From the NCBI RefSeq assembly GCF_019654955.1, contig NZ_BPEV01000007.1, forward strand, positions 1 through 64,000: a DNA stretch of 64,000 bases, written 5' to 3'. Position 1 is the first letter of the stretch, and each line of letters begins with the position of its first letter. Both the position numbers and the translations under genes were made by a program. The stretch is from Shewanella sp. KT0246. Its GTDB lineage: Bacteria; Pseudomonadota; Gammaproteobacteria; Enterobacterales; Shewanellaceae. This document shows positions 1 through 64,000 of this stretch, piece after piece. The notes beneath the pieces are model-generated. The model was not told the origin of the DNA. It ran no database searches and worked only from the letters and a program-made list of their open reading frames with translations.

Positions 1-81
1 AGATAATTGCTTGAAATTATTTGAGTTAAACTCAAACCAAGCCTATCTAAACATTTGATATTGTTAATAAAGGATTTTTAG

Positions 82-525
82 ATGGGTTTTAAGTTAACGG
101 TAAAGTGGCAAGCAGATCATTTTGAGCATACTGCGCCAGAGTTTAACCGAGATCATCAAATAGAGTTTGGTACCGGCCAAGTAATTAATGCTTCTTCTGC
201 CCCAGAGTTCAAAGGCAACGAGGCAAAGGTGAATCCAGAAGAGAGTTTATTAGCAGCACTATCTTCATGTCATATGTTAACGTTTTTAGCGATAGCACAT
301 TTAAAGCGGCTAACCGTCACCAGTTATACTGACAATGCTGTAGCCGAATTAGGCAAGAATGAATCCGGCAAACTCGCCGTCACTAAAATGAGCTTAAACC
401 CACAAGTGATATTTGCCGATGGCGTGGAAGTTAGCCAAGAAGTCCTTCAAAAAATACACGATAAAGCCCATGCAAATTGTTTTATCGCAAATAGCATCAA
501 CTCTGAAGTAGAGATTAATCTTTAA
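82..525 (+). CDS. OsmC/Ohr-family peroxidase-like protein
   Basis: Predicted 147-residue cytoplasmic OsmC-family protein. Members use a pair of cysteines to reduce organic hydroperoxides with thiol donors. Visible here are the two family cysteines: Cys63 in the SSCHMLTFL segment, preceded by the conserved NPEESLLAAL helix with its glutamates (residues 51-60), and Cys133 in HANCFIANS. Length matches the family. The ATG has an AAGGA ribosome site about 8 bases upstream. It stands alone and is followed by a clear terminator. The sequence is closer to the general OsmC-like (YhfA-type) group than to classical Ohr, so the substrate is uncertain. Confidence 0.85.
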   Translation: MGFKLTVKWQADHFEHTAPEFNRDHQIEFGTGQVINASSAPEFKGNEAKVNPEESLLAALSSCHMLTFLAIAHLKRLTVTSYTDNAVAELGKNESGKLAVTKMSLNPQVIFADGVEVSQEVLQKIHDKAHANCFIANSINSEVEINL

Positions 526-563
526 TTCTAAACAGATACGCTATTGAGCGATTAAATAACACT

Positions 564-592
564 AAAAAAGCCACTCAATGAGTGGCTTTTTT
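564..592. terminator. Bidirectional intrinsic terminator
   Basis: Twelve-pair hairpin (arms 564-575 and 581-592, loop CAATG) with A-run and T-run flanks. It can stop both the OsmC gene and the convergent small membrane-protein gene at 639-944. The same AGCCACT/AGTGGCT hairpin with the same loop recurs at 25427-25449. Confidence 0.85.
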
Positions 593-638
593 GTCTCTAA
601 TTTTACCGTCTTGAATTAGAACGCAATAAATAATTAAC

Positions 639-944
639 CTACTGCTGAGGATTATGATGGCTCAAGTCAGCAAACATTTTATTGTGCTCATTTTTAATCA
701 TAGCCCACATCACTAAGCCGAAAATAAACCCTGCTGGTGGATAGATCATTAATGCTTGAGTAAAAGAGTTTATAAGTTGAGTATTCATAACAAAATGATC
801 GATAAGATAGATAAAAAAGGCGGTAGAAATCCCCCACCCCAAAACGCCATGTACTATGACAAATCGCCACTTTCCAGCATTAATTAATGTCTCAAGTTTT
901 GCTTGTTTTGTATAACTGAAGTCACTCATATCACTCACATCCAT
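639..944 (-). CDS. Small two-helix membrane protein, unknown function
   Basis: A 101-residue protein I do not recognise. It has a charged N-terminus, then two hydrophobic stretches at about residues 27-48 (containing GVLGWGISTAFFIYLI) and 62-83 (YPPAGFIFGLVMWAMI), and a polar histidine-rich tail. It resembles small 2TM inner-membrane proteins found in Shewanella-like genomes. The start is uncertain: the first ATG has AAGG almost touching it, while the ATG five codons later (base 929) has only a weak GAG upstream. It is monocistronic and shares the terminator at 564-592 with the OsmC gene. No function can be assigned. Confidence 0.6.
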   Translation of the reverse strand: MDVSDMSDFSYTKQAKLETLINAGKWRFVIVHGVLGWGISTAFFIYLIDHFVMNTQLINSFTQALMIYPPAGFIFGLVMWAMIKNEHNKMFADLSHHNPQQ

Positions 945-1066
945 CCTTAGATCTGATTTAAAAACTATTCACTCATTTGGCTTACCTGCCATAATTAGCA
1001 TTTAAACTACCTAATAAACAAACACCTGTCGATTACTTTTTGTACACAAAATAATCAAGTTTAGAT

Positions 1067-1102
1067 AAAAAGCCGCTAACGCGATTACTCGATAGCGGCT
1101 TT
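1067..1102 (-). terminator. Intrinsic terminator of the S41 protease gene
   Basis: Hairpin AAAGCCGCTA (1069-1078) pairing with TAGCGGCTTT (1093-1102) around a 14-base loop. Read leftward it is followed by a T-run. It lies 23 bases past the stop codon of the protease gene. Confidence 0.8.
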
Positions 1103-1124
1103 AAAACTCAAGCGGAGATTATAA

Positions 1125-4100
1125 TTAGTTCGGCAAAATATCCGCTGCAGCCCCACTTGTTGGGATCGGTTGTGCCTTTAAGGGTAAAATAGGCGTTTGA
1201 ATCATTTCATCTTTAAGGTAACTAATCGCTTTATTAAGCTGAGCATCCACACCGTTAAACGTGGCATGAGGTAAGTTATCAATCTCAATATCAGGTGTTA
1301 CGCCAAAACCTTCGATAATCCAACGGCCATCCATTGCATACTGAGGAAATTCAGCCACCCGTGCCATCCCTTTATCGGTGAGGCGGTTTCGACCTGTTAA
1401 CCACACTCCTGCACCCGCAGTTTGCTTACCAATAACTGGCGCAATTCCAAGTGCTTTTATGCCTGCAGAAAAGGTTTCGCCATCTGAATATGTCATTTGG
1501 TCGGCTAACACCACTAAGTGACCTCTAAAGGTTTGCTGCATATTGGCATTGGCTGAGCCAGTTGTTGGTTGCCAAAATGCCCAAGCGCGGCGCAGTAGCT
1601 TTTCAATAATCCAGCTATCAATATTACCACCTCGGTTACGGCGAACATCAATGATCAAACCCGCTTTGTCATAATTGGTATAGAACTCACGTGCAAAGCT
1701 TTCTATATCGCCAGAACCCATTGCATACAGGTGTAAGTAACCCATTTCTCCGTTGCTGGCCTCAGCAACTTTATTGGCATTATTATTCACCCAGTCTAAA
1801 TAACGTAATTTGGCATCCGTTGCGTTTTCGTGCGGAACCACAATCGTGCTATGACTGTTTTTGCCACGTTTGATATCAAGTAACACCTGCTTTTTAGCTT
1901 GATTTCTAAGACCTTGAGTCACTTCTGCAATATTTGTCACCGGCTTGCCGTTAATGGCTAGAATAATATCGCCTACCTTTGCATCCACTTCAATCCGCGC
2001 TAATGGCGACGCTTGACTTGGAAGTTCTGGATCGTTTTGATAAATATGACTAATCACAATCCCTTTTGAAGTTTGTGATAACCTAGCGCCTAAACTTGCC
2101 CCAGCAGCAGTGTCATTTTTAGCAATATCGCCTCCTCTAACCTGCGAATGGAGCGCATCTAGCTCACCCATCATTTGCTTGAATATGTCATTCAGTTCAT
2201 TTCTATCAGTCAGCCTTGCGAGTAAAGGCTGGTACTTTTTCTTAATTTCAGCCCAGTTCTTACCCCGCATATTTTTGTCGTAAAATGAATCACGATGCAT
2301 TAACCAGGCATCTTCAAATATCTGTTGCCACTCTTGCATTGGCGAAATCGCTAATTGCCATTGTGCGGTATCGACTTTGGTATTTTTAAGCTCCGCTGGC
2401 AGTTTATCGCCAACTGCAACAATATGAAGTTCGCTAGGATTTGACTGTTTAGTAATGAGTAGTTTTTCGCCATCTGCTGACACCTTGTAAGCAGCTATAT
2501 CAGCGCCAAACTCGTTCAACTCAGGAGATAAATGATCAAACTTAACCAATTTCAAACTGGTTTTATTGGCCTGAGTATCCAGTAAATAGAATTTATCTTT
2601 TAGCACGGTTAATTGATCATAATTACCTGATGCAATTGGAACTTGCCAAAGTCTCTGATTAATCCCTTGCCAATCAATTCTAATTTTTTTAGTGGCAAAA
2701 TCTGTGTCATCAGATTGTTCAGCCAATTGACTTACATTAAGCTCTGTTGGTTTCACAAATGGAAAAACCGCTTTTTCCTTAAGCGCAATAGCAAAAACTT
2801 GAGTCCTTTTATCGAATATCGGCCCCATATTTCTGTCTCCCCAAGGAGAACCTGGCGTGGCATCAAAATGACGATTTGATAAAAAATACAGCCATTGGCC
2901 ATCAGGGCTAAAGCTTGGTGAGAAAGATTCATACTTGTCACTGGTGAGGGATTTTGACTTCTCTTCTGACAAAGAATACAGCACGATTTGCGGGCGCTGC
3001 TTACCGACCTCAGCTTTAGTGACTGCGATGAATTGACTGTTAGCAGACCAGACGATATTAGGGTATTCGCCAAGTCCTTCACCATTAGTGATAATCTTTT
3101 GGTTTTTGCCTTTCTTTAAATCTAATAGCCACACATTGCCATCATAATCATCATGGGCGATATAACGCCCATCAGGAGATAAATGTAAGCTGGTGCGTAA
3201 ACTAGTGCCATCTTTGGTTAATTGTTTAGCCCCTTCGGTTCCATCGGCTGGAAACTGCCATATTTCTTGATGGCCAGAAGCATCACTGATGCCATATACC
3301 CATTTTTCATCAATGCTTAAAATACCATCTCGGATACGCGACTCTGCAGGACTTTGGATCTGGACTAAACGTCGACCATCATGGCTTGCTATCGCCACAT
3401 GGCTTCGAGCTGTAATGACCGCCTTGTCACCTGTAGCAGCAAACTCTACTGACGTTGCGTATTCCATTGGGTCGTTAACCCAGTGTTCACGTCGATGAGG
3501 GAAATCAGATGTCAGATTAATATCGAGAGTTGACGAATCAGCCGCTGCAATATCAAACACTTTTAAATCTGCGCCATGCTGAAAAATAACGCGGCCTTGA
3601 TTTAACGTCGCATCGCGAACTTGCCACTCGTCAAACTGGGTGTGTTGCTTGATGTCAGTCCCATTAAGTTGCATCGACCAAATATTATCATTACCTGATT
3701 GGTCACTGACAAAGTACAACCTATCTTGCCAAAGCATGGGCTGTCTTACTGAACCTTCGTGAGATGTCGTTAACTTTTGCGCTTCATTATTACTACCAAG
3801 TTCAAAACGCCAAATTTCACCTAAAGCGCCACCGCGATAAACCTTGGCGTTATCGCCACTGGCTTGCAGACCAAATTGGGTAAAATAGACATATCTACCT
3901 TGCTCATCAATCGTGCCTTCGATGGCATCAGCTAAGGGTAAATTGGTGATGACTAACGAGGTTGGGTTTACGGTTTTAAGCACCCAGTAGTTTGCAGGGC
4001 CATGGGCATTGTCGGTTGAATAAAGGACTTCACCTGATGCCGTCCAACCTTGAAGACGGACTCGACTATTTTCAAAACTTACCCGTTTGGCAACGCCACC

Positions 4101-4400
4101 GTCTATTGGCATAACATAAACTTCTGTCGCGCCTTCGTAATTAGCAGTATACGCTATCCATTGACCATCTTTAGATATCGCAGCATCTAACTCTTCCGCC
4201 GCTTGTGTGGTAATACGCTTGGCATTGGTTTGATTTAACTGGCTGGCCCATAGGTCACCTTCGGCAGTAAATACCACAGTTTGATCATGTAATGCAGGCG
4301 CGCGGTAATAACCTTGATTATCGATATTCTGCGCAAAAGCTGATGTACTACTCAAGCCTAATGCCAATAAACAAGCAGTAACAGAGTGACGAAGTTTCAT
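1125..4400 (-). CDS. Exported tricorn-like S41 peptidase with beta-propeller and PDZ domains
   Basis: Predicted 1091-residue exported protease. From the ATG at 4400 it reads: signal peptide 1-24 (ends SAFA/Q); TolB/WD40-like propeller blades over about 30-650, with SPDGRYIA and SPSFSPDGQWLYFLS repeats; a tricorn core helical region at about 690-760 containing LHSQV (His751); a PDZ domain at about 765-850; and an S41 catalytic domain at about 885-1045 with VRRNRGGN and a TYSDGE segment, whose Ser972 is the likely nucleophile. This order matches archaeal tricorn protease. The frame opens 12 codons earlier at a TTG, but the ATG gives a normal signal peptide and has AAGGA about 11 bases upstream. 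It probably degrades peptides or misfolded proteins in the periplasm. It is transcribed alone, with terminators on both sides. Confidence 0.88.
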   Translation of the reverse strand: MKLRHSVTACLLALGLSSTSAFAQNIDNQGYYRAPALHDQTVVFTAEGDLWASQLNQTNAKRITTQAAEELDAAISKDGQWIAYTANYEGATEVYVMPIDGGVAKRVSFENSRVRLQGWTASGEVLYSTDNAHGPANYWVLKTVNPTSLVITNLPLADAIEGTIDEQGRYVYFTQFGLQASGDNAKVYRGGALGEIWRFELGSNNEAQKLTTSHEGSVRQPMLWQDRLYFVSDQSGNDNIWSMQLNGTDIKQHTQFDEWQVRDATLNQGRVIFQHGADLKVFDIAAADSSTLDINLTSDFPHRREHWVNDPMEYATSVEFAATGDKAVITARSHVAIASHDGRRLVQIQSPAESRIRDGILSIDEKWVYGISDASGHQEIWQFPADGTEGAKQLTKDGTSLRTSLHLSPDGRYIAHDDYDGNVWLLDLKKGKNQKIITNGEGLGEYPNIVWSANSQFIAVTKAEVGKQRPQIVLYSLSEEKSKSLTSDKYESFSPSFSPDGQWLYFLSNRHFDATPGSPWGDRNMGPIFDKRTQVFAIALKEKAVFPFVKPTELNVSQLAEQSDDTDFATKKIRIDWQGINQRLWQVPIASGNYDQLTVLKDKFYLLDTQANKTSLKLVKFDHLSPELNEFGADIAAYKVSADGEKLLITKQSNPSELHIVAVGDKLPAELKNTKVDTAQWQLAISPMQEWQQIFEDAWLMHRDSFYDKNMRGKNWAEIKKKYQPLLARLTDRNELNDIFKQMMGELDALHSQVRGGDIAKNDTAAGASLGARLSQTSKGIVISHIYQNDPELPSQASPLARIEVDAKVGDIILAINGKPVTNIAEVTQGLRNQAKKQVLLDIKRGKNSHSTIVVPHENATDAKLRYLDWVNNNANKVAEASNGEMGYLHLYAMGSGDIESFAREFYTNYDKAGLIIDVRRNRGGNIDSWIIEKLLRRAWAFWQPTTGSANANMQQTFRGHLVVLADQMTYSDGETFSAGIKALGIAPVIGKQTAGAGVWLTGRNRLTDKGMARVAEFPQYAMDGRWIIEGFGVTPDIEIDNLPHATFNGVDAQLNKAISYLKDEMIQTPILPLKAQPIPTSGAAADILPN

Positions 4401-4537
4401 AGCCAGAAAAGTCCTTGTAAATATTATTATTTTCAAGGACTCAAATTAGCAAATTAATTGCAACTTAGCAGTATCAATTGCTCTTTAAAGGCCAATTTAA
4501 TGACAAGAAATTGTAACTAAATGAGCGTTAGAATACC

Positions 4538-4565
4538 TAAAAGCCCTTTCTCTATAAAAAGGGCT
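4538..4565 (-). terminator. Intrinsic terminator after the anti-sigma gene
   Basis: Hairpin AGCCCTTT (4542-4549) with AAAGGGCT (4558-4565), followed on the minus strand by TTTT. It separates the sigma/anti-sigma operon from the S41 protease gene. Confidence 0.65.
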
Positions 4566-4609
4566 CTCTAATTTTAGAAGCCGTTAACATCATTAGACAA
4601 AAACAAGCA

Positions 4610-5542
4610 TTACTGAGTGGTTAATAGCTGCTTTAACTCAGCATATTGTTTATGTTGTGGGTGCGTTGGATTAACAATATCAGGAAAACGCTGCTCGATA
4701 GTGAGCATATAGCGCTCTGCCTCTACATAGTCTTTGTTTTTTACCAATTCATTAAGCCTACCTATCGCCTTAGTTGCTGAGTCATTTTGCATAACTGGGG
4801 CTGTCAAAGACTGTTGTTCTTTCGATGCAAACTCTTCAATAACTTGTAATTCGGCTTGGTTCATTTCAATACCAGCACGCTCGTTATTAATCGCATTATC
4901 GTTAGGTATTTGCATATCAAATGCTTGTACTTTTGCCTGAGTTTGATCTTTAGTTTGTGCTTGTGAAGCAAGTTGTTGAGCCGATTTAGGTTGGGTACTG
5001 TTAGTGAGCGTTTGCTCCTGCTTAATAACGTCAACTGTGTTGCTTGGCTCATTAGTAGATTGATTACTACTCTGAATACTTGGTTGAATATCTAGCTGTG
5101 CACTTGACTGAGTGCTTGGCTGTTCATTAGAAAGCGGCCCACTGCGCATCATTGCAGGTGTTGGGGTAGGTACAGCAGTGTCTGCCATGACTGGCACACT
5201 ATCATCAAGTTCAGTTTTAGCATGTTGGCTAAAATCAGGGTTAAGTAACATAACAGATACGATTAGCATCACAGACGCTGCGCTTGATAAAGGTAAGCGA
5301 TGCTTTTTCCAAAAGCTTATGGGCACAACATTGGTATGTAATTGCTCGGTTTTATCCCCGCCAGCACCTTTAACGGCTTTGGCTTGCAATAAAATCGCCG
5401 CATCTATCGCAGCTGATGGTCTTTCAAGATCTTGCTGCTGATATAAAGCTTTAATGTCTTGTTGCAATGCATTAAATGCTTCGTCGGTCATGTTGACAGC
5501 ATCTGTTTGCGCCCCAGACTGAGGCTTATCATTATCACTCAT
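4610..5542 (-). CDS. Probable membrane-bound anti-sigma factor
   Basis: A 310-residue protein encoded directly after an ECF sigma gene, with an 8-base overlap. An AAGGGG ribosome site lies just upstream of its ATG, so translation is probably coupled. Residues 1-70 form an acidic cytoplasmic region (DEAFNALQQDIKALY). A membrane helix follows at about 83-101 (SSAASVMLIVSVMLL). Next is a long Gln/Ser/Thr-rich periplasmic linker, then a helical C-terminus (about 255-310, RLNELVKNKDYVEAERYM). I see no HxxxCxxC zinc motif of the common ZAS anti-sigma domain. The call therefore rests on gene position, topology and the coupled start. It probably holds the sigma factor at the inner membrane until an envelope signal arrives. 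Confidence 0.7.
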   Translation of the reverse strand: MSDNDKPQSGAQTDAVNMTDEAFNALQQDIKALYQQQDLERPSAAIDAAILLQAKAVKGAGGDKTEQLHTNVVPISFWKKHRLPLSSAASVMLIVSVMLLNPDFSQHAKTELDDSVPVMADTAVPTPTPAMMRSGPLSNEQPSTQSSAQLDIQPSIQSSNQSTNEPSNTVDVIKQEQTLTNSTQPKSAQQLASQAQTKDQTQAKVQAFDMQIPNDNAINNERAGIEMNQAELQVIEEFASKEQQSLTAPVMQNDSATKAIGRLNELVKNKDYVEAERYMLTIEQRFPDIVNPTHPQHKQYAELKQLLTTQ

Positions 5543-6161
5543 GAGTCACCCCTTGCCATTTGGTTGCAACACATTGCTTAATGCTTTGATAAGCATAACG
5601 AATACGGCTTTTTGTGGCTTCTAATGTCACATCAGCAATATCACTGATGGCAGCAGCTGTAAGTCCTAATTCAATATTGAGTAGAAAAGCTTCTTTTTGC
5701 ACTGCAGGCAAATTGGCAATACATGATTTAAGTAACTTGGCTTTTTGCACATCTTCGAGTTGTTCATCTGGGCGACCGTGTGCGTGTTCATTTGTGATAT
5801 TGGCATCAAAATTATCCATACCCTCATCTCCCAACTCTTCGACTTTATCTAAAGGCTTTACAGCTCTAACATGGTCTATGAGTAGGTTATGGGCGATGCG
5901 ATATAACCAAGTGGTGAATTTGGCTGTCACTTGATAATTGCCAGCAGCGTTAATCACTTTGCCCCATGTATCTTGATATAAGTCTTCAGCAAGCGGATGA
6001 TTACTTAATTGGCGCACAAAATAGCGATACAAGGGACCTTTATGTTTGCTGTATAACAACTCAAAAGCACTTGTATCACCTTGTTGATAGTTCAACATTA
6101 ATTGCTCATCTGACATGCTTGAAGCTGTCATCGCATTGTTACTTAACTCTGTCTCAGTCAC
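5535..6161 (-). CDS. ECF-type RNA polymerase sigma factor
   Basis: A 208-residue extracytoplasmic-function sigma factor. Region 2 spans about residues 20-105 (AFELLYSKHKGPLYRY, AEDLYQDTW, FTTWLYRIAHNLLIDH). An acidic linker follows, then region 4 at about 145-200 (LPAVQKEAFLL through a helix-turn-helix ending LEATKSRIRYAYQSIK). The start is a GTG at 6161, chosen because AAGG lies 8 bases upstream; an ATG ten codons later lacks a ribosome site. The anti-sigma gene overlaps its end and a YfbK-like secreted-protein gene lies 84 bases upstream on the same strand. All three probably form one operon. The target promoters are not visible here. Confidence 0.9.
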   Translation of the reverse strand: MTETELSNNAMTASSMSDEQLMLNYQQGDTSAFELLYSKHKGPLYRYFVRQLSNHPLAEDLYQDTWGKVINAAGNYQVTAKFTTWLYRIAHNLLIDHVRAVKPLDKVEELGDEGMDNFDANITNEHAHGRPDEQLEDVQKAKLLKSCIANLPAVQKEAFLLNIELGLTAAAISDIADVTLEATKSRIRYAYQSIKQCVATKWQGVTHE

Positions 6162-6245
6162 TCAGGCTACCTTGGGTTAAACACTCGTTTATGTGCTGTT
6201 TTAATTGCATTAAACCAGTGTGCCCAGCGCAGGTGTTATTGTCTA

Positions 6246-7514
6246 CTAAATATGTTTATTTACCGGTTTAGGTTGAGGAATTGGCACAACAGGTACGATT
6301 AATTGCTGTTTACCTTCAGGAAGTTGGCCAATCGGTTTGGTTTTTATTGGCTGCGGCATTGGATAAGGCTCTTGCTTGTGCACTGGTGTTCCAGTTCTTT
6401 GACCTGAAGCATCATTTGCTTTAGTTGCTGCAATAACTGCCGCTGATTTAGCCAGTGCAATAAATTCTGAACGCATCGCGTCAAGGCTCCCTTCGGTTGC
6501 TTCGATGGCAATCTCAATTAATTTGTTGTAATTAAAGTCATGGACATAATTATTCTGATTAATCAGTTGTCCCAAACCTGCAACAGCGGCTGCGAACTTA
6601 AAATCATCACTCGATTGCTCAAAAAACTTTTGTTGCTGACCTATATCAATCGGATATTGATAAATAAATTGCTGTTCTGAGCTTGAACGCCCATCAGATA
6701 ACGAAATAACTGCAAGATCTTTGGCACTGTATCTGGCATGTATTGAGTTGTTGGCTGGCTGAACGTTTTTAGTTGTTGCATATTCAGCTTTTTCATTAAA
6801 TCTGAGCTCATATAAAGCAATATATTGACGCGAATTACCGACAGTGACTTGTCTTTTACGTGACGAAGTTTGATAAGCATTTTCAAACCCAATTAAGCGG
6901 TACTCTGACACCAATCGTGGGTTAAACTTAACTTTAGCTCGCAACCAATTAAAACCAAGTGCCGCTTTGTCACTTGCATCTTTTGTAAGCTCAACATTCA
7001 CTAACAGTATTTGAGTACCTTGATTGTAAGGTGATGGAGCAAGTTCTGTCGCAATGGCATAGTTAGTTGAAACCGCTGCAGTATTATAAAACTGATAATC
7101 AAAGCGATTGAGTAATTGATGGCTATTAATGCTATTACGTTGTGGTAAATCATCATGACTCACGGCTTGCTGCAACGCATTATAATCGGCTTGACTCGAT
7201 ACAAAGCTGAATTGCGAGACAGGCGTTTCTCCAGTCACCATATTCCCGCCATGACCACTGATGACAAGATCCCCTTGGTAATAACCAGGTTTTACCGGTG
7301 GATAAAGTGGTTTTTTCGGAAAAGACAATGGCTCAGGAGGAATGGCTTGCACACGTTTTGCTCCTTCAGTAGCAGGAACTGTTTGGGTTTCAAGTTGGCT
7401 TTGTTCAAAGGAGTCAATGTCTGCAGCGTTAACAAATGTGCAAGCCCCAATAACTAGGGTAAATAACCCGAGATAAAGTGGATGTTGAATTCCATTTTTA
7501 GTTTGCTTTGTCAT
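6246..7514 (-). CDS. YfbK-like secreted protein lacking the von Willebrand A domain
   Basis: A 422-residue exported protein. A signal sequence occupies residues 1-30 (ends FVNA/AD). Residues about 96-178 resemble the N-terminal part of E. coli YfbK (VSQFSF, LLNRFDYQF, ATELAPSPYN). Residues about 190-356 resemble its C-terminal DUF3520 part (VKFNPRLVSEYRLIGFEN, then FKFAAAVAGLGQ and RSEFIALA). The roughly 170-residue vWA domain that lies between these parts in YfbK is absent, including its DxSxS metal site; the join falls at about residues 178-190. A proline-rich tail ends the protein. The start is the ATG at 7514 with GAGG upstream; a TTG 12 codons earlier has no support. It lies immediately upstream of the ECF sigma gene, probably in the same operon, and may act in the envelope signal. 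Confidence 0.75.
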   Translation of the reverse strand: MTKQTKNGIQHPLYLGLFTLVIGACTFVNAADIDSFEQSQLETQTVPATEGAKRVQAIPPEPLSFPKKPLYPPVKPGYYQGDLVISGHGGNMVTGETPVSQFSFVSSQADYNALQQAVSHDDLPQRNSINSHQLLNRFDYQFYNTAAVSTNYAIATELAPSPYNQGTQILLVNVELTKDASDKAALGFNWLRAKVKFNPRLVSEYRLIGFENAYQTSSRKRQVTVGNSRQYIALYELRFNEKAEYATTKNVQPANNSIHARYSAKDLAVISLSDGRSSSEQQFIYQYPIDIGQQQKFFEQSSDDFKFAAAVAGLGQLINQNNYVHDFNYNKLIEIAIEATEGSLDAMRSEFIALAKSAAVIAATKANDASGQRTGTPVHKQEPYPMPQPIKTKPIGQLPEGKQQLIVPVVPIPQPKPVNKHI

Positions 7515-7698
7515 GTTTAACCTCATTACCAAGTCGTTGATTGATATCAACCTTATTAGTAATAACGTAAACAGAGCCCAAAAGGGTTATTTATTTTCGA
7601 AATGTTTCACCTAGGGCAATTTAACTCACCCATTGCAGTTAAGCATGAATCCATACACTGTTAGCTTAACTCTATACCCCATATTGAAGTTGTACGTA

Positions 7699-8547
7699 TT
7701 ATCTCAAGTTAAACAGTGTTTCTAACTCAGGTATTAAAATGGATTTTTCTGCTTCACCGAAGAAATCATCATGCATCCGAATAAACGCTTCTTGAAAGCT
7801 TTGTTGACTCATCACATGGTCTATTTCAGCAATAACTTTGTCACCTTTAGCTCCTTTTGAGCAAGCAATATAACCATAAATAGCCTGTTCAACATGACGA
7901 ATGGGAATTGAAACATAATCAAGAGTCTTGTCGTTGTCCCGCAAGTAAGCATCAACGACTTCGCTATATTCAATAATTCCTAAAACCCGTTGTGCATTTA
8001 ACATTTCAATGAGTTTGCTTGAAGAACTTACACCACCTCGGACATAAAACTCATGGGGATTTTTCGCGATTTGGTTGTCGATATATTCACCATAAGCCCT
8101 GTCTTTCACTACACCTATTTCTCCTTGGGTATTTTCAGGTAATTGGGCTAAATCCAACTGATTAGCAAAAATATGCTGGTTTTTAGTCAATACAATCAAA
8201 CGTAATGGTGGATAAATGCTGATGGGATAACGGGAAAAGGTCGCTACATCGAGTCGCGCAGGTGTTTTTATTTTATTGAACATGCAACTATTTTGTTGTT
8301 TAGACAATTCTAACCAACCACGGGTCATACTCACTTGCTGTTGCTCAAATGTCAGCTGATTATCGCTAAACTCCGTTAATAGCGAAATTGCTTCCATCTC
8401 CTCATTACCGGAAATAGACACAATATTTTCATCAACCTCAGTCAACATAACCGCACGCACTTCGGCATAAGCAGGTTGATTTAACAAAATAAAAATAATT
8501 GAAATGTAAAAAACTAGTCCCTTAGTCTTTAACCTTTGGAATGACAT
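7699..8547 (-). CDS. Periplasmic solute-binding-protein-like protein (SBP family 3 type)
   Basis: A 282-residue exported protein with an N-terminal signal peptide (cleavage near PAYA/EV, residue 28). The remainder has the feel of a family 3 extracellular solute-binding fold: PISIYPPLRLIVLTKNQ, a GEIGVVKDRAYGEYID hinge-like segment, and a C-terminal VIAEIDHVMSQQSFQEAF helix. No ABC permease or ATPase gene is adjacent, so it is probably a stand-alone sensor or binding protein like many in Shewanella; the ligand is unknown. The start is well supported by GGAGG six bases before the ATG. The gene is monocistronic and divergent from purE. Confidence 0.7.
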   Translation of the reverse strand: MSFQRLKTKGLVFYISIIFILLNQPAYAEVRAVMLTEVDENIVSISGNEEMEAISLLTEFSDNQLTFEQQQVSMTRGWLELSKQQNSCMFNKIKTPARLDVATFSRYPISIYPPLRLIVLTKNQHIFANQLDLAQLPENTQGEIGVVKDRAYGEYIDNQIAKNPHEFYVRGGVSSSSKLIEMLNAQRVLGIIEYSEVVDAYLRDNDKTLDYVSIPIRHVEQAIYGYIACSKGAKGDKVIAEIDHVMSQQSFQEAFIRMHDDFFGEAEKSILIPELETLFNLR

Positions 8548-8781
8548 AGATTGCCTCCGAGTTTAAAGCCTATGCACCTAACATTAGAGGAGACTTTTAG
8601 CATTCGCAATCAGAAACTGAGTTTCAGCCGCACAAAACACTGAAAAGCAGCCAAAATAAAGCCAACATGATATTATCTAGCCCCTTTTTTATAGCGGGGT
8701 ATTTCCCTGATATAAACCCTGTACCCTACACAGGGAAGAAGTATAAATAACCTAATAATATAAGTGTGTTAAGGAGTTATC

Positions 8782-9273
8782 ATGCAAGCCCTTGTTGCCG
8801 TAGTAATGGGATCTAAGAGTGATTGGCCGACCATGGAAGCCGCCGCAGAAATTATGGACAAGCTTCAGGTGCCGTATCATGTTGAAGTTGTCTCAGCACA
8901 TCGCACTCCTGACAAACTAATGGACTTTGCTAGCACAGCAGCAAATAAAGGCTATAAAGTCATTATCGGTGGCGCTGGTGGCGCAGCACATTTACCGGGT
9001 ATGATCGCATCAAAAACCCGCTTACCAGTACTAGGTGTTCCAGTTCAAAGTAAGGCCCTTTCAGGTATGGATAGTCTACTTTCAATTGTTCAAATGCCTA
9101 AAGGTATTGCCGTTGGAACATTAGCCATTGGCACCGCTGGCGCATTTAACGCAGGTTTATTAGCCAGCCAAATTTTGGCTGTGACAGATGCTGAACTTGC
9201 AAGTCGTTTGGATGCGTTCCGCGAAGATCAAACTAATACTATTCTTGAAAATCCAGATCCGAGGGAAGCTTAA
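8782..9273 (+). CDS. purE: N5-carboxyaminoimidazole ribonucleotide mutase
   Basis: PurE converts N5-CAIR to CAIR in de novo purine synthesis, in the cytoplasm. The 163-residue protein carries the class I signature: GSKSDWPTM at residues 10-18 (phosphate binding), SAHRTPDKL with the catalytic histidine, and [11 protein letters not shown]. It is the usual length. AAGGAG lies 8 bases before the ATG. purK follows with its ATG overlapping the last base of the purE stop (TAATG), indicating a coupled purEK operon. The 234-base leader contains a short CCCTGT/ACAGGG hairpin (8717-8735) but no recognisable PurR operator. Confidence 0.97.
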
Positions 9274-10382
9274 TGCCTCAGCAAGATCTTAAGCAATCCG
9301 CTAAACAGCATAATGTCTGGGTTTTAGGTGATGGCCAATTGGGGGCAATGCTTTCTCATGCAGGTCAACCTCTAGCAATTAATGTTCGTCCTGTTGATAT
9401 CATGACCCCATCTGATGAGCGCTTACCACTCAAAGATACCGATGTGATTACAGCTGAGCGTGAGCAATGGCCAGAATCAAACTTGAGTTTACAACTCAGC
9501 GAGCACCCGCACTTTATTAATGGCCCTGTGTTTGGTCGCCTAGCTGATCGTTTTACTCAAAAAAGTTTATTAGATGAGTTATCTGTACCAACTTCTCCTT
9601 GGGAGTTAGTTGATGACAATACTCAAACTGGCGCCTTACATCAGCAATACGGTGATCGAGTATTACTAAAGCGCCGCACTGGTGGCTACGATGGTAAAGG
9701 CCAGCATTGGCTTAAGCAGGCTGAAGCAACAGAAATCCCTGCTGATTGGCGAAATGAAGCAATTGCAGAACAAGCGATTAACTTTGATGAAGAAGTCTCT
9801 ATTGTTGGTGTCAGAACCAAAACTGGTGAATGTGTTTTTTACCCGCTAACGCTTAATTTACATCAAGATGGTATTTTAATGGCCTCTATTGCGCCATTAG
9901 CCCGTCTAGAACATCTACAAGCCCAAGCTGAAGCCATGCTTACTTGTGTAATGGATGAGCTTGAATATGTTGGTGTGATGGCGATGGAGTGCTTTAGAGT
10001 CGGTGAAGACTTATTGGTAAACGAGTTAGCACCACGGGTACATAACTCTGGTCATTGGACTCAATCAGGTTGTCACATTAACCAGTTTGAATTACACCTT
10101 CGTGCACTTTGTGGATTACCTATCCATAAGCCACAAGTTAACTTCCAGTGTGTGATGGTAAATTTAATCGGTGTCGATAAAGATGACCGCTGGTTAAGCC
10201 TGACTAACGCAGAGTTATTTTGGTACAACAAAGAAGTACGCGTCGGTCGTAAAGTCGGTCATTTAAACCTTTCTGCTCACAGTAAAGACATGGTCAATGA
10301 CAGTATTGGTCAACTGCAACAATGGATGCCAACGCAATATCAAGCACCATTAGCGTGGATTTTAGAAGAGTTTAATGACTAA
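9273..10382 (+). CDS. purK: N5-carboxyaminoimidazole ribonucleotide synthetase
   Basis: ATP-grasp enzyme that carboxylates AIR to N5-CAIR, feeding PurE. The 369-residue protein shows the N-terminal nucleotide-binding stretch WVLGDGQLGAML, the ATP-grasp core (VLLKRRTGGYDGKGQ at about residues 128-142), and the metal-binding NELAPRVHNSGHWT segment. The longer insert around residue 40 resembles other Shewanella and Vibrio PurK proteins. It is translated from a start overlapping the purE stop by one base and followed by a strong terminator, so purEK is a two-gene unit. Confidence 0.96.
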   Translation: MPQQDLKQSAKQHNVWVLGDGQLGAMLSHAGQPLAINVRPVDIMTPSDERLPLKDTDVITAEREQWPESNLSLQLSEHPHFINGPVFGRLADRFTQKSLLDELSVPTSPWELVDDNTQTGALHQQYGDRVLLKRRTGGYDGKGQHWLKQAEATEIPADWRNEAIAEQAINFDEEVSIVGVRTKTGECVFYPLTLNLHQDGILMASIAPLARLEHLQAQAEAMLTCVMDELEYVGVMAMECFRVGEDLLVNELAPRVHNSGHWTQSGCHINQFELHLRALCGLPIHKPQVNFQCVMVNLIGVDKDDRWLSLTNAELFWYNKEVRVGRKVGHLNLSAHSKDMVNDSIGQLQQWMPTQYQAPLAWILEEFND

Positions 10383-10412
10383 CTCTCTTGATTATCATTA
10401 CTGATTAATTAT

Positions 10413-10439
10413 AAAAAAGGAGCCATCGGCTCCTTTTTT
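10413..10439. terminator. Bidirectional terminator between purK and the MCP gene
   Basis: Twelve-pair hairpin AAAAAAGGAGCC/GGCTCCTTTTTT with a 3-base loop. The T-run on both strands can end purEK rightward and the chemoreceptor gene leftward. Confidence 0.9.
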
Positions 10440-10495
10440 GATCATGTTAAATACAACAATCCTTCACACAAACGCCTAAGCAACAAGAAGCACTC

Positions 10496-11674
10496 CTAGA
10501 TACATACCCTTGTCAGCACTTGCTCAAGATTTTCAGAACTGGCTTTTTGCTGCTGCGCTCTATCAGAAATCGCTTTTAGATTAAGTTGAACCTCATGGCT
10601 TAAGCGTGAGATTTCTATTGCACGATTATTGATACTGCCAGTTGATGTTTGCTGACCTTGAATACTATAGGTCATGTTACCTGCGACACTATCAAGCTGT
10701 TGGAATGCGATGCCGATATCTGTAAATGCTTGATTCACTCGCTGACATTGCTGCAAGCTTTCTTGGGTAACACGCTGGCTTTCACCAATCGCACTCACCG
10801 CATTACCTGCTTTAGCTTGTAATTCTAATACGATTGATTGGATTTCTACCGTAGACTCTTGAGTGCGGTGGGCAAGCGCACGTACTTCATCAGCAACTAC
10901 CGCAAAACCTCGACCTTGTTCACCAGCTCGAGCGGCTTCAATAGCCGCATTCAGCGCTAACAAGTTTGTTTGCTCTGCAATACTTTTAATCACTTCAAGA
11001 ACATTACCGATTTTCTGACTGTCGATATTCAGCAAGTCTAAATCAGACACCATACTCTCAATACCATCAGCAAAAGTCGTCATTGAACTTTGGTTATTTT
11101 GGGCATCAACAGTCCCTTGTTCTAGTCGCTCTTTAACCTGAACAGAAGTCGACTTTAACTCATCGGCATTGTTAGAAAGCTCATCAGCAGTGTGCACAAT
11201 TTCAGACAGAGATGTCGTAATGTGTTCATTCTCATCTGTACTTTTATTCACTGAAGATTCTGCTGCCTCCATTTGTGATGCGAGCTCATAAGAGCCAGTT
11301 CGCACATTATTTGCGTCAGTGCGAATATTATCGATAACAGATTTTAAATCCTCAATAAAATCACTGAGGTTATTAGTAATAGCCGCAATTTGATCATCAT
11401 TGCTGTCTTTTAATGGCTTATCTGGCGCAGTTTCAGTGCTTATCACTAGACTTAAATAATCGCCTAATTTATTCAATCTTTGCTGTATCTGTTGCTTAAA
11501 CAGATACACACCGACGATGAGTTGAGCCACACCTAAGCTGATGAGCATACATACAATTTGAGTCTTTGATATTGGTTCTGGCAAAAATAGGGTTACAACA
11601 ACAGCCAGCAGCACTAACGAAAGCAACGGTAAAAGTAACTTCGTCTGCAATTTATTATCATTATAATTTTGCAT
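10496..11674 (-). CDS. Methyl-accepting chemotaxis protein without a periplasmic sensor domain
   Basis: A 392-residue chemoreceptor. Two membrane helices lie at residues 13-31 and 39-59, with only about 7 residues between them, so no periplasmic ligand domain exists. A cytoplasmic linker follows, then the MCP signalling coiled coil with the conserved hairpin tip [20 protein letters not shown] and [18 protein letters not shown]. No clear HAMP domain is visible. The ATG at 11674 has GGAA six bases upstream; a longer reading from a TTG at 11752 adds 26 residues without support. It should couple to CheA/CheW, sensing either cytoplasmic or membrane state. No other chemotaxis genes are nearby. Confidence 0.9.
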
Positions 11675-11854
11675 ATAGAGTTCCGAGAATAATTTTATTA
11701 TATGAACATAATCGTTCTTATTATTTGAGAGACATACAAATTCTTTGGTCAATTACCAAGCGAAAAGCATAATTAACACAATAGCTACATTTGTTATCGG
11801 AAGCAGCTGAGGAAAGTTTAGATTTATTGTGGGTTTAAGTTGAAATTATCACAT

Positions 11855-11879
11855 AAAAAAGCCCCGATATGACGGGGCT
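11855..11879 (-). terminator. Intrinsic terminator of the SLT lipoprotein gene
   Basis: AGCCCCG (11860-11866) pairs with CGGGGCT (11873-11879). On the minus strand the hairpin is followed by six T. It lies 16 bases past the stop codon of the transglycosylase gene. Confidence 0.85.
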
Positions 11880-11895
11880 GATTTAAAAGGTTAAC

Positions 11896-12513
11896 TTACC
11901 CGAAGAATAAGCGCCATAGCCATGATGAATCTAAATCCTCTTTACAGGTTCGGTACTGAGCTGCATAGGTTTTAGAACGCGCATCTACGCGGTTTGCCAC
12001 AGGAACTAACCAAGCTTTAGCTTTATAGGAGCCGCGTTTATACCCGCCCCAACCTTCGTGATAATTCAAATATTGATTTTTAGCATCCCATTTTGAAACG
12101 CCATTAATTTTATGGGTTTTATAAATGAACCAGCCCATAAAGTCCATCGCATCGTCAAAGTTACTTCGGCTCGACCAAGAGTTCCCCGTTTCACGCACGT
12201 AGTCGTCCCATGTCATGGTTTTGGCTTGCGCATATCCATAAGCATCACTTGCGCGCCCTGTAGGAATAAATCCTAAAAAGTACTCCATTGGCGGTGCAGC
12301 ATTATGTTTAAAGGAGCTTTCTTGATACATCATAGCTAATGGGACATGCACTGGCACCCCCCATTTATCACGGGTATTTACCGCAGCTTTGTACCAAGAA
12401 CGGTTCTCTTGGAATATAGAACATAAGTTATCAGGTTCTTTGGGTGGTGGCGTTGCACAACCTGCAAGTTGCAGAAGAATAACGGTGCTAAAAGCACGGA
12501 AAAACCACTTCAT
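11896..12513 (-). CDS. Lytic transglycosylase-like (SLT) lipoprotein
   Basis: A 205-residue lipoprotein with a signal peptide and LAGC lipobox (Cys at about residue 19). It is followed by a lysozyme-like SLT domain that opens with MMYQESSFKHNA, whose glutamate is the probable catalytic acid, and continues with DAYGYAQAKTMTWDDY. Such enzymes cleave peptidoglycan to leave 1,6-anhydromuramic ends. The start is the ATG at 12513, with AAGGG six bases upstream, not the TTG six codons earlier. The gene stands alone. A TTGAAT-GCAT-ATTCAA palindrome lies upstream at 12542-12557. Confidence 0.87.
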   Translation of the reverse strand: MKWFFRAFSTVILLQLAGCATPPPKEPDNLCSIFQENRSWYKAAVNTRDKWGVPVHVPLAMMYQESSFKHNAAPPMEYFLGFIPTGRASDAYGYAQAKTMTWDDYVRETGNSWSSRSNFDDAMDFMGWFIYKTHKINGVSKWDAKNQYLNYHEGWGGYKRGSYKAKAWLVPVANRVDARSKTYAAQYRTCKEDLDSSWLWRLFFG

Positions 12514-12541
12514 AAAAACCCTTATAAACAAATTAAATCAA

Positions 12542-12557
12542 TTGAATGCATATTCAA
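12542..12557. promoter_or_regulatory. Palindrome upstream of the SLT lipoprotein gene
   Basis: Perfect six-base inverted repeat TTGAAT-GCAT-ATTCAA, 29 bases upstream of the ATG, in the likely promoter or leader region. It could be an operator; no regulator family is assigned. Confidence 0.3.
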
Positions 12558-12761
12558 TATATTGGATCGATTTTCACATCTATAGAATGTAGATGCAATC
12601 GAGATTGGCATAAAATTAGCTTTTGCGCTTATTGATTAATAAGGCGACTCATCTAAGGGGGAAAATGACACTATTTTGTAAAAAGAGTAATAAATATATG
12701 AGGTAAACATCAACAGATGAATAATGCATTTGAAGGTTAGAAAAGAAAAGCTTACAAAAAG

Positions 12762-13211
12762 TTACTCCATTGGGTTAGCAAAGGCGCACTCATGAAACTC
12801 TTGTTTCCATACAACAGGCAGCCAGTAGTCAGTATTTAGACCGCTGTAAACTTTATCTTGTTTAAACTCTGCAGCTAAATGGTAACGCTGTTCACGTTCA
12901 ACTTCCACCGTGATAGTTTTAGTTTGCCTTGCGGCTAGTTTAACCTTGAGATCAGCTGACTCAATTAATTCTGCAACAGTAAACTCATGACTACCAGCAG
13001 CTAATTTGTAATAAGGGCGAGAAATCACTGGTTTGCCATCAAGGTGGGTGACAACAACACGATATAAGCTGTCTGCTGTCGGCGGCGTAATATAACTCGC
13101 TACCGAGCCACAGGTAAACTCATCTTCGTTTGATGTTGCGCAGCTTTGCAGCAGCACAACGGTTGTTAAAGTTAGTGCAATCTTTACTGTTAAAAACGCA
13201 GCTTTGTTCAT
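12762..13211 (-). CDS. Small lipoprotein coupled to gshA
   Basis: A 149-residue predicted lipoprotein: signal sequence with LQSC lipobox (Cys24), then a mature part rich in beta-strand (YRVVVTHLDGKPVI, GSHEFTVAELI, TITVEVEREQRYHLAAEF). The pattern is reminiscent of PEGA-like small periplasmic domains. Its ATG overlaps the gshA stop by four bases (ATGA), implying translational coupling and a shared transcript. Function is unknown; the coupling does not by itself imply a role in glutathione metabolism. The gene is probably outer-membrane anchored, since no Asp follows the lipidated cysteine. Confidence 0.75.
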   Translation of the reverse strand: MNKAAFLTVKIALTLTTVVLLQSCATSNEDEFTCGSVASYITPPTADSLYRVVVTHLDGKPVISRPYYKLAAGSHEFTVAELIESADLKVKLAARQTKTITVEVEREQRYHLAAEFKQDKVYSGLNTDYWLPVVWKQEFHECAFANPME

Positions 13212-14797
13212 TGGTTTACGGCAGCAGGTTCAGCTAAATCAGCAAAATAATCCGCTAGAAACTCGTCAAAACTAACGGTAACTTGCGCTTCAACATCTTG
13301 CTGTTGCTGTAGTGATAGCTTGGCTTCGGCTTCATAACTAGCCGTCGCAGTTTCTGAAAGAGGATAATTTGCTAGGTATTGGTGGTATTGCTGAGATAAC
13401 TGCTTCACCCACACACCATGATCAATACCTTGATTAACTACATCTTCAAGCACGCGACCCGATAACGTTTTACTTGGATCACTAATTGCTTCATGCCATT
13501 GCGTCAGTGCATCTTGATATTGGCTACCCTCACCATCAAGCAGTTTTGCAATACGGCTCATTGGTTCGAAAATATCATTAAGCCATTCACTTAATGCTAC
13601 TTTTTCCCCATTACGGCTAAGCTCAAGACCAGGCTTACGACCTTCGGCAACAACCGCTTTAAGATTAGTTGCTATTTCAGCCTCAGCTAAATCATCCGTT
13701 TTTTCAGACGATAAGAGTAAGCAGTACAGCAAAAATAAATCGAGGAACTTAACCTGACTCGCATCAATGCCGATAGGGCTATATGGATTAACATCTAATG
13801 CACGCACTTCGATATATTCAACCCCAGCTCTTGCTAGCGCCTCAGATGGTTTTTCACCTGATTTAGCTACTCGTTTAGCACGGATAGGCGAGTAAAACTC
13901 ATTTTCAATTTGCAGCACATTGCTATTAAGCTGACGATATTCGCCGTCAACTTTTACACCAATTTCAGCAAAACTTGCTGAAGGCATTCTAATAGCTTCC
14001 CCCACACCAGTTAAGTATTCAGGTAATGAATTGTAACTGATATTAAGTTGTTCTTGCTCTTTGTTGGTATAACCTAAATCACTCATACGAAGTGATGTTG
14101 CATATGGAAGGTATAAGGTACCTTTACCAGTTTTCTTAAAGTCAAAACCGACATCTTGGCCTTTCACAAACGAGCTACATAACGCAGGAGATGAGCCAAA
14201 GAAATACGGCAACACCCATACAAGGCGTCGATAATTACGGATCATGCCAAAGTAAGATTCTGAAATAAAATCTTGTCGAGATAAGCTTTTATCGCTGTTC
14301 TCATACAAGGTATCCCATAATTGTTCTGAAACCGAAAAATTAAAGTGCACACCTGCAATGATTTGCATTAGTGGACCGTATCGATGGGTTAAGCCTTTAC
14401 GATATAGGGTTTTCATCTTGCCGTTATTTGAGCTGCCATAACGCGCAATTGGGATATCTTTTTCATCGCCGACATAACACGGCATACTGACAGGCCATAG
14501 CGACTGACCGTTCATGTTTTTTACACTGTAGGCGTGAGTTTTAGTCAGGCCTTCTAATAAGGTATCAATATTAGTATTTACAGGGGTTATGAACTCAAGC
14601 AATGACTCACTGTAATCAGTGGTAATACGAGAATGAGTTAATGCAGAGCCTAGCTTTTCTGGATGACCATCTTTTGCTAATTGACCAGAATCATCGATAC
14701 GTAATGCTTCACGCTCAATGCCGCGTTGCATACCAAGTAAAGAATCACGGCCTTCGCCGTTAGAAAGAAGATTGATTATTTCATTGAATGAATTCAA
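13208..14797 (-). CDS. gshA: Glutamate-cysteine ligase
   Basis: GshA makes gamma-glutamylcysteine, the first step of glutathione synthesis, in the cytoplasm. The 529 residues match the proteobacterial type 1 enzyme: GMQRGIEREALRI near the N-terminus, GSALTHSRITTDYSESLLEFITP, then ARYGSSNNGKMKTLYRKGL and EFYSPIRAKR. The initiation codon is TTG: no in-frame ATG exists before residue 23, and the first 22 residues are needed to match the E. coli protein, which itself uses TTG. Only a weak GAGAA ribosome site is present, so expression may be kept low. A lipoprotein gene is coupled downstream. Its product could also serve as sulfur donor for EgtB encoded at 35.4 kb. Confidence 0.96.
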   Translation of the reverse strand: MNSFNEIINLLSNGEGRDSLLGMQRGIEREALRIDDSGQLAKDGHPEKLGSALTHSRITTDYSESLLEFITPVNTNIDTLLEGLTKTHAYSVKNMNGQSLWPVSMPCYVGDEKDIPIARYGSSNNGKMKTLYRKGLTHRYGPLMQIIAGVHFNFSVSEQLWDTLYENSDKSLSRQDFISESYFGMIRNYRRLVWVLPYFFGSSPALCSSFVKGQDVGFDFKKTGKGTLYLPYATSLRMSDLGYTNKEQEQLNISYNSLPEYLTGVGEAIRMPSASFAEIGVKVDGEYRQLNSNVLQIENEFYSPIRAKRVAKSGEKPSEALARAGVEYIEVRALDVNPYSPIGIDASQVKFLDLFLLYCLLLSSEKTDDLAEAEIATNLKAVVAEGRKPGLELSRNGEKVALSEWLNDIFEPMSRIAKLLDGEGSQYQDALTQWHEAISDPSKTLSGRVLEDVVNQGIDHGVWVKQLSQQYHQYLANYPLSETATASYEAEAKLSLQQQQDVEAQVTVSFDEFLADYFADLAEPAAVNQ

Positions 14798-14982
14798 TTT
14801 GCTGTTCTCTTATTGTTGCTCGTATTCGTCGCACTCATTCGCGACATTCAAACTGCTAGACCCGATATTAAACGACATTATTTCTCAGATTGCATAAATA
14901 AATACAATTAATGAGCAAATTTACGTTTCATCACTTAACAAATATCTCTGAATAAAGGTCATTTAACATACGTCAAATAAAG

Positions 14983-15013
14983 AAAAAACGGTAACATTGA
15001 TATTGTCACCGTT
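14983..15013 (-). terminator. Intrinsic terminator of the M16 peptidase gene
   Basis: Imperfect hairpin (AACGGTAACA with TGTCACCGTT, one mismatch), followed on the minus strand by six T. A second 8-pair hairpin (ACCCTATA/TATAGGGT, 15038-15060) lies between it and the stop codon at 15088 and may form a 3' stem. Confidence 0.75.
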
Positions 15014-15087
15014 ATTCATATGTCTTTATTGTATCAGACCCTATAAAGCCTATATAGGGTCGATAGTTTCAAATGCAATAGCTAAGC

Positions 15088-17919
15088 TTATTTAATCTCT
15101 TTAATAGGATAGCCTAATGCTTCTAGTTTTGGATAAATCGCTTTTTTATCACCCACAATTACCATGATCATTTCAGATAATTTAAGCTGTTCTGCCGCTA
15201 ACTTATTTAACTCAGCCGCAGTTATATTTTCCACTATCTCAGCTTGCTGATCGGTAAAATCATCGGCCAATTGGTAGCGTTGGATAATACGCATAAAGCC
15301 AGCTTTTTGATAAGGCGTTTCATAATCTAGCGCCTTACCTTGAGAAATAGAACTGCGCATAAAGGCCAACTCTTTTTCCGTCATGCCTTCTTTCTGAAAG
15401 TGCTCTATTTCATTGACAAACTCAGTAACTGACTCAGCAGTAACATCACTTCTAACACTTGCAGATGCTTCAAAACGCCCGGTTAAATCATTACCATTAA
15501 ACCCTGTACGTGCGCCATAGGTGTAGCCTTTATCTTCACGAAGGTTCAGATTTATGCGACTGTTAAACGCACCGCCCAATGGGTAATTCATTAAGAACGA
15601 TTTGAAATATTCACCAGTTGCATCATATGGCAGAGCACGTTTACCAATTTTTATCACAGACTGAGCCGCATCAGGTTTATCAATGATATAAATGGTGCCA
15701 CCAGCAAGTTCAGGCAGTGCAGGTAACGTCATTGAATCATTGGCTTTTCCTTGCCATTGTTCAAAAACAGATAACGACGGCATAATCTCTTTTTGGTTCA
15801 AATCTGACACCACGACCATTTGCGCATTACCTGCTTTATATTGCTGCTGATAAAACTGTTTAACGTCATCAAGTGTTAGCGCAGATACAGTTTCAAGTGT
15901 CCCGCCTGCATTAGCGCTTAAATGGCTGTCATCACCATAAAGTAAGCTTGAAAAACCGCGGCTGGCTAAATAGTTAGGATCTGACTCTTGATGCTGTAAG
16001 CCCTGAATTTCTTGCTGCTTTAAACGCTCAAAGTCAGCCTCAACAAACCCTGGGGTAAATAGCTTTTCTTGTAAAATAGCTAAAGTAGGGGTTAGGTTTT
16101 CCGTTAAGCTAGATACTTGAATAAAGCTTTGGGTCGCTGAAGCACCAAATGAGATACTACTGCCTAGCATTTCAAGTGCTCCCGCTAATTCTTCAGTGGA
16201 ACGTTTTTCACTTGATTCATTTAACATTGACGCAGTAATTGACGCTAAGCCAGCTTTATCCATTTCAGGTAATCGGTTACCGCCTTCAAGATAAATTAAT
16301 AACGCAACGGTAGGCGTTTCATCACTTTCAGTGCCCATGACCTCAATGCCGTTATCTAATTTTGCAGTCCACAATTCTGGTACTTTAAGTACTGGCGCTT
16401 CACCGACTTTAGGCATCACACTGCGATCAAAACTTGAGGTGATTTGACGAACATTCTCAGTACCTGTTACAGCCGTTTCAGCAATAGGTAACATGGTCGG
16501 GGTGAAGTTATCTGGCTTGGCAATTAATTGCTGGGCACCTTCTGGTACAACGCTCATCACCACCATAGGCTTGTTTTTGATGTAAGTGTTAAATACACGC
16601 ATTACATCTTCTTTGGTGACATTAGCATAACGCTCAAGGTCACGTGCAATCATGTTCGGGTCATCAAAGAAGGTTTGGTTGTAAGCCAGTGTCGACACCT
16701 TACCCTTAACGCTTTGCATACCGTAAATAGTATCAGATTCAAATTGTACTTTTACTTTTTGTAAATCATCATCAGTCACCCCACGCAGCTCAAACTCAGC
16801 AATTGAATCATTCATTTTTTGCTCAAGATCGGCAAGGTTTGCCCCGCTAGCTGGGTTTGCTAACGCATATAAAGTTAACCGGCACGACAACTCTTGGCAC
16901 GGATGCCCAACAGACGCTTGTACAGCAAAGCCATCTTTGACTAAGTTTTTATAAAACAGTGAGGTTTTGCCACCACCTAAAATGTTGGCCAACAAGTCCA
17001 ACGCTGCTTCATCTTCGTGACGTGCATACACTGTTGGAAATCCCATATAGATAAGCGGTAAATGCACTTTATCTTCCATAGAGATATAACGAGATTTATC
17101 TAAAACTACTGGCGTTTTAGGATCAGCTTTCACTTCAGGCCCGCGCGCTAACTCACCAAAATACTTATTCACCATCGCAAGGGTTTGTACTTCATCAAAG
17201 TCGCCACCTATGGTCAACGTCGCATTATTAGGACCATACCAACGCTTAAAGAAGTTTCTAACATCATCAACGGTTGCACGTTCTAAATCTTCAGGCCAAC
17301 CAATTACAGGCCAAGAATATGGGTGCCCTGCTGGGAACATAGCCTGATTAAAACGCTCATTTAAGCGGCCATAAGGTTGATTATCAATTCGTTGTGCTCG
17401 TTCATTTTTAACCGTTTCACGTTGGACTTCGAATTTTTCACTCGTCAGAGCAGGAAGTAAGAAGCCCATACGATCTGACTCTAACCACAACATTTTTTCT
17501 AACTGGTTGCTGGGTACGGTTTCAAAGTAGTTCGTACGATCGGTATTAGTGGTGCCGTTGAGCGTGCCACCCGCTTCGGTGATGACTTTGAAATGCTGTT
17601 CGTCGCCGACATTTTGTGAGCCTTGGAACATCATGTGTTCGAATAAATGAGCAAAACCACTGCGGCCAGCAACTTCACGGGCTGATCCCACATGGTAGGT
17701 GACATCGACATGCACTAATGGATCGGAGCTATCTTGATGCAAAATGACCGTTAGGCCATTCTCAAGTTGGTATTTTTTATAAGGGATGCCTATCGCATCT
17801 GATACTTGAACGGTTTCAAGTAATGTGATGCCTTCAGGTAATGCTGATGTCGTTGTCACTTCATGGGCACAACCACTAATAGCGATAGAAACTGCCGCTG
17901 CCAAGATCCATTTTTTCAC
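15088..17919 (-). CDS. M16 family zinc metallopeptidase lipoprotein
   Basis: A 943-residue lipoprotein with two pitrilysin-type halves. From the GTG at 17919: lipobox ISGC with Cys17, the inverted zinc motif HLFEH at residues 91-95, and a downstream ETVKNERAQR helix supplying the third ligand. A second M16 half (about 500-930) lacks HxxEH, as expected for the structural repeat, and contains DKGYTYGARTGF. The GTG start is chosen because AAGGAG lies seven bases upstream and it yields a standard lipoprotein signal; the frame opens 19 codons earlier with no support. It probably degrades peptides in the periplasm. The gene is monocistronic. Confidence 0.9.
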   Translation of the reverse strand: MKKWILAAAVSIAISGCAHEVTTTSALPEGITLLETVQVSDAIGIPYKKYQLENGLTVILHQDSSDPLVHVDVTYHVGSAREVAGRSGFAHLFEHMMFQGSQNVGDEQHFKVITEAGGTLNGTTNTDRTNYFETVPSNQLEKMLWLESDRMGFLLPALTSEKFEVQRETVKNERAQRIDNQPYGRLNERFNQAMFPAGHPYSWPVIGWPEDLERATVDDVRNFFKRWYGPNNATLTIGGDFDEVQTLAMVNKYFGELARGPEVKADPKTPVVLDKSRYISMEDKVHLPLIYMGFPTVYARHEDEAALDLLANILGGGKTSLFYKNLVKDGFAVQASVGHPCQELSCRLTLYALANPASGANLADLEQKMNDSIAEFELRGVTDDDLQKVKVQFESDTIYGMQSVKGKVSTLAYNQTFFDDPNMIARDLERYANVTKEDVMRVFNTYIKNKPMVVMSVVPEGAQQLIAKPDNFTPTMLPIAETAVTGTENVRQITSSFDRSVMPKVGEAPVLKVPELWTAKLDNGIEVMGTESDETPTVALLIYLEGGNRLPEMDKAGLASITASMLNESSEKRSTEELAGALEMLGSSISFGASATQSFIQVSSLTENLTPTLAILQEKLFTPGFVEADFERLKQQEIQGLQHQESDPNYLASRGFSSLLYGDDSHLSANAGGTLETVSALTLDDVKQFYQQQYKAGNAQMVVVSDLNQKEIMPSLSVFEQWQGKANDSMTLPALPELAGGTIYIIDKPDAAQSVIKIGKRALPYDATGEYFKSFLMNYPLGGAFNSRINLNLREDKGYTYGARTGFNGNDLTGRFEASASVRSDVTAESVTEFVNEIEHFQKEGMTEKELAFMRSSISQGKALDYETPYQKAGFMRIIQRYQLADDFTDQQAEIVENITAAELNKLAAEQLKLSEMIMVIVGDKKAIYPKLEALGYPIKEIK

Positions 17920-18091
17920 TTTATTCTCCTTGAATAAAAGCTCAATGAGGTTTGTTAGATTGATGTCTGACAACACAGCCTGAATAGGGGTTCAATTTTA
18001 AATTCCCCATTGATTCAACCGCTGAAAAAAACCTCATTAAACATTGCGTTTTTTATTATTGACGACACCTTTCAATATCATGATTTCATTT

Positions 18092-18514
18092 TTACCACGC
18101 CCATATAAAGGCCGCTACTATTAAAGAGTATCGAATTGTTTTACCAATCAGAATCATAATGGTTGATGGCACTATGGGTAGTTTTAACCAACCTGCAATT
18201 AAACACAAAATATCACCTATTAATGGCAGCCAAGAAAGTAATAATGCCCAGTAACCATATTTTTCGATTAATTTTAATCCATGTTGGTATTTTTTAGAGG
18301 CAAAGTCGTCAGGTGTCTTAGCAAAGCGGCCCAAATAGCCTAAATAGTAACTCGTAACAGCCCCTAACGAGTTACCTACGCTGGCCACCACTAACAAAGA
18401 CAACCAAGTTTCGGGGGCATCTGTTAATAAGGCCACAAGTAAAACTTCTGAACCTCCAGGTAACAAAGTTGCCGCTAAAAAAGCCCCACTAAACATTAAC
18501 CATAACGCAGTCAT
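18092..18514 (-). CDS. YqaA-like membrane protein (DedA/VTT-related)
   Basis: A 140-residue integral membrane protein with three to four hydrophobic segments. The signature resembles the short YqaA branch of the SNARE-associated/DedA (VTT) family: GSEVLLVALL, VGNSLGAVTSYYLGYLGR, then YGYWALLLSWLPLIGDILCLIAGWL, where the glycine and proline pattern marks the re-entrant loop. DedA relatives act in lipid carrier transport and membrane homeostasis; the role of YqaA itself is not established. The gene is monocistronic and divergent from the symporter at 18879. Confidence 0.8.
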   Translation of the reverse strand: MTALWLMFSGAFLAATLLPGGSEVLLVALLTDAPETWLSLLVVASVGNSLGAVTSYYLGYLGRFAKTPDDFASKKYQHGLKLIEKYGYWALLLSWLPLIGDILCLIAGWLKLPIVPSTIMILIGKTIRYSLIVAAFIWAW

Positions 18515-18620
18515 TCACTTTACCCAATGATATCTATAGAGTTTTAAACACTTTAAACAAGCAACTCGACAAAGTTAGCAAGTTGTTGAATTTTAAAGTG
18601 CATTTAACATATTATGTAAA

Positions 18621-18728
18621 TGATATAAGTTATATCAAAAACGGTTTGTTCCATCTTGGAACACTCAATACAATTCGAAAATTGTTCAGCTAAAGACTGT
18701 AGTTAAGCAATATTAAAATAAGCTGAAC
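18621..18728. promoter_or_regulatory. Cluster of four inverted repeats upstream of the symporter gene
   Basis: Within the 364-base gap between the YqaA-like and symporter genes lie TGATATA-AGT-TATATCA (18621-18637), TGTTCCA-TCT-TGGAACA (18647-18663) and ACAATT-CGAA-AATTGT (18670-18685). A wider pair GTTCAGCT...AGCTGAAC (18684-18691 and 18721-18728) follows. These are candidate operators or RNA hairpins; which gene they serve is not shown. Nothing protein-coding is visible in the gap. Confidence 0.45.
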
Positions 18729-18878
18729 ATCATGTTGCTTATCGGCGTATTGCTACTTTCTTACAAACAAATCAACAATGACTATCAATGGCCTTTATGT
18801 GTGATTGTGTTAGGTTATTGAAATAATAATCCCCTTGCTTACTTTAAAGAGCAAGTATAATAAATAGTTGGAATTGAA

Positions 18879-20126
18879 ATGATTTTTCAAACCTTGAAAC
18901 GTATTCCTTTTTGGCAAAAAGTGCTGGCAGGTTTTGGGCTCGGTATATTAGCGGGTATCGCCCTTGGCGATAGTGCCGTAATGCTTAAGCCTCTTGGCGA
19001 CTTGTTCATTAGTGCCATTAAAATGCTGGTTGCGCCTTTGGTATTTTGTGCCATCGTTGTCAGTATCACTTCTTTAGGTACCCAAGCTAACCTCAAACGA
19101 CTCAGCTTAAAAACCTTGGGGCTATTTATGCTAACAGGCACAGCAGCATCATTTATTGGGCTTGCTATTGGTAGCTCATTTGATATGGGCGGCAGTATCG
19201 AACTGGCCACATCTGAAGTCCGTGACCGTGATATCCCAGGCTTTGCCCAAGTACTACTTAACATGATCCCAGAAAACCCATTTGCGTCATTAGCTGAAGG
19301 CAAAGTATTACAGATCATCGTATTTGCAGCTTTAGTGGGTATTGCAATTAACGCTGTTGGTGAAAAAGCAGCACCGTTAAAAAACACCATTAGCGCCGGC
19401 GCTGAAGTGATGTTCGAATTAACGCGCATGGTATTAAAGCTCACTCCAATCGGTGTCTTTGGTTTAATGGCATGGGTTGTAGGTGAATATGGTTTATCGA
19501 CGTTATTGCCACTAGGTAAGTTCATTTTAGCGATTTACGTTGCAGCCTTAATCCATATTATTTTTGTTTATGGCGGATTAATAAAGTTTGTGGCGAAATT
19601 AAGTCCTGTGCAGTTTTTCCGTAAAGCGATGCCTGCTCAGTTAGTGGCTTTCAGTACCGCTTCAAGCTTTGGCACATTACCAGCGAGCAGCAAATGTACT
19701 GAATCAATGGGCGTATCGAAACGTTATAGCGCATTTGTTTTGCCACTCGGCGCAACCATGAATATGGACGGTTGTGGTGGTATTTACCCAGCGATTGCCG
19801 CTATCTTTATTGCCCAAATCTACGGTATCCCGTTAGATATGACTGATTACATGTTAATTGCAGTGACTGCAACGGTGGCATCTGTTGGTACAGCAGGCGT
19901 TCCTGGTAGTGCAATGGTGATGTTAACTGTGACATTAGGCGTTGTAGGCTTACCACTAGAAGGTATTGCTTTCATTGCCGCTATTGACCGCGTGATTGAC
20001 ATGATCCGCACAGCAACCAATGTGACGGGTGATATGATGACTGCTGTTGTAATTGGTAAAAGCGAAGGTCAGTTTGATGAAGCGCAATTCAATTCAAATG
20101 ATAAAGTGATCGAGCAAGCCGCTTAA
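18879..20126 (+). CDS. Dicarboxylate/amino acid:cation symporter (DAACS family)
   Basis: A 415-residue inner-membrane secondary transporter with about eight helices plus two re-entrant hairpins. Family signatures visible are the serine-rich hairpin AFSTASSFGTLPAS (about residue 255), the NMDG motif of helix 7 (NMDGCGGIYPAIAAIFIAQ), and GTAGVPGSAMVM with the following DRVIDMIRTATNVTGD. Members take up glutamate, aspartate, serine/threonine or C4-dicarboxylates with Na+ or H+. NMDGC in place of the usual NMDGT makes the exact substrate uncertain. The ribosome site is weak (GGAATTGAAATG). It is followed by a bidirectional terminator and preceded by a region dense in inverted repeats. Confidence 0.92.
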   Translation: MIFQTLKRIPFWQKVLAGFGLGILAGIALGDSAVMLKPLGDLFISAIKMLVAPLVFCAIVVSITSLGTQANLKRLSLKTLGLFMLTGTAASFIGLAIGSSFDMGGSIELATSEVRDRDIPGFAQVLLNMIPENPFASLAEGKVLQIIVFAALVGIAINAVGEKAAPLKNTISAGAEVMFELTRMVLKLTPIGVFGLMAWVVGEYGLSTLLPLGKFILAIYVAALIHIIFVYGGLIKFVAKLSPVQFFRKAMPAQLVAFSTASSFGTLPASSKCTESMGVSKRYSAFVLPLGATMNMDGCGGIYPAIAAIFIAQIYGIPLDMTDYMLIAVTATVASVGTAGVPGSAMVMLTVTLGVVGLPLEGIAFIAAIDRVIDMIRTATNVTGDMMTAVVIGKSEGQFDEAQFNSNDKVIEQAA

Positions 20127-20153
20127 CCGATAAAGCGCAGTTAAGATTTAACT

Positions 20154-20185
20154 AAAAATGGCAGATGAAATCATCTGCCATTTTT
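20154..20185. terminator. Bidirectional terminator between symporter and porin genes
   Basis: Fifteen-pair perfect hairpin (20154-20168 with 20171-20185, AATGGCAGATGA arm) with A and T flanks, ending both the rightward symporter gene and the leftward nitrate-transport operon. Confidence 0.9.
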
Positions 20186-20196
20186 ATTAGCTAGAA

Positions 20197-21468
20197 CTAA
20201 AACTTAGCATTGGCCCATAACCACACTTTATCCGTATCCACTTTACCCGCAGCAACATCGCCAGCAGAGTAAGACGCATACTTAACACCTAATGTGTAGT
20301 GGTCATACACAGGTACACTAAATACAGCATTAACCTCTGAACCTAAATCATCGACATTGTCGCTCGATTCATCAGCATCAAATTCATGATATGCCACAGC
20401 CCACTTACCACCTAACACTTTACCGCCAATAGAGGCATACAAATCAGCTAAACCTTGACTCGGCGTGGTTAAAAACTGATCCGTCCAACCATTAAAACCA
20501 TGTAATGTAGCCAGCGGGGTCGAGAAACCATAGTCGCCATCATCTGAACCCAGCAATTCATATCCCACTTTAAAGGTAACTGCTGACAGCCCTATTCCCC
20601 CCTCAAGGCTCATGTAATCAGCGGAATAAGACTGATCAGCGTTATCTGAGTCCTGAGTTGCATATTCTGCGGAGTACAAAACCTTAATATCGGCTATATC
20701 AGTACTACCAGCAAAACGAAGACCATATGTGTCCAAGCCGTTTTCAATGTCATTATCTACTTCAAGTAAATAACCGTAACCACTTAAGGTACCGAAACCT
20801 GTTTTAAGTGAAGCATTAATCAAGTTATCTTTTGAATCGACATCTTTTTCTTCAGCAAAGATACGATTACGTTGAGTGATGTAGCCGTAATCAATTTTGA
20901 AAACATCATTGAACTGATACTCAAGCATGACGCCATCAAAGGTTTGTCTGTCTTGACGCCAACCCACATGACCAACGAAGCGCTGGTTATCAAAGGTAAT
21001 CACTTGACGACCGCCCTTAACACTAAAGCCCTTAAAATTGTATTTAAGGAATAATTGGTCAAGCTCAGTGGTTTCAGGATCCGCAATTACAGAGTAATCA
21101 GGGTTTTTACCTAAGGTATCGTTGTAATCATCAACGCCTGCAACAACACGTGAATCTTCAAATTCAACTAGTGATGAAAAGCCATAGTAATCAGCTGTGG
21201 CGTAAGTCAGTCGAGTTCGTAATGTAAATGCATCTGCGTCCTTAAGCGCATTGTCTTGCTCTACCATTTCGTAACGAAGGTTCATGTCTAAGTTAACTTT
21301 ACCTTCGGTTACCGCTTCAGCAATACTATTCGCTTCAGCAGCATGTACGTTTGTGGTTGTTACCAGTGCTATCGATACTGGTACCAGCACACTTAATGCT
21401 GGTTTAGCCCACTTGTTTGTAAAACACATTTCCTTAATAAAGGCTGCAAGTTGAGTCTTCTTCATCAT
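20197..21468 (-). CDS. Outer-membrane beta-barrel porin (alginate-export/OprD-like)
   Basis: A 423-residue exported protein. An extended signal peptide ends near VHAAE (about residue 45). The mature chain alternates in aromatic/hydrophobic strands typical of a barrel: VNLDMNLRYEMVE, AFTLRTRLTYATADYYGFSSLVEFE, FSVKGGRQVITFDNQRFVGHVGWRQD, ending in a C-terminal phenylalanine (WLWANAKF), the BAM recognition signature. The GGRQ...GWRQDRQTFDG segment resembles the alginate-export porin family. It lies 39 bases after nrtD and is probably the last gene of the nitrate-transport operon. It may therefore be the outer-membrane entry for nitrate, though that is inference. Either of two adjacent ATG codons could start it; AAGGG precedes both. 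Confidence 0.83.
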   Translation of the reverse strand: MMKKTQLAAFIKEMCFTNKWAKPALSVLVPVSIALVTTTNVHAAEANSIAEAVTEGKVNLDMNLRYEMVEQDNALKDADAFTLRTRLTYATADYYGFSSLVEFEDSRVVAGVDDYNDTLGKNPDYSVIADPETTELDQLFLKYNFKGFSVKGGRQVITFDNQRFVGHVGWRQDRQTFDGVMLEYQFNDVFKIDYGYITQRNRIFAEEKDVDSKDNLINASLKTGFGTLSGYGYLLEVDNDIENGLDTYGLRFAGSTDIADIKVLYSAEYATQDSDNADQSYSADYMSLEGGIGLSAVTFKVGYELLGSDDGDYGFSTPLATLHGFNGWTDQFLTTPSQGLADLYASIGGKVLGGKWAVAYHEFDADESSDNVDDLGSEVNAVFSVPVYDHYTLGVKYASYSAGDVAAGKVDTDKVWLWANAKF

Positions 21469-21507
21469 ATTTCCCTTTGTTTTTAAAACAAGTCCATCAC
21501 AAAAATC

Positions 21508-22350
21508 TTAGCTTACTTTGGCAGTTTCACTACTGCTAATTGATGATTTGCTAATATTAATATTCTCAACTTTACGTTGTTTCTCATACAAGAACTTCAA
21601 TACCTCAGCTCTTAGACGGTTATATTCTTTGTCCTCAGCCAATGCTAACCGTGCTCTTGGACGTGGCAAGTTAACCTCTAAAATCTCACCGACTGTTGCT
21701 GCTGGGCCATTTGTCATCATCACAATTTTATCTGACAACAACACCGCTTCATCAACATCATGGGTGATCATAATGACGGTGTTGTTCAACTCATTCTGGA
21801 TCTCCATCAAGGAGTCCTGCATATGGGCTCGTGTTAACGCATCGAGAGCACCAAATGGTTCATCCATCAATAACACATCAGGCTGCATCGCTAATGCACG
21901 TGCAATACCTACACGCTGCTTCATGCCGCCAGAAATTTCACTAGGACGTTTATGCATCGCATGATCCATGTGCACTAACTTAAGGTTATGCTCAATCCAT
22001 TGCTTCATTTCAGCTTTGTTCATTTTTTTCTGAAACACCTGCTTAACCGCTAACTCCACATTTTGATAAGCAGTTAACCATGGCAGCAACGAATGGTTTT
22101 GAAATACCACCGCTCGTTCAGGGCCTGGCTCGGTGACTTCAGTACTATTTAAAATCACCCCGCCTTTGGTCGCTTGATATAAACCCGCGACAATATTCAA
22201 TACGGTTGATTTACCACAACCGGAGTGACCAATTAGTGAGACAAACTCACCTTTATTGATTTTAAGATTCACTTCCTTAAGCGCTTTAAATGGCCCACTT
22301 GGAGTGGGAAAATCCATATCAATGTTACTTATATCTAAAAAGGTGCTCAT
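21508..22350 (-). CDS. nrtD: Nitrate-type ABC transporter ATP-binding protein
   Basis: A 280-residue ATPase of the nitrate/sulfonate/taurine ABC class. Walker A is GHSGCGKST (about residues 40-48), followed by the signature loop ISGGMKQRVGIARAL, Walker B VLLMDEPFGALD and the switch histidine ITHDVDEA. The sequence is nearest NrtD/CmpD rather than SsuB, judging by FQNHSLLPWLTAYQNVELAV and the partner genes. It lacks the fused solute-binding domain of cyanobacterial NrtC. The start is the ATG at 22350 with GAGGA seven bases upstream; a TTG six codons earlier is unsupported. It powers the NrtB permease encoded just upstream. Confidence 0.92.
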   Translation of the reverse strand: MSTFLDISNIDMDFPTPSGPFKALKEVNLKINKGEFVSLIGHSGCGKSTVLNIVAGLYQATKGGVILNSTEVTEPGPERAVVFQNHSLLPWLTAYQNVELAVKQVFQKKMNKAEMKQWIEHNLKLVHMDHAMHKRPSEISGGMKQRVGIARALAMQPDVLLMDEPFGALDALTRAHMQDSLMEIQNELNNTVIMITHDVDEAVLLSDKIVMMTNGPAATVGEILEVNLPRPRARLALAEDKEYNRLRAEVLKFLYEKQRKVENINISKSSISSSETAKVS

Positions 22351-22401
22351 TTGACTGTCCTCTTTCAATGACTACTTTATTTGAACCACGACTTTCAAAG
22401 G

Positions 22402-23391
22402 CTATTTGCTTTTATCCCACGAGAACCAGCGTTGTAGAGCTAATACGCCTCGGTCGAGTAAAAAACCAATCAAACCAATAACCACCACAGCAGCCATAAT
22501 GCGTGCTAATGATTCAGAACTACCGTTTTGGAATTCATCCCAAACAAACTTACCTAAACCTGGGTTTTGGGCGAGCATTTCTGCGGCAATCAATACCATC
22601 CAAGCCACACCAAGCGATAAACGCATGCCAGTAAATATCAGTGGAATTGATGCAGGTAAGACGATTTTTTGCACATGTGTCAAAGGGGATAGACGCAGAA
22701 CTCTGCTCACATTAACTAAATCGGAATCAATGTTAGCAACACCCAGTGATGTGTTAATCATCATTGGCCATAAACTACATAAGGTGACGGTCAGCAGCGA
22801 ATTAATGAATGACTTAGACACCAAAGGATCCGGCGATACATAAAGCGCACTGACAACCATTGTCACCAAAGGTAACCAAGCTAATGGTGATACAGGTTTA
22901 AAAATCTGCACTATGGGATTCAGTGCAGCATTTAACGTTGGACTCAACCCCATCCAAATTCCCATTGGTATCGCAATAGCTGCAGCCAAAATAAATCCTG
23001 ACATCACAGTCACTAAACTGGTAAAAATCTGGTCTACAAAGGTTTCTTTACCTGTGTAAGCTCTAATTTTTACTACATAGCTCGGATCAGTTTCGAGCCT
23101 TGCTGCATTTCGCTTGTCTTGGCGTTCATAAAAAGCTTCCGCTTTTACTCTTTCTGCATTGTGCTCTTGATATAAAGCGCCAAACTGCCCCGCCACGGCA
23201 ACAGGTCCGGGGAATTTACCTAGCGAAGTATTAATACTGTTTGCTGCAATTGACCAAATCACTAAAAAGACAGTGATACCAATAACAGGCAGCAATAACG
23301 CTTTGCTGGCTTGACTCATTAAAGATAAAAAAGAAGTCACCTTACTTTTATCTATCATTAATCGATCTGTTAACCGTGTAATGGTTGTCAT
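22402..23391 (-). CDS. nrtB: Nitrate-type ABC transporter permease
   Basis: A 329-residue inner-membrane permease. The N-terminal helix (about residues 33-52) is followed by a charged cytoplasmic or periplasmic insert of about 70 residues (NAERVKAEAFYERQDKRN). Five further helices then carry the EAA-loop (VSRVLRLSPLTHVQKIVLPASIPLIFTGMRLS), which docks the ATPase. The segment SPLAWLPLVTMV and AEMLAQNPGLGKFVWDEFQ are typical of NrtB/CmpB. AAGGAAA precedes the ATG. It lies between nrtA and nrtD with short gaps, so the three form one operon. Confidence 0.92.
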   Translation of the reverse strand: MTTITRLTDRLMIDKSKVTSFLSLMSQASKALLLPVIGITVFLVIWSIAANSINTSLGKFPGPVAVAGQFGALYQEHNAERVKAEAFYERQDKRNAARLETDPSYVVKIRAYTGKETFVDQIFTSLVTVMSGFILAAAIAIPMGIWMGLSPTLNAALNPIVQIFKPVSPLAWLPLVTMVVSALYVSPDPLVSKSFINSLLTVTLCSLWPMMINTSLGVANIDSDLVNVSRVLRLSPLTHVQKIVLPASIPLIFTGMRLSLGVAWMVLIAAEMLAQNPGLGKFVWDEFQNGSSESLARIMAAVVVIGLIGFLLDRGVLALQRWFSWDKSK

Positions 23392-23461
23392 AATGTTTTC
23401 CTTAACGACTTAACATTAATCGTAAACAACATGGTTAATCATGCTGCTTACGAATAAACGC

Positions 23462-24826
23462 TTATAGTTTGTCGCCTTGCTTTAAACCAATAGCGAACTT
23501 GCTTAAATAATCATTTGGTGCACTGCCGTCATAAACGATGTCGTCAATGAAGTGCTGTTGTGGCTTTTTGAAACCAGTCTCTGTCGCGAAGTCAGGGAAG
23601 TGTTTAGCATCGATGGTTTTATCATCAATCAATGATTGCGCTGCTTTAGCGTAAATATCAGGACGATACACTTTTGCAGCAATTTCTTTGTACCAAGCAT
23701 CAGGCTTGTCATCAGAAATTTGCCCCCAACGACGCATTTGAGTTAAGTACCAAATAGCATCTGAGTAATATGGATATGTCGCGTTGTAGCGGAAGAAAAC
23801 ATTAAAATCAGGTACTGCTCGTTTATCACCTTTTTCGTATTCAAAGGTACCTGTCATGCTGTTTGCGATTACATCGTAATCAGCGCCAACATAGTTAGAT
23901 TGAGATAGGATTTTTACGGCTGCAGGACGGTTAGCATTGTCATTATCATCTAACCATTTAGCGGCTTTAATTAGCGCACGGGTTAAACGTATTGTGGTGT
24001 TAGGGTATTTTTCAGCAAACTCTGCTGTAATGCCGAACACTTTCTCTGGATTATCTTTCCAAATTTCATAATCAGTTACAACCGGTACTCCAATCCCTTT
24101 AAATACTGCTTGTTGGTTCCAAGGTTCACCCACGCAGTAACCGTAAATAGTGCCAGCTTCAAGTGTTGAAGGCATTTGCGGTGGAGGTGTTACAGATAAG
24201 AAAGCTTCAGCATCTAGCTGGCCTGAAGTATCACCTTTATGTGGCGCATAATAGCCAGGGTGAATACCACCAGCCGCTAACCAATAACGTAGTTCATAGT
24301 TATGAGTTGATACTGGGAATACCATGCCCATTTTAAAAGGCTTACCTGCTTCAGTGAACTGCTCAACGACAGGCTTTAATGCATCAGCTTTAATCGGATG
24401 AACTGGTTTACCTTCGCTATCTTTAGCAATATTTGGCTTCATTTTCTTCCAGATATCGTTCGATACAGTAATCGCATTACCATTTAAGTCCATAGAAAAC
24501 GGCGTGATGATATGTGCTTTAGTGCCATAACCAATGGTAGCTGCAATAGGTTGACCCGCTAACATATGTGCGCCATCTAAACGTCCATCAATGACCCCAT
24601 CTAATAACACTTTCCAATTTGCTTGAGCTTCGATGGTGACGTACAAACCTTCTTCCTCGAAGTAACCATTTTCATAAGCAATCGCAATCGGCGCCATATC
24701 AGTAAGCTTGATAAAACCGAAAGTTAACTCTTCTTTTTCAGGAAAGCCGACTTCTGCCATCACAGGCATCACCGTGGCAAACGATACCGTCAATAAGGTA
24801 TGTTTAAGTGCTTTTTTCCAATTCAT
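23462..24826 (-). CDS. nrtA: Nitrate-binding periplasmic protein
   Basis: A 454-residue exported substrate-binding protein of the NrtA/CmpA family. The signal peptide ends near VMAE (residue 25). The mature protein has the family opening [59 protein letters not shown], then [21 protein letters not shown]. It binds nitrate (or possibly nitrite, bicarbonate or a similar anion) and delivers it to NrtB/NrtD. The start ATG has AAGGA seven bases upstream. It is the first gene of the operon, and its leader holds a strong terminator hairpin (24871-24920) suggesting transcription attenuation. No nitrate or nitrite reductase genes are in the window. Confidence 0.93.
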
Positions 24827-24870
24827 CTTTATATCCTTGTTAAATTTAAAAAGTTAAGTTTTAAATAGGC

Positions 24871-24920
24871 AAAACAAAAAAGGCGCTCAATTACTCCTTT
24901 AGGAATAATTAAGCGCCTTT
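24871..24920 (-). promoter_or_regulatory. Terminator hairpin in the nrtA leader (candidate attenuator)
   Basis: Read leftward, an 18-19 pair hairpin with a TAAA loop (arm GGCGCTTAATTATTCC, with G-U pairs) is followed by TTTTTTG, ending about 45 bases before the nrtA start codon. It cannot end an upstream leftward gene: oadB ends at 25490 and has its own terminator at 25424-25449. A terminator placed inside a leader usually signals antitermination control, as done by NasR or NasT in nitrate-assimilation operons. Neither regulator is in this window. Confidence 0.7.
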
Positions 24921-25100
24921 GCTTAAATGTGTTATCTGGTTTTTGTTCTCATAAATCACGAAATACGGCTAAATAATCGACATTAATCGTGACTAACAAG
25001 AGACATTAATTTATTTAATAGCTGTACTTTACTATTCAGCAACCGTGCCAACTTAACAAGCCTTTGTTTTAAATAGAAATATAATTTTACAGCAAGGTAG

Positions 25101-25184
25101 TACCTATAAAGAGTAGTACCAATTTAGTGCGAACCCGATCCTACCGCACCTAAATGGGTAGTCTTAATACAACAGCCTACCCTA
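25101..25184. promoter_or_regulatory. Cluster of NarL/NarP-like heptamers upstream of nrtA
   Basis: Heptamers fitting or near TACYYMT: TACCTAT (25101-25107), reverse TACTCTT (25109-25115), reverse TACCCAT exact (25154-25160) and TACCCTA (25178-25184). None forms a clean 7-2-7 pair, so binding is only a possibility. The rest of 24921-25423 is AT-rich with no gene; apart from the 13-bp tandem repeat at 25259-25303 I see nothing else firm in it. Confidence 0.3.
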
Positions 25185-25258
25185 AAGAGGTGCAATCAAA
25201 GTATTTAATAAAACTAAGTTGGATTATTGTCTCAAGAGCTTTACCCCAAACTTAATTT

Positions 25259-25303
25259 AAGAGCTTTGTTTAAGAACTATGTTTAAGAACTTTGTTTAAG
25301 AGC
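25259..25303. repeat. Short tandem repeat, 13-bp unit, 3.5 copies
   Basis: Units AAGAGCTTTGTTT, AAGAACTATGTTT, AAGAACTTTGTTT and a partial AAGAGC in the gap between nrtA and oadB. A further decayed copy may lie at 25234-25257. It is noncoding, with no known role. Confidence 0.7.
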
Positions 25304-25423
25304 AGATTCAAGCTGAAGTGTTTGATGTTGTGGTAATTCGCCAATCCTTGAAATCGAACGCTGTTGAAATAAAACACTATTGAGTTAGAAGACCAATAGT
25401 TACAGGGCGGTAAATCGGCCAAT

Positions 25424-25449
25424 AAAAAAGCCACTCAATGAGTGGCTTT
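25424..25449 (-). terminator. Intrinsic terminator of oadGAB
   Basis: AAAGCCACT (25427-25435) pairs with AGTGGCTTT (25441-25449), loop CAATG; on the minus strand six T follow. It lies 41 bases past the oadB stop. Its core is identical to the terminator at 564-592. Confidence 0.85.
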
Positions 25450-25489
25450 AAAACTTAAATCAATGTTAACAATAGCTCTGCCGATATAA

Positions 25490-26620
25490 CTAGCCTAACA
25501 CTGCCAGTAATACCCCCGCAGCAACCGCACTACCAAGTACACCAGCAACGTTAGGTCCCATAGCATGCATCAATAAGAAGTTTTGCTGATTGGACTCTAA
25601 ACCAACCTTATTTACAACTCGTGCAGCCATAGGCACTGCTGAGACTCCTGCAGCACCAATCAATGGGTTAATCTTGCCGCCTGATACCTTAGACATAATT
25701 TTTGCCATCGTCACACCAGCAGCGGTACCAATACTAAACGCAACAGCACCTAATACCAGAATACCTAAAGTCTCAATACGTAAGAACTCTTCAGCCTGTA
25801 GTTTAGAACCTACAGCCAAACCTAAGAAGATAGTCACAATATTGATCAACTCATTTTGTGCAGTACTTGATAATCTATCAACTACGCCAGACTCACGCAT
25901 TAAGTTGCCTAAACAAAACATCCCTACCAGCGGTGTGGCTGCTGGTAAAAACAAAATAGTCATACCAACAACCATCAACGGGAAGATGATTTTCTCTTTC
26001 TTACTGACTTCACGCAGCTGTTCCATCTTGATGCTACGCTCTGACTCGTTTGTAAGAAGACGCATAATCGGAGGCTGGATCAGCGGTACTAATGCCATAT
26101 ATGAATAGGCAGCGACCGCAATCGCACCCAATAAATCAGGGGCAAGTTTAGAGGCTAAGAATATTGCCGTAGGTCCGTCAGCACCACCAATAATCGCAAT
26201 AGCAGCAGCATCTTGCATGCTAAATTCAAAACCAGGTACTAAGTTAAGGGCAATAGCACCAAGTAAAGTGGCAAAAATACCAAACTGCGCAGCAGCACCC
26301 AGTAACAATGTTTTAGGGTTTGCAATCAGTGCACCAAAGTCAGTTAGTGCGCCAACGCCCATGAAAATCAACAATGGGAAAATCCCAGTTTCAATGCCCA
26401 CGTAGTAGGCATACCAAAGTAAGCCACCTTCGTCGGTAAAACCTGCATTAGGAATGTTCGCCAGAATTGCACCAAAACCAATAGGCACTAAAAGTAACGG
26501 TTCAAATCCTTTAGCGATAGCGAGATAAAGTAATCCCCCCCCTATCGCCATCATGAATAATTGATCAGGTGCGAAGTTAGCAATACCCGTCTCAGACCAA
26601 AAGGCCATTAATCCTTCCAT
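25490..26620 (-). CDS. oadB: Oxaloacetate decarboxylase beta subunit (Na+ pump)
   Basis: Integral membrane subunit that releases CO2 from carboxybiotin and couples this to Na+ export. The 376 residues contain the family's essential motif [12 protein letters not shown] (Asp148 matches the Na+/H+ site aspartate of Klebsiella OadB) and, near the C-terminus, [14 protein letters not shown] with the conserved asparagine. About nine to eleven membrane segments are visible. The AGGAG ribosome site overlaps the oadA stop codon, so translation is coupled. Together with OadG and OadA it forms a pump linking oxaloacetate or citrate metabolism to the sodium gradient, fitting a marine organism. Confidence 0.96.
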
Positions 26621-26628
26621 GCTATCTC

Positions 26629-28425
26629 CTACGCTAATGCCAACAGTGGCGAGCCAACTGTCACAGCATCACCTTGTTTAACTGATACATTACGAATAAC
26701 ACCAGTAGTTGCAGCACGAACTTCGGTTTCCATTTTCATCGCTTCTAAAATGATGATCACATCACCTTCATTAACTTGATCGCCATCCTTAACCAAGACT
26801 TTGAAGATATTGCCTGAAAGTGGCGCATTCATCGTGGTTTTGATTTCATTACTTACAGGTGCGTGTGGCGCAAGTGGCGCTGGAGCTTGTGAACCGGCAG
26901 ATTCTGCTGCGGTCGGAACAATTTGACTAATATCACCGCCTTCACTAACTTCAACTACAAAGTTTTGACCTTGTACATTTACGGTGTAAGTCTCTGGACC
27001 TTTCTCAGCTTTTGCAGCTGGTACGGCCATGTCATCAGCACTTGGTACAGGCTCAAATGCATCAGGATTACCACGATTTGATAAGAACTGTAGACCAATT
27101 TGATTAAACAATGCGTAAGTCATTACATCGTCATCAGATTCAGCAGCTAAGGCAAAGTTGTCTTTCTTAGCGATGTCAGTTAGCTCTGCACGAAGTTTAT
27201 CTAACTCTGGCTCAATAAGGTCTGCTGGGCGGCATGTAATAGCTTCTGCGCCATCTAATACACGAGCTTGTAGCTCTGCATTAACTGGAGCTGGTGTAGC
27301 GCCGTATTCGCCTTTTAGTACGCCTTCAGTTTCTTTGGCCAGAGTTTTATAACGTTCGCCCATTAATACATTGATAACTGATTGGGTACCCACAATTTGA
27401 GATGTTGGGGTCACTAGGGGTAAAAAGCCTAAATCTTCACGAACACGTGGAATTTCTTCAAGCACAGCATCCATTTTGTCTGCCGCGCTTTGCTCTTTCA
27501 GTTGGTTTTCCATGTTGGTTAACATGCCACCTGGAACTTGAGCGCGGAGAATGCGTGAATCAATACCTTTTAGTGCACCTTCAAAGCGCGCATACTTTTT
27601 ACGTACTTCTCTGAAGTAAGCGGCTATCTCTTCGAGCGTTGCCATGTCATAACCAGTAGAGCGGCCATTATCTTCCGCCATCGCTACCAATGTCTCAGTG
27701 GCTGAGTGACCATAGGTTTGGCTCATAGATGAAATGGCCGTATCAAGCACATCAATACCCGCCTCAATGGCTTTTTGGTAAGTTGCAGTGCTCAAGCCAG
27801 TTGTCGCATGACAATGCATAGACACAGTTAAATCAGTTTGCGACTTTAAACGGCTAATAAGGTCGTAGGCTTCCATTGGCTTAAGTAAACCAGCCATATC
27901 TTTAATACAAAGCGAATCACAACCTAAGTCTTCAAGATTTTTAGCCATTGAAACCCAAGTATCAACCGTGTGAACTGGGCTAGTGGTAAATGAAATCGTG
28001 CCTTGTGCATGACCACCAACCTGTTTAACAGCTTTAACAGCGGTTTCGAGATTACGTACATCGTTCATGGCGTCAAACACACGGAACACGTCAACACCGT
28101 TTGTGTGGGCGCGTTCAACAAAGCGAGTCACTACGTCATCAGCGTAGTGGCGGTAACCTAATAAATTCTGACCACGCAATAACATTTGCTGTGGTGTATT
28201 TGGCATAACTTTTTTAAGTTCGCGAATACGATCCCAAGGATCTTCACCTAAATAACGAATACAAGAATCAAACGTTGCACCACCCCATGACTCTAAAGAC
28301 CAAAAACCAACTTTATCCAGTAAAGGAGCGATAGGTAACATATCGTCTAAACGAAGGCGGGTTGCCAAAATAGACTGATGGGCGTCTCGTAGTACTACGT
28401 CGGTTAACGCTAAAGGCTTGCTCAT
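26629..28425 (-). CDS. oadA: Oxaloacetate decarboxylase alpha subunit
   Basis: A 598-residue soluble subunit that transfers the C4 carboxyl of oxaloacetate to biotin. The N-terminal carboxyltransferase TIM barrel shows [12 protein letters not shown], the lysine region [11 protein letters not shown] and the metal histidines [10 protein letters not shown] conserved middle domain follows, then an Ala/Pro-rich flexible linker (about 500-530) and a C-terminal biotinyl domain with EAMKMETEV, where Lys564 carries biotin. The start has AGGAG five bases upstream. It lies between oadG and oadB, all on the same strand with 8-16 base gaps. Confidence 0.97.
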
Positions 28426-28440
28426 AAAAACTCCTAAACT

Positions 28441-28683
28441 TTAATCTTTTGCACGATACTGATGAATAGCAGAAGTAATTGCCGCTATTAACTTAGGATC
28501 AAGTGTTGCTGATGCTGCGACAGGTGCTGGCACATGAGCAACGGCAGGTTGATTCTCTGACTTGCATAATCTGGCGACAATTTTAATGCCGACAATTAGC
28601 ATACTTAAAAATATGAATACTAAGCTCATCCCCATTATCATCACGCCTAGGGCGTTAAATAATTGCTCAGATATTGAAGTCAT
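28441..28683 (-). CDS. oadG: Oxaloacetate decarboxylase gamma subunit
   Basis: An 80-residue subunit with one membrane helix (about residues 13-35, ALGVMIMGMSLVFIFLSMLIVGIKI), a Pro/Ala-rich linker and a short C-terminal helix (LIAAITSAIHQYRAKD). This is the usual OadG plan, in which the tail binds OadA and the helix anchors to OadB. GAGGA precedes the ATG. It is the first gene of oadGAB. The upstream region has TTGGT-type palindromes that may be an operator. Confidence 0.9.
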   Translation of the reverse strand: MTSISEQLFNALGVMIMGMSLVFIFLSMLIVGIKIVARLCKSENQPAVAHVPAPVAASATLDPKLIAAITSAIHQYRAKD

Positions 28684-28882
28684 ACATCCTCTCTTGTCTT
28701 AATGTTCAATCAGCGATTGCACATAGGATCCATTTATACTGCGTAAAGCCGATGAAGTCTTTTAGGTCAATAAACGATGCACCATTTTTAAGCATCAAGT
28801 ATTGGGTTAACGCCACTTAGAATAATTATTCAGTCCATATTAACCAATTTCAGATTATATAAAACTGTTTAAACTATTAGGT

Positions 28883-28966
28883 TTGGTTATATTAAAATTT
28901 TCACCGACGAAAAATATAACCAATCTATAACAATTTTTCCAACACCTTGTAAATTGGTCAGACCAA
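28883..28966. promoter_or_regulatory. TTGGT-type palindromes upstream of oadGAB
   Basis: TTGGTC-A-GACCAA (28954-28966) is a 13-base odd palindrome matching the TTGGT-N3-ACCAA pattern used by GntR-type regulators of the PdhR/LldR/FadR group. An 11-base inverted repeat TTGGTTATATT (28883-28893) and AATATAACCAA (28913-28923) sits between it and oadG. They lie 200-285 bases upstream of oadG. The regulator is not identified. The rest of 28684-29396 is AT-rich, with no credible gene. Confidence 0.4.
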
Positions 28967-29396
28967 AAATAACAATATTCAACCACACTATATGATAATT
29001 CAATAAAAATATTGCGACTACACTGAGGATTATTCAAATTTGTAGGTTTTATTCAAAAAATGACAAGATTATGACGAGTTAGCTATAAAAAGAGATATCA
29101 AGAATAAGAACAACCAATCGCCCCAAACCTGTGCAGCCATGCTAAAAAGCATAAATATGTCATTTTTATCGCTCGAAGATGACTAAATATGAAAAAGAAC
29201 GCTTGAATGGGATGCAAACTAGTGAAGTATTCTGGCCACTATGACTAATGGTACTAACTTTCTCTTTATGGCTTTAATTTAGTAGAGAGGAAATCTAAAG
29301 CGTATTCAGTCGGAACGACTTATATATAAGACGTGTTTGTAACAGATAAGCATTGAGGGGAATTATAAAAAGATCTGGAAGGCGTGAATTTCAGGT

Positions 29397-29430
29397 AAAA
29401 AAATACCCTGTAGTGATCTACAGGGTATTT
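29397..29430 (-). terminator. Intrinsic terminator of the tRNA array
   Basis: Perfect 13-pair hairpin (29401-29413 with 29418-29430, loop TGAT, core ACCCTGTAG) followed on the minus strand by a T-run. It lies nine bases after the encoded CCA end of the last tRNA. Confidence 0.93.
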
Positions 29431-29439
29431 TCTTAAACA

Positions 29440-29516
29440 TGGTGCGGATGGGAGGATTCGAACCTCCGACCGCCTGGTTCGTAGCCAGGTACTCTATCCA
29501 GCTGAGCTACATCCGC
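29440..29516 (-). tRNA. tRNA-Arg (ACG)
   Basis: 77-base cloverleaf: acceptor GCGGATG/CATCCGC, D-loop AGCTGGATAGAG, anticodon loop CTACGAA (anticodon ACG, edited to ICG in bacteria), T-arm GGTTCGAATCC, encoded CCA. It is the last gene of the seven-tRNA transcript, separated from the preceding Ser gene by 69 bases. Confidence 0.97.
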
Positions 29517-29583
29517 AAATTTTTTACTATCACTTCATACTCAGTGCTAATTGAGCTTAGTTGCATATTCAATATATGCAAAT

Positions 29584-29677
<94 letters not shown>

Positions 29678-29683
29678 GAATTA

Positions 29684-29760
29684 TGGTGCGGATGGGAGGA
29701 TTCGAACCTCCGACCGCCTGGTTCGTAGCCAGGTACTCTATCCAGCTGAGCTACATCCGC
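29684..29760 (-). tRNA. tRNA-Arg (ACG)
   Basis: 77 bases, identical to the other three Arg copies in the array by inspection; anticodon loop CTACGAA, encoded CCA. Only six bases separate it from the following Ser gene. Confidence 0.97.
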
Positions 29761-29782
29761 ATAATTTGGTATGAATTTTATA

Positions 29783-29859
29783 TGGTGCGGATGGGAGGAT
29801 TCGAACCTCCGACCGCCTGGTTCGTAGCCAGGTACTCTATCCAGCTGAGCTACATCCGC
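29783..29859 (-). tRNA. tRNA-Arg (ACG)
   Basis: 77 bases, same sequence as the neighbouring Arg copies; anticodon ACG, encoded CCA. Spacers to its neighbours are 22 and 34 bases and differ in sequence. Confidence 0.97.
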
Positions 29860-29893
29860 ATATATAAAATGGTAAAGCTTTTGAATAATTTAA

Positions 29894-29970
29894 TGGTGCG
29901 GATGGGAGGATTCGAACCTCCGACCGCCTGGTTCGTAGCCAGGTACTCTATCCAGCTGAGCTACATCCGC
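29894..29970 (-). tRNA. tRNA-Arg (ACG)
   Basis: 77 bases, same sequence as the neighbouring Arg copies; anticodon ACG, encoded CCA. Confidence 0.97.
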
Positions 29971-30001
29971 TCATTAAATAACTCAAACACAAAAATAGCA
30001 A

Positions 30002-30078
30002 TGGTGCGGATGGGAGGATTCGAACCTCCGACCGCCTGGTTCGTAGCCAGGTACTCTATCCAGCTGAGCTACATCCGC
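30002..30078 (-). tRNA. tRNA-Arg (ACG)
   Basis: 77 bases, same sequence as the other Arg copies; anticodon ACG, encoded CCA. Second gene of the transcript. Confidence 0.97.
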
Positions 30079-30099
30079 ATCGCTTACTATTTTTTAAGA

Positions 30100-30193
<94 letters not shown>

Positions 30194-30207
30194 GTTTCTT
30201 GGGCGGT

Positions 30208-30235
30208 ATATTACTGTTTGAAGAAAATAAGTCAA
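30208..30235 (-). promoter_or_regulatory. Promoter of the tRNA array
   Basis: Leftward -35 TTGACT (30230-30235), 16-base spacer, -10 TAATAT (30208-30213), then a GC-rich stretch ACCGCCC before the first tRNA. Such a discriminator is typical of stringently controlled stable-RNA promoters; RelA is encoded in this window. Confidence 0.75.
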
Positions 30236-30640
30236 ACCCTTTTTCAGAAACATATATTCATTTGAACTGTTTTTAATCATATTGCCGACTTAAGCCACAA
30301 ATATTGTCAATTCACCGTGCCGATTTTTGTGTTTTATGATTAAAACAATTAAATCTAGTTTTAACGCTCGCAGGAAAAAGGTTCGTTTAAAATCTTTATA
30401 TCCATTTCTAGTGATTATTTGATTTATACACAACTACAAATAAGACTAGCAATACAATGAGTTTAGAAAACAGCCGTAATTAGCATCATTATTAATGAGT
30501 GAAGCCCTAAAGTTGAGAATGTTGAGACTAAAAGAGAAGAATTGGAAGTCTCCAGAAGAAGATACCTTGAAGAATTTAGATAACTAAACTGCACTATGAA
30601 AGTAATAAGCAGGTTTAAAATAAAGCATTAAATTTTAGGT
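30236..30640. other. Intergenic region between csrA and the tRNA array, no firm gene
   Basis: AT-rich gap. The only notable reading is a 30-codon frame at 30495-30587 on the plus strand (begins MSEALKLRML, Lys/Glu-rich), which has no ribosome site. I do not call it a gene; it could be a decayed remnant. Confidence 0.4.
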
Positions 30641-30642
30641 AC

Positions 30643-30667
30643 AAAAAAACCAGCTTGCACTGGCTTT
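30643..30667 (-). terminator. Intrinsic terminator of csrA
   Basis: AAACCAG/CTGGCTTT hairpin around a six-base loop, followed on the minus strand by seven T; 31 bases past the csrA stop. Confidence 0.8.
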
Positions 30668-30697
30668 AATAGTATAACGCTTCACAATTCTGATTTA

Positions 30698-30898
30698 TCA
30701 GAAATTGCCACCCTCAGGTGCAGTGTTTCCAGATTTTTCAGACTGAATACGTTGGTAAATTTCTTCACGGTGAACTGATACTTCTTTAGGTGCATTCACA
30801 CCGATACGCACTTGGTTACCTTTAACACCCAGCACAGTAACAGTAACTTCATCACCTATCATTAATGTTTCGCCTACACGACGAGTCAAAATCAGCAT
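30698..30898 (-). CDS. csrA: Carbon storage regulator, RNA-binding protein
   Basis: A 66-residue homodimeric post-transcriptional regulator that binds GGA motifs in mRNA leaders. Sequence starts [10 protein letters not shown], with the RNA-contact residues Leu4 and Arg44 (VSVHREEIY) both present. The 61-residue core is followed by a short polar tail as in other gammaproteobacteria. AAGGAG lies seven bases before the ATG and is itself a GGA site, compatible with autoregulation. In this family CsrA is sequestered by small RNAs induced by BarA/UvrY; barA is at 57.8 kb, but no Csr sRNA is visible here. Confidence 0.98.
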
Positions 30899-31432
30899 TC
30901 GATTGCTCCTTTAGTCCAATCAGCATACACCAGCTTCTATCCGTAATATGCGCGTTTTAATAGTGTTAGCTTAATACAAATCATTAGTGACGACACTAAA
31001 TCAATAAAAATTTTAAGCTTTTTAGCGTAAAAAATCGAAAATCGACGATATTTGGCAATTTACAGGTCTACTTGTATCAAGCTGTTAACATTTGCAGACC
31101 ATTCTTTAGACAAAGCTAAAACAGAACCTTCAAAACAAGTTGATGCTTTCATAAACAAAAAAGCATAAAAAACTATACTCAATTAATTTACAGTGCTTTG
31201 AACCAGATTTTAATAAAAAACGATGTCTCATAACTCGTTAATCAACATCGATATTTATACTATGCCAAACCTTCAACAATCCCTCAAGCCATAAAGCAAC
31301 AGACTTTAATTGTTGATGAAATAACGTAACTCAAATCACTTTAATAATCTCATTTCATTAATAACGCTTAACTTAGTTATTTCATCAATCTTTGCTTGGC
31401 AATATCGCTTTAGAGTTTTTATCTATGTTTAA
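30899..31432. other. alaS-csrA intergenic region, no gene seen
   Basis: A 534-base AT-rich gap with stops in all frames at short intervals. It must hold the csrA promoter(s); I cannot pick one with confidence. No aspartokinase or other gene is present between alaS and csrA, as in E. coli. Confidence 0.5.
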
Positions 31433-34057
31433 TTAGCTTAAGCGTTCACTTAACCAAGGTTGAACCAATGCTAAAGCATCATCGAGCTTCTCTGGCTGAG
31501 TACCACCAGCTTGTGCCATATCTGGACGTCCACCGCCCTTACCGCCAACCTGCTGTGCAACCATAGCAACTAGCTCACCAGCTTTAACTTTACCGACTAA
31601 ATCTTTACTCACACCGGCAATTAAGTTCACTTTGCCTTCGTTTGCTATACCTAATACGATAATTGCCGAGTTAAGCTTTTGCTTCAGCTCATCTTGCAAC
31701 CCACGTAATGATTTAGGATCAACACCCTCAAGCTTTTTAACTAATACTTTAACGCCGTTAAGCTCAATCGCTTCGCCAGCAATATCAGCACTTGCAGCAG
31801 CAGCCAGCTTATCTTTTAACTGCGACATTTCTTTTTCAAGTTGTTTCACTTTATCAAGCTGAGCTTTTAGTTTAACAACCACTGAAGCCGAATCTGACTT
31901 TAATAGTGAGGCCGCTTTATCAAGTTGCGCTTGTTGTTCAGCGACATACGCCATCGCAGCAGCACCTGTAACTGCTTCAATACGACGAATACCTGCAGCA
32001 ATACCACCTTCAGAAGTGATTTTGAATAAACCAATATCACCAGTACGGCCTACGTGAGTACCACCACATAGCTCAATAGAGAAATCTCCCATTGTGACCA
32101 CACGTACTTCACTGTCATACTTTTCACCAAACAAGGCCATTGCGCCCTGCTCTTTGGCTTCATCAATTCCCATAACCGCAGTTTTTAACTGATGATTACG
32201 ACGAATTTGAGTATTTACCATATCTTCAACTTGCTTAAGCTCTGCAGCGGTAACAGCTTCAAAATGAGCAAAGTCAAAACGTAAACGTTCAGGGTTAACC
32301 AAAGAACCTTTTTGATTTACATGAGTACCTAATACATTGCGAAGAGCAGAATGTAATAAGTGGGTTACTGAGTGATTTAATTGCGTGCGGTGACGTAATT
32401 TCTTATCCACTTCTGCCGTAACAGTTTGGCCAACAGTTAAAGTACCTGAGGTTAACTTACCTTCATGACCGAAGGCTTGACCAAATATTTGAGTATCAGC
32501 AACTTTGAAAACATTCTCATCAATAGTCAGTTGACCTTTATCACCAACTTGGCCGCCTGATTCTGCGTAGAACGGCGTATTATCTAGTACGATAACAGCT
32601 TCTTGTCCTGCGCTAAGTGACTCTACAGCAACACCTTCAACGTAAATTGCAGTTACAGCACCTTGACCATTTAATTCGGTATAACCACAGAATTCAGTCT
32701 CACCTTCGATTTTCAGGCCACTATTATAATCAGTACCAAAGTTACCAGCTGCTTGTGCACGGCTTCTTTGTTCAGCCATTGCTGCTTCGAAACCTGTTTC
32801 ATCAACGGTAATATCACGCTCACGGCAAACATCTGCAGTTAAATCCACAGGGAAACCATAAGTGTCGTATAGTTTGAACGCAGTTTCGCCATCAAGCACC
32901 TTGGTGCTTAACTGATTTAATGCGGTATCTAAAATGCCTAAACCACGTTCTAGCGTTCTAGCAAATTGCTCTTCTTCTGCTTTTAAAGATTTTTCAATTA
33001 TCGCTTGCGCTTCAACAAGACCCTTACCTGCATCACCCATCACTTCAATCAGTGTTGGAAGTAACTTATAGAAGAAAGTGTCATTGGCACCAAGCTTGTT
33101 TCCGTGACGTACTGCACGGCGAATGATACGACGCAGAACATAACCACGGCCTTCATTCGATGGCATAACACCATCAGCGATAAGGAAAGAACAAGAACGA
33201 ATGTGATCAGCAATTACACGTAATGATTTATTCTCTAAATCTTCAACGCCAATGATCTCTGCCGCTTTTTTAATTAACGCTTGGAAAATATCAATTTCGT
33301 AGTTTGAATGAACGCCTTGCATAATTGCAGCAATACGCTCGATACCCATACCAGTATCAACAGATGGTTTTGGTAGCGGCTTCATTTCACCGTCAGCTTG
33401 ACGGTTATACTGCATGAATACGATGTTCCAAATCTCAATAAAGCGATCGCCATCTTCTTCAGGCGTGCCTGGACGGCCGCCCCAAATGTGTTCGCCGTGA
33501 TCGTAGAAGATTTCAGAACATGGACCACAAGGGCCTGTATCACCCATCTGCCAGAAATTATCTGATGCATATGGTGCACCTTTATTGTCGCCAATACGGA
33601 TAATATTTTCAGCAGCAACACCAATCTTTTTATTCCAGATTTCAAATGCTTCATCATCTGTATCATAGATAGTGACGCATAACTTCTCTGTAGGTAATTT
33701 CAATGTTTCAGTTAGGAAGTTCCATGCGTAAGAAATCGCTTCTTCTTTAAAGTAATCACCGAAGCTGAAGTTACCTAACATTTCGAAGAACGTATGGTGA
33801 CGAGCGGTATAACCCACATTGTCTAAATCATTATGTTTACCACCAGCACGAACACAGCGTTGTGACGTTGTCGCACGTGTGTAACCACGGTTTTCTAAGC
33901 CAAGAAAAGCTTCTTTAAACTGGTTCATACCAGCATTAGTGAATAATAACGTTGGGTCGTTATGAGGCACTAAAGAGCTACTATCGACAACTTGGTGTCC
34001 GTTGTTACCAAAATACGCTAAAAATGCGCTTCTTAATTCTGTGGTGGTCTGAAACAT
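31433..34057 (-). CDS. alaS: Alanyl-tRNA synthetase
   Basis: An 874-residue class II synthetase that charges tRNA-Ala. N-terminal catalytic core: [41 protein letters not shown] and [19 protein letters not shown]. The editing domain carries zinc-type motifs [11 protein letters not shown] and [13 protein letters not shown], which remove mischarged Ser/Gly. A coiled region (about 735-765) and the C-Ala domain with [15 protein letters not shown] close the protein. Length is normal (E. coli 876). AGGG precedes the ATG. It is followed by csrA as in E. coli; upstream, the usual recX is missing. Confidence 0.98.
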
Positions 34058-34264
34058 GAAATCGCCCTAAATGGATAAATTCTATTTATCATGAAGCTGT
34101 ATATCAGCTCGAATATTGGCAACATTATATACTTAAACAAACTGAAGGTGCGAGAATCTAGCGGCTTAGATTAGTGATTTTCTTGCATTGAATAGCGATT
34201 ACGCCAATCGACAATTCATTTTACTGAGTTGAAGCGCTAAAACTTGTCATTTATCCGCCTAGCT

Positions 34265-35119
34265 TTAACAAACCTTAGCGATGACACTTATTTTGTTAGT
34301 ATTGCGGATAACCTGATAAATCCCACCAAATAGAGACAGTTGCACGCAAGTATACTTAACGCCATATTCAAATTGCCAGAATTCGGCAATTACGGGCGCA
34401 GCGGAGCCGGTAGCACTATCCTCTTTGGCTCCATATTGCGGCGAAAAGTATCGAAAAAACATCTCATTTTTATTGGCTGCTTGATAAGTGACAATCAGGG
34501 CTTGTTGAGTTAACTCACTAAACTTTTTCTCATCAAAATCAAAATTCACCACTGCTTCTTTGCTAGCTAATGGAACAATCAAATAACCATTAAAACTAGT
34601 GGTTTGTTTCGCTTTATCAAGCAGCGTCAGATTATCAACAACGACTTCATACTTTGTCATTGCATCTAAACAAATATGATTAGCGATAACTTCGGCTAAA
34701 TCCGATGATAATCTTGATGCTATAAGTTCAACGGGAGCCAGCTCAAGAGTATATGAACTATTTGGGCTAGATTTAACTGTAATATGCTTGTTTAGAAATG
34801 AGCATTGTGAAAGGTTAATGTCAGTATTGAGCTCACTGATAATGACATCTGCAGCAGCTAAGGTGCCATGACCACATAGGATCACTTCAGTTTCAGGTGA
34901 AAACCAACGAATATGATAACCGAGCTCAGTATGAATGCTCTCTTTAAAAATAAACGCACTGATTGGCAATCGGTTTTCTGCAGCCCGTTTCTGCATCAAT
35001 GATTCATTTTCAAAAACCACTCTTGAGCTACAAATTTCTACTGCGGCAGGGTTACCAGCTTGAGTATCACCACTAAATACTTGGCGAATAAATTGATTGA
35101 ATAAAGACTTTTCTGTCAT
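34265..35119 (-). CDS. PhzF-family epimerase/isomerase-like protein
   Basis: A 284-residue protein of the PhzF fold (two diaminopimelate-epimerase-like halves). Visible signatures are AGNPAAV (21-27), the helix AAENRLPISAF with Glu48 at the position of the PhzF general acid Glu45, CGHGTLAAADVI, and GAKEDSATGSAAP in the second half. PhzF relatives are mostly of unknown substrate; no phenazine genes are present. GGAG precedes the ATG. It is divergent from egtB across a 333-base gap, so a role in the ergothioneine block is possible but unproven. The gene runs toward alaS without an obvious terminator. Confidence 0.88.
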   Translation of the reverse strand: MTEKSLFNQFIRQVFSGDTQAGNPAAVEICSSRVVFENESLMQKRAAENRLPISAFIFKESIHTELGYHIRWFSPETEVILCGHGTLAAADVIISELNTDINLSQCSFLNKHITVKSSPNSSYTLELAPVELIASRLSSDLAEVIANHICLDAMTKYEVVVDNLTLLDKAKQTTSFNGYLIVPLASKEAVVNFDFDEKKFSELTQQALIVTYQAANKNEMFFRYFSPQYGAKEDSATGSAAPVIAEFWQFEYGVKYTCVQLSLFGGIYQVIRNTNKISVIAKVC

Positions 35120-35233
35120 AGCGACTCCAATGAATACTTAATTCAAGCTCTGATTAAGTTTACCCTTAGTGCTAATGCGCAATTTAACCAAAGTTTTCCT
35201 GCATAGTCTTTCATAAAACAGTCATCATTAGTG

Positions 35234-35250
35234 AGTCATAATTCATGACT
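35234..35250. promoter_or_regulatory. Palindrome in the phzF-egtB divergent gap
   Basis: AGTCAT-AATTC-ATGACT is a perfect six-base inverted repeat in the 333-base divergent intergenic region (35120-35452). A looser TTGGCA...TGCCAA pair follows. It may be an operator for one or both genes; no regulator is adjacent. Nothing else is recognisable in the gap. Confidence 0.35.
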
Positions 35251-35452
35251 ATTTGGCAATGTTATGCTGATTATTTAAATGCCAAGAATAAAATGCAATG
35301 GCAAAAATACTTTTATGCATTTAACTATATAGCAAGAAACTGTAACTATTTAGTCTTTGAATGGTAAATAAAGACTAAGCTGGATGATGTATAGGTAATA
35401 ATCTTTATTAAGTGCGAAATCAAACTGGAATTGAAAAGAAAAGGAAGTGTAT

Positions 35453-36727
35453 ATGGAGATAAGCTCGTCGCCTAATTTATCAAAACTCCTATTGTTACTT
35501 GAGCGCTATAAAGCAACCAGAGCTGAAACGAGTCAAATTTGTCGTCGTTTAGAAATAGAAGATTTTTGTATACAGCCTTGCGCTGAAGTCAGCCCACCCA
35601 AATGGCATTTAGGCCACACTACTTGGTTTTTTGAAGAGCTTATTCTAGTTCCCTTTTTAACAGGCTATGAAAGATTTGGTGAACAATTCAGCCTAATATT
35701 TAATTCCTACTATAAAGCTGCAGGATTGCATTGGACTCAGCAAAACCGTGGCCATCTTTCTAGGCCGACCGTGACTGAAATTTATCAATACAGAGAGCGA
35801 ACAGATCAATTAATAGCAAAGCTACTTATTCATATAGATTTGTTAGATAGTGAATTGTTAGATAGCCAACAGAGTAGTGAAGTAGCAAAGCTAATTGAAA
35901 TTGGAATTCATCATGAGCAGCAACATCAAGAATTACTTTATATGGATATCAAATATATCCTCCATTGCAACCCATCAACGCCTCCATATATTCAGCAGCC
36001 ACTGCCAGCATCTAAAGAAGTAACCCCATCATGGCAAAGCTTTGATAGCCAATTAACAGAAATTGGTCATCAAGGAGATGGGTATGCTTTTGATAATGAG
36101 TGTCCTCAGCATAAAAGCTATTTAACTAAGTTTTCAATATCAGAAACCCTTGCCACCAATAGAGAGTATCTACAATTCATTGAAGATAAGGGTTATCAGC
36201 AAGCGAAATATTGGCTGAGTATGGGCTGGGATTGGGTGTGCGAAAATAACATAATATCACCACTATATTGGCGACAGGTTAATGGGCAATGGTATGAATA
36301 TACCCTCCACGGACTAGCCCCATTAGATTTCAATGCTCCGGTGGTTCATGTCAGCTATTTTGAAGCAACAGCATTTGCGCAATGGCGACAATGCCGTTTA
36401 CCGACAGAGCAAGAATTTGAGCACTATTTGCGCCATCACCAAAATACCCTCACAGCTCTACAGGCTAATGTCTATCACCCCAATAAAGCCGATGCTCAAA
36501 CCCATCAAGTTTGGTGTTGGACTCAAAGCCATTATTCAGCTTATCCCGGCTACAAACCATTTGAAGGAAAACTTGAAGAATACAATGGTAAATTTATGTG
36601 TAATCAATTCGTACTTCGAGGAGGTTGCATAACGACACCATCTAGTCATTACCGCCATACATATCGAAACTTTTATCAACCACACCAACAATGGATGTTT
36701 TCAGGCATCAGGCTTGCTAAAGATTAA
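35453..36727 (+). CDS. egtB: Ergothioneine biosynthesis protein EgtB (sulfoxide synthase)
   Basis: Non-heme iron enzyme that oxidatively joins hercynine to cysteine or gamma-glutamylcysteine. From the ATG at 35453 it has 424 residues: an N-terminal DinB-like domain with KWHLGHTTWFFEE (His52, His55) and HHEQQHQELL (His154, His158), giving the expected iron triad, then a C-terminal FGE-sulfatase domain (WLSMGWDWV, RLPTEQEFEHYLR, NGKFMCNQFVLRGG). AAGGA lies seven bases upstream; a GTG two codons earlier is inside that ribosome site's spacing and is rejected. It is followed after 17 bases by egtD, a coherent pathway operon. Confidence 0.93.
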   Translation: MEISSSPNLSKLLLLLERYKATRAETSQICRRLEIEDFCIQPCAEVSPPKWHLGHTTWFFEELILVPFLTGYERFGEQFSLIFNSYYKAAGLHWTQQNRGHLSRPTVTEIYQYRERTDQLIAKLLIHIDLLDSELLDSQQSSEVAKLIEIGIHHEQQHQELLYMDIKYILHCNPSTPPYIQQPLPASKEVTPSWQSFDSQLTEIGHQGDGYAFDNECPQHKSYLTKFSISETLATNREYLQFIEDKGYQQAKYWLSMGWDWVCENNIISPLYWRQVNGQWYEYTLHGLAPLDFNAPVVHVSYFEATAFAQWRQCRLPTEQEFEHYLRHHQNTLTALQANVYHPNKADAQTHQVWCWTQSHYSAYPGYKPFEGKLEEYNGKFMCNQFVLRGGCITTPSSHYRHTYRNFYQPHQQWMFSGIRLAKD

Positions 36728-36744
36728 AGGAATTAGGGGGAAAA

Positions 36745-37734
36745 GTGAAAATATCTAAAATTGATAATAGTAAAAAAGCTGTTGAGGCAATGAATAAAGA
36801 GCAATTTGCTATCGATGTGCTCACTGGTCTGGGCGCATCTCCAAAATCACTGCAGGCCAAATATTTTTATGACGATACTGGCAGTAAGATATTTCAAAAA
36901 ATCACTCAGCATCCTGACTATTATCCGACAAAAACAGAGTACGAAATATTAGACAGCGTTAAACACCAACTTGCAGATCTTATCAATGAATCAGAAATAG
37001 ACATCATTGAGCTAGGTGCAGGAGATGGACATAAAACTCAGCTGATCATCAATGGTTTTACCGATAATAATTGTAGAGTGAATTACTACCCCATCGATAT
37101 CTCAGAAGAAGCGATGTTAATGCTAAAAGAAACCATTAGTCCTCACCCATTTGTTGAGTGTCATGGCATAGTCGCTGAATATTTCGAAGGTTTGCGTCAG
37201 GTTAGGGAAACATCTAAGAATCGACAGTTAGTATTATTTCTAGGGTCAAATATCGGTAATTTTGACCGAGTCCAAAACCAAGGTTTTCTGCGACGTCTAT
37301 GGATGAACATGGATAACAATGATTACTTACTAGTGGGATTTGACTTAAAGAAGGATGTCGATGTGTTAACTAAGGCATATAACGACTCTAGCGGACTGAC
37401 AAGTGACTTTAATTTAAATTTACTAACACGAATCAATAATGAACTTGGCGGTGACTTTGATGTAAGTAAATTTCAGCATTTCGGCGTTTACAGCCCGTTA
37501 CTCGGTGCTATGGAAAGCTATGTCATCGCCACTGAAGCGCAAAGTGTTTATATCGGCGAGTTAAAGCGCCATTTCCACTTTGAAGCATTCGAGCCTATTC
37601 ACTTAGAGTTTTCATTTAAGTTTTTAAAAACTGACATTGACTTCATCAGTCAAAAAACCGGATTTGAAGTCATTAGACATTTTAGTGATAGCAAGGACTA
37701 CTTCATTGATTCTCTTTGGCAAGTGCAGAAATAG
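36745..37734 (+). CDS. egtD: Histidine N-alpha-methyltransferase EgtD
   Basis: SAM-dependent enzyme that trimethylates histidine to hercynine, the first step of ergothioneine synthesis. The 329 residues show the family signatures SLQAKYFYDDTGSKIFQKIT and PDYYPTKTEYEIL, the SAM site IIELGAGDGHKT, INYYPIDISEEA-type strand, VLFLGSNIGNF and LVGFDLKKD. The start is a GTG with AGGGGG a few bases upstream; an ATG at 36790 would give 314 residues and has GAGG too close, so it is second choice. It lies 17 bases after egtB, certainly cotranscribed. A pyridoxal lyase (EgtE) for the last step is not in the window. Confidence 0.93.
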   Translation: MKISKIDNSKKAVEAMNKEQFAIDVLTGLGASPKSLQAKYFYDDTGSKIFQKITQHPDYYPTKTEYEILDSVKHQLADLINESEIDIIELGAGDGHKTQLIINGFTDNNCRVNYYPIDISEEAMLMLKETISPHPFVECHGIVAEYFEGLRQVRETSKNRQLVLFLGSNIGNFDRVQNQGFLRRLWMNMDNNDYLLVGFDLKKDVDVLTKAYNDSSGLTSDFNLNLLTRINNELGGDFDVSKFQHFGVYSPLLGAMESYVIATEAQSVYIGELKRHFHFEAFEPIHLEFSFKFLKTDIDFISQKTGFEVIRHFSDSKDYFIDSLWQVQK

Positions 37735-37842
37735 CTTTATTTCAGTAAGTACAAAACAGTTGGATAAGCTTTATTTTGGGATTATTAGTCAAAGACGATT
37801 TTAAAGCTACAACGAATCAATGACGACTTTAATAGGATAATA

Positions 37843-38250
37843 ATGATGGCAAATGACACTTCATATAGAGCTCCACATGATACTCATCGCAATAAACAAA
37901 ATGCGATCGCATTCTATGAGATGGCGTATTTAGGTGAACCAACAAAAGCCGTAGATTTATATGTAGGAGATAACTACATCCAGCATAATCCGGCTGTTGG
38001 TGATGGCAAACAAGCTTTTATCGATTATTTCACTGAAATGGCAGAGTATCAGGGTAAGAGCATTCGTTTTGTTAGAGCCATCGCTGAAGGTGATTTGGTT
38101 GCATTACATACCCACCAAACTTGGCCTGGAAATGATCAATATATCACTATGGACTTCTTCCGGTTTGATGAGCTCGGAAAAATTGTTGAACATTGGGATT
38201 CAATTCAGCAAATTCCGAGTGAGTCTAAAAATAACAATACTATGTACTAG
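37843..38250 (+). CDS. SnoaL-like (NTF2-fold) protein
   Basis: A 135-residue small alpha+beta-barrel protein. Typical SnoaL-like segments are AIAFYEMAYLGEP, DNYIQHNPAVGDGKQAFIDYF and MDFFRFDELGKIVEHWDSIQ. Members include polyketide cyclases and many stand-alone proteins of unknown role. AGGA lies a few bases before two consecutive ATG codons, either of which may start it. It is 108 bases after egtD on the same strand and may be part of the same transcript. Its final two codons TAC TAG form the first bases of a 15-bp tandem repeat. Confidence 0.82.
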   Translation: MMANDTSYRAPHDTHRNKQNAIAFYEMAYLGEPTKAVDLYVGDNYIQHNPAVGDGKQAFIDYFTEMAEYQGKSIRFVRAIAEGDLVALHTHQTWPGNDQYITMDFFRFDELGKIVEHWDSIQQIPSESKNNNTMY

Positions 38251-38364
38251 GCAGATTAGTACTAGGCTGATTAGTACTAGCGTAGCTCGTACTGGCTTGG
38301 ATCGTATGAGTCTGATTTATACTAGGCTGACTCATATTAGCTGGGCCCATATTAGTGTTTCCAA
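38245..38364. repeat. Degenerate 15-bp tandem repeat, eight units
   Basis: Eight consecutive 15-base units beginning TACTAG or a variant: TACTAGGCAGATTAG, TACTAGGCTGATTAG, TACTAGCGTAGCTCG, TACTGGCTTGGATCG, TATGAGTCTGATTTA, TACTAGGCTGACTCA, TATTAGCTGGGCCCA, TATTAGTGTTTCCAA. Identity is high in units 1, 2 and 6 and decays elsewhere. It starts inside the last sense codon of the SnoaL-like gene. Confidence 0.88.
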
Positions 38365-38421
38365 ATACTGGTATTCAATTTAGACGACACTTCATATCCA
38401 GTTTTGCTTAATAAAGACCAT

Positions 38422-38455
38422 AAAAAATCGCGATGGGCATGTGCCTATCGCGATT
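38422..38455 (-). terminator. Intrinsic terminator of recA
   Basis: AATCGCGAT (38426-38434) pairs with ATCGCGATT (38447-38455), with an inner GGC/GCC pair; six T follow on the minus strand. About 70 bases past the recA stop. Confidence 0.88.
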
Positions 38456-38525
38456 AAGATATTTGCATCAAGTGGCTAGCAATTCGCCTTTAACCAAAGT
38501 TTAGAAAACTTAAGTTAAACTAAAC

Positions 38526-39584
38526 TTAAAACACTTCACCAGTTTCTAAGTCAATGTTTTCATCAGACTCAGCAGGAGCTGCATCTTTTTCTTTGCTTAG
38601 TAGCATTTGACGTAAGTTAGCTTCAATCTCTTCAGCAATTGCTGGGTTCTCAACTAAATACTTACCTGCATTCGCACGGCCCTGACCAATTTTATTGCCT
38701 TGGTAGCTGTACCATGCACCTGCTTTTTCAACAAGCTTATGTGCTACACCTAAATCAACTAATTCACCTGTACGGTTAATACCTTTTCCGTAAAGGATTT
38801 GGAATTCAGCTTGTCTAAATGGCGCAGCAATTTTGTTCTTAACCACTTTAACGCGGGTTTCGTTACCCACTACAGCATCGCCATCTTTAATTGCACCAGT
38901 ACGACGGATGTCTAAACGAACAGAAGCATAAAACTTAAGTGCGTTACCACCTGTTGTGGTTTCTGGGTTACCAAACATTACACCGATTTTCATACGGATT
39001 TGGTTAATAAAGATAAGCAAAGTATTTGATTGCTTAAGGTTACCTGCCAGCTTACGCATTGCTTGGCTCATCATACGTGCCGCTAGGCCCATATGTGAAT
39101 CACCAATTTCACCTTCAATTTCAGCTTTAGGAGTCAATGCAGCAACTGAATCGACAATGATAACGTCAACCGCGCCAGAGCGAGTTAATGCATCACAAAT
39201 CTCAAGCGCTTGCTCTCCAGTATCTGGCTGAGAACATAAAAGGTTATCAATATCTACACCTAAATTCTTAGCATAGATAGGATCAAGAGCATGTTCGGCA
39301 TCGATAAAGGCGCAAGTTTTACCTTGGCGTTGCGCTGCAGCAATCACTTCAAGTGTTAAGGTTGTTTTACCTGAAGATTCTGGACCGTAAATTTCTACGA
39401 TACGACCCATAGGTAAACCACCAGCACCTAATGCAACATCCAATGAAAGCGAACCAGTAGAAATAGTTTCAACATCCATTGTGCGATCAGCGCCCAATTT
39501 CATGATTGAACCTTTACCAAATTGCTTTTCAATTTGACCTAGTACGGCGTTTAGCGCTTTCTCTTTATTTGGATCTGCTTTCAT
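38526..39584 (-). CDS. recA: Recombinase A
   Basis: DNA strand-exchange ATPase and LexA co-protease. From the ATG at 39584, 352 residues start [20 protein letters not shown]. Walker A GPESSGKT is at 67-74, Walker [13 protein letters not shown], loop L2 region [30 protein letters not shown], and an acidic C-terminal tail. The frame opens 33 codons earlier within the promoter, which is excluded. AAGGG precedes the ATG. Transcription starts from a LexA-covered promoter (39666-39693). recX, normally next downstream, is absent; the egt block lies there instead. Confidence 0.99.
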
Positions 39585-39665
39585 TCTCTTTATCCCTTTA
39601 AGGTGACTCAGTTCAGCATGCGAACTTGGTAACGAATAAATTTGTCTGTCTAACAATATGAGCTC

Positions 39666-39693
39666 AGTATACTGTATAATCATACAGTATCAA
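39666..39693 (-). promoter_or_regulatory. recA promoter with LexA box
   Basis: Leftward -35 TTGATA (39688-39693), 16-base spacer, -10 TATACT (39666-39671). The spacer is a LexA operator, CTGT-N8-ACAG (39672-39687), so repressor and polymerase compete directly. The layout is nearly that of the E. coli recA promoter. Confidence 0.95.
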
Positions 39694-39697
39694 TAGT

Positions 39698-39820
39698 TAC
39701 TGTATACTTTTTTGACATTAATTGAGCCACAATAAAATAAAACCTTAAAAATCAATGGTTAGATGTAGATATAAATTTTTACCATCAAAACTCACTCACA
39801 AAAAACCACTGTATATACAG
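39698..39820. promoter_or_regulatory. Extra LexA-like half-sites between recA and mutS
   Basis: CTGTATAC (39698-39705) is a lone half-site. CTGTATATACAG (39809-39820) is a palindrome with both half-sites but four bases shorter than a LexA box (CTGT-N4-ACAG). Either may be a decayed operator. No mutS promoter is obvious in the 411-base gap (39585-39995). Confidence 0.35.
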
Positions 39821-39995
39821 GTAGAGGATACTGTAAACATCTGAGATATAAACTATTTAACTTGTTTAAAATTCCACTAGTTAACCCTTTAAACACGACG
39901 GTATGAAGATAGCTTATTGGGAATCAAACTAATTATTGTTAAGATGAGCGCCGTAAACAATTCCGTGTTAAAGCCAGATTAAGAGCAACGACTTA

Positions 39996-42575
39996 ATGAC
40001 CGTAAATGAAGACCCAAGTTTAGAAAAGCATACCCCAATGATGCGTCAATATTTAACGCTAAAAGCACAGCATCCTGAGATGTTGTTGTTTTATCGTATG
40101 GGGGACTTTTATGAATTATTTTATGAAGATGCCAAGCTGGCTTCTGAATTACTTGGGATTTCACTTACAGCACGAGGTAAAAGTGGTGGTAATGCGATTC
40201 CGATGGCAGGCTTACCCTATCATGCAGTTGAAGGTTACCTCGCAAAACTGGTTCAAATAGGACAGTCTGTCGCCATTTGTGAGCAGGTTGGCGATCCTGC
40301 AACGAGTAAAGGCCCAGTAGAACGTAAAGTTGTACGAATCGTAACGCCGGGGACCTTAACCGATGAAGCTCTGCTACAAGAAAGACAAGACAATTTACTT
40401 GCTGCTGTTTATCAAGGTAAAACTGGCTACGGCTATGCGACCTTAGATGTGTCATCAGGTCGCTTTGTGGTTGTTGAACTTGAAAATGCAGAAACGTTGG
40501 AAGCTGAATTACAGCGCACAAGTCCAGCAGAACTACTTTACAGCGAAGACTTGGCTGATCGTCACTTAATCGAAAACCTTAAAGGAATAAGACGCAGACC
40601 TGAATGGGAATTTGATTACGATACTAGTATTCAGTTATTGCTAGAGCAGTTTGGTACTAAAGACCTACACGGTTTTGGCATAACAAACGCAAGGCTGTCG
40701 CTGCAAGCTGCTGGCTGTTTGATGCAATACGTCAAAGACACCCAAAAAACGGCTTTACCACATATCAATAGCATCACCATGTTTAATCAAGCTGATACTA
40801 TTATTCTAGATGCTGCCACAAGACGTAATCTTGAGTTAACAGTTAACTTGTCAGGATCTCGGGATAACACACTTGCATGGGTATTAGATAAAACGGCTAC
40901 ACCGATGGGCAGTCGAATGCTGCAACGCTGGATCCATCAACCCCTTCGAGATCAACAGCATATCAGCCAACGCCAACAAGCCGTTGCAGAATTGATTGAA
41001 ACAGGTTTATACGCCGATTTACACCAGCAATTAAAAGCCCTTGGCGACATTGAACGTATCATGGCTCGTTTGGCGATACGCAGTGCACGTCCTCGAGATT
41101 TTGCACGACTACGCCAAGCATTAGCATTATTACCTGAGATTCAACAAACCTTAAGCCATTGCAATCAAGATGAAGTAAAGCGATTAGCTGGGTTACTTGG
41201 TGAATTCCCTGAACAACAACAGCTATTAGAAGCGGCCATTGTAGATAGCCCACCTATGCTTATTCGTGACGGCGGCGTTATTCGCACTGGCTATAATGCA
41301 CAGCTCGATGAATGGCGTGGTCTTAGTGAAGGTGCTAATGATTATTTAGTGCAAATGGAAGCCCGTGAAAAAGAGCAAACCGGGATAAACACCTTAAAAG
41401 TCGGCTATAACCGCGTCCACGGTTATTACATTGAAGTAAGTCGGTTACAATCAGATCAAGTGCCACTGAGTTATCAACGTCGCCAAACCCTAAAAAATAC
41501 TGAACGCTATATCACTCCAGAGCTTAAAGAGTACGAAGAAAAAGTCCTTTCAAGCCAAGGTAAGGCTCTGGCAATTGAAAAACAACTTTGGGAAGAGTTA
41601 TTCGATCTACTCTTACCTAAATTACACGAATTACAGCAATTTGCTCAAGCGGCTTCAGAATTAGATGTACTGAGCAACTTTGCAGAACGAGCTGAAACCT
41701 TAGGTTATCATTGCCCTCAAATCAGCAATGACATCGGAATTAATATTGAAGCAGGTCGTCACCCTGTTGTCGAATTAGTCAGCCAAGCACCGTTCATTGC
41801 TAACCCGGTTGTGTTAGCACCAGAGCGACGTATGTTGATTGTTACTGGTCCGAATATGGGTGGTAAATCGACTTACATGAGACAAGTTGCACTAATCACC
41901 TTAATGGCTCATATTGGCAGCTTTGTTCCTGCACAAAAAGCGGTTATTGGTCCTATTGATCGCATATTTACCCGTATTGGCGCATCTGACGATCTTGCCT
42001 CTGGTCGCTCAACCTTCATGGTAGAAATGACTGAGACAGCCAATATTCTTCATAATGCGACGTCAAAAAGTTTAGTGTTAATGGATGAAATTGGCCGCGG
42101 AACATCAACCTATGATGGATTATCTCTTGCTTGGTCAGCAGCGGAATACTTAGCCGAAAAAGTGGCAGCATTAACGTTGTTCGCAACCCACTACTTCGAA
42201 TTAACCCAATTACCTGAACAGATGATAGGTGCTGCCAACGTACATTTAGATGCTGTTGAACATGATGACACGATTGCCTTTATGCATGCTGTTCAAGAAG
42301 GTGCTGCGAGTAAAAGCTACGGCTTACAAGTCGCATCTTTAGCAGGTGTTCCAGCTCATGTGATTAAAGCCGCTAAACAAAAACTGCATATGCTTGAAAG
42401 CAGAGACTTGGCAAACACTCACCAAGTCCCCATTCAAGAAGCCCTTAATCTGACAATGCCAGAGCCACAATCATCAGCAGCCACCGAAAAGCTCAGCCAA
42501 ATTAATCCAGATGATTACAGCCCTAAACAAGCACTAGACATGCTTTACGAGCTTAAAAGACTAGCCAGTTTGTAA
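39996..42575 (+). CDS. mutS: DNA mismatch repair protein MutS
   Basis: An 859-residue mismatch sensor. Domain I has the mismatch-wedge motif MGDFYELF (Phe38, Glu40). Connector, lever and clamp domains follow; the lever carries [22 protein letters not shown]. The C-terminal ATPase has Walker [15 protein letters not shown] (about residue 615-625), Walker [20 protein letters not shown] and the FATHYFELT histidine. A C-terminal tetramerisation tail ([18 protein letters not shown]) is present. Length is near E. coli (853). The ribosome site is weak. It is divergent from recA and ends at a bidirectional terminator. Confidence 0.98.
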
Positions 42576-42600
42576 ATAAGGTTACTTTCCAAGTGAAACA

Positions 42601-42634
42601 AAAAAGCCGCTACGATAAACTTTAGCGGCTTTTT
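42601..42634. terminator. Bidirectional terminator after mutS
   Basis: AAAAGCCGCTA (42602-42612) pairs with TAGCGGCTTTT (42623-42633), with T-runs on both strands. It serves mutS and the leftward lipoprotein gene. Confidence 0.9.
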
Positions 42635-42661
42635 GCTGTCATTAACTCGGAGTTAAAAGAC

Positions 42662-43069
42662 CTACTTTTCAAGGGATTTTAATGCATCAGTATCAACATC
42701 TTTCATCACTTCACGCTCTAATGCATGTTGCGCAGCTAAGTCATTACTTTTCTTTTGTTGTTGTAGTTTTTGCTGCTCAATACTCATTCTGACTTGTCGT
42801 TGAATTGACTCTTGCTCTGTTTCGCACTGCCTGAAACCATCACTCCAACCTTGAGCATAATCAGCTTCTTCATTAAAACGTTTAACGTCTTTTTTGAATT
42901 CATCAAACAAACTGCCACCCGCTTTATTACCACTATCACAACCATCTTGAAAACCATCAGCATAGGCCAAAGGATAACCTTGCTCAATCATACTATCGCG
43001 AGTACTTTGACAAGCAGAAATAATAAATAAGCTTAGTGGTAATAAGATTAAAACGATTTTTTTATTCAT
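42662..43069 (-). CDS. Small lipoprotein, unknown function
   Basis: A 135-residue predicted lipoprotein: signal sequence NKKIVLILLPLSLFIISAC (lipid Cys20), then a mature domain with repeated aromatic/glycine motifs AYADGFQDGCDSGN and DYAQGWSDGFRQC that look like two copies of a short GxxDG unit, and a Gln/Glu-rich coiled C-terminus. The start at 43069 has GAGG six bases upstream; the ATG four codons earlier does not. It lies between mutS and rpoS and has its own transcript, as a terminator separates it from rpoS. I do not recognise the family with certainty. Confidence 0.7.
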   Translation of the reverse strand: MNKKIVLILLPLSLFIISACQSTRDSMIEQGYPLAYADGFQDGCDSGNKAGGSLFDEFKKDVKRFNEEADYAQGWSDGFRQCETEQESIQRQVRMSIEQQKLQQQKKSNDLAAQHALEREVMKDVDTDALKSLEK

Positions 43070-43103
43070 AAAAAACCTCATATGACAGAATCAATAAATA
43101 ATA

Positions 43104-43123
43104 AAAAAGGGCATAAATGCCCT
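43104..43123 (-). terminator. Intrinsic terminator of rpoS
   Basis: AGGGCAT/ATGCCCT hairpin (43108-43123) followed on the minus strand by a T-run; 25 bases past the rpoS stop. Confidence 0.85.
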
Positions 43124-43147
43124 GTTTACTTTGAAATTTTAAAAGTG

Positions 43148-44125
43148 TTAACTTCTAAATAATGCTTCAACAGACAAGCCTTGAGCACCTAAAACATCTT
43201 TCAATCGTTTCAATGCTTCTACTTGAATTTGGCGAACACGTTCACGTGTTAATCCAATTTCAGCACCAACATTTTCTAATGTAGATGGTTCATAACCGAG
43301 TAAACCAAAACGTCTTGCTAGCACTTCACGTTGTTTGGTATTTAACTCATTTAGCCATCCTACTATTGAATTAGATAAGTCTTCATCTTGTACTTTATAA
43401 TCTGGCCCAACAGAATCATCATCAGCAATCACATCAAGTAAGGCTTTATCGTTATCACCACCTAAAGGGGTATCAACTGAGGTGATTTTTTCGTTTAGCT
43501 TTAACATGCGGCTTACATCGCTGGTAGAGACATCAAGAGTGTCAGCGATTTCTTCAGCCGTTGGCTCATGATCTAGTTTTTGAGCTAGCTGTCTTGCTGT
43601 ACGTAAGTACACATTAAGCTCTTTAACGACATGAATAGGTAAACGAATAGTACGGGTTTGATTCATGATAGCTCTCTCGATGGTTTGTCTAATCCACCAA
43701 GTCGCATAAGTTGAAAAACGGAATCCTCGCTCTGGGTCAAATTTTTCGACCGCGCGAATAAGCCCTAGATTGCCTTCTTCAATAAGATCAAGTAACGCTA
43801 AACCTCGGTTGTTATACCTTCTGGCAATTTTAACAACCAAGCGTAAATTACTTTCTATCATGCGGTTACGAGACTTCTCGCAGCCTTTGAGTGCTTTACG
43901 TGAAAAGAAGACTTCTTCTTCTGCACTAAGCAAAGGGGAAAAACCGATCTCACCTAGATATAGCTGAGTGGCGTCAAGATTCTTTTGCAGATCATCTTGA
44001 ACTTGTTGATCAATATCGGATTGCTGCCCTTCTTTGGCTTTTCCTGCCTTCGGCGCAACCTCTTGTGGTTGTGTAGCTAAATCCATAAGCTCTACTGCGA
44101 CTGCAGCGTTTTGTTTTTGGCTCAT
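43148..44125 (-). CDS. rpoS: RNA polymerase sigma factor RpoS (sigma-38)
   Basis: Master sigma factor of stationary phase and general stress. From the ATG at 44125, 325 residues: region 1.2 [16 protein letters not shown], region 2 [26 protein letters not shown] and [18 protein letters not shown], region 3 [18 protein letters not shown], region 4.2 [19 protein letters not shown]. The ATG has GGAG nine bases upstream; a TTG five codons earlier is only the frame opening. It follows nlpD by about 80 bases; as in E. coli a main promoter probably lies within nlpD. Ends SVEALFRS. Confidence 0.98.
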
Positions 44126-44203
44126 ATGGTGCTCTCCCAAACCTGGTAAATTTAATTAAACTAGTGCACTTGCCTATCCTCCGTTTTAATGTGAACTAAA
44201 CAA

Positions 44204-45094
44204 TTAGCGTTTAGGTAAGTAATTTAATGGGTTAACAGACTTACCATGTAGACGTATTTCAAAATGTAACATCACTTGGTTTGCCCCTGTGCTACCCATT
44301 TTCGCTACTGTCTGTCCAGCATTTACATATTGCTTTTCTTTGACCAATATTGAATCTGCATGGGCATATGCACTTAAATAGTCATCGTTATGTTTGATAA
44401 TAACCAAATTACCATAACCACGAAGTGCATTACCTGCATAAACAACTCTTCCATCAGCAGCGGCTTTAATAATATCGCCACGAGAACCTGCAACCTTAAT
44501 TCCTTGATTGCCCTGCTGAGTTGTAGAGAAATATCCTATTATTCTGCCTTTATTTGGCCAGTTCCACTTACTTACTTTCTTCGGTAAGCCCTGAACAGGA
44601 TTTTTAGCTACTTGAACCGTTTTTTCTGGGGTAGTTTTTACAGAATACGCAGGCTTAGCTTTGTGATCAAGCTCTTTTTTTGTACTATTTTTGCTAGCTG
44701 ACGTACTAGCTTGTTTTGGCACTGTAGTCTGTTTTGGCTGTGTTTTCTTTACGGGCGTGGGTTTGGTGTTCGCTATAGCAACCGGTTTAGAAACAGTTTT
44801 AGTGGCTGCAGGTTTATATAATTTTAAGGTCTGACCAGGATAAATTGTATATGGCGCTTTTAGCTTATTGTAAGCAGCAATATCACTGAAGTCCTTGCCT
44901 GCTCCCCATGAAATTGAATACAAGGTATCACCGCGCTTAACTTTGTAGCTTCCGGCGGTTATTGACCCTTTATTATATTTAGGACCAGCAGATGATGAAA
45001 TGCTTTGTACAGGTGCAGGGCTATGAGCTTGAAAGCTACAGCCTGATAAAAAAATTATCAAAAAAATAATGCAAAGCCAATTGTGATACTTCAA
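44204..45094 (-). CDS. nlpD: Murein hydrolase activator NlpD
   Basis: A 296-residue lipoprotein that activates amidases at the septum. Lipobox FLSGC (Cys19), a LysM domain at about residues 51-95 (YKVKRGDTLYSISWGAG...YPGQTLKLY), a Lys/Pro/Thr-rich linker, and a C-terminal M23/LytM domain. The LytM domain lacks the first HxxxD pair and has LHFE in place of HxH, so it is a degenerate, non-hydrolytic version, as in E. coli NlpD. The initiation codon is TTG: no ATG or GTG exists in frame before the lipobox, and GGAG lies about eight bases upstream. It lies between pcm and rpoS in the classical order. Confidence 0.95.
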   Translation of the reverse strand: MKYHNWLCIIFLIIFLSGCSFQAHSPAPVQSISSSAGPKYNKGSITAGSYKVKRGDTLYSISWGAGKDFSDIAAYNKLKAPYTIYPGQTLKLYKPAATKTVSKPVAIANTKPTPVKKTQPKQTTVPKQASTSASKNSTKKELDHKAKPAYSVKTTPEKTVQVAKNPVQGLPKKVSKWNWPNKGRIIGYFSTTQQGNQGIKVAGSRGDIIKAAADGRVVYAGNALRGYGNLVIIKHNDDYLSAYAHADSILVKEKQYVNAGQTVAKMGSTGANQVMLHFEIRLHGKSVNPLNYLPKR

Positions 45095-45131
45095 GCATTC
45101 TCTCCAGCTAAAACAGGAAATATCATCCTAG

Positions 45132-45767
45132 TTAAGCAAGTTCGCCATTAACCAACGGTACAAATTTAACTGCTTCAATGATTTGCGATTTAAATTCATT
45201 ATTATTTCGAGTTATTTTTAACAGTTGTTGTGAGTCTTCGCCTACGGGAATGACTAATACTCCACCTTCGGAGAGTTGGCTTAATAATGCCTCTGGTACT
45301 GAAGATGCAGCAGCGGTGACCATAATCGCATCAAAGGGGGCTTTATTTTGCCAACCTTTCCATCCGTCGCCATATTTAAATGACACATTGTGTAGATCTA
45401 AACGTTTCAATCTTTGCCTTGCTTGGATTTGCAAAGCTTTGATTCGTTCAATTGTGCATAGTTGTGGTACCAACTGAGCTAAGATTGCAGCTTGATAACC
45501 CGAACCCGTACCAATTTCTAACACTTTAGCGGGATTATGTTGCAATAATAGTTCAGTCATACGCGCTACAATATAAGGCTGAGATATCGTTTGTCCTTGC
45601 CCGATAGGCAATGCAGTATTTTCATACGCTTTATGAGCAAGTGCACCGTCTAAGAATAACTCTCTAGGTGTATTAGAAACGGCTTCTAAAACCGCACTAT
45701 TACAAATGCCAGCTTCCTGTAGTTTTCTCGCTAAATTGATAGCAACAGTTGAGGCTATCTGACTCAT
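45132..45767 (-). CDS. pcm: Protein-L-isoaspartate O-methyltransferase
   Basis: A 211-residue SAM enzyme that methylates isoaspartyl residues so that damaged proteins can be repaired. Motif I is [18 protein letters not shown], with upstream [19 protein letters not shown], the substrate-recognition segment of PIMT, and [20 protein letters not shown]. Length matches E. coli Pcm (208). Its ATG overlaps the surE stop by four bases (ATGA). It belongs to the truD-surE-pcm coupled chain. Confidence 0.97.
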
Positions 45768-46513
45768 AGTTTTTTTACCCAGTTCTCTAAACCAGCAAGC
45801 TGGTTATATGCTGTTAAATCGACCGTTAGCGGCGTGATTGAAACATAACCTTGTTCAACTGTACCAAAGTCAGTATCCGCACCGGCATCTTGTTCTTTTC
45901 CTGGCGGGCCAAGCCAATATATATCGCGCCCAGCAGGGTCTTGAGACTTAATCATACCCTCGGCTTTATGCCTTGAACCTAAGCGAGTCACCTTCATTCC
46001 TTTAATTTGCTCTAAAGGCAAATCCGGAACATTTACATTTAAAATTTGATCGCTATTGATTGGATGTTCAAGCAAACCTTGCACAATTTTGACAGCGTAA
46101 ACTGCCGCAGTTTTATAGTGTATTAACTCTTTACCCACTAGAGAAACCGCAATAGCAGGTAACCCTAAGAATCGCCCTTCAGTCGCAGCCGCAACAGTGC
46201 CAGAATACAAGGTATCATCGCCCATGTTCGCTCCAGCATTAATACCAGAAACTACAATATTGGGCTCAGTTTCACATAATTCTCTTATGGCTAAATGAAC
46301 GCAATCAGATGGCGTGCCATTGACCGAAGTATAACCATTATCTAAGTTATTAATTCTTAATGGGTTAGTCAAGGTCAAAGAGTTACTTGCTGCTGAGCAA
46401 TTACGATCTGGAGCAACAACTTTTACTTTCGCAATTTGGCTTAATTCTTCAGCTAGCGCTTTTATGCCAGCAGCGGTTACGCCATCATCATTGCTAACGA
46501 GTATATTAATCAC
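45764..46513 (-). CDS. surE: 5'/3'-nucleotidase SurE
   Basis: A 249-residue metal-dependent nucleoside-monophosphate phosphatase important in stationary-phase survival. The metal-binding pair is in [14 protein letters not shown] (Asp9, Asp10); [11 protein letters not shown] and [23 protein letters not shown] supply the remaining ligands. Both ends overlap neighbours by four bases (truD upstream, pcm downstream), so translation is coupled through three genes. Its start codon lies just past the tandem-repeat tail of truD. Confidence 0.97.
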
Positions 46514-47715
46514 GCTGTTGGCTCTTGTTTAAGTTCTTGTTTAAGTTCTTGTTCAGACTCTTGTTTAGAAAGTGAGGCTGAAGCTTTGGCAAGCGCTTGT
46601 TGTTGAGCTGCAGCATTTTGCTCGGCCACCATTTGTTGGCGTTTCACCTCTTGCACGTCTTGATAATCCAGTAACTCTCTAAGAACTGACGTTGCATAAC
46701 TGCCTGCCGGTAAAATGAATTCAATAATTAAGTTATTTTGTTCAAGTCGATATTTCATCGCTTGTGGCTTAAGCAATAAAGGACGACGCTCTTGTTCTAG
46801 CCCAGCTTGTTCAAGTCCTGCAAGATCTTGAGTTAATTCGGCTAAAGCTGCTTGCTCTACAGACGCTGCATCAGCTTGAGGAAGCATTGCGCCTCGACCC
46901 CATAACGGCGCAGATAATTGAATGTCGTTATCAGACAAACGTTTTAGCGTAGCAGGATCCCATTTTTCAGTGACAAAAAAGCTCTTACTACCTGCAAGCA
47001 TTACGCAATCGCCCGTTAATGGTGCGACACTATGATGGTGTAATCGGTATGAGACAACCTGATTAAATACATTTGAACGAACAGCTGACAGATACATGCT
47101 ACGTTTTTTGCGATCTTTTACTTTTTTACCAGCCAACATTTGTTGGCCGTAAATTAAATTCTTGCCTTGATGACCAAAACGTTGTTCACCAAAGTAATTT
47201 GGTACACCTGTTTCAATGACCTGTTGGATACGTTTTTCAACAGCATCTTTATCTGACACATTTCGTAATGTCAGCTCAAAGCGATTACCTAATAACGCGC
47301 CAATACGTAATTTTTTACTATGACGCTGGCTCGATAAAATAGTCAAACGAGCTTGGTTAGTGTCATTACCTCTACTTGAAGTATCTGCAGATGCTTCTGT
47401 ATTTGGCGTTGTTAAGGATTGCCAATCAGGGGTTTCTTTACCAGGAATTCGCACACCGAACCATTGTTCGGTGACCGCATTTTTGTCTTTTTGACCTGCG
47501 TAAGTCACTTCTTTTTGATGTACCTTTGCAAACTTAGCCAGCATCTCAGCCACTTGATTGGTGTTCAAGCCCTCTTTACGAACATGGATCATATGATGCT
47601 CACCTTCCCCTGTAGGACTAAAAGGCAGCATTTCCTTCACGATAAAGTCGCTATTGAAAGTGCGTAAATCAGCGGTGCAGGTAGGTTTATCAAAAAGGTA
47701 ATGTAACGAGCTCAT
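46510..47715 (-). CDS. truD: tRNA pseudouridine(13) synthase
   Basis: Makes pseudouridine 13 in tRNA-Glu. The 401 residues include the family motif [17 protein letters not shown] (catalytic Asp77), [10 protein letters not shown] and [15 protein letters not shown], with the TRUD insertion domain after it. E. coli TruD is 349 residues. The excess here is mostly a C-terminal tail (about 355-401) rich in Gln/Ala/Lys/Glu, ending in a tandem repeat of the form (K/E)QE(L/S/P). Its stop overlaps the surE start by four bases. The tail is unlikely to be part of the fold. Confidence 0.96.
46521..46568. repeat. 12-bp tandem repeat in the truD 3' end
   Basis: Four units GCTCTTGTTTAA, GTTCTTGTTTAA, GTTCTTGTTCAG, ACTCTTGTTTAG (plus strand). 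Because the unit is a multiple of three, copy changes keep the truD frame; it encodes a four-residue repeat such as KQEL on the minus strand. Confidence 0.85.
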
Positions 47716-47773
47716 GTCATGTTCTCAAAATATTAGGTTTATTGTGGCTAACGGCTAACTAACTTTTATAGTT

Positions 47774-48256
47774 TTATAATGCTTTGGACATCAAAACAAC
47801 AGATTCAACCGCAATGCCTTCTTTACGTCCGGTAAAACCTAATTTTTCAGTCGTGGTCGCTTTCACATTAATGTTATCAATGGCTGTTTCTAAATCTTGC
47901 GCTAAGCATTCTCTTATCGCTTGAATATGCGGGAGCATTTTAGGTGCCTGAGCAATAATTGTGACATCAAGATTACCGATAACAAACTGCTTTTGCTTGG
48001 CTAATTTATAACAATGCCTTAAAAGTACTCTACTGTCAGCGCCTGCAAACTCTGAATCAGTATCTGGAAAATGCTTACCTATATCACCTAAAGCCATAGA
48101 ACCTAGAATCGCATCTGAAATAGCATGTAAGACCACATCACCATCAGAGTGAGCAATCAGACCTGTTTCATAAGGTACGGTAACACCACCTAATATTAAC
48201 GGCTTGTCACCACCGAATTTATGTACGTCAAATCCATGCCCAATTCGTATATTCAT
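47774..48256 (-). CDS. ispF: 2-C-methyl-D-erythritol 2,4-cyclodiphosphate synthase
   Basis: Fifth enzyme of the MEP isoprenoid pathway; a trimeric zinc enzyme. The 160 residues begin [14 protein letters not shown], with zinc ligands Asp10 and His12, and [17 protein letters not shown] with His44. The C-terminal [14 protein letters not shown] matches the family. It follows ispD by 80 bases and precedes truD, the standard order. Confidence 0.98.
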
Positions 48257-48336
48257 TATTTTCGATTACCATTTATTATATGACTGTTATTGCTATATAT
48301 TTTGATGATTAACACTTTTTAACCTGAGTTATACCA

Positions 48337-49101
48337 TTAAAGCGACTCAATGTTGGCTAAAAATAGCTTAGCTAATTGTAAATCATCTGGATGAGTGACT
48401 TTAATATTATCAGCCCTACCTGATACTAACCCAGGATTCACGCCTGCCCATTCCATTGCGCTCGCTTCATCGGTGATATTAACGCCTTGTTCAAGGGCTG
48501 CAGATAAATTTTGTTTTAGTTGCTGACTAGGGAACAATTGTGGAGTTAACGCATGCCACAAATTATCACGGCAAACTGTTTCAGCTATTTCAACTTTACT
48601 TACAGCTTTGTCCGCAGCATTAGCAACAATACTTCTCTTCATTGTGTCTCTCACTGGCATAGCTAAAATTGCCCCTTGGCTATGCACAGCACGAGACTCG
48701 AGTAACTTATCGATATCAGTTTGAGTTAAACAAGGTCTAGCTGCATCATGGACCAGTGACCAAGTCGAGTGCTCACTCGTAATATCAGTAGTTACATCAT
48801 TGGTTTCATCATCTAAGCTATTCAATGCAGCAAGAACTGAGTCAGCACGCTCGTTGCCGCCTATTACTGTCAAAACTTTTTCATGATTGGCTTGTGTTAG
48901 TTTTGCAAAAAAGTCATCTTCAGGGTGCAATGCCACAATCACTTTGCTGATGTCAGGATGTGAAATTAAACTATCCAAGGTATGCGCTAATATGGTTTGT
49001 TCGCCAAGCATTAAGTATTGCTTAGGAATAGACGCGCCCATTCTGGCACCAATGCCAGCAGCTGGCACAATAGCGACAACAGATTGCTTTGCAGACTTCA
49101 T
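48337..49101 (-). CDS. ispD: 2-C-methyl-D-erythritol 4-phosphate cytidylyltransferase
   Basis: Third enzyme of the MEP pathway, making CDP-methylerythritol. The 254 residues have the CTP-binding loop VPAAGIGARMGASIPKQYL, the HDAARPCLT motif and the dimer arm segment ITDEASAMEWAG. It is slightly longer than E. coli IspD (236) because of an acidic, Thr/Asp-rich insert near residues 95-108 (DDETNDVTTDITSEH). It starts five bases after ftsB. Confidence 0.97.
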   Translation of the reverse strand: MKSAKQSVVAIVPAAGIGARMGASIPKQYLMLGEQTILAHTLDSLISHPDISKVIVALHPEDDFFAKLTQANHEKVLTVIGGNERADSVLAALNSLDDETNDVTTDITSEHSTWSLVHDAARPCLTQTDIDKLLESRAVHSQGAILAMPVRDTMKRSIVANAADKAVSKVEIAETVCRDNLWHALTPQLFPSQQLKQNLSAALEQGVNITDEASAMEWAGVNPGLVSGRADNIKVTHPDDLQLAKLFLANIESL

Positions 49102-49106
49102 AATGT

Positions 49107-49409
49107 TTACTGACCAAATGTAGAATTATTTCGGGGATTATTACCAACAACACGATAGAAAGTTTCACCTTCTTTGACCATACCCAACTCATTACGCGCA
49201 CGCTCTTCGATGGCTTCTGTGCCACTTTTTAAATCTACGATTTCAGCAATTAGCACTTGGTTACGGGCGATCAGTTTGTTATTACTTTCTTGTTGGCTGG
49301 CAATCTGCTTTTGCAGATTCATATACTGGGAAAGATTGTTCTCGCCTAACCAAAGTCGATACTGCAACAAGCCTACTAAGATAATCAGTAATAGTAAAAG
49401 TCGTTTCAT
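49107..49409 (-). CDS. ftsB: Cell division protein FtsB
   Basis: A 100-residue bitopic protein of the FtsQLB division complex. One N-terminal membrane helix (about residues 3-20, LLLLLIILVGLLQYRLWLG) is followed by a periplasmic leucine-zipper-like coiled coil (about 27-65) and the conserved EERARNELGMVKEGETFYRVV motif. It is followed closely by ispD and preceded by eno, the classical arrangement. Confidence 0.95.
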   Translation of the reverse strand: MKRLLLLLIILVGLLQYRLWLGENNLSQYMNLQKQIASQQESNNKLIARNQVLIAEIVDLKSGTEAIEERARNELGMVKEGETFYRVVGNNPRNNSTFGQ

Positions 49410-49460
49410 AAATCGGTTATCAGCGATATTTATTAGTAATTGTTACGTTATAGTACAACA

Positions 49461-49488
49461 AAAAAGGCCACCGAGTGGTGGCCTTTTT
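49461..49488 (-). terminator. Intrinsic terminator of eno
   Basis: Twelve-pair hairpin AAAAAGGCCACC/GGTGGCCTTTTT, loop GAGT, 16 bases past the eno stop. It separates eno from the ftsB-rpoS genes, which must have their own promoter. Confidence 0.92.
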
Positions 49489-49503
49489 AAGATTTAGTAA
49501 AGA

Positions 49504-50832
<1,329 letters not shown>

Positions 50833-50999
50833 TTAAAATAGAAAATCAATACCAGTAATCAGCAACATTTCTATAATTGAAGATTGATTATTGGTATTTC
50901 ACTTTCAGTTTGGTAATTAATTGTCAACTAGAAGCATAGCATAGACCTATTATCCTGACGCTTCAACTATCAAAGTGACAACTTGGAATACACCATGAA

Positions 51000-51032
51000 A
51001 AAAAAGCCATTGATGAACTCATCAATGGCTTT
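51000..51032 (-). terminator. Intrinsic terminator of pyrG
   Basis: AGCCATTGATGA/TCATCAATGGCT hairpin with a short loop, followed on the minus strand by seven T; immediately after the pyrG stop. Confidence 0.88.
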
Positions 51033-51038
51033 CGTTAT

Positions 51039-52778
<1,740 letters not shown>

Positions 52779-52913
52779 TCATTAAATTGCGATAATAATG
52801 TTTAATAAGCCAACAGCCTCATTCTATGTGTTTTTTAGGCCATCAAAGCAATGAGTACTAAGGCAGGTTGCCGTCACTTATACATTGACTCACGCTGATT
52901 TAAGCCTAAATTT

Positions 52914-53756
52914 TTAAAGCCTTTCCTGTTGTTTAACTTGATCCCAATATGCGTCTAACTCATCTAAAGAGTGTTCATTAATCGACTTTCCGCTTTGCTT
53001 AGCAAAGTGCTCTACACCACGGAAACGTCGTTCAAACTTTTGGTTTGCTTGTCTTAAGGCTTGCTCAGGTTCAACGCCCAAATGTCTTGCCATATTAGCA
53101 ACTGCAAATAACAAATCGCCCATTTCATCAACCACACGTTCATGATAAATCTCTGGCTGAGTTTTAAGGTGTTGTGCCTCTTCCATCACTTCATCGATTT
53201 CTTCATGGACTTTAGCCACAACTGGCGCTAAATCAGGCCAATCAAACCCTACCTTAGCGACTCTTTTTTGAATTTTTATCGAACGATTTAATGCAGGCAG
53301 AGCCACAGGAATATCATCGAGTAATGAAAACTGCTGTTTTTGCTCGCGCTCCGTTTGTTTAATTGCATCCCAGGATTGTTTAACTTTTTCCGCATTGGCA
53401 CGTGGCGAACTGGTGCCACTCCCCTTAACGGTAAACACATGGGGATGACGCCGCGTCAGCTTGTCACAAATTTTCTCAACCACAACAGCAAAGTCAAACA
53501 TGCCCTGCTCACTCGCCAACTGACAATAAAACACCACCTGAAACAGTAGATCACCTAGTTCATCAGGCAGCGATTCAAAATCAGCTTGTTCTATTGCATC
53601 CGCTACTTCATAAGCTTCTTCGAGCGTAAATGGCACAATCGTCGCAAATGTTTGTTGTTTATCCCAAGGACAACCGGTTTCAGGATCGCGTAACTTCTCC
53701 ATAATCGTTAATAATGGTTGAATAATATTATGAGTTTGAGATGACTCTTTAGACAT
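52914..53756 (-). CDS. mazG: Nucleoside triphosphate pyrophosphohydrolase MazG
   Basis: Hydrolyses NTPs to NMP and pyrophosphate and can limit ppGpp build-up in E. coli. The 280 residues hold two MazG domains. The first (about 1-130) begins MEKLRDPETGCPWDKQQT, with metal motifs EEAYEVADAIE and DELGDLLFQVVF. The second (about 165-270) has EEIDEVMEEA and DEMGDLLFAVANMARHLG, the active half in E. coli. It follows relA by 94 bases with relA's terminator between, the same order as E. coli relA-mazG. Confidence 0.96.
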   Translation of the reverse strand: MSKESSQTHNIIQPLLTIMEKLRDPETGCPWDKQQTFATIVPFTLEEAYEVADAIEQADFESLPDELGDLLFQVVFYCQLASEQGMFDFAVVVEKICDKLTRRHPHVFTVKGSGTSSPRANAEKVKQSWDAIKQTEREQKQQFSLLDDIPVALPALNRSIKIQKRVAKVGFDWPDLAPVVAKVHEEIDEVMEEAQHLKTQPEIYHERVVDEMGDLLFAVANMARHLGVEPEQALRQANQKFERRFRGVEHFAKQSGKSINEHSLDELDAYWDQVKQQERL

Positions 53757-53784
53757 GGAAAATATCCAAATAATTAGGACTAAA

Positions 53785-53815
53785 CAAAAAAGTGGTAAAC
53801 CTAACGATTTACCAC
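53785..53815 (-). terminator. Intrinsic terminator of relA
   Basis: GTGGTAAA (53792-53799) pairs with TTTACCAC (53808-53815); six T follow on the minus strand; 36 bases past the relA stop. Confidence 0.88.
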
Positions 53816-53850
53816 CTCTATTAATTCACATTAACTTACGTATTTGCGTA

Positions 53851-56058
53851 TTATAAGCGCCTTGCTTCAATGACGCCTTCAATTTGGCCCAATTTCGCTA
53901 AGATACGCGATAAGCCATCAAGGTTATAAAGCTCTAATTCAAGATCAACCGCCGCAGTTTGGTTCTTTTCATCTGATGTTGAGCTCATTGCCATCACATT
54001 CGACTTTTCTGCCGCAAGTACTGTGGTGACGTCTCTTAATAACCCGCTTCTATCATGAGCATTTACTTGTACTTTAATGCGATATCCACCAGAGTAATTT
54101 TCACCCCACACGACTTCTACATTACGCTCAGGATGAGCACGCATTAATTCTTTAACTTGAGCACAGTCACTGCGATGTACTGAAACCCCTCGCCCCATAG
54201 TAATGTAACCAAAAATTTCATCACCCGGAACAGGTTTACAACAACTGGCAATATGGCTCAGTAAGTTACCCACGCCATTAACTTCAACTTGACCTTTCCC
54301 TTTACGGGCTGGTTTAGTGTGCGAACGCTTTATGATCTCTTCAACAATTTCTTGCTCTGAACTCGGCTCTTTACGCAGGCTGGTTTCGATATAATTAACC
54401 ACTTGGTTAAGGCGAAGATCGCCGCCGCCAATAGCAGCTAACATGTCATCCATTGAGTTCATGTTAAATCGCTCAACAGCCACTTGCGCGTCTTTAATTT
54501 TTAATGATATCCGTGTGAGTTCAGCTTCCAGTAACTCTTTACCGGCAACCATGTTTTTATCGCGGTCTTGTTGCTTAAACCAATGTTGAATTTTAGAGCG
54601 TGAGCGAGACGACTTGATATAGCCTAAATTCGGGTTCAACCAGTCTCTTTTTGGATTTGGATGCTTTGAGGTAATAATCTCAATCCGCTCACCGGTTTCA
54701 ACTTGATAAGTAAATGGCACAATACGTCCATCCACTTTTGCACCAATACATTTATGACCCACATGCGAGTGAATGTAGTAAGCAAAGTCCAGTACAGTTG
54801 AACCCAGTGGCAAATCAACCACTTCGCCGTTAGGGGTAAATACATATGCTCGGTCTTCGAAAACCTGACTGCGCACTTCTTCAACTAGGTTGCCTGTTTC
54901 GGCCACATCTTCTTGCCAAAGTAAGATCTTACGTAGCCAGTTAATCTTTTCTTCATAACCACTTTGTTTTCCACCAGCCGTACCTTCTTTGTACTTCCAG
55001 TGCGCAGCCACACCTAGCTCTGCATCTTGATGCATCGCTTCGGTACGAATTTGGATCTCAACAGTTTTACCTTCGGGCCCTACAACGACGGTATGGATTG
55101 ATTGGTAGCCGTTAGGTTTAGGATTTGCCACATAGTCATCAAATTCACGTGGAATATGATGCCAAAGGGTATGGACGACACCTAATGCACCATAACAATC
55201 TTGAAGGCGGTCAGTGACAATACGCACTGCGCGGACATCAAACAGTTCATCGAACTTAAGATCTTTGCCCTTCATTTTGCGCCAGATGCTATAGATGTGT
55301 TTTGGGCGACCATAGACTTTTGCACGTATTTGATCGGCATCTAAACGTTCTTGCAGCTGGGTTACAAACTTTTCGACAAACACTTCTCTATCGACACGCT
55401 TGCCGTCTAATTGTTTAGCAATGTCTTTATAGACAACTGGATGAAGGTATCTGAATGAAATATCTTCTAATTCCCATTTAAGCTGACCGATACCTAATCT
55501 ATTGGCTAATGGCGCATAAATATCGGCAACTTCACGCGCAACTAACACGCGAGTCTCTTCATCGACGTTTTTAATTTCACGTAGTAGGCGTAATCGCTCA
55601 GCAAGCTTGATCACGACAGCGCGGACATCTTCCACCATCGCCAATAACATTTTACGAATATTATCAATTTGCGGTTCTGCGGTGCGTGAATCTTGACTAA
55701 CTTTTAAAGCGCCAATGGCTTCCATCGTGACAACACTTGCCACCAACTGACTTAAACTTTTACCAAACTTTTCTTCGATGTCTTCAATCGAAAGAATGCC
55801 TGCATCATGAATGATAAATAATAGGGATGCTTGCAGGGTTTCAATGTCCATATTCAGTGGAGCAAGGATTTCAACCATTTCACGAGCACGGTCTAATAGT
55901 TCGCGATGAATATCTGGGGATGGAGTCGGCAGCGCATCTAACTGTTTAATAAGATCCAGCAACATTTGGGCTTCTTCGGCATTATCTAAATAACGCATCA
56001 CCCATTCGTCGATATTAAAATCGGCTGAATTAAAATGTGCTTCTCGGACTGAGACCAT
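53851..56058 (-). CDS. relA: GTP pyrophosphokinase RelA
   Basis: Ribosome-associated (p)ppGpp synthetase of the stringent response. The 735 residues begin MVSVREAHFN. Order: an N-terminal pseudo-hydrolase domain with LFIIHDAGILS in place of the active HDxxED motif, so hydrolysis is not expected; the synthetase domain (about 240-370) with DELFDVRAVRIVTD and ANPKPNGYQSIHTVV; TGS domain DRAYVFTPNGEVVDLPLGSTVLDFAY; a zinc-finger/CC region with HIASCCKPVPGDEI; and a C-terminal ACT domain (RSGLLRDVTTVLA). Length is as in E. coli (744). It probably acts on the tRNA promoter at 30.2 kb among many targets. Confidence 0.97.
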   Translation of the reverse strand: MVSVREAHFNSADFNIDEWVMRYLDNAEEAQMLLDLIKQLDALPTPSPDIHRELLDRAREMVEILAPLNMDIETLQASLLFIIHDAGILSIEDIEEKFGKSLSQLVASVVTMEAIGALKVSQDSRTAEPQIDNIRKMLLAMVEDVRAVVIKLAERLRLLREIKNVDEETRVLVAREVADIYAPLANRLGIGQLKWELEDISFRYLHPVVYKDIAKQLDGKRVDREVFVEKFVTQLQERLDADQIRAKVYGRPKHIYSIWRKMKGKDLKFDELFDVRAVRIVTDRLQDCYGALGVVHTLWHHIPREFDDYVANPKPNGYQSIHTVVVGPEGKTVEIQIRTEAMHQDAELGVAAHWKYKEGTAGGKQSGYEEKINWLRKILLWQEDVAETGNLVEEVRSQVFEDRAYVFTPNGEVVDLPLGSTVLDFAYYIHSHVGHKCIGAKVDGRIVPFTYQVETGERIEIITSKHPNPKRDWLNPNLGYIKSSRSRSKIQHWFKQQDRDKNMVAGKELLEAELTRISLKIKDAQVAVERFNMNSMDDMLAAIGGGDLRLNQVVNYIETSLRKEPSSEQEIVEEIIKRSHTKPARKGKGQVEVNGVGNLLSHIASCCKPVPGDEIFGYITMGRGVSVHRSDCAQVKELMRAHPERNVEVVWGENYSGGYRIKVQVNAHDRSGLLRDVTTVLAAEKSNVMAMSSTSDEKNQTAAVDLELELYNLDGLSRILAKLGQIEGVIEARRL

Positions 56059-56356
56059 AATTAACTTCCTTATTGGTACTTATTAACTACCAGTAAAACA
56101 AACCTGTTTATTTTCAATAAACCGTCTATTGCAGACGCGCTCTGCAGTATGACAAAAGAATCATCTTGAATGTTCAGTAATCTATGTCAAATTAATATTA
56201 ATCACTTTACAAATTCTTACTTAAAAAAACGAAAAAGGTTTAATTTTCCATCAATTTCTAGCTTAAATAAGATTTATATTCATCTGCTTTCAATAATAAA
56301 GCATCAGATTGCTAACGAATGTTCCCCTGGCAACACTCAAGCTATCTTAGCCTGCT

Positions 56357-57718
56357 TCATTTTGTCTCAAATAACGCCATTGCTTCAATATGGTGAGTTT
56401 GAGGAAACATATCTAGCATGGTAATTTTTTTCAATTTATAGCCTTGCTCAATCAAAACTTGGCTGTCTCGCGCTAAACTCGCTGGGTTACAAGATACGTA
56501 AACCACTTTTTTGGGTTTCATTTTAGAAAGCCATTGCAAACTTTCAAAAGCGCCCGCTCTGGCAGGGTCAAGTAATAATTTATCGATGCGACCAAGCCAT
56601 GATGCTTCAGATAAATCAGCACTGAGATCGGCGTGAAAGAAACTTAAGTTAGTTAAGTTATTGTCTTGGGCGTTTTGCTTAGCCTGAGCCACCATTTCAG
56701 GCACTCCCTCAACCCCAATAACATCTGCGGCTTGTGTTGCGAGTGGCAAACTAAAGTTACCGACTCCACAAAATAAATCTAAAATACGCTCGTTCGCTTG
56801 TGGCTCAAGCCATTCAATTGCCTGGGCAACCATACGTTGATTGATATCTGCATTAACCTGCACAAAGTTACCAGGGCTAAATCGGCAATCAACTTTACCA
56901 TCAGCTAAACTGTATTGAGGCAACTCTAGCTCAGCTTGATGACTAGAGACAACCTCAGAATATAGTGAATGAATCGCACTTTCATTGTCTTGAACTAACA
57001 AATTAATCTGATGAGTTTGAGCAAAGCTCACTAACAGTTGTTTATCAGCATCTTTTAAATCTTTAGTAAGTCGCAATACAGCAAACAAGCCATTATCTGC
57101 TTCAGTAAGCTCTAAATGCCCTAAAGTAGTTTTAGCCTGCAGTTGGTTGAGTAACTCAGTAAATGGCGCTATTAATACCGATAAGGGTTTAGCTAACACA
57201 TCACATTGCTTGATTTGCACGATATCGCTGCTATTAGCAGCACGAAAGCCTAGTTGTAAGGTTTTAGATTTTTTATCAAATAAGGTGGCTAAGCGCGCGC
57301 GGCGACGGTAATGCCAAGCTTCACCAATAACAGCTTCAGTCACCATAGATGAATCAACTTTGATAGCCAGCTTGCTGATTAAATTAGTTAATGCAGATTG
57401 CTTGTGTTCACGCTGAGCTTCAATGCTCATATGTTGTAAATCGCAGCCGCCACACTGCTGATAATGCGGACACTGTGCATCGACACGCTTGGGGGTCGGT
57501 TTCTCAACTTTTATCAACTTAGCTTTAGCATATTTTTTCTTTTGCTCGGTTAACTGAGCTGTAACGGTTTCACCAGGTAGCGCACCCGGTACAAACACGA
57601 CTTTCCCGTTATGTTGTGCAATACCAGCACCGAGATGATCGAGTTGTGATACCGTTAAACTCAACTTTGCTGATAACTGCTTAGTCTTGTTTGGTTTTGC
57701 TTTAAAAAATTGCGCCAT
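56357..57718 (-). CDS. rlmD: 23S rRNA (uracil-1939-C5)-methyltransferase
   Basis: SAM-dependent rRNA methylase (RlmD/RumA). The 453 residues have an N-terminal TRAM domain (about 15-75, [25 protein letters not shown]), the iron-sulfur cysteines in [15 protein letters not shown] plus a later Cys (QCDVL), the SAM site [17 protein letters not shown], and the catalytic cysteine in [17 protein letters not shown] precedes the ATG. It is separated from relA by a 298-base gap (56059-56356) holding the relA promoter region, in which I see no gene. Divergent from barA, as in E. coli. Confidence 0.96.
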
Positions 57719-57819
57719 TTTGGCCTCTGGTTTTGAATAAATTACTGGTCAAGAGTGCTGCATTTCTGGCAATCTAGACAACATAATTGATAAAAGTCTT
57801 TAGGAATAACAACTTCACG

Positions 57820-60648
57820 ATGAATAAAGCTAACAACATGACCAAATACAGCCTCCGTTCATGGGTGCTGGTACTTGCGTTAGCGCCTACTGTAATGGTG
57901 GGTATTCTACTTGGAAGTTACTTCACCATAAACCGTTTTTATGAACTTGAAGAAACCTTAATCGCCCAAGGCAGAAGTATTGTCGAACCTTTAGCCATTG
58001 CAAGTGAATTTGGCTTAGTCACAGAAGACCGAGAAGCCAGCAAACGCTTATTAGCTGCTTCCCAACTTAATAACTCCTCTTTGATACATTCCATTGCCTT
58101 ATTTGATATCGATAACCAGCTATTTGTTACCTCTCATTATCACAAAGATTTTGAGAGCATGCGTTATACCAGAGCCCTTGAGTCATTAATCGCCAGTCAA
58201 TATGAAACCATAGACGACACTATGGTGATCCGCGTCCCCATTATTTCTAATACTGGTGTAAATCAACAAAATAACAATTACACGGCTACCGCTTCTCCTG
58301 GCCAAACGGTAACACCCACGATTACAAATGCTGAAGGTCAGCAGATACTTGGCTATATTGCGATACTGCTTAATAAAGAAAATGCACTGCTTGAACAACA
58401 CCGCGCTGCTATTGCAGCTTTTGTCATCGTATTGATTGGTGTGCAATTAAACTTATTTTTCACATTTAGATTAGTAAAACACGTTAACTACCCTATTACT
58501 GAAATGGTTAGGGTGGTGGCGAAAATCCGTGAGGGTAAGCTCGATACTCGCTTGGATGGTCAACTCATTGGTGAACTTGATTTATTGAAGCGTGGTATCA
58601 ATGCCATGGCAAGTTCATTATCTGAATACCATGATGAAATGCAGCAAAATATTGACCAAGCCACCTCTGATTTACGAGAGACCTTAGAACAAATCGAAAT
58701 TCAAAATGTTGAATTAGATTTAGCCAAAAAGCGGGCATTAGAAGCCAGTCGAATTAAATCTGAATTTTTAGCCAATATGTCCCATGAATTAAGAACCCCG
58801 CTGAATGGTGTGATTGGCTTCTCAAGACAGCTTATCAAAACCCCTTTGCATTCAAGTCAGCTTGATTACATCAAAACAATTGAAAGAAGCGCCAGTAACT
58901 TACTTGGCATTATTAATGACATCCTTGATTTTTCAAAGCTTGAAGCGGGTAAAATGGTGCTTGAAAAAATGCCATTCGCACTGAGAGAAACCATCTCAGA
59001 AACCGTCAGTATTGTATCTGGAAGCGCTCAACAAAAGGGTATTGAGCTAGTTATAGATATCGATGATAACGTGCCAGAAAGCGTCAGCGGTGATGCCATG
59101 CGTGTCGGTCAAATCATGACAAACCTTATCGGTAATGCGATTAAGTTTACCGACCACGGTAGCGTGGTATTAAAAATTCATCTGGTTGGCCAAAAAGATG
59201 AAAACATCACCCTACGCTGTGAAGTCATAGATACGGGGATTGGCATTGATGAAAGCCAGCAAGAATATTTATTCCAAGCATTTGGCCAAGCAGACTCCTC
59301 AATTTCAAGACGGTTTGGCGGCACAGGACTCGGACTGGTGATCACTAAACGTTTGATCAACCAGATGGGCGGTCAAATAGGCTTTACCTCTTCGCCCAAT
59401 AAAGGCTCAACTTTTTGGTTTATGCTGCCGTTAGACTTGAGTCAATTCCATATTGGGGAAGTACTGCACTTAGAAACTTTACGCGATAAAACGCTACTTT
59501 TATTTGAATCTCGTGAATTAACTCGTGATACCTTCAATCGCCGCTTTGAAGCTTGGGGATTGCACTTAACATCAGTGGGCCAAGTAAATCATTTAGAATC
59601 AACGCTATCATCTAGCCAAGTACACTATGATTATATTCTGATCAGTTGTCACGGCTTTGAGAATATCGAACAGCTAATGACAGTTTTAAAAGCTGCCAGA
59701 CAAAAGACATCCTGCTTAGTGTTACTGCATGATTGCATCGAGCAACAAGAAATACTCAATCAAGCACTGCGTCCAAACTCAGATATTTTAATGAGTATGC
59801 CAACCAGTGACTATGATTTGGCAAACCAGCTGATCCATCCACCAACTCAAAAAGCACTGTTAACAGAGCAAACTCAAGGCGTGGTTTATGAACGTAAAAA
59901 CTTAAGCGTGCTGGCGGTTGACGACAACCTTGCAAACTTAAAGCTAATCGATACTTTATTAAAAGAAATCGTTGTCAACGTAATATCTGTCAACAATGGG
60001 GATGATGCGGTTAAGCACGCTAAGCAGCAGGCATTCGATGTCATCTTTATGGACATTCAAATGCCTGGCACCGATGGCATTACCGCAACCAAATTTATTC
60101 GCCAAGAATCCCTAAATCGTAATACACCTATTATTGCGGTCACGGCTCACGCCATTGCTGAAGAACGAGAATTGATTTTAGGCAGTGGTATGGATGGTTA
60201 CTTACCAAAACCGATTGATGAAGCCGCACTTAAAGGCGTCATAGACCGTTGGATCAATAAACCTAAGTTTACCCATTTCGATATACATACCCTTAATTGG
60301 GAGCTGTGCTTAGCGCAAACGAATCAAAAGCCTGATTTGGCTATCGAGATGCTACAAATGCTAGTCGACTCTTTACCCGATAGTGTTAATGACATCGAGA
60401 CCGCTTTAAAAGATGGCAATAATGAGCTAATGCTGCAAACAGTTCATAAACTACATGGCGCCAGTTGCTACTGCGGAGTACCCAATACTCAAAAGCTTTG
60501 CCAAGAGATAGAATCAGCATTGAAGAAAAAAATCAGCCTTGATGATCTAGAACCGGAAATACTAGAGTTACTTGATGAGCTAACTAAGGTAGAATCAGCA
60601 GCAAATCAAGTGATATCACAGTTATCAGCGGATGTTCCCAATGAGTAA
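57820..60648 (+). CDS. barA: Hybrid sensor histidine kinase BarA
   Basis: Tripartite sensor that phosphorylates the response regulator UvrY, which induces Csr sRNAs and so frees targets from CsrA. From ATG 57820 it has 942 residues: TM1 (about 14-35), a periplasmic domain, TM2 (about 200-220), HAMP, dimerisation domain with FLANMSHELRTPLNG (His322), ATPase domain NLIGNAIKFTDHG, receiver domain with VIFMDIQMPGTDG (Asp745) and an HPt domain with KLHGASCYCG (His879). The frame opens at a TTG at 57787. Comparison with E. coli BarA (starts MTNYSLRAR) favours the ATG at 57838, but neither ATG has a strong ribosome site. It is divergent from rlmD and overlaps the yjaG-like gene. Confidence 0.95.
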   Translation: MNKANNMTKYSLRSWVLVLALAPTVMVGILLGSYFTINRFYELEETLIAQGRSIVEPLAIASEFGLVTEDREASKRLLAASQLNNSSLIHSIALFDIDNQLFVTSHYHKDFESMRYTRALESLIASQYETIDDTMVIRVPIISNTGVNQQNNNYTATASPGQTVTPTITNAEGQQILGYIAILLNKENALLEQHRAAIAAFVIVLIGVQLNLFFTFRLVKHVNYPITEMVRVVAKIREGKLDTRLDGQLIGELDLLKRGINAMASSLSEYHDEMQQNIDQATSDLRETLEQIEIQNVELDLAKKRALEASRIKSEFLANMSHELRTPLNGVIGFSRQLIKTPLHSSQLDYIKTIERSASNLLGIINDILDFSKLEAGKMVLEKMPFALRETISETVSIVSGSAQQKGIELVIDIDDNVPESVSGDAMRVGQIMTNLIGNAIKFTDHGSVVLKIHLVGQKDENITLRCEVIDTGIGIDESQQEYLFQAFGQADSSISRRFGGTGLGLVITKRLINQMGGQIGFTSSPNKGSTFWFMLPLDLSQFHIGEVLHLETLRDKTLLLFESRELTRDTFNRRFEAWGLHLTSVGQVNHLESTLSSSQVHYDYILISCHGFENIEQLMTVLKAARQKTSCLVLLHDCIEQQEILNQALRPNSDILMSMPTSDYDLANQLIHPPTQKALLTEQTQGVVYERKNLSVLAVDDNLANLKLIDTLLKEIVVNVISVNNGDDAVKHAKQQAFDVIFMDIQMPGTDGITATKFIRQESLNRNTPIIAVTAHAIAEERELILGSGMDGYLPKPIDEAALKGVIDRWINKPKFTHFDIHTLNWELCLAQTNQKPDLAIEMLQMLVDSLPDSVNDIETALKDGNNELMLQTVHKLHGASCYCGVPNTQKLCQEIESALKKKISLDDLEPEILELLDELTKVESAANQVISQLSADVPNE

Positions 60649-61255
60649 TAAACCCGGCTTTTTTAAACGCTTAAAAGCGTTATCTTTACCTCAAAAGCAA
60701 TTATTTGCGACCGCACTTTGTCAGCGTATGCTGCCTAACTACCAATTATTTTCAGAAGTGTGTGAGTTTGGCGAGCCAAAAATGTTAAGCACAGTCTTAG
60801 ACTTGCTTTGGCAATCTCAGTACGACAAGAAGCTTAAGTTCAATTACGATATCCATTTACAACGTCTTGAGGATAATACTCCTGAGCCAAGTGACTTTGA
60901 AGCTTACGGTGTTTACCCAGCAATGGATGCAGCCGTTGCATTAACCACTCTATTAGGTGGCATTCAAGGAAAAATCGAAGAAGACATTACTAATATCAGT
61001 AAGCTTTCTTCAAGCACTGTTGCCAATTACATTGAAGCTATCAGTGTTGAACAACTTCAAGACGAGTTGAACGAAGAAGTGGTTGAAGAATTTGTTTTCA
61101 ATCACCCTGTGATGCAAGAAGAGAAAGAACTGCAAGGCATGTTATTGGATATCATAGAAGATAACCCAAAACTAACTACTGAGTTCATTAAAGAGTTACG
61201 TAAAGAAATCGTCGATGCTGGCGTATCCAATATTGGGATTAGTATTCAGCAATAA
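60641..61255 (+). CDS. YjaG-family (DUF416) protein
   Basis: A 204-residue cytoplasmic, largely helical and acidic protein of the YjaG/DUF416 family, function unknown. Segments typical of the family are KALSLPQKQLFATALCQRMLPNYQLFSE and PEPSDFEAYGVYPAMDAAVAL. The ATG at 60641 overlaps the end of barA by eight bases and is preceded by a GGA site; an ATG three codons earlier (60632) is the alternative. The overlap suggests cotranslation with barA. A 15-pair hairpin follows the stop. Confidence 0.85.
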   Translation: MSNKPGFFKRLKALSLPQKQLFATALCQRMLPNYQLFSEVCEFGEPKMLSTVLDLLWQSQYDKKLKFNYDIHLQRLEDNTPEPSDFEAYGVYPAMDAAVALTTLLGGIQGKIEEDITNISKLSSSTVANYIEAISVEQLQDELNEEVVEEFVFNHPVMQEEKELQGMLLDIIEDNPKLTTEFIKELRKEIVDAGVSNIGISIQQ

Positions 61256-61264
61256 TTTACAACC

Positions 61265-61298
61265 AAATGACTAATAACGTATTCGTTATTAGTCATTT
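61265..61298. terminator. Perfect 15-pair hairpin after the yjaG-like gene
   Basis: Arms 61265-61279 and 61284-61298 (AAATGACTAATAACG core), loop TATT, with no following T-run on the plus strand, so it is a weak terminator or an RNA-stabilising stem. The remainder of 61299-61622 shows no gene; it holds the AEC transporter's promoter region. Confidence 0.55.
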
Positions 61299-61622
61299 GC
61301 GTGTTATCAAAGGGAGTCGCTATGGCCATGATTTAATTATGCTTCAGTCATGCATTAGACGCTCCCTTCACTTTAAAGGCATTAAGGCCTCAATTAACAA
61401 CTCATACGCCATACTCTTAAGTAAAACGTAAAACCCTCATTTTAGTAATCCAAAACTACGCAAAATAGCCACCATGTCTTTTGTGTTCATTCTGCCAATT
61501 ATCGTTTTTGATCGTGCATGGCGTAGATTAAGTTAACATGAGGCGCTGACAAGTTTTCAATAGAATTAACACTCGAAATTCGCCTATACTGATCACTTAA
61601 TTAATTAAGGAAGGAATGAGGG

Positions 61623-62588
61623 ATGTCCAGTATTCTTACCCCTCTTATAGCAGTATTCGGTATTATGCTTTTAGGCTTTGTTGTGCAAAAGCTAAAACTA
61701 TTGCCACATGACACCGATTTTACACTTAATGAATATGTTTATTATGTTGCCTTCCCCGCTATTTTATTTATTGCCCTTGCCGAAACTGATATTAATGAAA
61801 TCCTACAATGGGGTTTTATTTTCTCATTTGGCGCTGCAATGATTGTCACCTACTTTGTCACCGCAGTGTTGTCATTATGGGCTGATAAAAAACAGTCTGC
61901 ACTTGCTGCAATTAGAGGCCTCAATACCAGCTTTGGTAATACAGCTTTTATCGGGATTCCCTTAATGATGATGTTATATCCAGGCAATAATCACGCGATT
62001 ACCGCTGCTGCGATTGCCAGTTTGCTTTCCATTGTCATGTTTGCCTTTGCCATGGTGAGCATGGAGTTAGCGATTAACAAACAGCAGCAACGACATCCTA
62101 TTTTAATCATGTTAAACGCACTTATTAGTAACCCTATTGTGATTGGCTGTATTCTTGGTGTAATGGCATCAGCGTTAACAATACCAATCCCTGATAGCAT
62201 TAGCATGATGATGAGACTCATTGGTAACACGTCAAGTCCTTGCGCACTATTTGCTATAGGTATGGTGTTGGCTAAAGCTATGCACGGAGGTTCTGAAGAA
62301 ACTGCACCTAGAAGACATATTGCAATCGAGATGACTTTGCTGAATATATTAAAACTCATATTTCAGCCGATAATCGCTTATGTGTTGCTACGTTATTTCG
62401 GCGTTAACCCTGAACTGCTTGTTATGGGGGTTATTCTGGCAGCGCTTCCAACTGCAGCAAGTGTTTACTTACTCGCTCAGCGTTATCAAACCTACGGTTT
62501 AGCAAGTGCTAAGTGTATTCTCATCAGTACTATCGCCACTTTTATCACCCTACCGATTATTGAAAAAATGCTGCATAGCTTGAGTTAA
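61623..62588 (+). CDS. AEC (auxin efflux carrier) family transporter
   Basis: A 321-residue inner-membrane protein with about ten helices in two five-helix halves, the AEC plan. Start MSSILTPLIAVFGIMLLGFVVQKLKLLP is typical. RGLNTSFGNTAFIGIPLMMMLYP carries the conserved Asn-Thr-x-Phe-x-Gly-x-Pro motif of helix 4, and GNTSSPCALFAIGMVLA is the matching motif in the second half. Bacterial members are often malonate or malate transporters; the substrate cannot be read here. AAGGAAGG lies about 10 bases upstream of the ATG. Confidence 0.9.
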   Translation: MSSILTPLIAVFGIMLLGFVVQKLKLLPHDTDFTLNEYVYYVAFPAILFIALAETDINEILQWGFIFSFGAAMIVTYFVTAVLSLWADKKQSALAAIRGLNTSFGNTAFIGIPLMMMLYPGNNHAITAAAIASLLSIVMFAFAMVSMELAINKQQQRHPILIMLNALISNPIVIGCILGVMASALTIPIPDSISMMMRLIGNTSSPCALFAIGMVLAKAMHGGSEETAPRRHIAIEMTLLNILKLIFQPIIAYVLLRYFGVNPELLVMGVILAALPTAASVYLLAQRYQTYGLASAKCILISTIATFITLPIIEKMLHSLS

Positions 62589-62655
62589 CAGAGCTTAGCA
62601 ATTGTTTTAATGGAGATTAAAAATCAAGCGGCAAAAATCTATCGCTGACGCTTTA

Positions 62656-62671
62656 CTGTATAAAAAAACAG
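62656..62671. promoter_or_regulatory. LexA box 1 of recN
   Basis: CTGT-ATAAAAAA-ACAG, a perfect CTGT-N8-ACAG operator, 55 bases upstream of the recN ATG. Confidence 0.92.
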
Positions 62672-62677
62672 TGTACA

Positions 62678-62693
62678 CTGTTTGTAGATACAG
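62678..62693. promoter_or_regulatory. LexA box 2 of recN
   Basis: CTGT-TTGTAGAT-ACAG, a second operator 22 bases downstream of box 1, about two helical turns, so two repressors could bind side by side. The inner ends form another palindrome ACAGTGTACACTGT (62668-62681). Confidence 0.9.
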
Positions 62694-62725
62694 TGGTTTG
62701 ATGATTATTCACACAAGGATTGATT

Positions 62726-64000
62726 ATGCTTTGCCAATTAAGCATTAATAATTTCGCGATTGTACGTTTTCTAGAGCTCGACTTTAAAGCCGGCATGACT
62801 AGTATTACTGGTGAGACTGGTGCGGGTAAGTCCATTGCTATAGATGCTTTGGGTCTATGTTTGGGTAATCGTGCAGATGCCAATACAGTAAGACCTGGCG
62901 CTAATAAAGCTGAAGTCAGCGCACGCTTTACTTTGGATGATGTTCCATTTGCTAAACGTTGGCTTGAAGACAATGATCTCGATGTGGAAGATGAATGTAT
63001 ATTACGTCGAACTATCAGCGCTGACGGTCGTTCTCGCGCCTACATTAATGGCAACCCTGTACCACTTTCGCAATTAAAAGCACTGGGGCAATTATTTGTC
63101 GGTATTCATGGCCAGCATGCACACCACGCCATGCTTAAAAGTGAGCATCAACTTACCTTACTCGATAGCTATGCCAACCATAAACTCTTACTTGATACCG
63201 TTAGTAAGAGTTACCAACGCTGTAAAAATATCGAAAATGAGCTAAAACAGTTACAGCAAAACCAGCAAGAACGCATCGCCCGAAAGCAATTGGTACAGTA
63301 TCAAGTTGAAGAATTAGATGAATTTGCGTTGTTACCAGGCGAGTTTGAACACATTGAACAAGAACATAAACGTCTAGCAAACGGCACCGATTTAATAGAA
63401 AGTTGTCAAAATACCCTGCAACTTCTGAGCGAAGATGACGAACATAATGTGGAGTCATTGCTTAATCGTGCTGTAGGCTTTGCTGATAACTTACAAAGTT
63501 TTGACCCTGCACTTAAAAATATTGCCGAGATGCTTAATGAAGCGTTAATTCAAGTTCAAGAAAGTAGCAGCGAAGTACAAGATTACCTCAGTAGAATTGA
63601 ACTCGACCCTGAGCATTTTGCCTTTCTTGAGCAACGCATTTCTAAAGCAATGCAACTGGCTAGAAAGCACCATGTACAAACGGAAAATCTTGCTGCACAT
63701 CATCAACAACTAAAAGCGGAACTCACAGAGTTAAGTAATGATGCTAGCCGTCTTGATGAAATACAGCTGCAAGTTGATGACAGTAAACAAGCTTATATCC
63801 AAAATGCGCAAAAACTCAGCCAGAGCCGTTTACGTTACGCTAAAGAGCTAAATAAATTAGTGACTCAATCAATTCATGAATTGAATATGCCTAAAGGAAA
63901 GTTCTGCATCACTGTTAACTTTAACCCTGAAGTACAGTCTTTAACTGGCAGTGACCAAATTGAATTTCAAGTCACGACTAATCCGGGGCAACCACTTCAA
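62726..64000 (+). CDS. recN: DNA repair protein RecN (partial, runs off the window)
   Basis: SMC-like ATPase in double-strand-break repair. 425 codons are open from ATG 62726 to the window edge with no stop; about 130 residues of a typical 550-residue RecN are missing. N-terminal ATPase: MLCQLSINNFAIVRFLEL, Walker A GETGAGKS (29-36), VGIHGQHAHHAMLKSEHQLTLLD. A coiled coil (about 150-390) follows, with the second ATPase half starting near the edge (QVTTNPGQPLQ). AAGGA lies eight bases upstream. Two LexA boxes precede it, so it is SOS-induced. Confidence 0.97.
   Translation, partial: MLCQLSINNFAIVRFLELDFKAGMTSITGETGAGKSIAIDALGLCLGNRADANTVRPGANKAEVSARFTLDDVPFAKRWLEDNDLDVEDECILRRTISADGRSRAYINGNPVPLSQLKALGQLFVGIHGQHAHHAMLKSEHQLTLLDSYANHKLLLDTVSKSYQRCKNIENELKQLQQNQQERIARKQLVQYQVEELDEFALLPGEFEHIEQEHKRLANGTDLIESCQNTLQLLSEDDEHNVESLLNRAVGFADNLQSFDPALKNIAEMLNEALIQVQESSSEVQDYLSRIELDPEHFAFLEQRISKAMQLARKHHVQTENLAAHHQQLKAELTELSNDASRLDEIQLQVDDSKQAYIQNAQKLSQSRLRYAKELNKLVTQSIHELNMPKGKFCITVNFNPEVQSLTGSDQIEFQVTTNPGQPLQ

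Follow-up and report, generated by a model that had tools for sequence, protein, structure and literature searches.

In the genome of Shewanella sp. KT0246, a gene of the YfbK family situated beside an ECF sigma factor gene encodes a protein without the von Willebrand A (vWA) domain. Is this absence an ancestral state, a recent loss or a sign of decay, and what could the remaining protein do beside a sigma factor? The window considered here is the whole stretch of 64,000 nucleotides carrying this gene. YfbK proteins are widespread, and the family is poorly understood: among the literature naming YfbK, judged by titles and listings, no paper is dedicated to its function, and no paper naming DUF3520 was found in the literature searched. 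Further, neither vWA-less YfbK proteins nor fusions of YfbK with anti-sigma factors are described in the titles and abstract openings among the matches listed, with subscription journals thinly covered.

The window gene encodes a vWA-less YfbK

The open reading frame is intact over its 422 codons and has no frameshift, as the preliminary description had stated. Both flanking families of YfbK are found by the Pfam scan, PF12450 with E 2e-9 (37.8 bits at a cut-off of 25) and PF12034 with E 3e-22 (80.1 bits, same cut-off), while no vWA family is listed at E <= 10. The same kind of scan finds PF12450, vWA and PF12034 in a vWA-bearing relative (L045). The gap between the flanking families is about 22 residues, as against the expected vWA domain of about 184. 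The preliminary description had recognised the two flanking regions correctly, but its borders (residues 96–178 and 190–356) shift to 92–170 and 193–359. Its short and clean join is borne out by the Shewanella alignment, where 15 residues stand in the place of 183–188 in 55 relatives. The window gene is a vWA-less derivative of YfbK and not a full member of the family (PF12450, vWA and PF12034, as in E. coli YfbK and the Shewanella lipoproteins): it shares with these both flanks, the core motifs and, with the Shewanella lipoproteins, the place beside an ECF sigma gene, but lacks the vWA domain with its metal site (MIDAS) and the D-x-D motif, and the lipobox is absent in its nearest relatives and doubtful in the window protein itself.

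The N terminus, judged by eye, resembles a signal peptide, in agreement with the preliminary description. The lipobox-like IGAC of the window protein fits the lipobox pattern, whereas the N termini of the nearest relatives do not. A cleavage-like VNA site is common to the four nearest sequences in a comparison of the N-terminal regions by eye. In the C-terminal tail, the YPMP motif is shared by seven of the eight vWA-less proteins of the main clade and also occurs in one vWA-bearing relative (L070).

The genome contains a single copy of PF12034. Relocation of the vWA domain to another gene was rejected, as no relative of the missing domain was found in this genome at E <= 1e-3; weak vWA matches (23–26 bits) occur in four of the nine vWA-less genomes searched, G078 being left out. 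A pseudogene was rejected for this gene in view of its open frame and low dN/dS.

Features of the yfbK locus in the window
Feature	Coordinates	Strand	Basis
vWA-less YfbK-like gene: signal peptide, scaffold and proline-rich tail, 422 aa	6246..7514	-	ORF and Pfam
Signal-peptide-like N terminus, residues 1-31	7422..7514	-	By eye and PROSITE-like pattern
PF12450, N-terminal half of the scaffold, residues 92-170	7005..7241	-	Pfam and model
V-S-S-Q, residues 105-108, where vWA-bearing relatives have D-x-D-T	7191..7202	-	Alignment
Join, residues 171-192, in place of the relatives' vWA; short helix 182-186 in the model	6939..7004	-	Pfam, alignment and model
PF12034, C-terminal half of the scaffold, residues 193-359: remaining beta-sandwich and helical bundle	6438..6938	-	Pfam and model
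Proline-rich tail with PYPMPQP	6249..6392	-	Sequence comparison
ECF sigma factor gene, presumed orthologue of S. oneidensis SO_3551	5535..6161	-	Pfam and paper
Putative single-pass anti-sigma gene overlapping the sigma gene, presumed orthologue of SO_3550	4610..5542	-	Position and paper
Palindromic terminator-like hairpin after the anti-sigma gene	4542..4565		Scan, reported on + strand only

The locus and its presumed counterpart in S. oneidensis

The yfbK gene is the first in a row, followed after an 84-bp gap by the ECF sigma gene and then by a gene overlapping the latter. A scan of the gap for terminator-like sites found none on the strand of the genes and one weak site on the other strand (6219–6231). 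The preliminary description was right in placing the gene beside a sigma switch. For the third gene, however, no Pfam family scores above its cut-off, and "anti-sigma" is kept here as a putative label in view of its place in the row, a single membrane segment recognised by eye and a published study of SO_3550, its presumed orthologue. According to that study (PMC8458880), SO_3550 is predicted to encode an anti-sigma factor and belongs to a presumptive operon together with SO_3551 (ECF) and SO_3552. A transposon insertion in SO_3550 restored aerobic growth of a cpdA mutant, inactivation of SO_3550 in the wild type left growth unaffected, and its function is called unclear in the same text. SO_3551 is counted among the ECF-like sigma factors in an excerpt of PMC4336711. 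We infer that the window locus corresponds to SO_3552-SO_3551-SO_3550, the likeness being that of a presumed orthologous locus and presumptive operon. The excerpt of PMC8458880 describes SO_3552 just as "another ORF"; judging from relatives known by name, Shewanella sp. ANA-3 among them, and not from the MR-1 sequence, it is probably a vWA-bearing YfbK.

The gene order purE-yfbK-sigma is seen in the loci of relatives, which supports orthology by gene place. The sigma gene adjoins yfbK in the window and in the 64 fetched loci, except L038, where the contig ends. The purE gene, the anti-sigma gene and a gene for an S41 protease lie near yfbK in many of these loci, not in all.

The absence of the vWA domain is a derived state

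The search with the yfbK family matched 65 of the 152 Shewanellaceae genomes at E <= 1e-5, and the loci read were that of the window and 64 fetched ones. In the alignment, 55 proteins have a vWA domain of 183–188 residues with the MIDAS motif, and nine, including the window protein, have 15–16 residues in its place. In L052, a frameshifted assembly, the best frame was not scorable, but another frame of that assembly carries a vWA domain (L134). A search with the alignment of vWA-less members raised the number of genomes to 66 of 152 by adding G078, whose copy (518 residues) is strongly diverged and also lacks the domain. Thus the domain is absent from ten of the 66 Shewanellaceae genomes with yfbK. 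In the order as a whole, PF12034 is present in 86 of 394 genomes; open frames shorter than 500 residues belong to four of the known vWA-less Shewanella genomes and to one contig fragment that carries MIDAS.

Since orthologues with vWA are found at this same locus, next to the ECF sigma gene, the absence of the domain in the window gene is a derived loss, and the preliminary view of a conserved scaffold that had lost its binding domain stands. The alternative that it had also considered, an ancestral domain-free form with vWA inserted later, could appeal to the clean join alone and is extremely improbable. We rejected it because vWA-less copies are nested among vWA-bearing ones: the latter stand at the locus of the window gene in both sister and outgroup species of Shewanella, and nearly all sampled relatives, within the order and in other phyla, have vWA. 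The domain was lost in the ancestor of eight sampled Shewanella species, and other lineages, within Shewanella and, separately, among a few distant bacteria, show it too. This is a clean, recurrent domain loss within a known family; the regulatory role discussed below is a proposed one.

Number of losses in Shewanella

In the tree of neighbour genes, the eight vWA-less species form one clade (UFBoot 100), S. gaetbuli (G053) is grouped with vWA-bearing species (UFBoot 98), and G078 is a separate branch (UFBoot 95 and 80 on either side). The FastTree version, with G078 left out, also separates S. gaetbuli from the main vWA-less clade. If the domain was never regained, the former tree would imply three losses in Shewanella. 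One loss with two re-insertions takes as many unweighted steps; we judged re-insertion at the same site, together with the motif and the lipobox, implausible.

The tree of the scaffold alone differs in that S. gaetbuli is grouped with the main vWA-less clade (0.993). Moreover, the neighbour-gene placement of S. gaetbuli fits the scaffold worse (AU p 0.041, KH and SH p 0.051). Both observations would agree with a single loss that passed between Shewanella lineages by horizontal transfer, which we consider unlikely and which is compatible with every functional reading given below. However, the join sequences of S. gaetbuli and the main clade differ, the neighbour genes put S. gaetbuli elsewhere, its scaffold has a mean identity of 0.41–0.45 to the vWA-bearing proteins versus 0.36–0.37 to the vWA-less clade, and the long branches invite an artefact. 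Because of the conflict between the two trees, a long-branch artefact and transfer are not surely separable for S. gaetbuli.

Predicted structure of the scaffold

In the AlphaFold2 model of the window protein, 187 of the 422 residues have pLDDT of at least 90, nearly all of them within the scaffold. In the model of the vWA-bearing protein of S. frigidimarina the elements follow one another as in the window protein, and the vWA domain (residues 231–414) is found where the latter has the helix 182–186. According to these models, the scaffold would be a beta-sandwich, normally split by the inserted vWA domain, followed by a helical bundle. Neither outcome that the preliminary description named as refuting it was obtained: the matches to both flanks are significant, and the elements are predicted in the order of the vWA-bearing form.

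The best alignment of the scaffold to a solved fold is that to ArnB (8s05_B), with Z 7.4 over 158 residues and rmsd 4.7; the next has 4.5, and a Z below 8 is not a proof. The aligned portions of ArnB are those surrounding its own vWA domain. Foldseek gave no match at E <= 0.001, and the sequence search of solved structures gave one chance-level match alone. Chains with beta-sandwiches at Z 3–4.5 (adaptin ears, PCuAC and others) were treated as generic. The architecture of ArnB and Sec23/24, consisting of vWA, beta-sandwich and helical domain, has been described, and the predicted E. coli YfbK is named among the proteins having it, in PMC12852372. The window protein may thus be akin to the core of ArnB/ArnE and Sec23/24, with its vWA-split beta-sandwich and helical bundle, the similarity being of modest score and with no sequence match; unlike them, it has no inserted vWA and is secreted.

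Motifs lost together with the vWA domain

For the D-x-D motif, 153 sequences were aligned and 147 classed, the six left out all having D-x-D and a MIDAS-like motif. Both aspartates are present in 125 of the 133 vWA-bearing sequences versus one of the 14 vWA-less ones (L183), although the rows are related and the counts are not independent events. The eight vWA-bearing exceptions comprise four rows with E-H-D, where the first aspartate alone is changed, one with H-V-S-D, and three that are cut short at the motif or ahead of it (L050, L144, L171). The co-lost residues likely work with the MIDAS metal site. The R-x-E-E pair is retained in 131 of the 133 rows that have vWA. Among the vWA-less rows, all five non-Shewanella ones keep it and none of the nine Shewanella ones does; thus its loss is not generally tied to that of the domain.

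The lipobox pattern is observed in 53 of 54 vWA-bearing Shewanella proteins versus one of ten vWA-less ones, the latter being the window protein. The pattern was a PROSITE-like one, applied with a hydrophobicity filter in place of a signal-peptide program, and L050 and L052 were left out.

A relative from the same order (L245, 1911–3512) retains a domain of vWA size in which the MIDAS letters are gone; the first aspartate of its D-x-D is changed as well, and it may be an intermediate. In four Planctomycetota loci (L208, L209, L210, L214), YfbK genes form tandem pairs, one copy having E-H-D instead of D-V-D or D-T-D.

The scaffold in other phyla

The collection scan yielded 336 confirmed relatives, and the best 80 of the 336 were examined. 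In 58 of the best 80 loci, yfbK is followed by an ECF sigma gene of the same orientation at gaps from -124 to 458 bp, and in four the sigma gene lies upstream of yfbK; in 18 of the 80 there is no same-strand ECF sigma gene within 4 kb. In the four upstream cases YfbK is extended at its N terminus by a stretch that contains a membrane segment and is, by eye, of anti-sigma type in three; two of the four proteins lack vWA (Candidatus Anammoxibacter and a Verrucomicrobia MAG).

Single proteins composed of an anti-sigma-like head, a membrane segment and the scaffold, with or without vWA, are found in Verrucomicrobiota, Planctomycetota and a myxococcal genome. They are anchored by their own membrane segment. 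The heads are called anti-sigma-like because of matches below the Pfam cut-offs in two of them (zf-HC2, E 0.04, in L140; RskA_N, E 0.029, in L161), their sequence judged by eye, and the adjoining sigma gene; the heads of L132 and L169 have no Pfam match. A fused query matched 53 of the 194 Verrucomicrobiota genomes, and in at least four (G514, G849, G883, G904) the scaffold halves are adjacent, with no vWA between them. Among 20 Verrucomicrobiota loci read, the sigma gene is upstream on the same strand in 16, and 17 carry vWA, the other three being new vWA-less cases. Of 20 Planctomycetota loci picked by hand, some of them incomplete at contig ends, seven have the sigma gene upstream. The head of the vWA-less L184 is very similar to that of its vWA-bearing relative L189, so L184 looks like a recent loss. 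One Verrucomicrobiota locus (L190, 170–2548 and 2555–4525) has tandem YfbK-type proteins with anti-sigma-like heads.

Selection and linkage to the sigma gene

The dN/dS of the two close vWA-less pairs is 0.20–0.21, higher than in all eight vWA-bearing pairs (0.04–0.15). Three more distant vWA-less pairs have 0.08–0.12 at dS > 1.8; the values for the window gene against its two nearest relatives are 0.12 and 0.08, with synonymous sites near saturation; overall, four of the 17 pairs are saturated. The vWA-less scaffold is under purifying selection, which is perhaps weaker than that on the vWA-bearing form.

The sigma gene was found in 113 of the 152 genomes at E <= 1e-30 and in all 66 with yfbK (65 of 65 before G078 was added), while 47 of the 113 have no detected yfbK. 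Thus the scaffold seems to need the switch, and not the reverse. The suggestion of the preliminary description that the protein is tuned to the sigma switch gains support from this co-occurrence and from the anti-sigma-like fusions in other phyla; the 47 genomes count against it. Among the vWA-less loci, the sigma gene follows yfbK in eight of nine, the ninth (L038) ending at the contig edge, and in G078. The latter was the one yfbK-bearing locus among 20 read from the sigma-only set. Most of these 20 Shewanella loci (L223–L242) lack yfbK but keep the sigma gene, often with the anti-sigma gene; many have a purE-like gene, distant and about 50% identical, beside the sigma gene. G025 (L244), a relative of the S. 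gaetbuli clade, has sigma and anti-sigma genes at the locus and no yfbK.

Possible role

We favour, with little more than even confidence, the reading that an ECF switch has YfbK as its outer sensing arm, that vWA serves this arm as a removable input, and that the window gene encodes a version reduced to the scaffold. YfbK proteins would form the extracytoplasmic arm of a sigma/anti-sigma switch: in Shewanella as lipoproteins encoded next to the sigma/anti-sigma pair, and in other phyla joined to an anti-sigma-like protein on its outer side. Where vWA is present, as is usual, its MIDAS would bind an envelope ligand, and the scaffold would relay its state to the anti-sigma factor. In the window form, where the vWA input and the coupled D-x-D are gone and the membrane anchor probably is too, the periplasmic scaffold might act on the anti-sigma tail alone, like RseB, which acts on RseA. 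The contact with the anti-sigma factor, the ligand sensing and the direction of regulation are what we infer here. Like RseB, the window protein is encoded together with an ECF sigma factor and a putative membrane anti-sigma factor, in a gene row comparable to that of the RpoE-RseA-RseB systems, and is secreted; it is, however, a different protein from RseB, and its control of the switch is a proposal.

The sensing-arm reading draws on both scaffold families persisting when vWA is gone, vWA-bearing orthologues at the same locus, the matching order of predicted elements, the dN/dS of the close vWA-less pairs, the constant company of the sigma gene, downstream in most of the best 80 loci, the anti-sigma-like fusions, and the co-loss of D-x-D and, in Shewanella, of the lipobox. 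Against it are the heads with sub-threshold or no Pfam matches, the sigma-bearing genomes with no detected yfbK, the 18 loci lacking a same-strand sigma gene, the dN/dS of the two close pairs exceeding all vWA-bearing ones, which slow decay would also fit, the lipobox fit of the window protein's own N terminus, and the absence of a growth phenotype in wild-type S. oneidensis upon SO_3550 inactivation, as given in the excerpt of PMC8458880. A narrower proposal is put forward tentatively, as possible and short of probable: vWA would be a removable ligand-input cassette in a split scaffold of Sec23/ArnB type, and this scaffold would make up the outer half of signalling through ECF anti-sigma factors; it could carry the signal by itself, and D-x-D, which would be there to engage the MIDAS of vWA, would decay after excision of the cassette.

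There is a smaller, still appreciable chance that the gene is decaying: with its vWA input no longer of use, the YfbK arm as a whole would be disappearing, and the vWA-less copies would be a half-way stage with little function. The many sigma-bearing genomes with no detected yfbK would fit this, as would G025, which keeps both sigma and anti-sigma genes, the raised dN/dS in the two close pairs and the strong divergence of the G078 copy. However, dN/dS in these pairs is still about 0.2, the frames are open in all ten vWA-less copies, which keep the core motifs, and the form persists through an eight-species clade. It is more doubtful still that the scaffold took up another periplasmic task, unrelated to the switch, with its adjacency to the sigma gene merely inherited. 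The changed localisation signal, the proline-rich tail, and the loss of D-x-D and, in all nine Shewanella copies examined, of R-x-E-E could be read in this way, but the sigma gene still follows yfbK in the vWA-less loci, and similar scaffolds are covalently part of anti-sigma-like proteins elsewhere.

The fusions and the co-occurrence with one ECF sigma gene give a poorly understood family a concrete role that can be tested. The rest of the predicted fold being intact and under selection suggests that vWA is a removable input part, and its repeated loss from a split fold provides natural deletion mutants.

Other genes of the locus

Upstream of yfbK, the gene at 7699–8547 (minus strand) encodes, by eye, a secreted solute-binding-like protein with no Pfam match. 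One or two relatives of it are present in the loci of several other species, with two in S. gaetbuli and some of its kin. The gene at 1125–4436 (minus strand) encodes a large secreted protease, which we take to be of the S41/tricorn-like family. It follows the anti-sigma gene in many, not all, relatives and may be a protease of the pathway.
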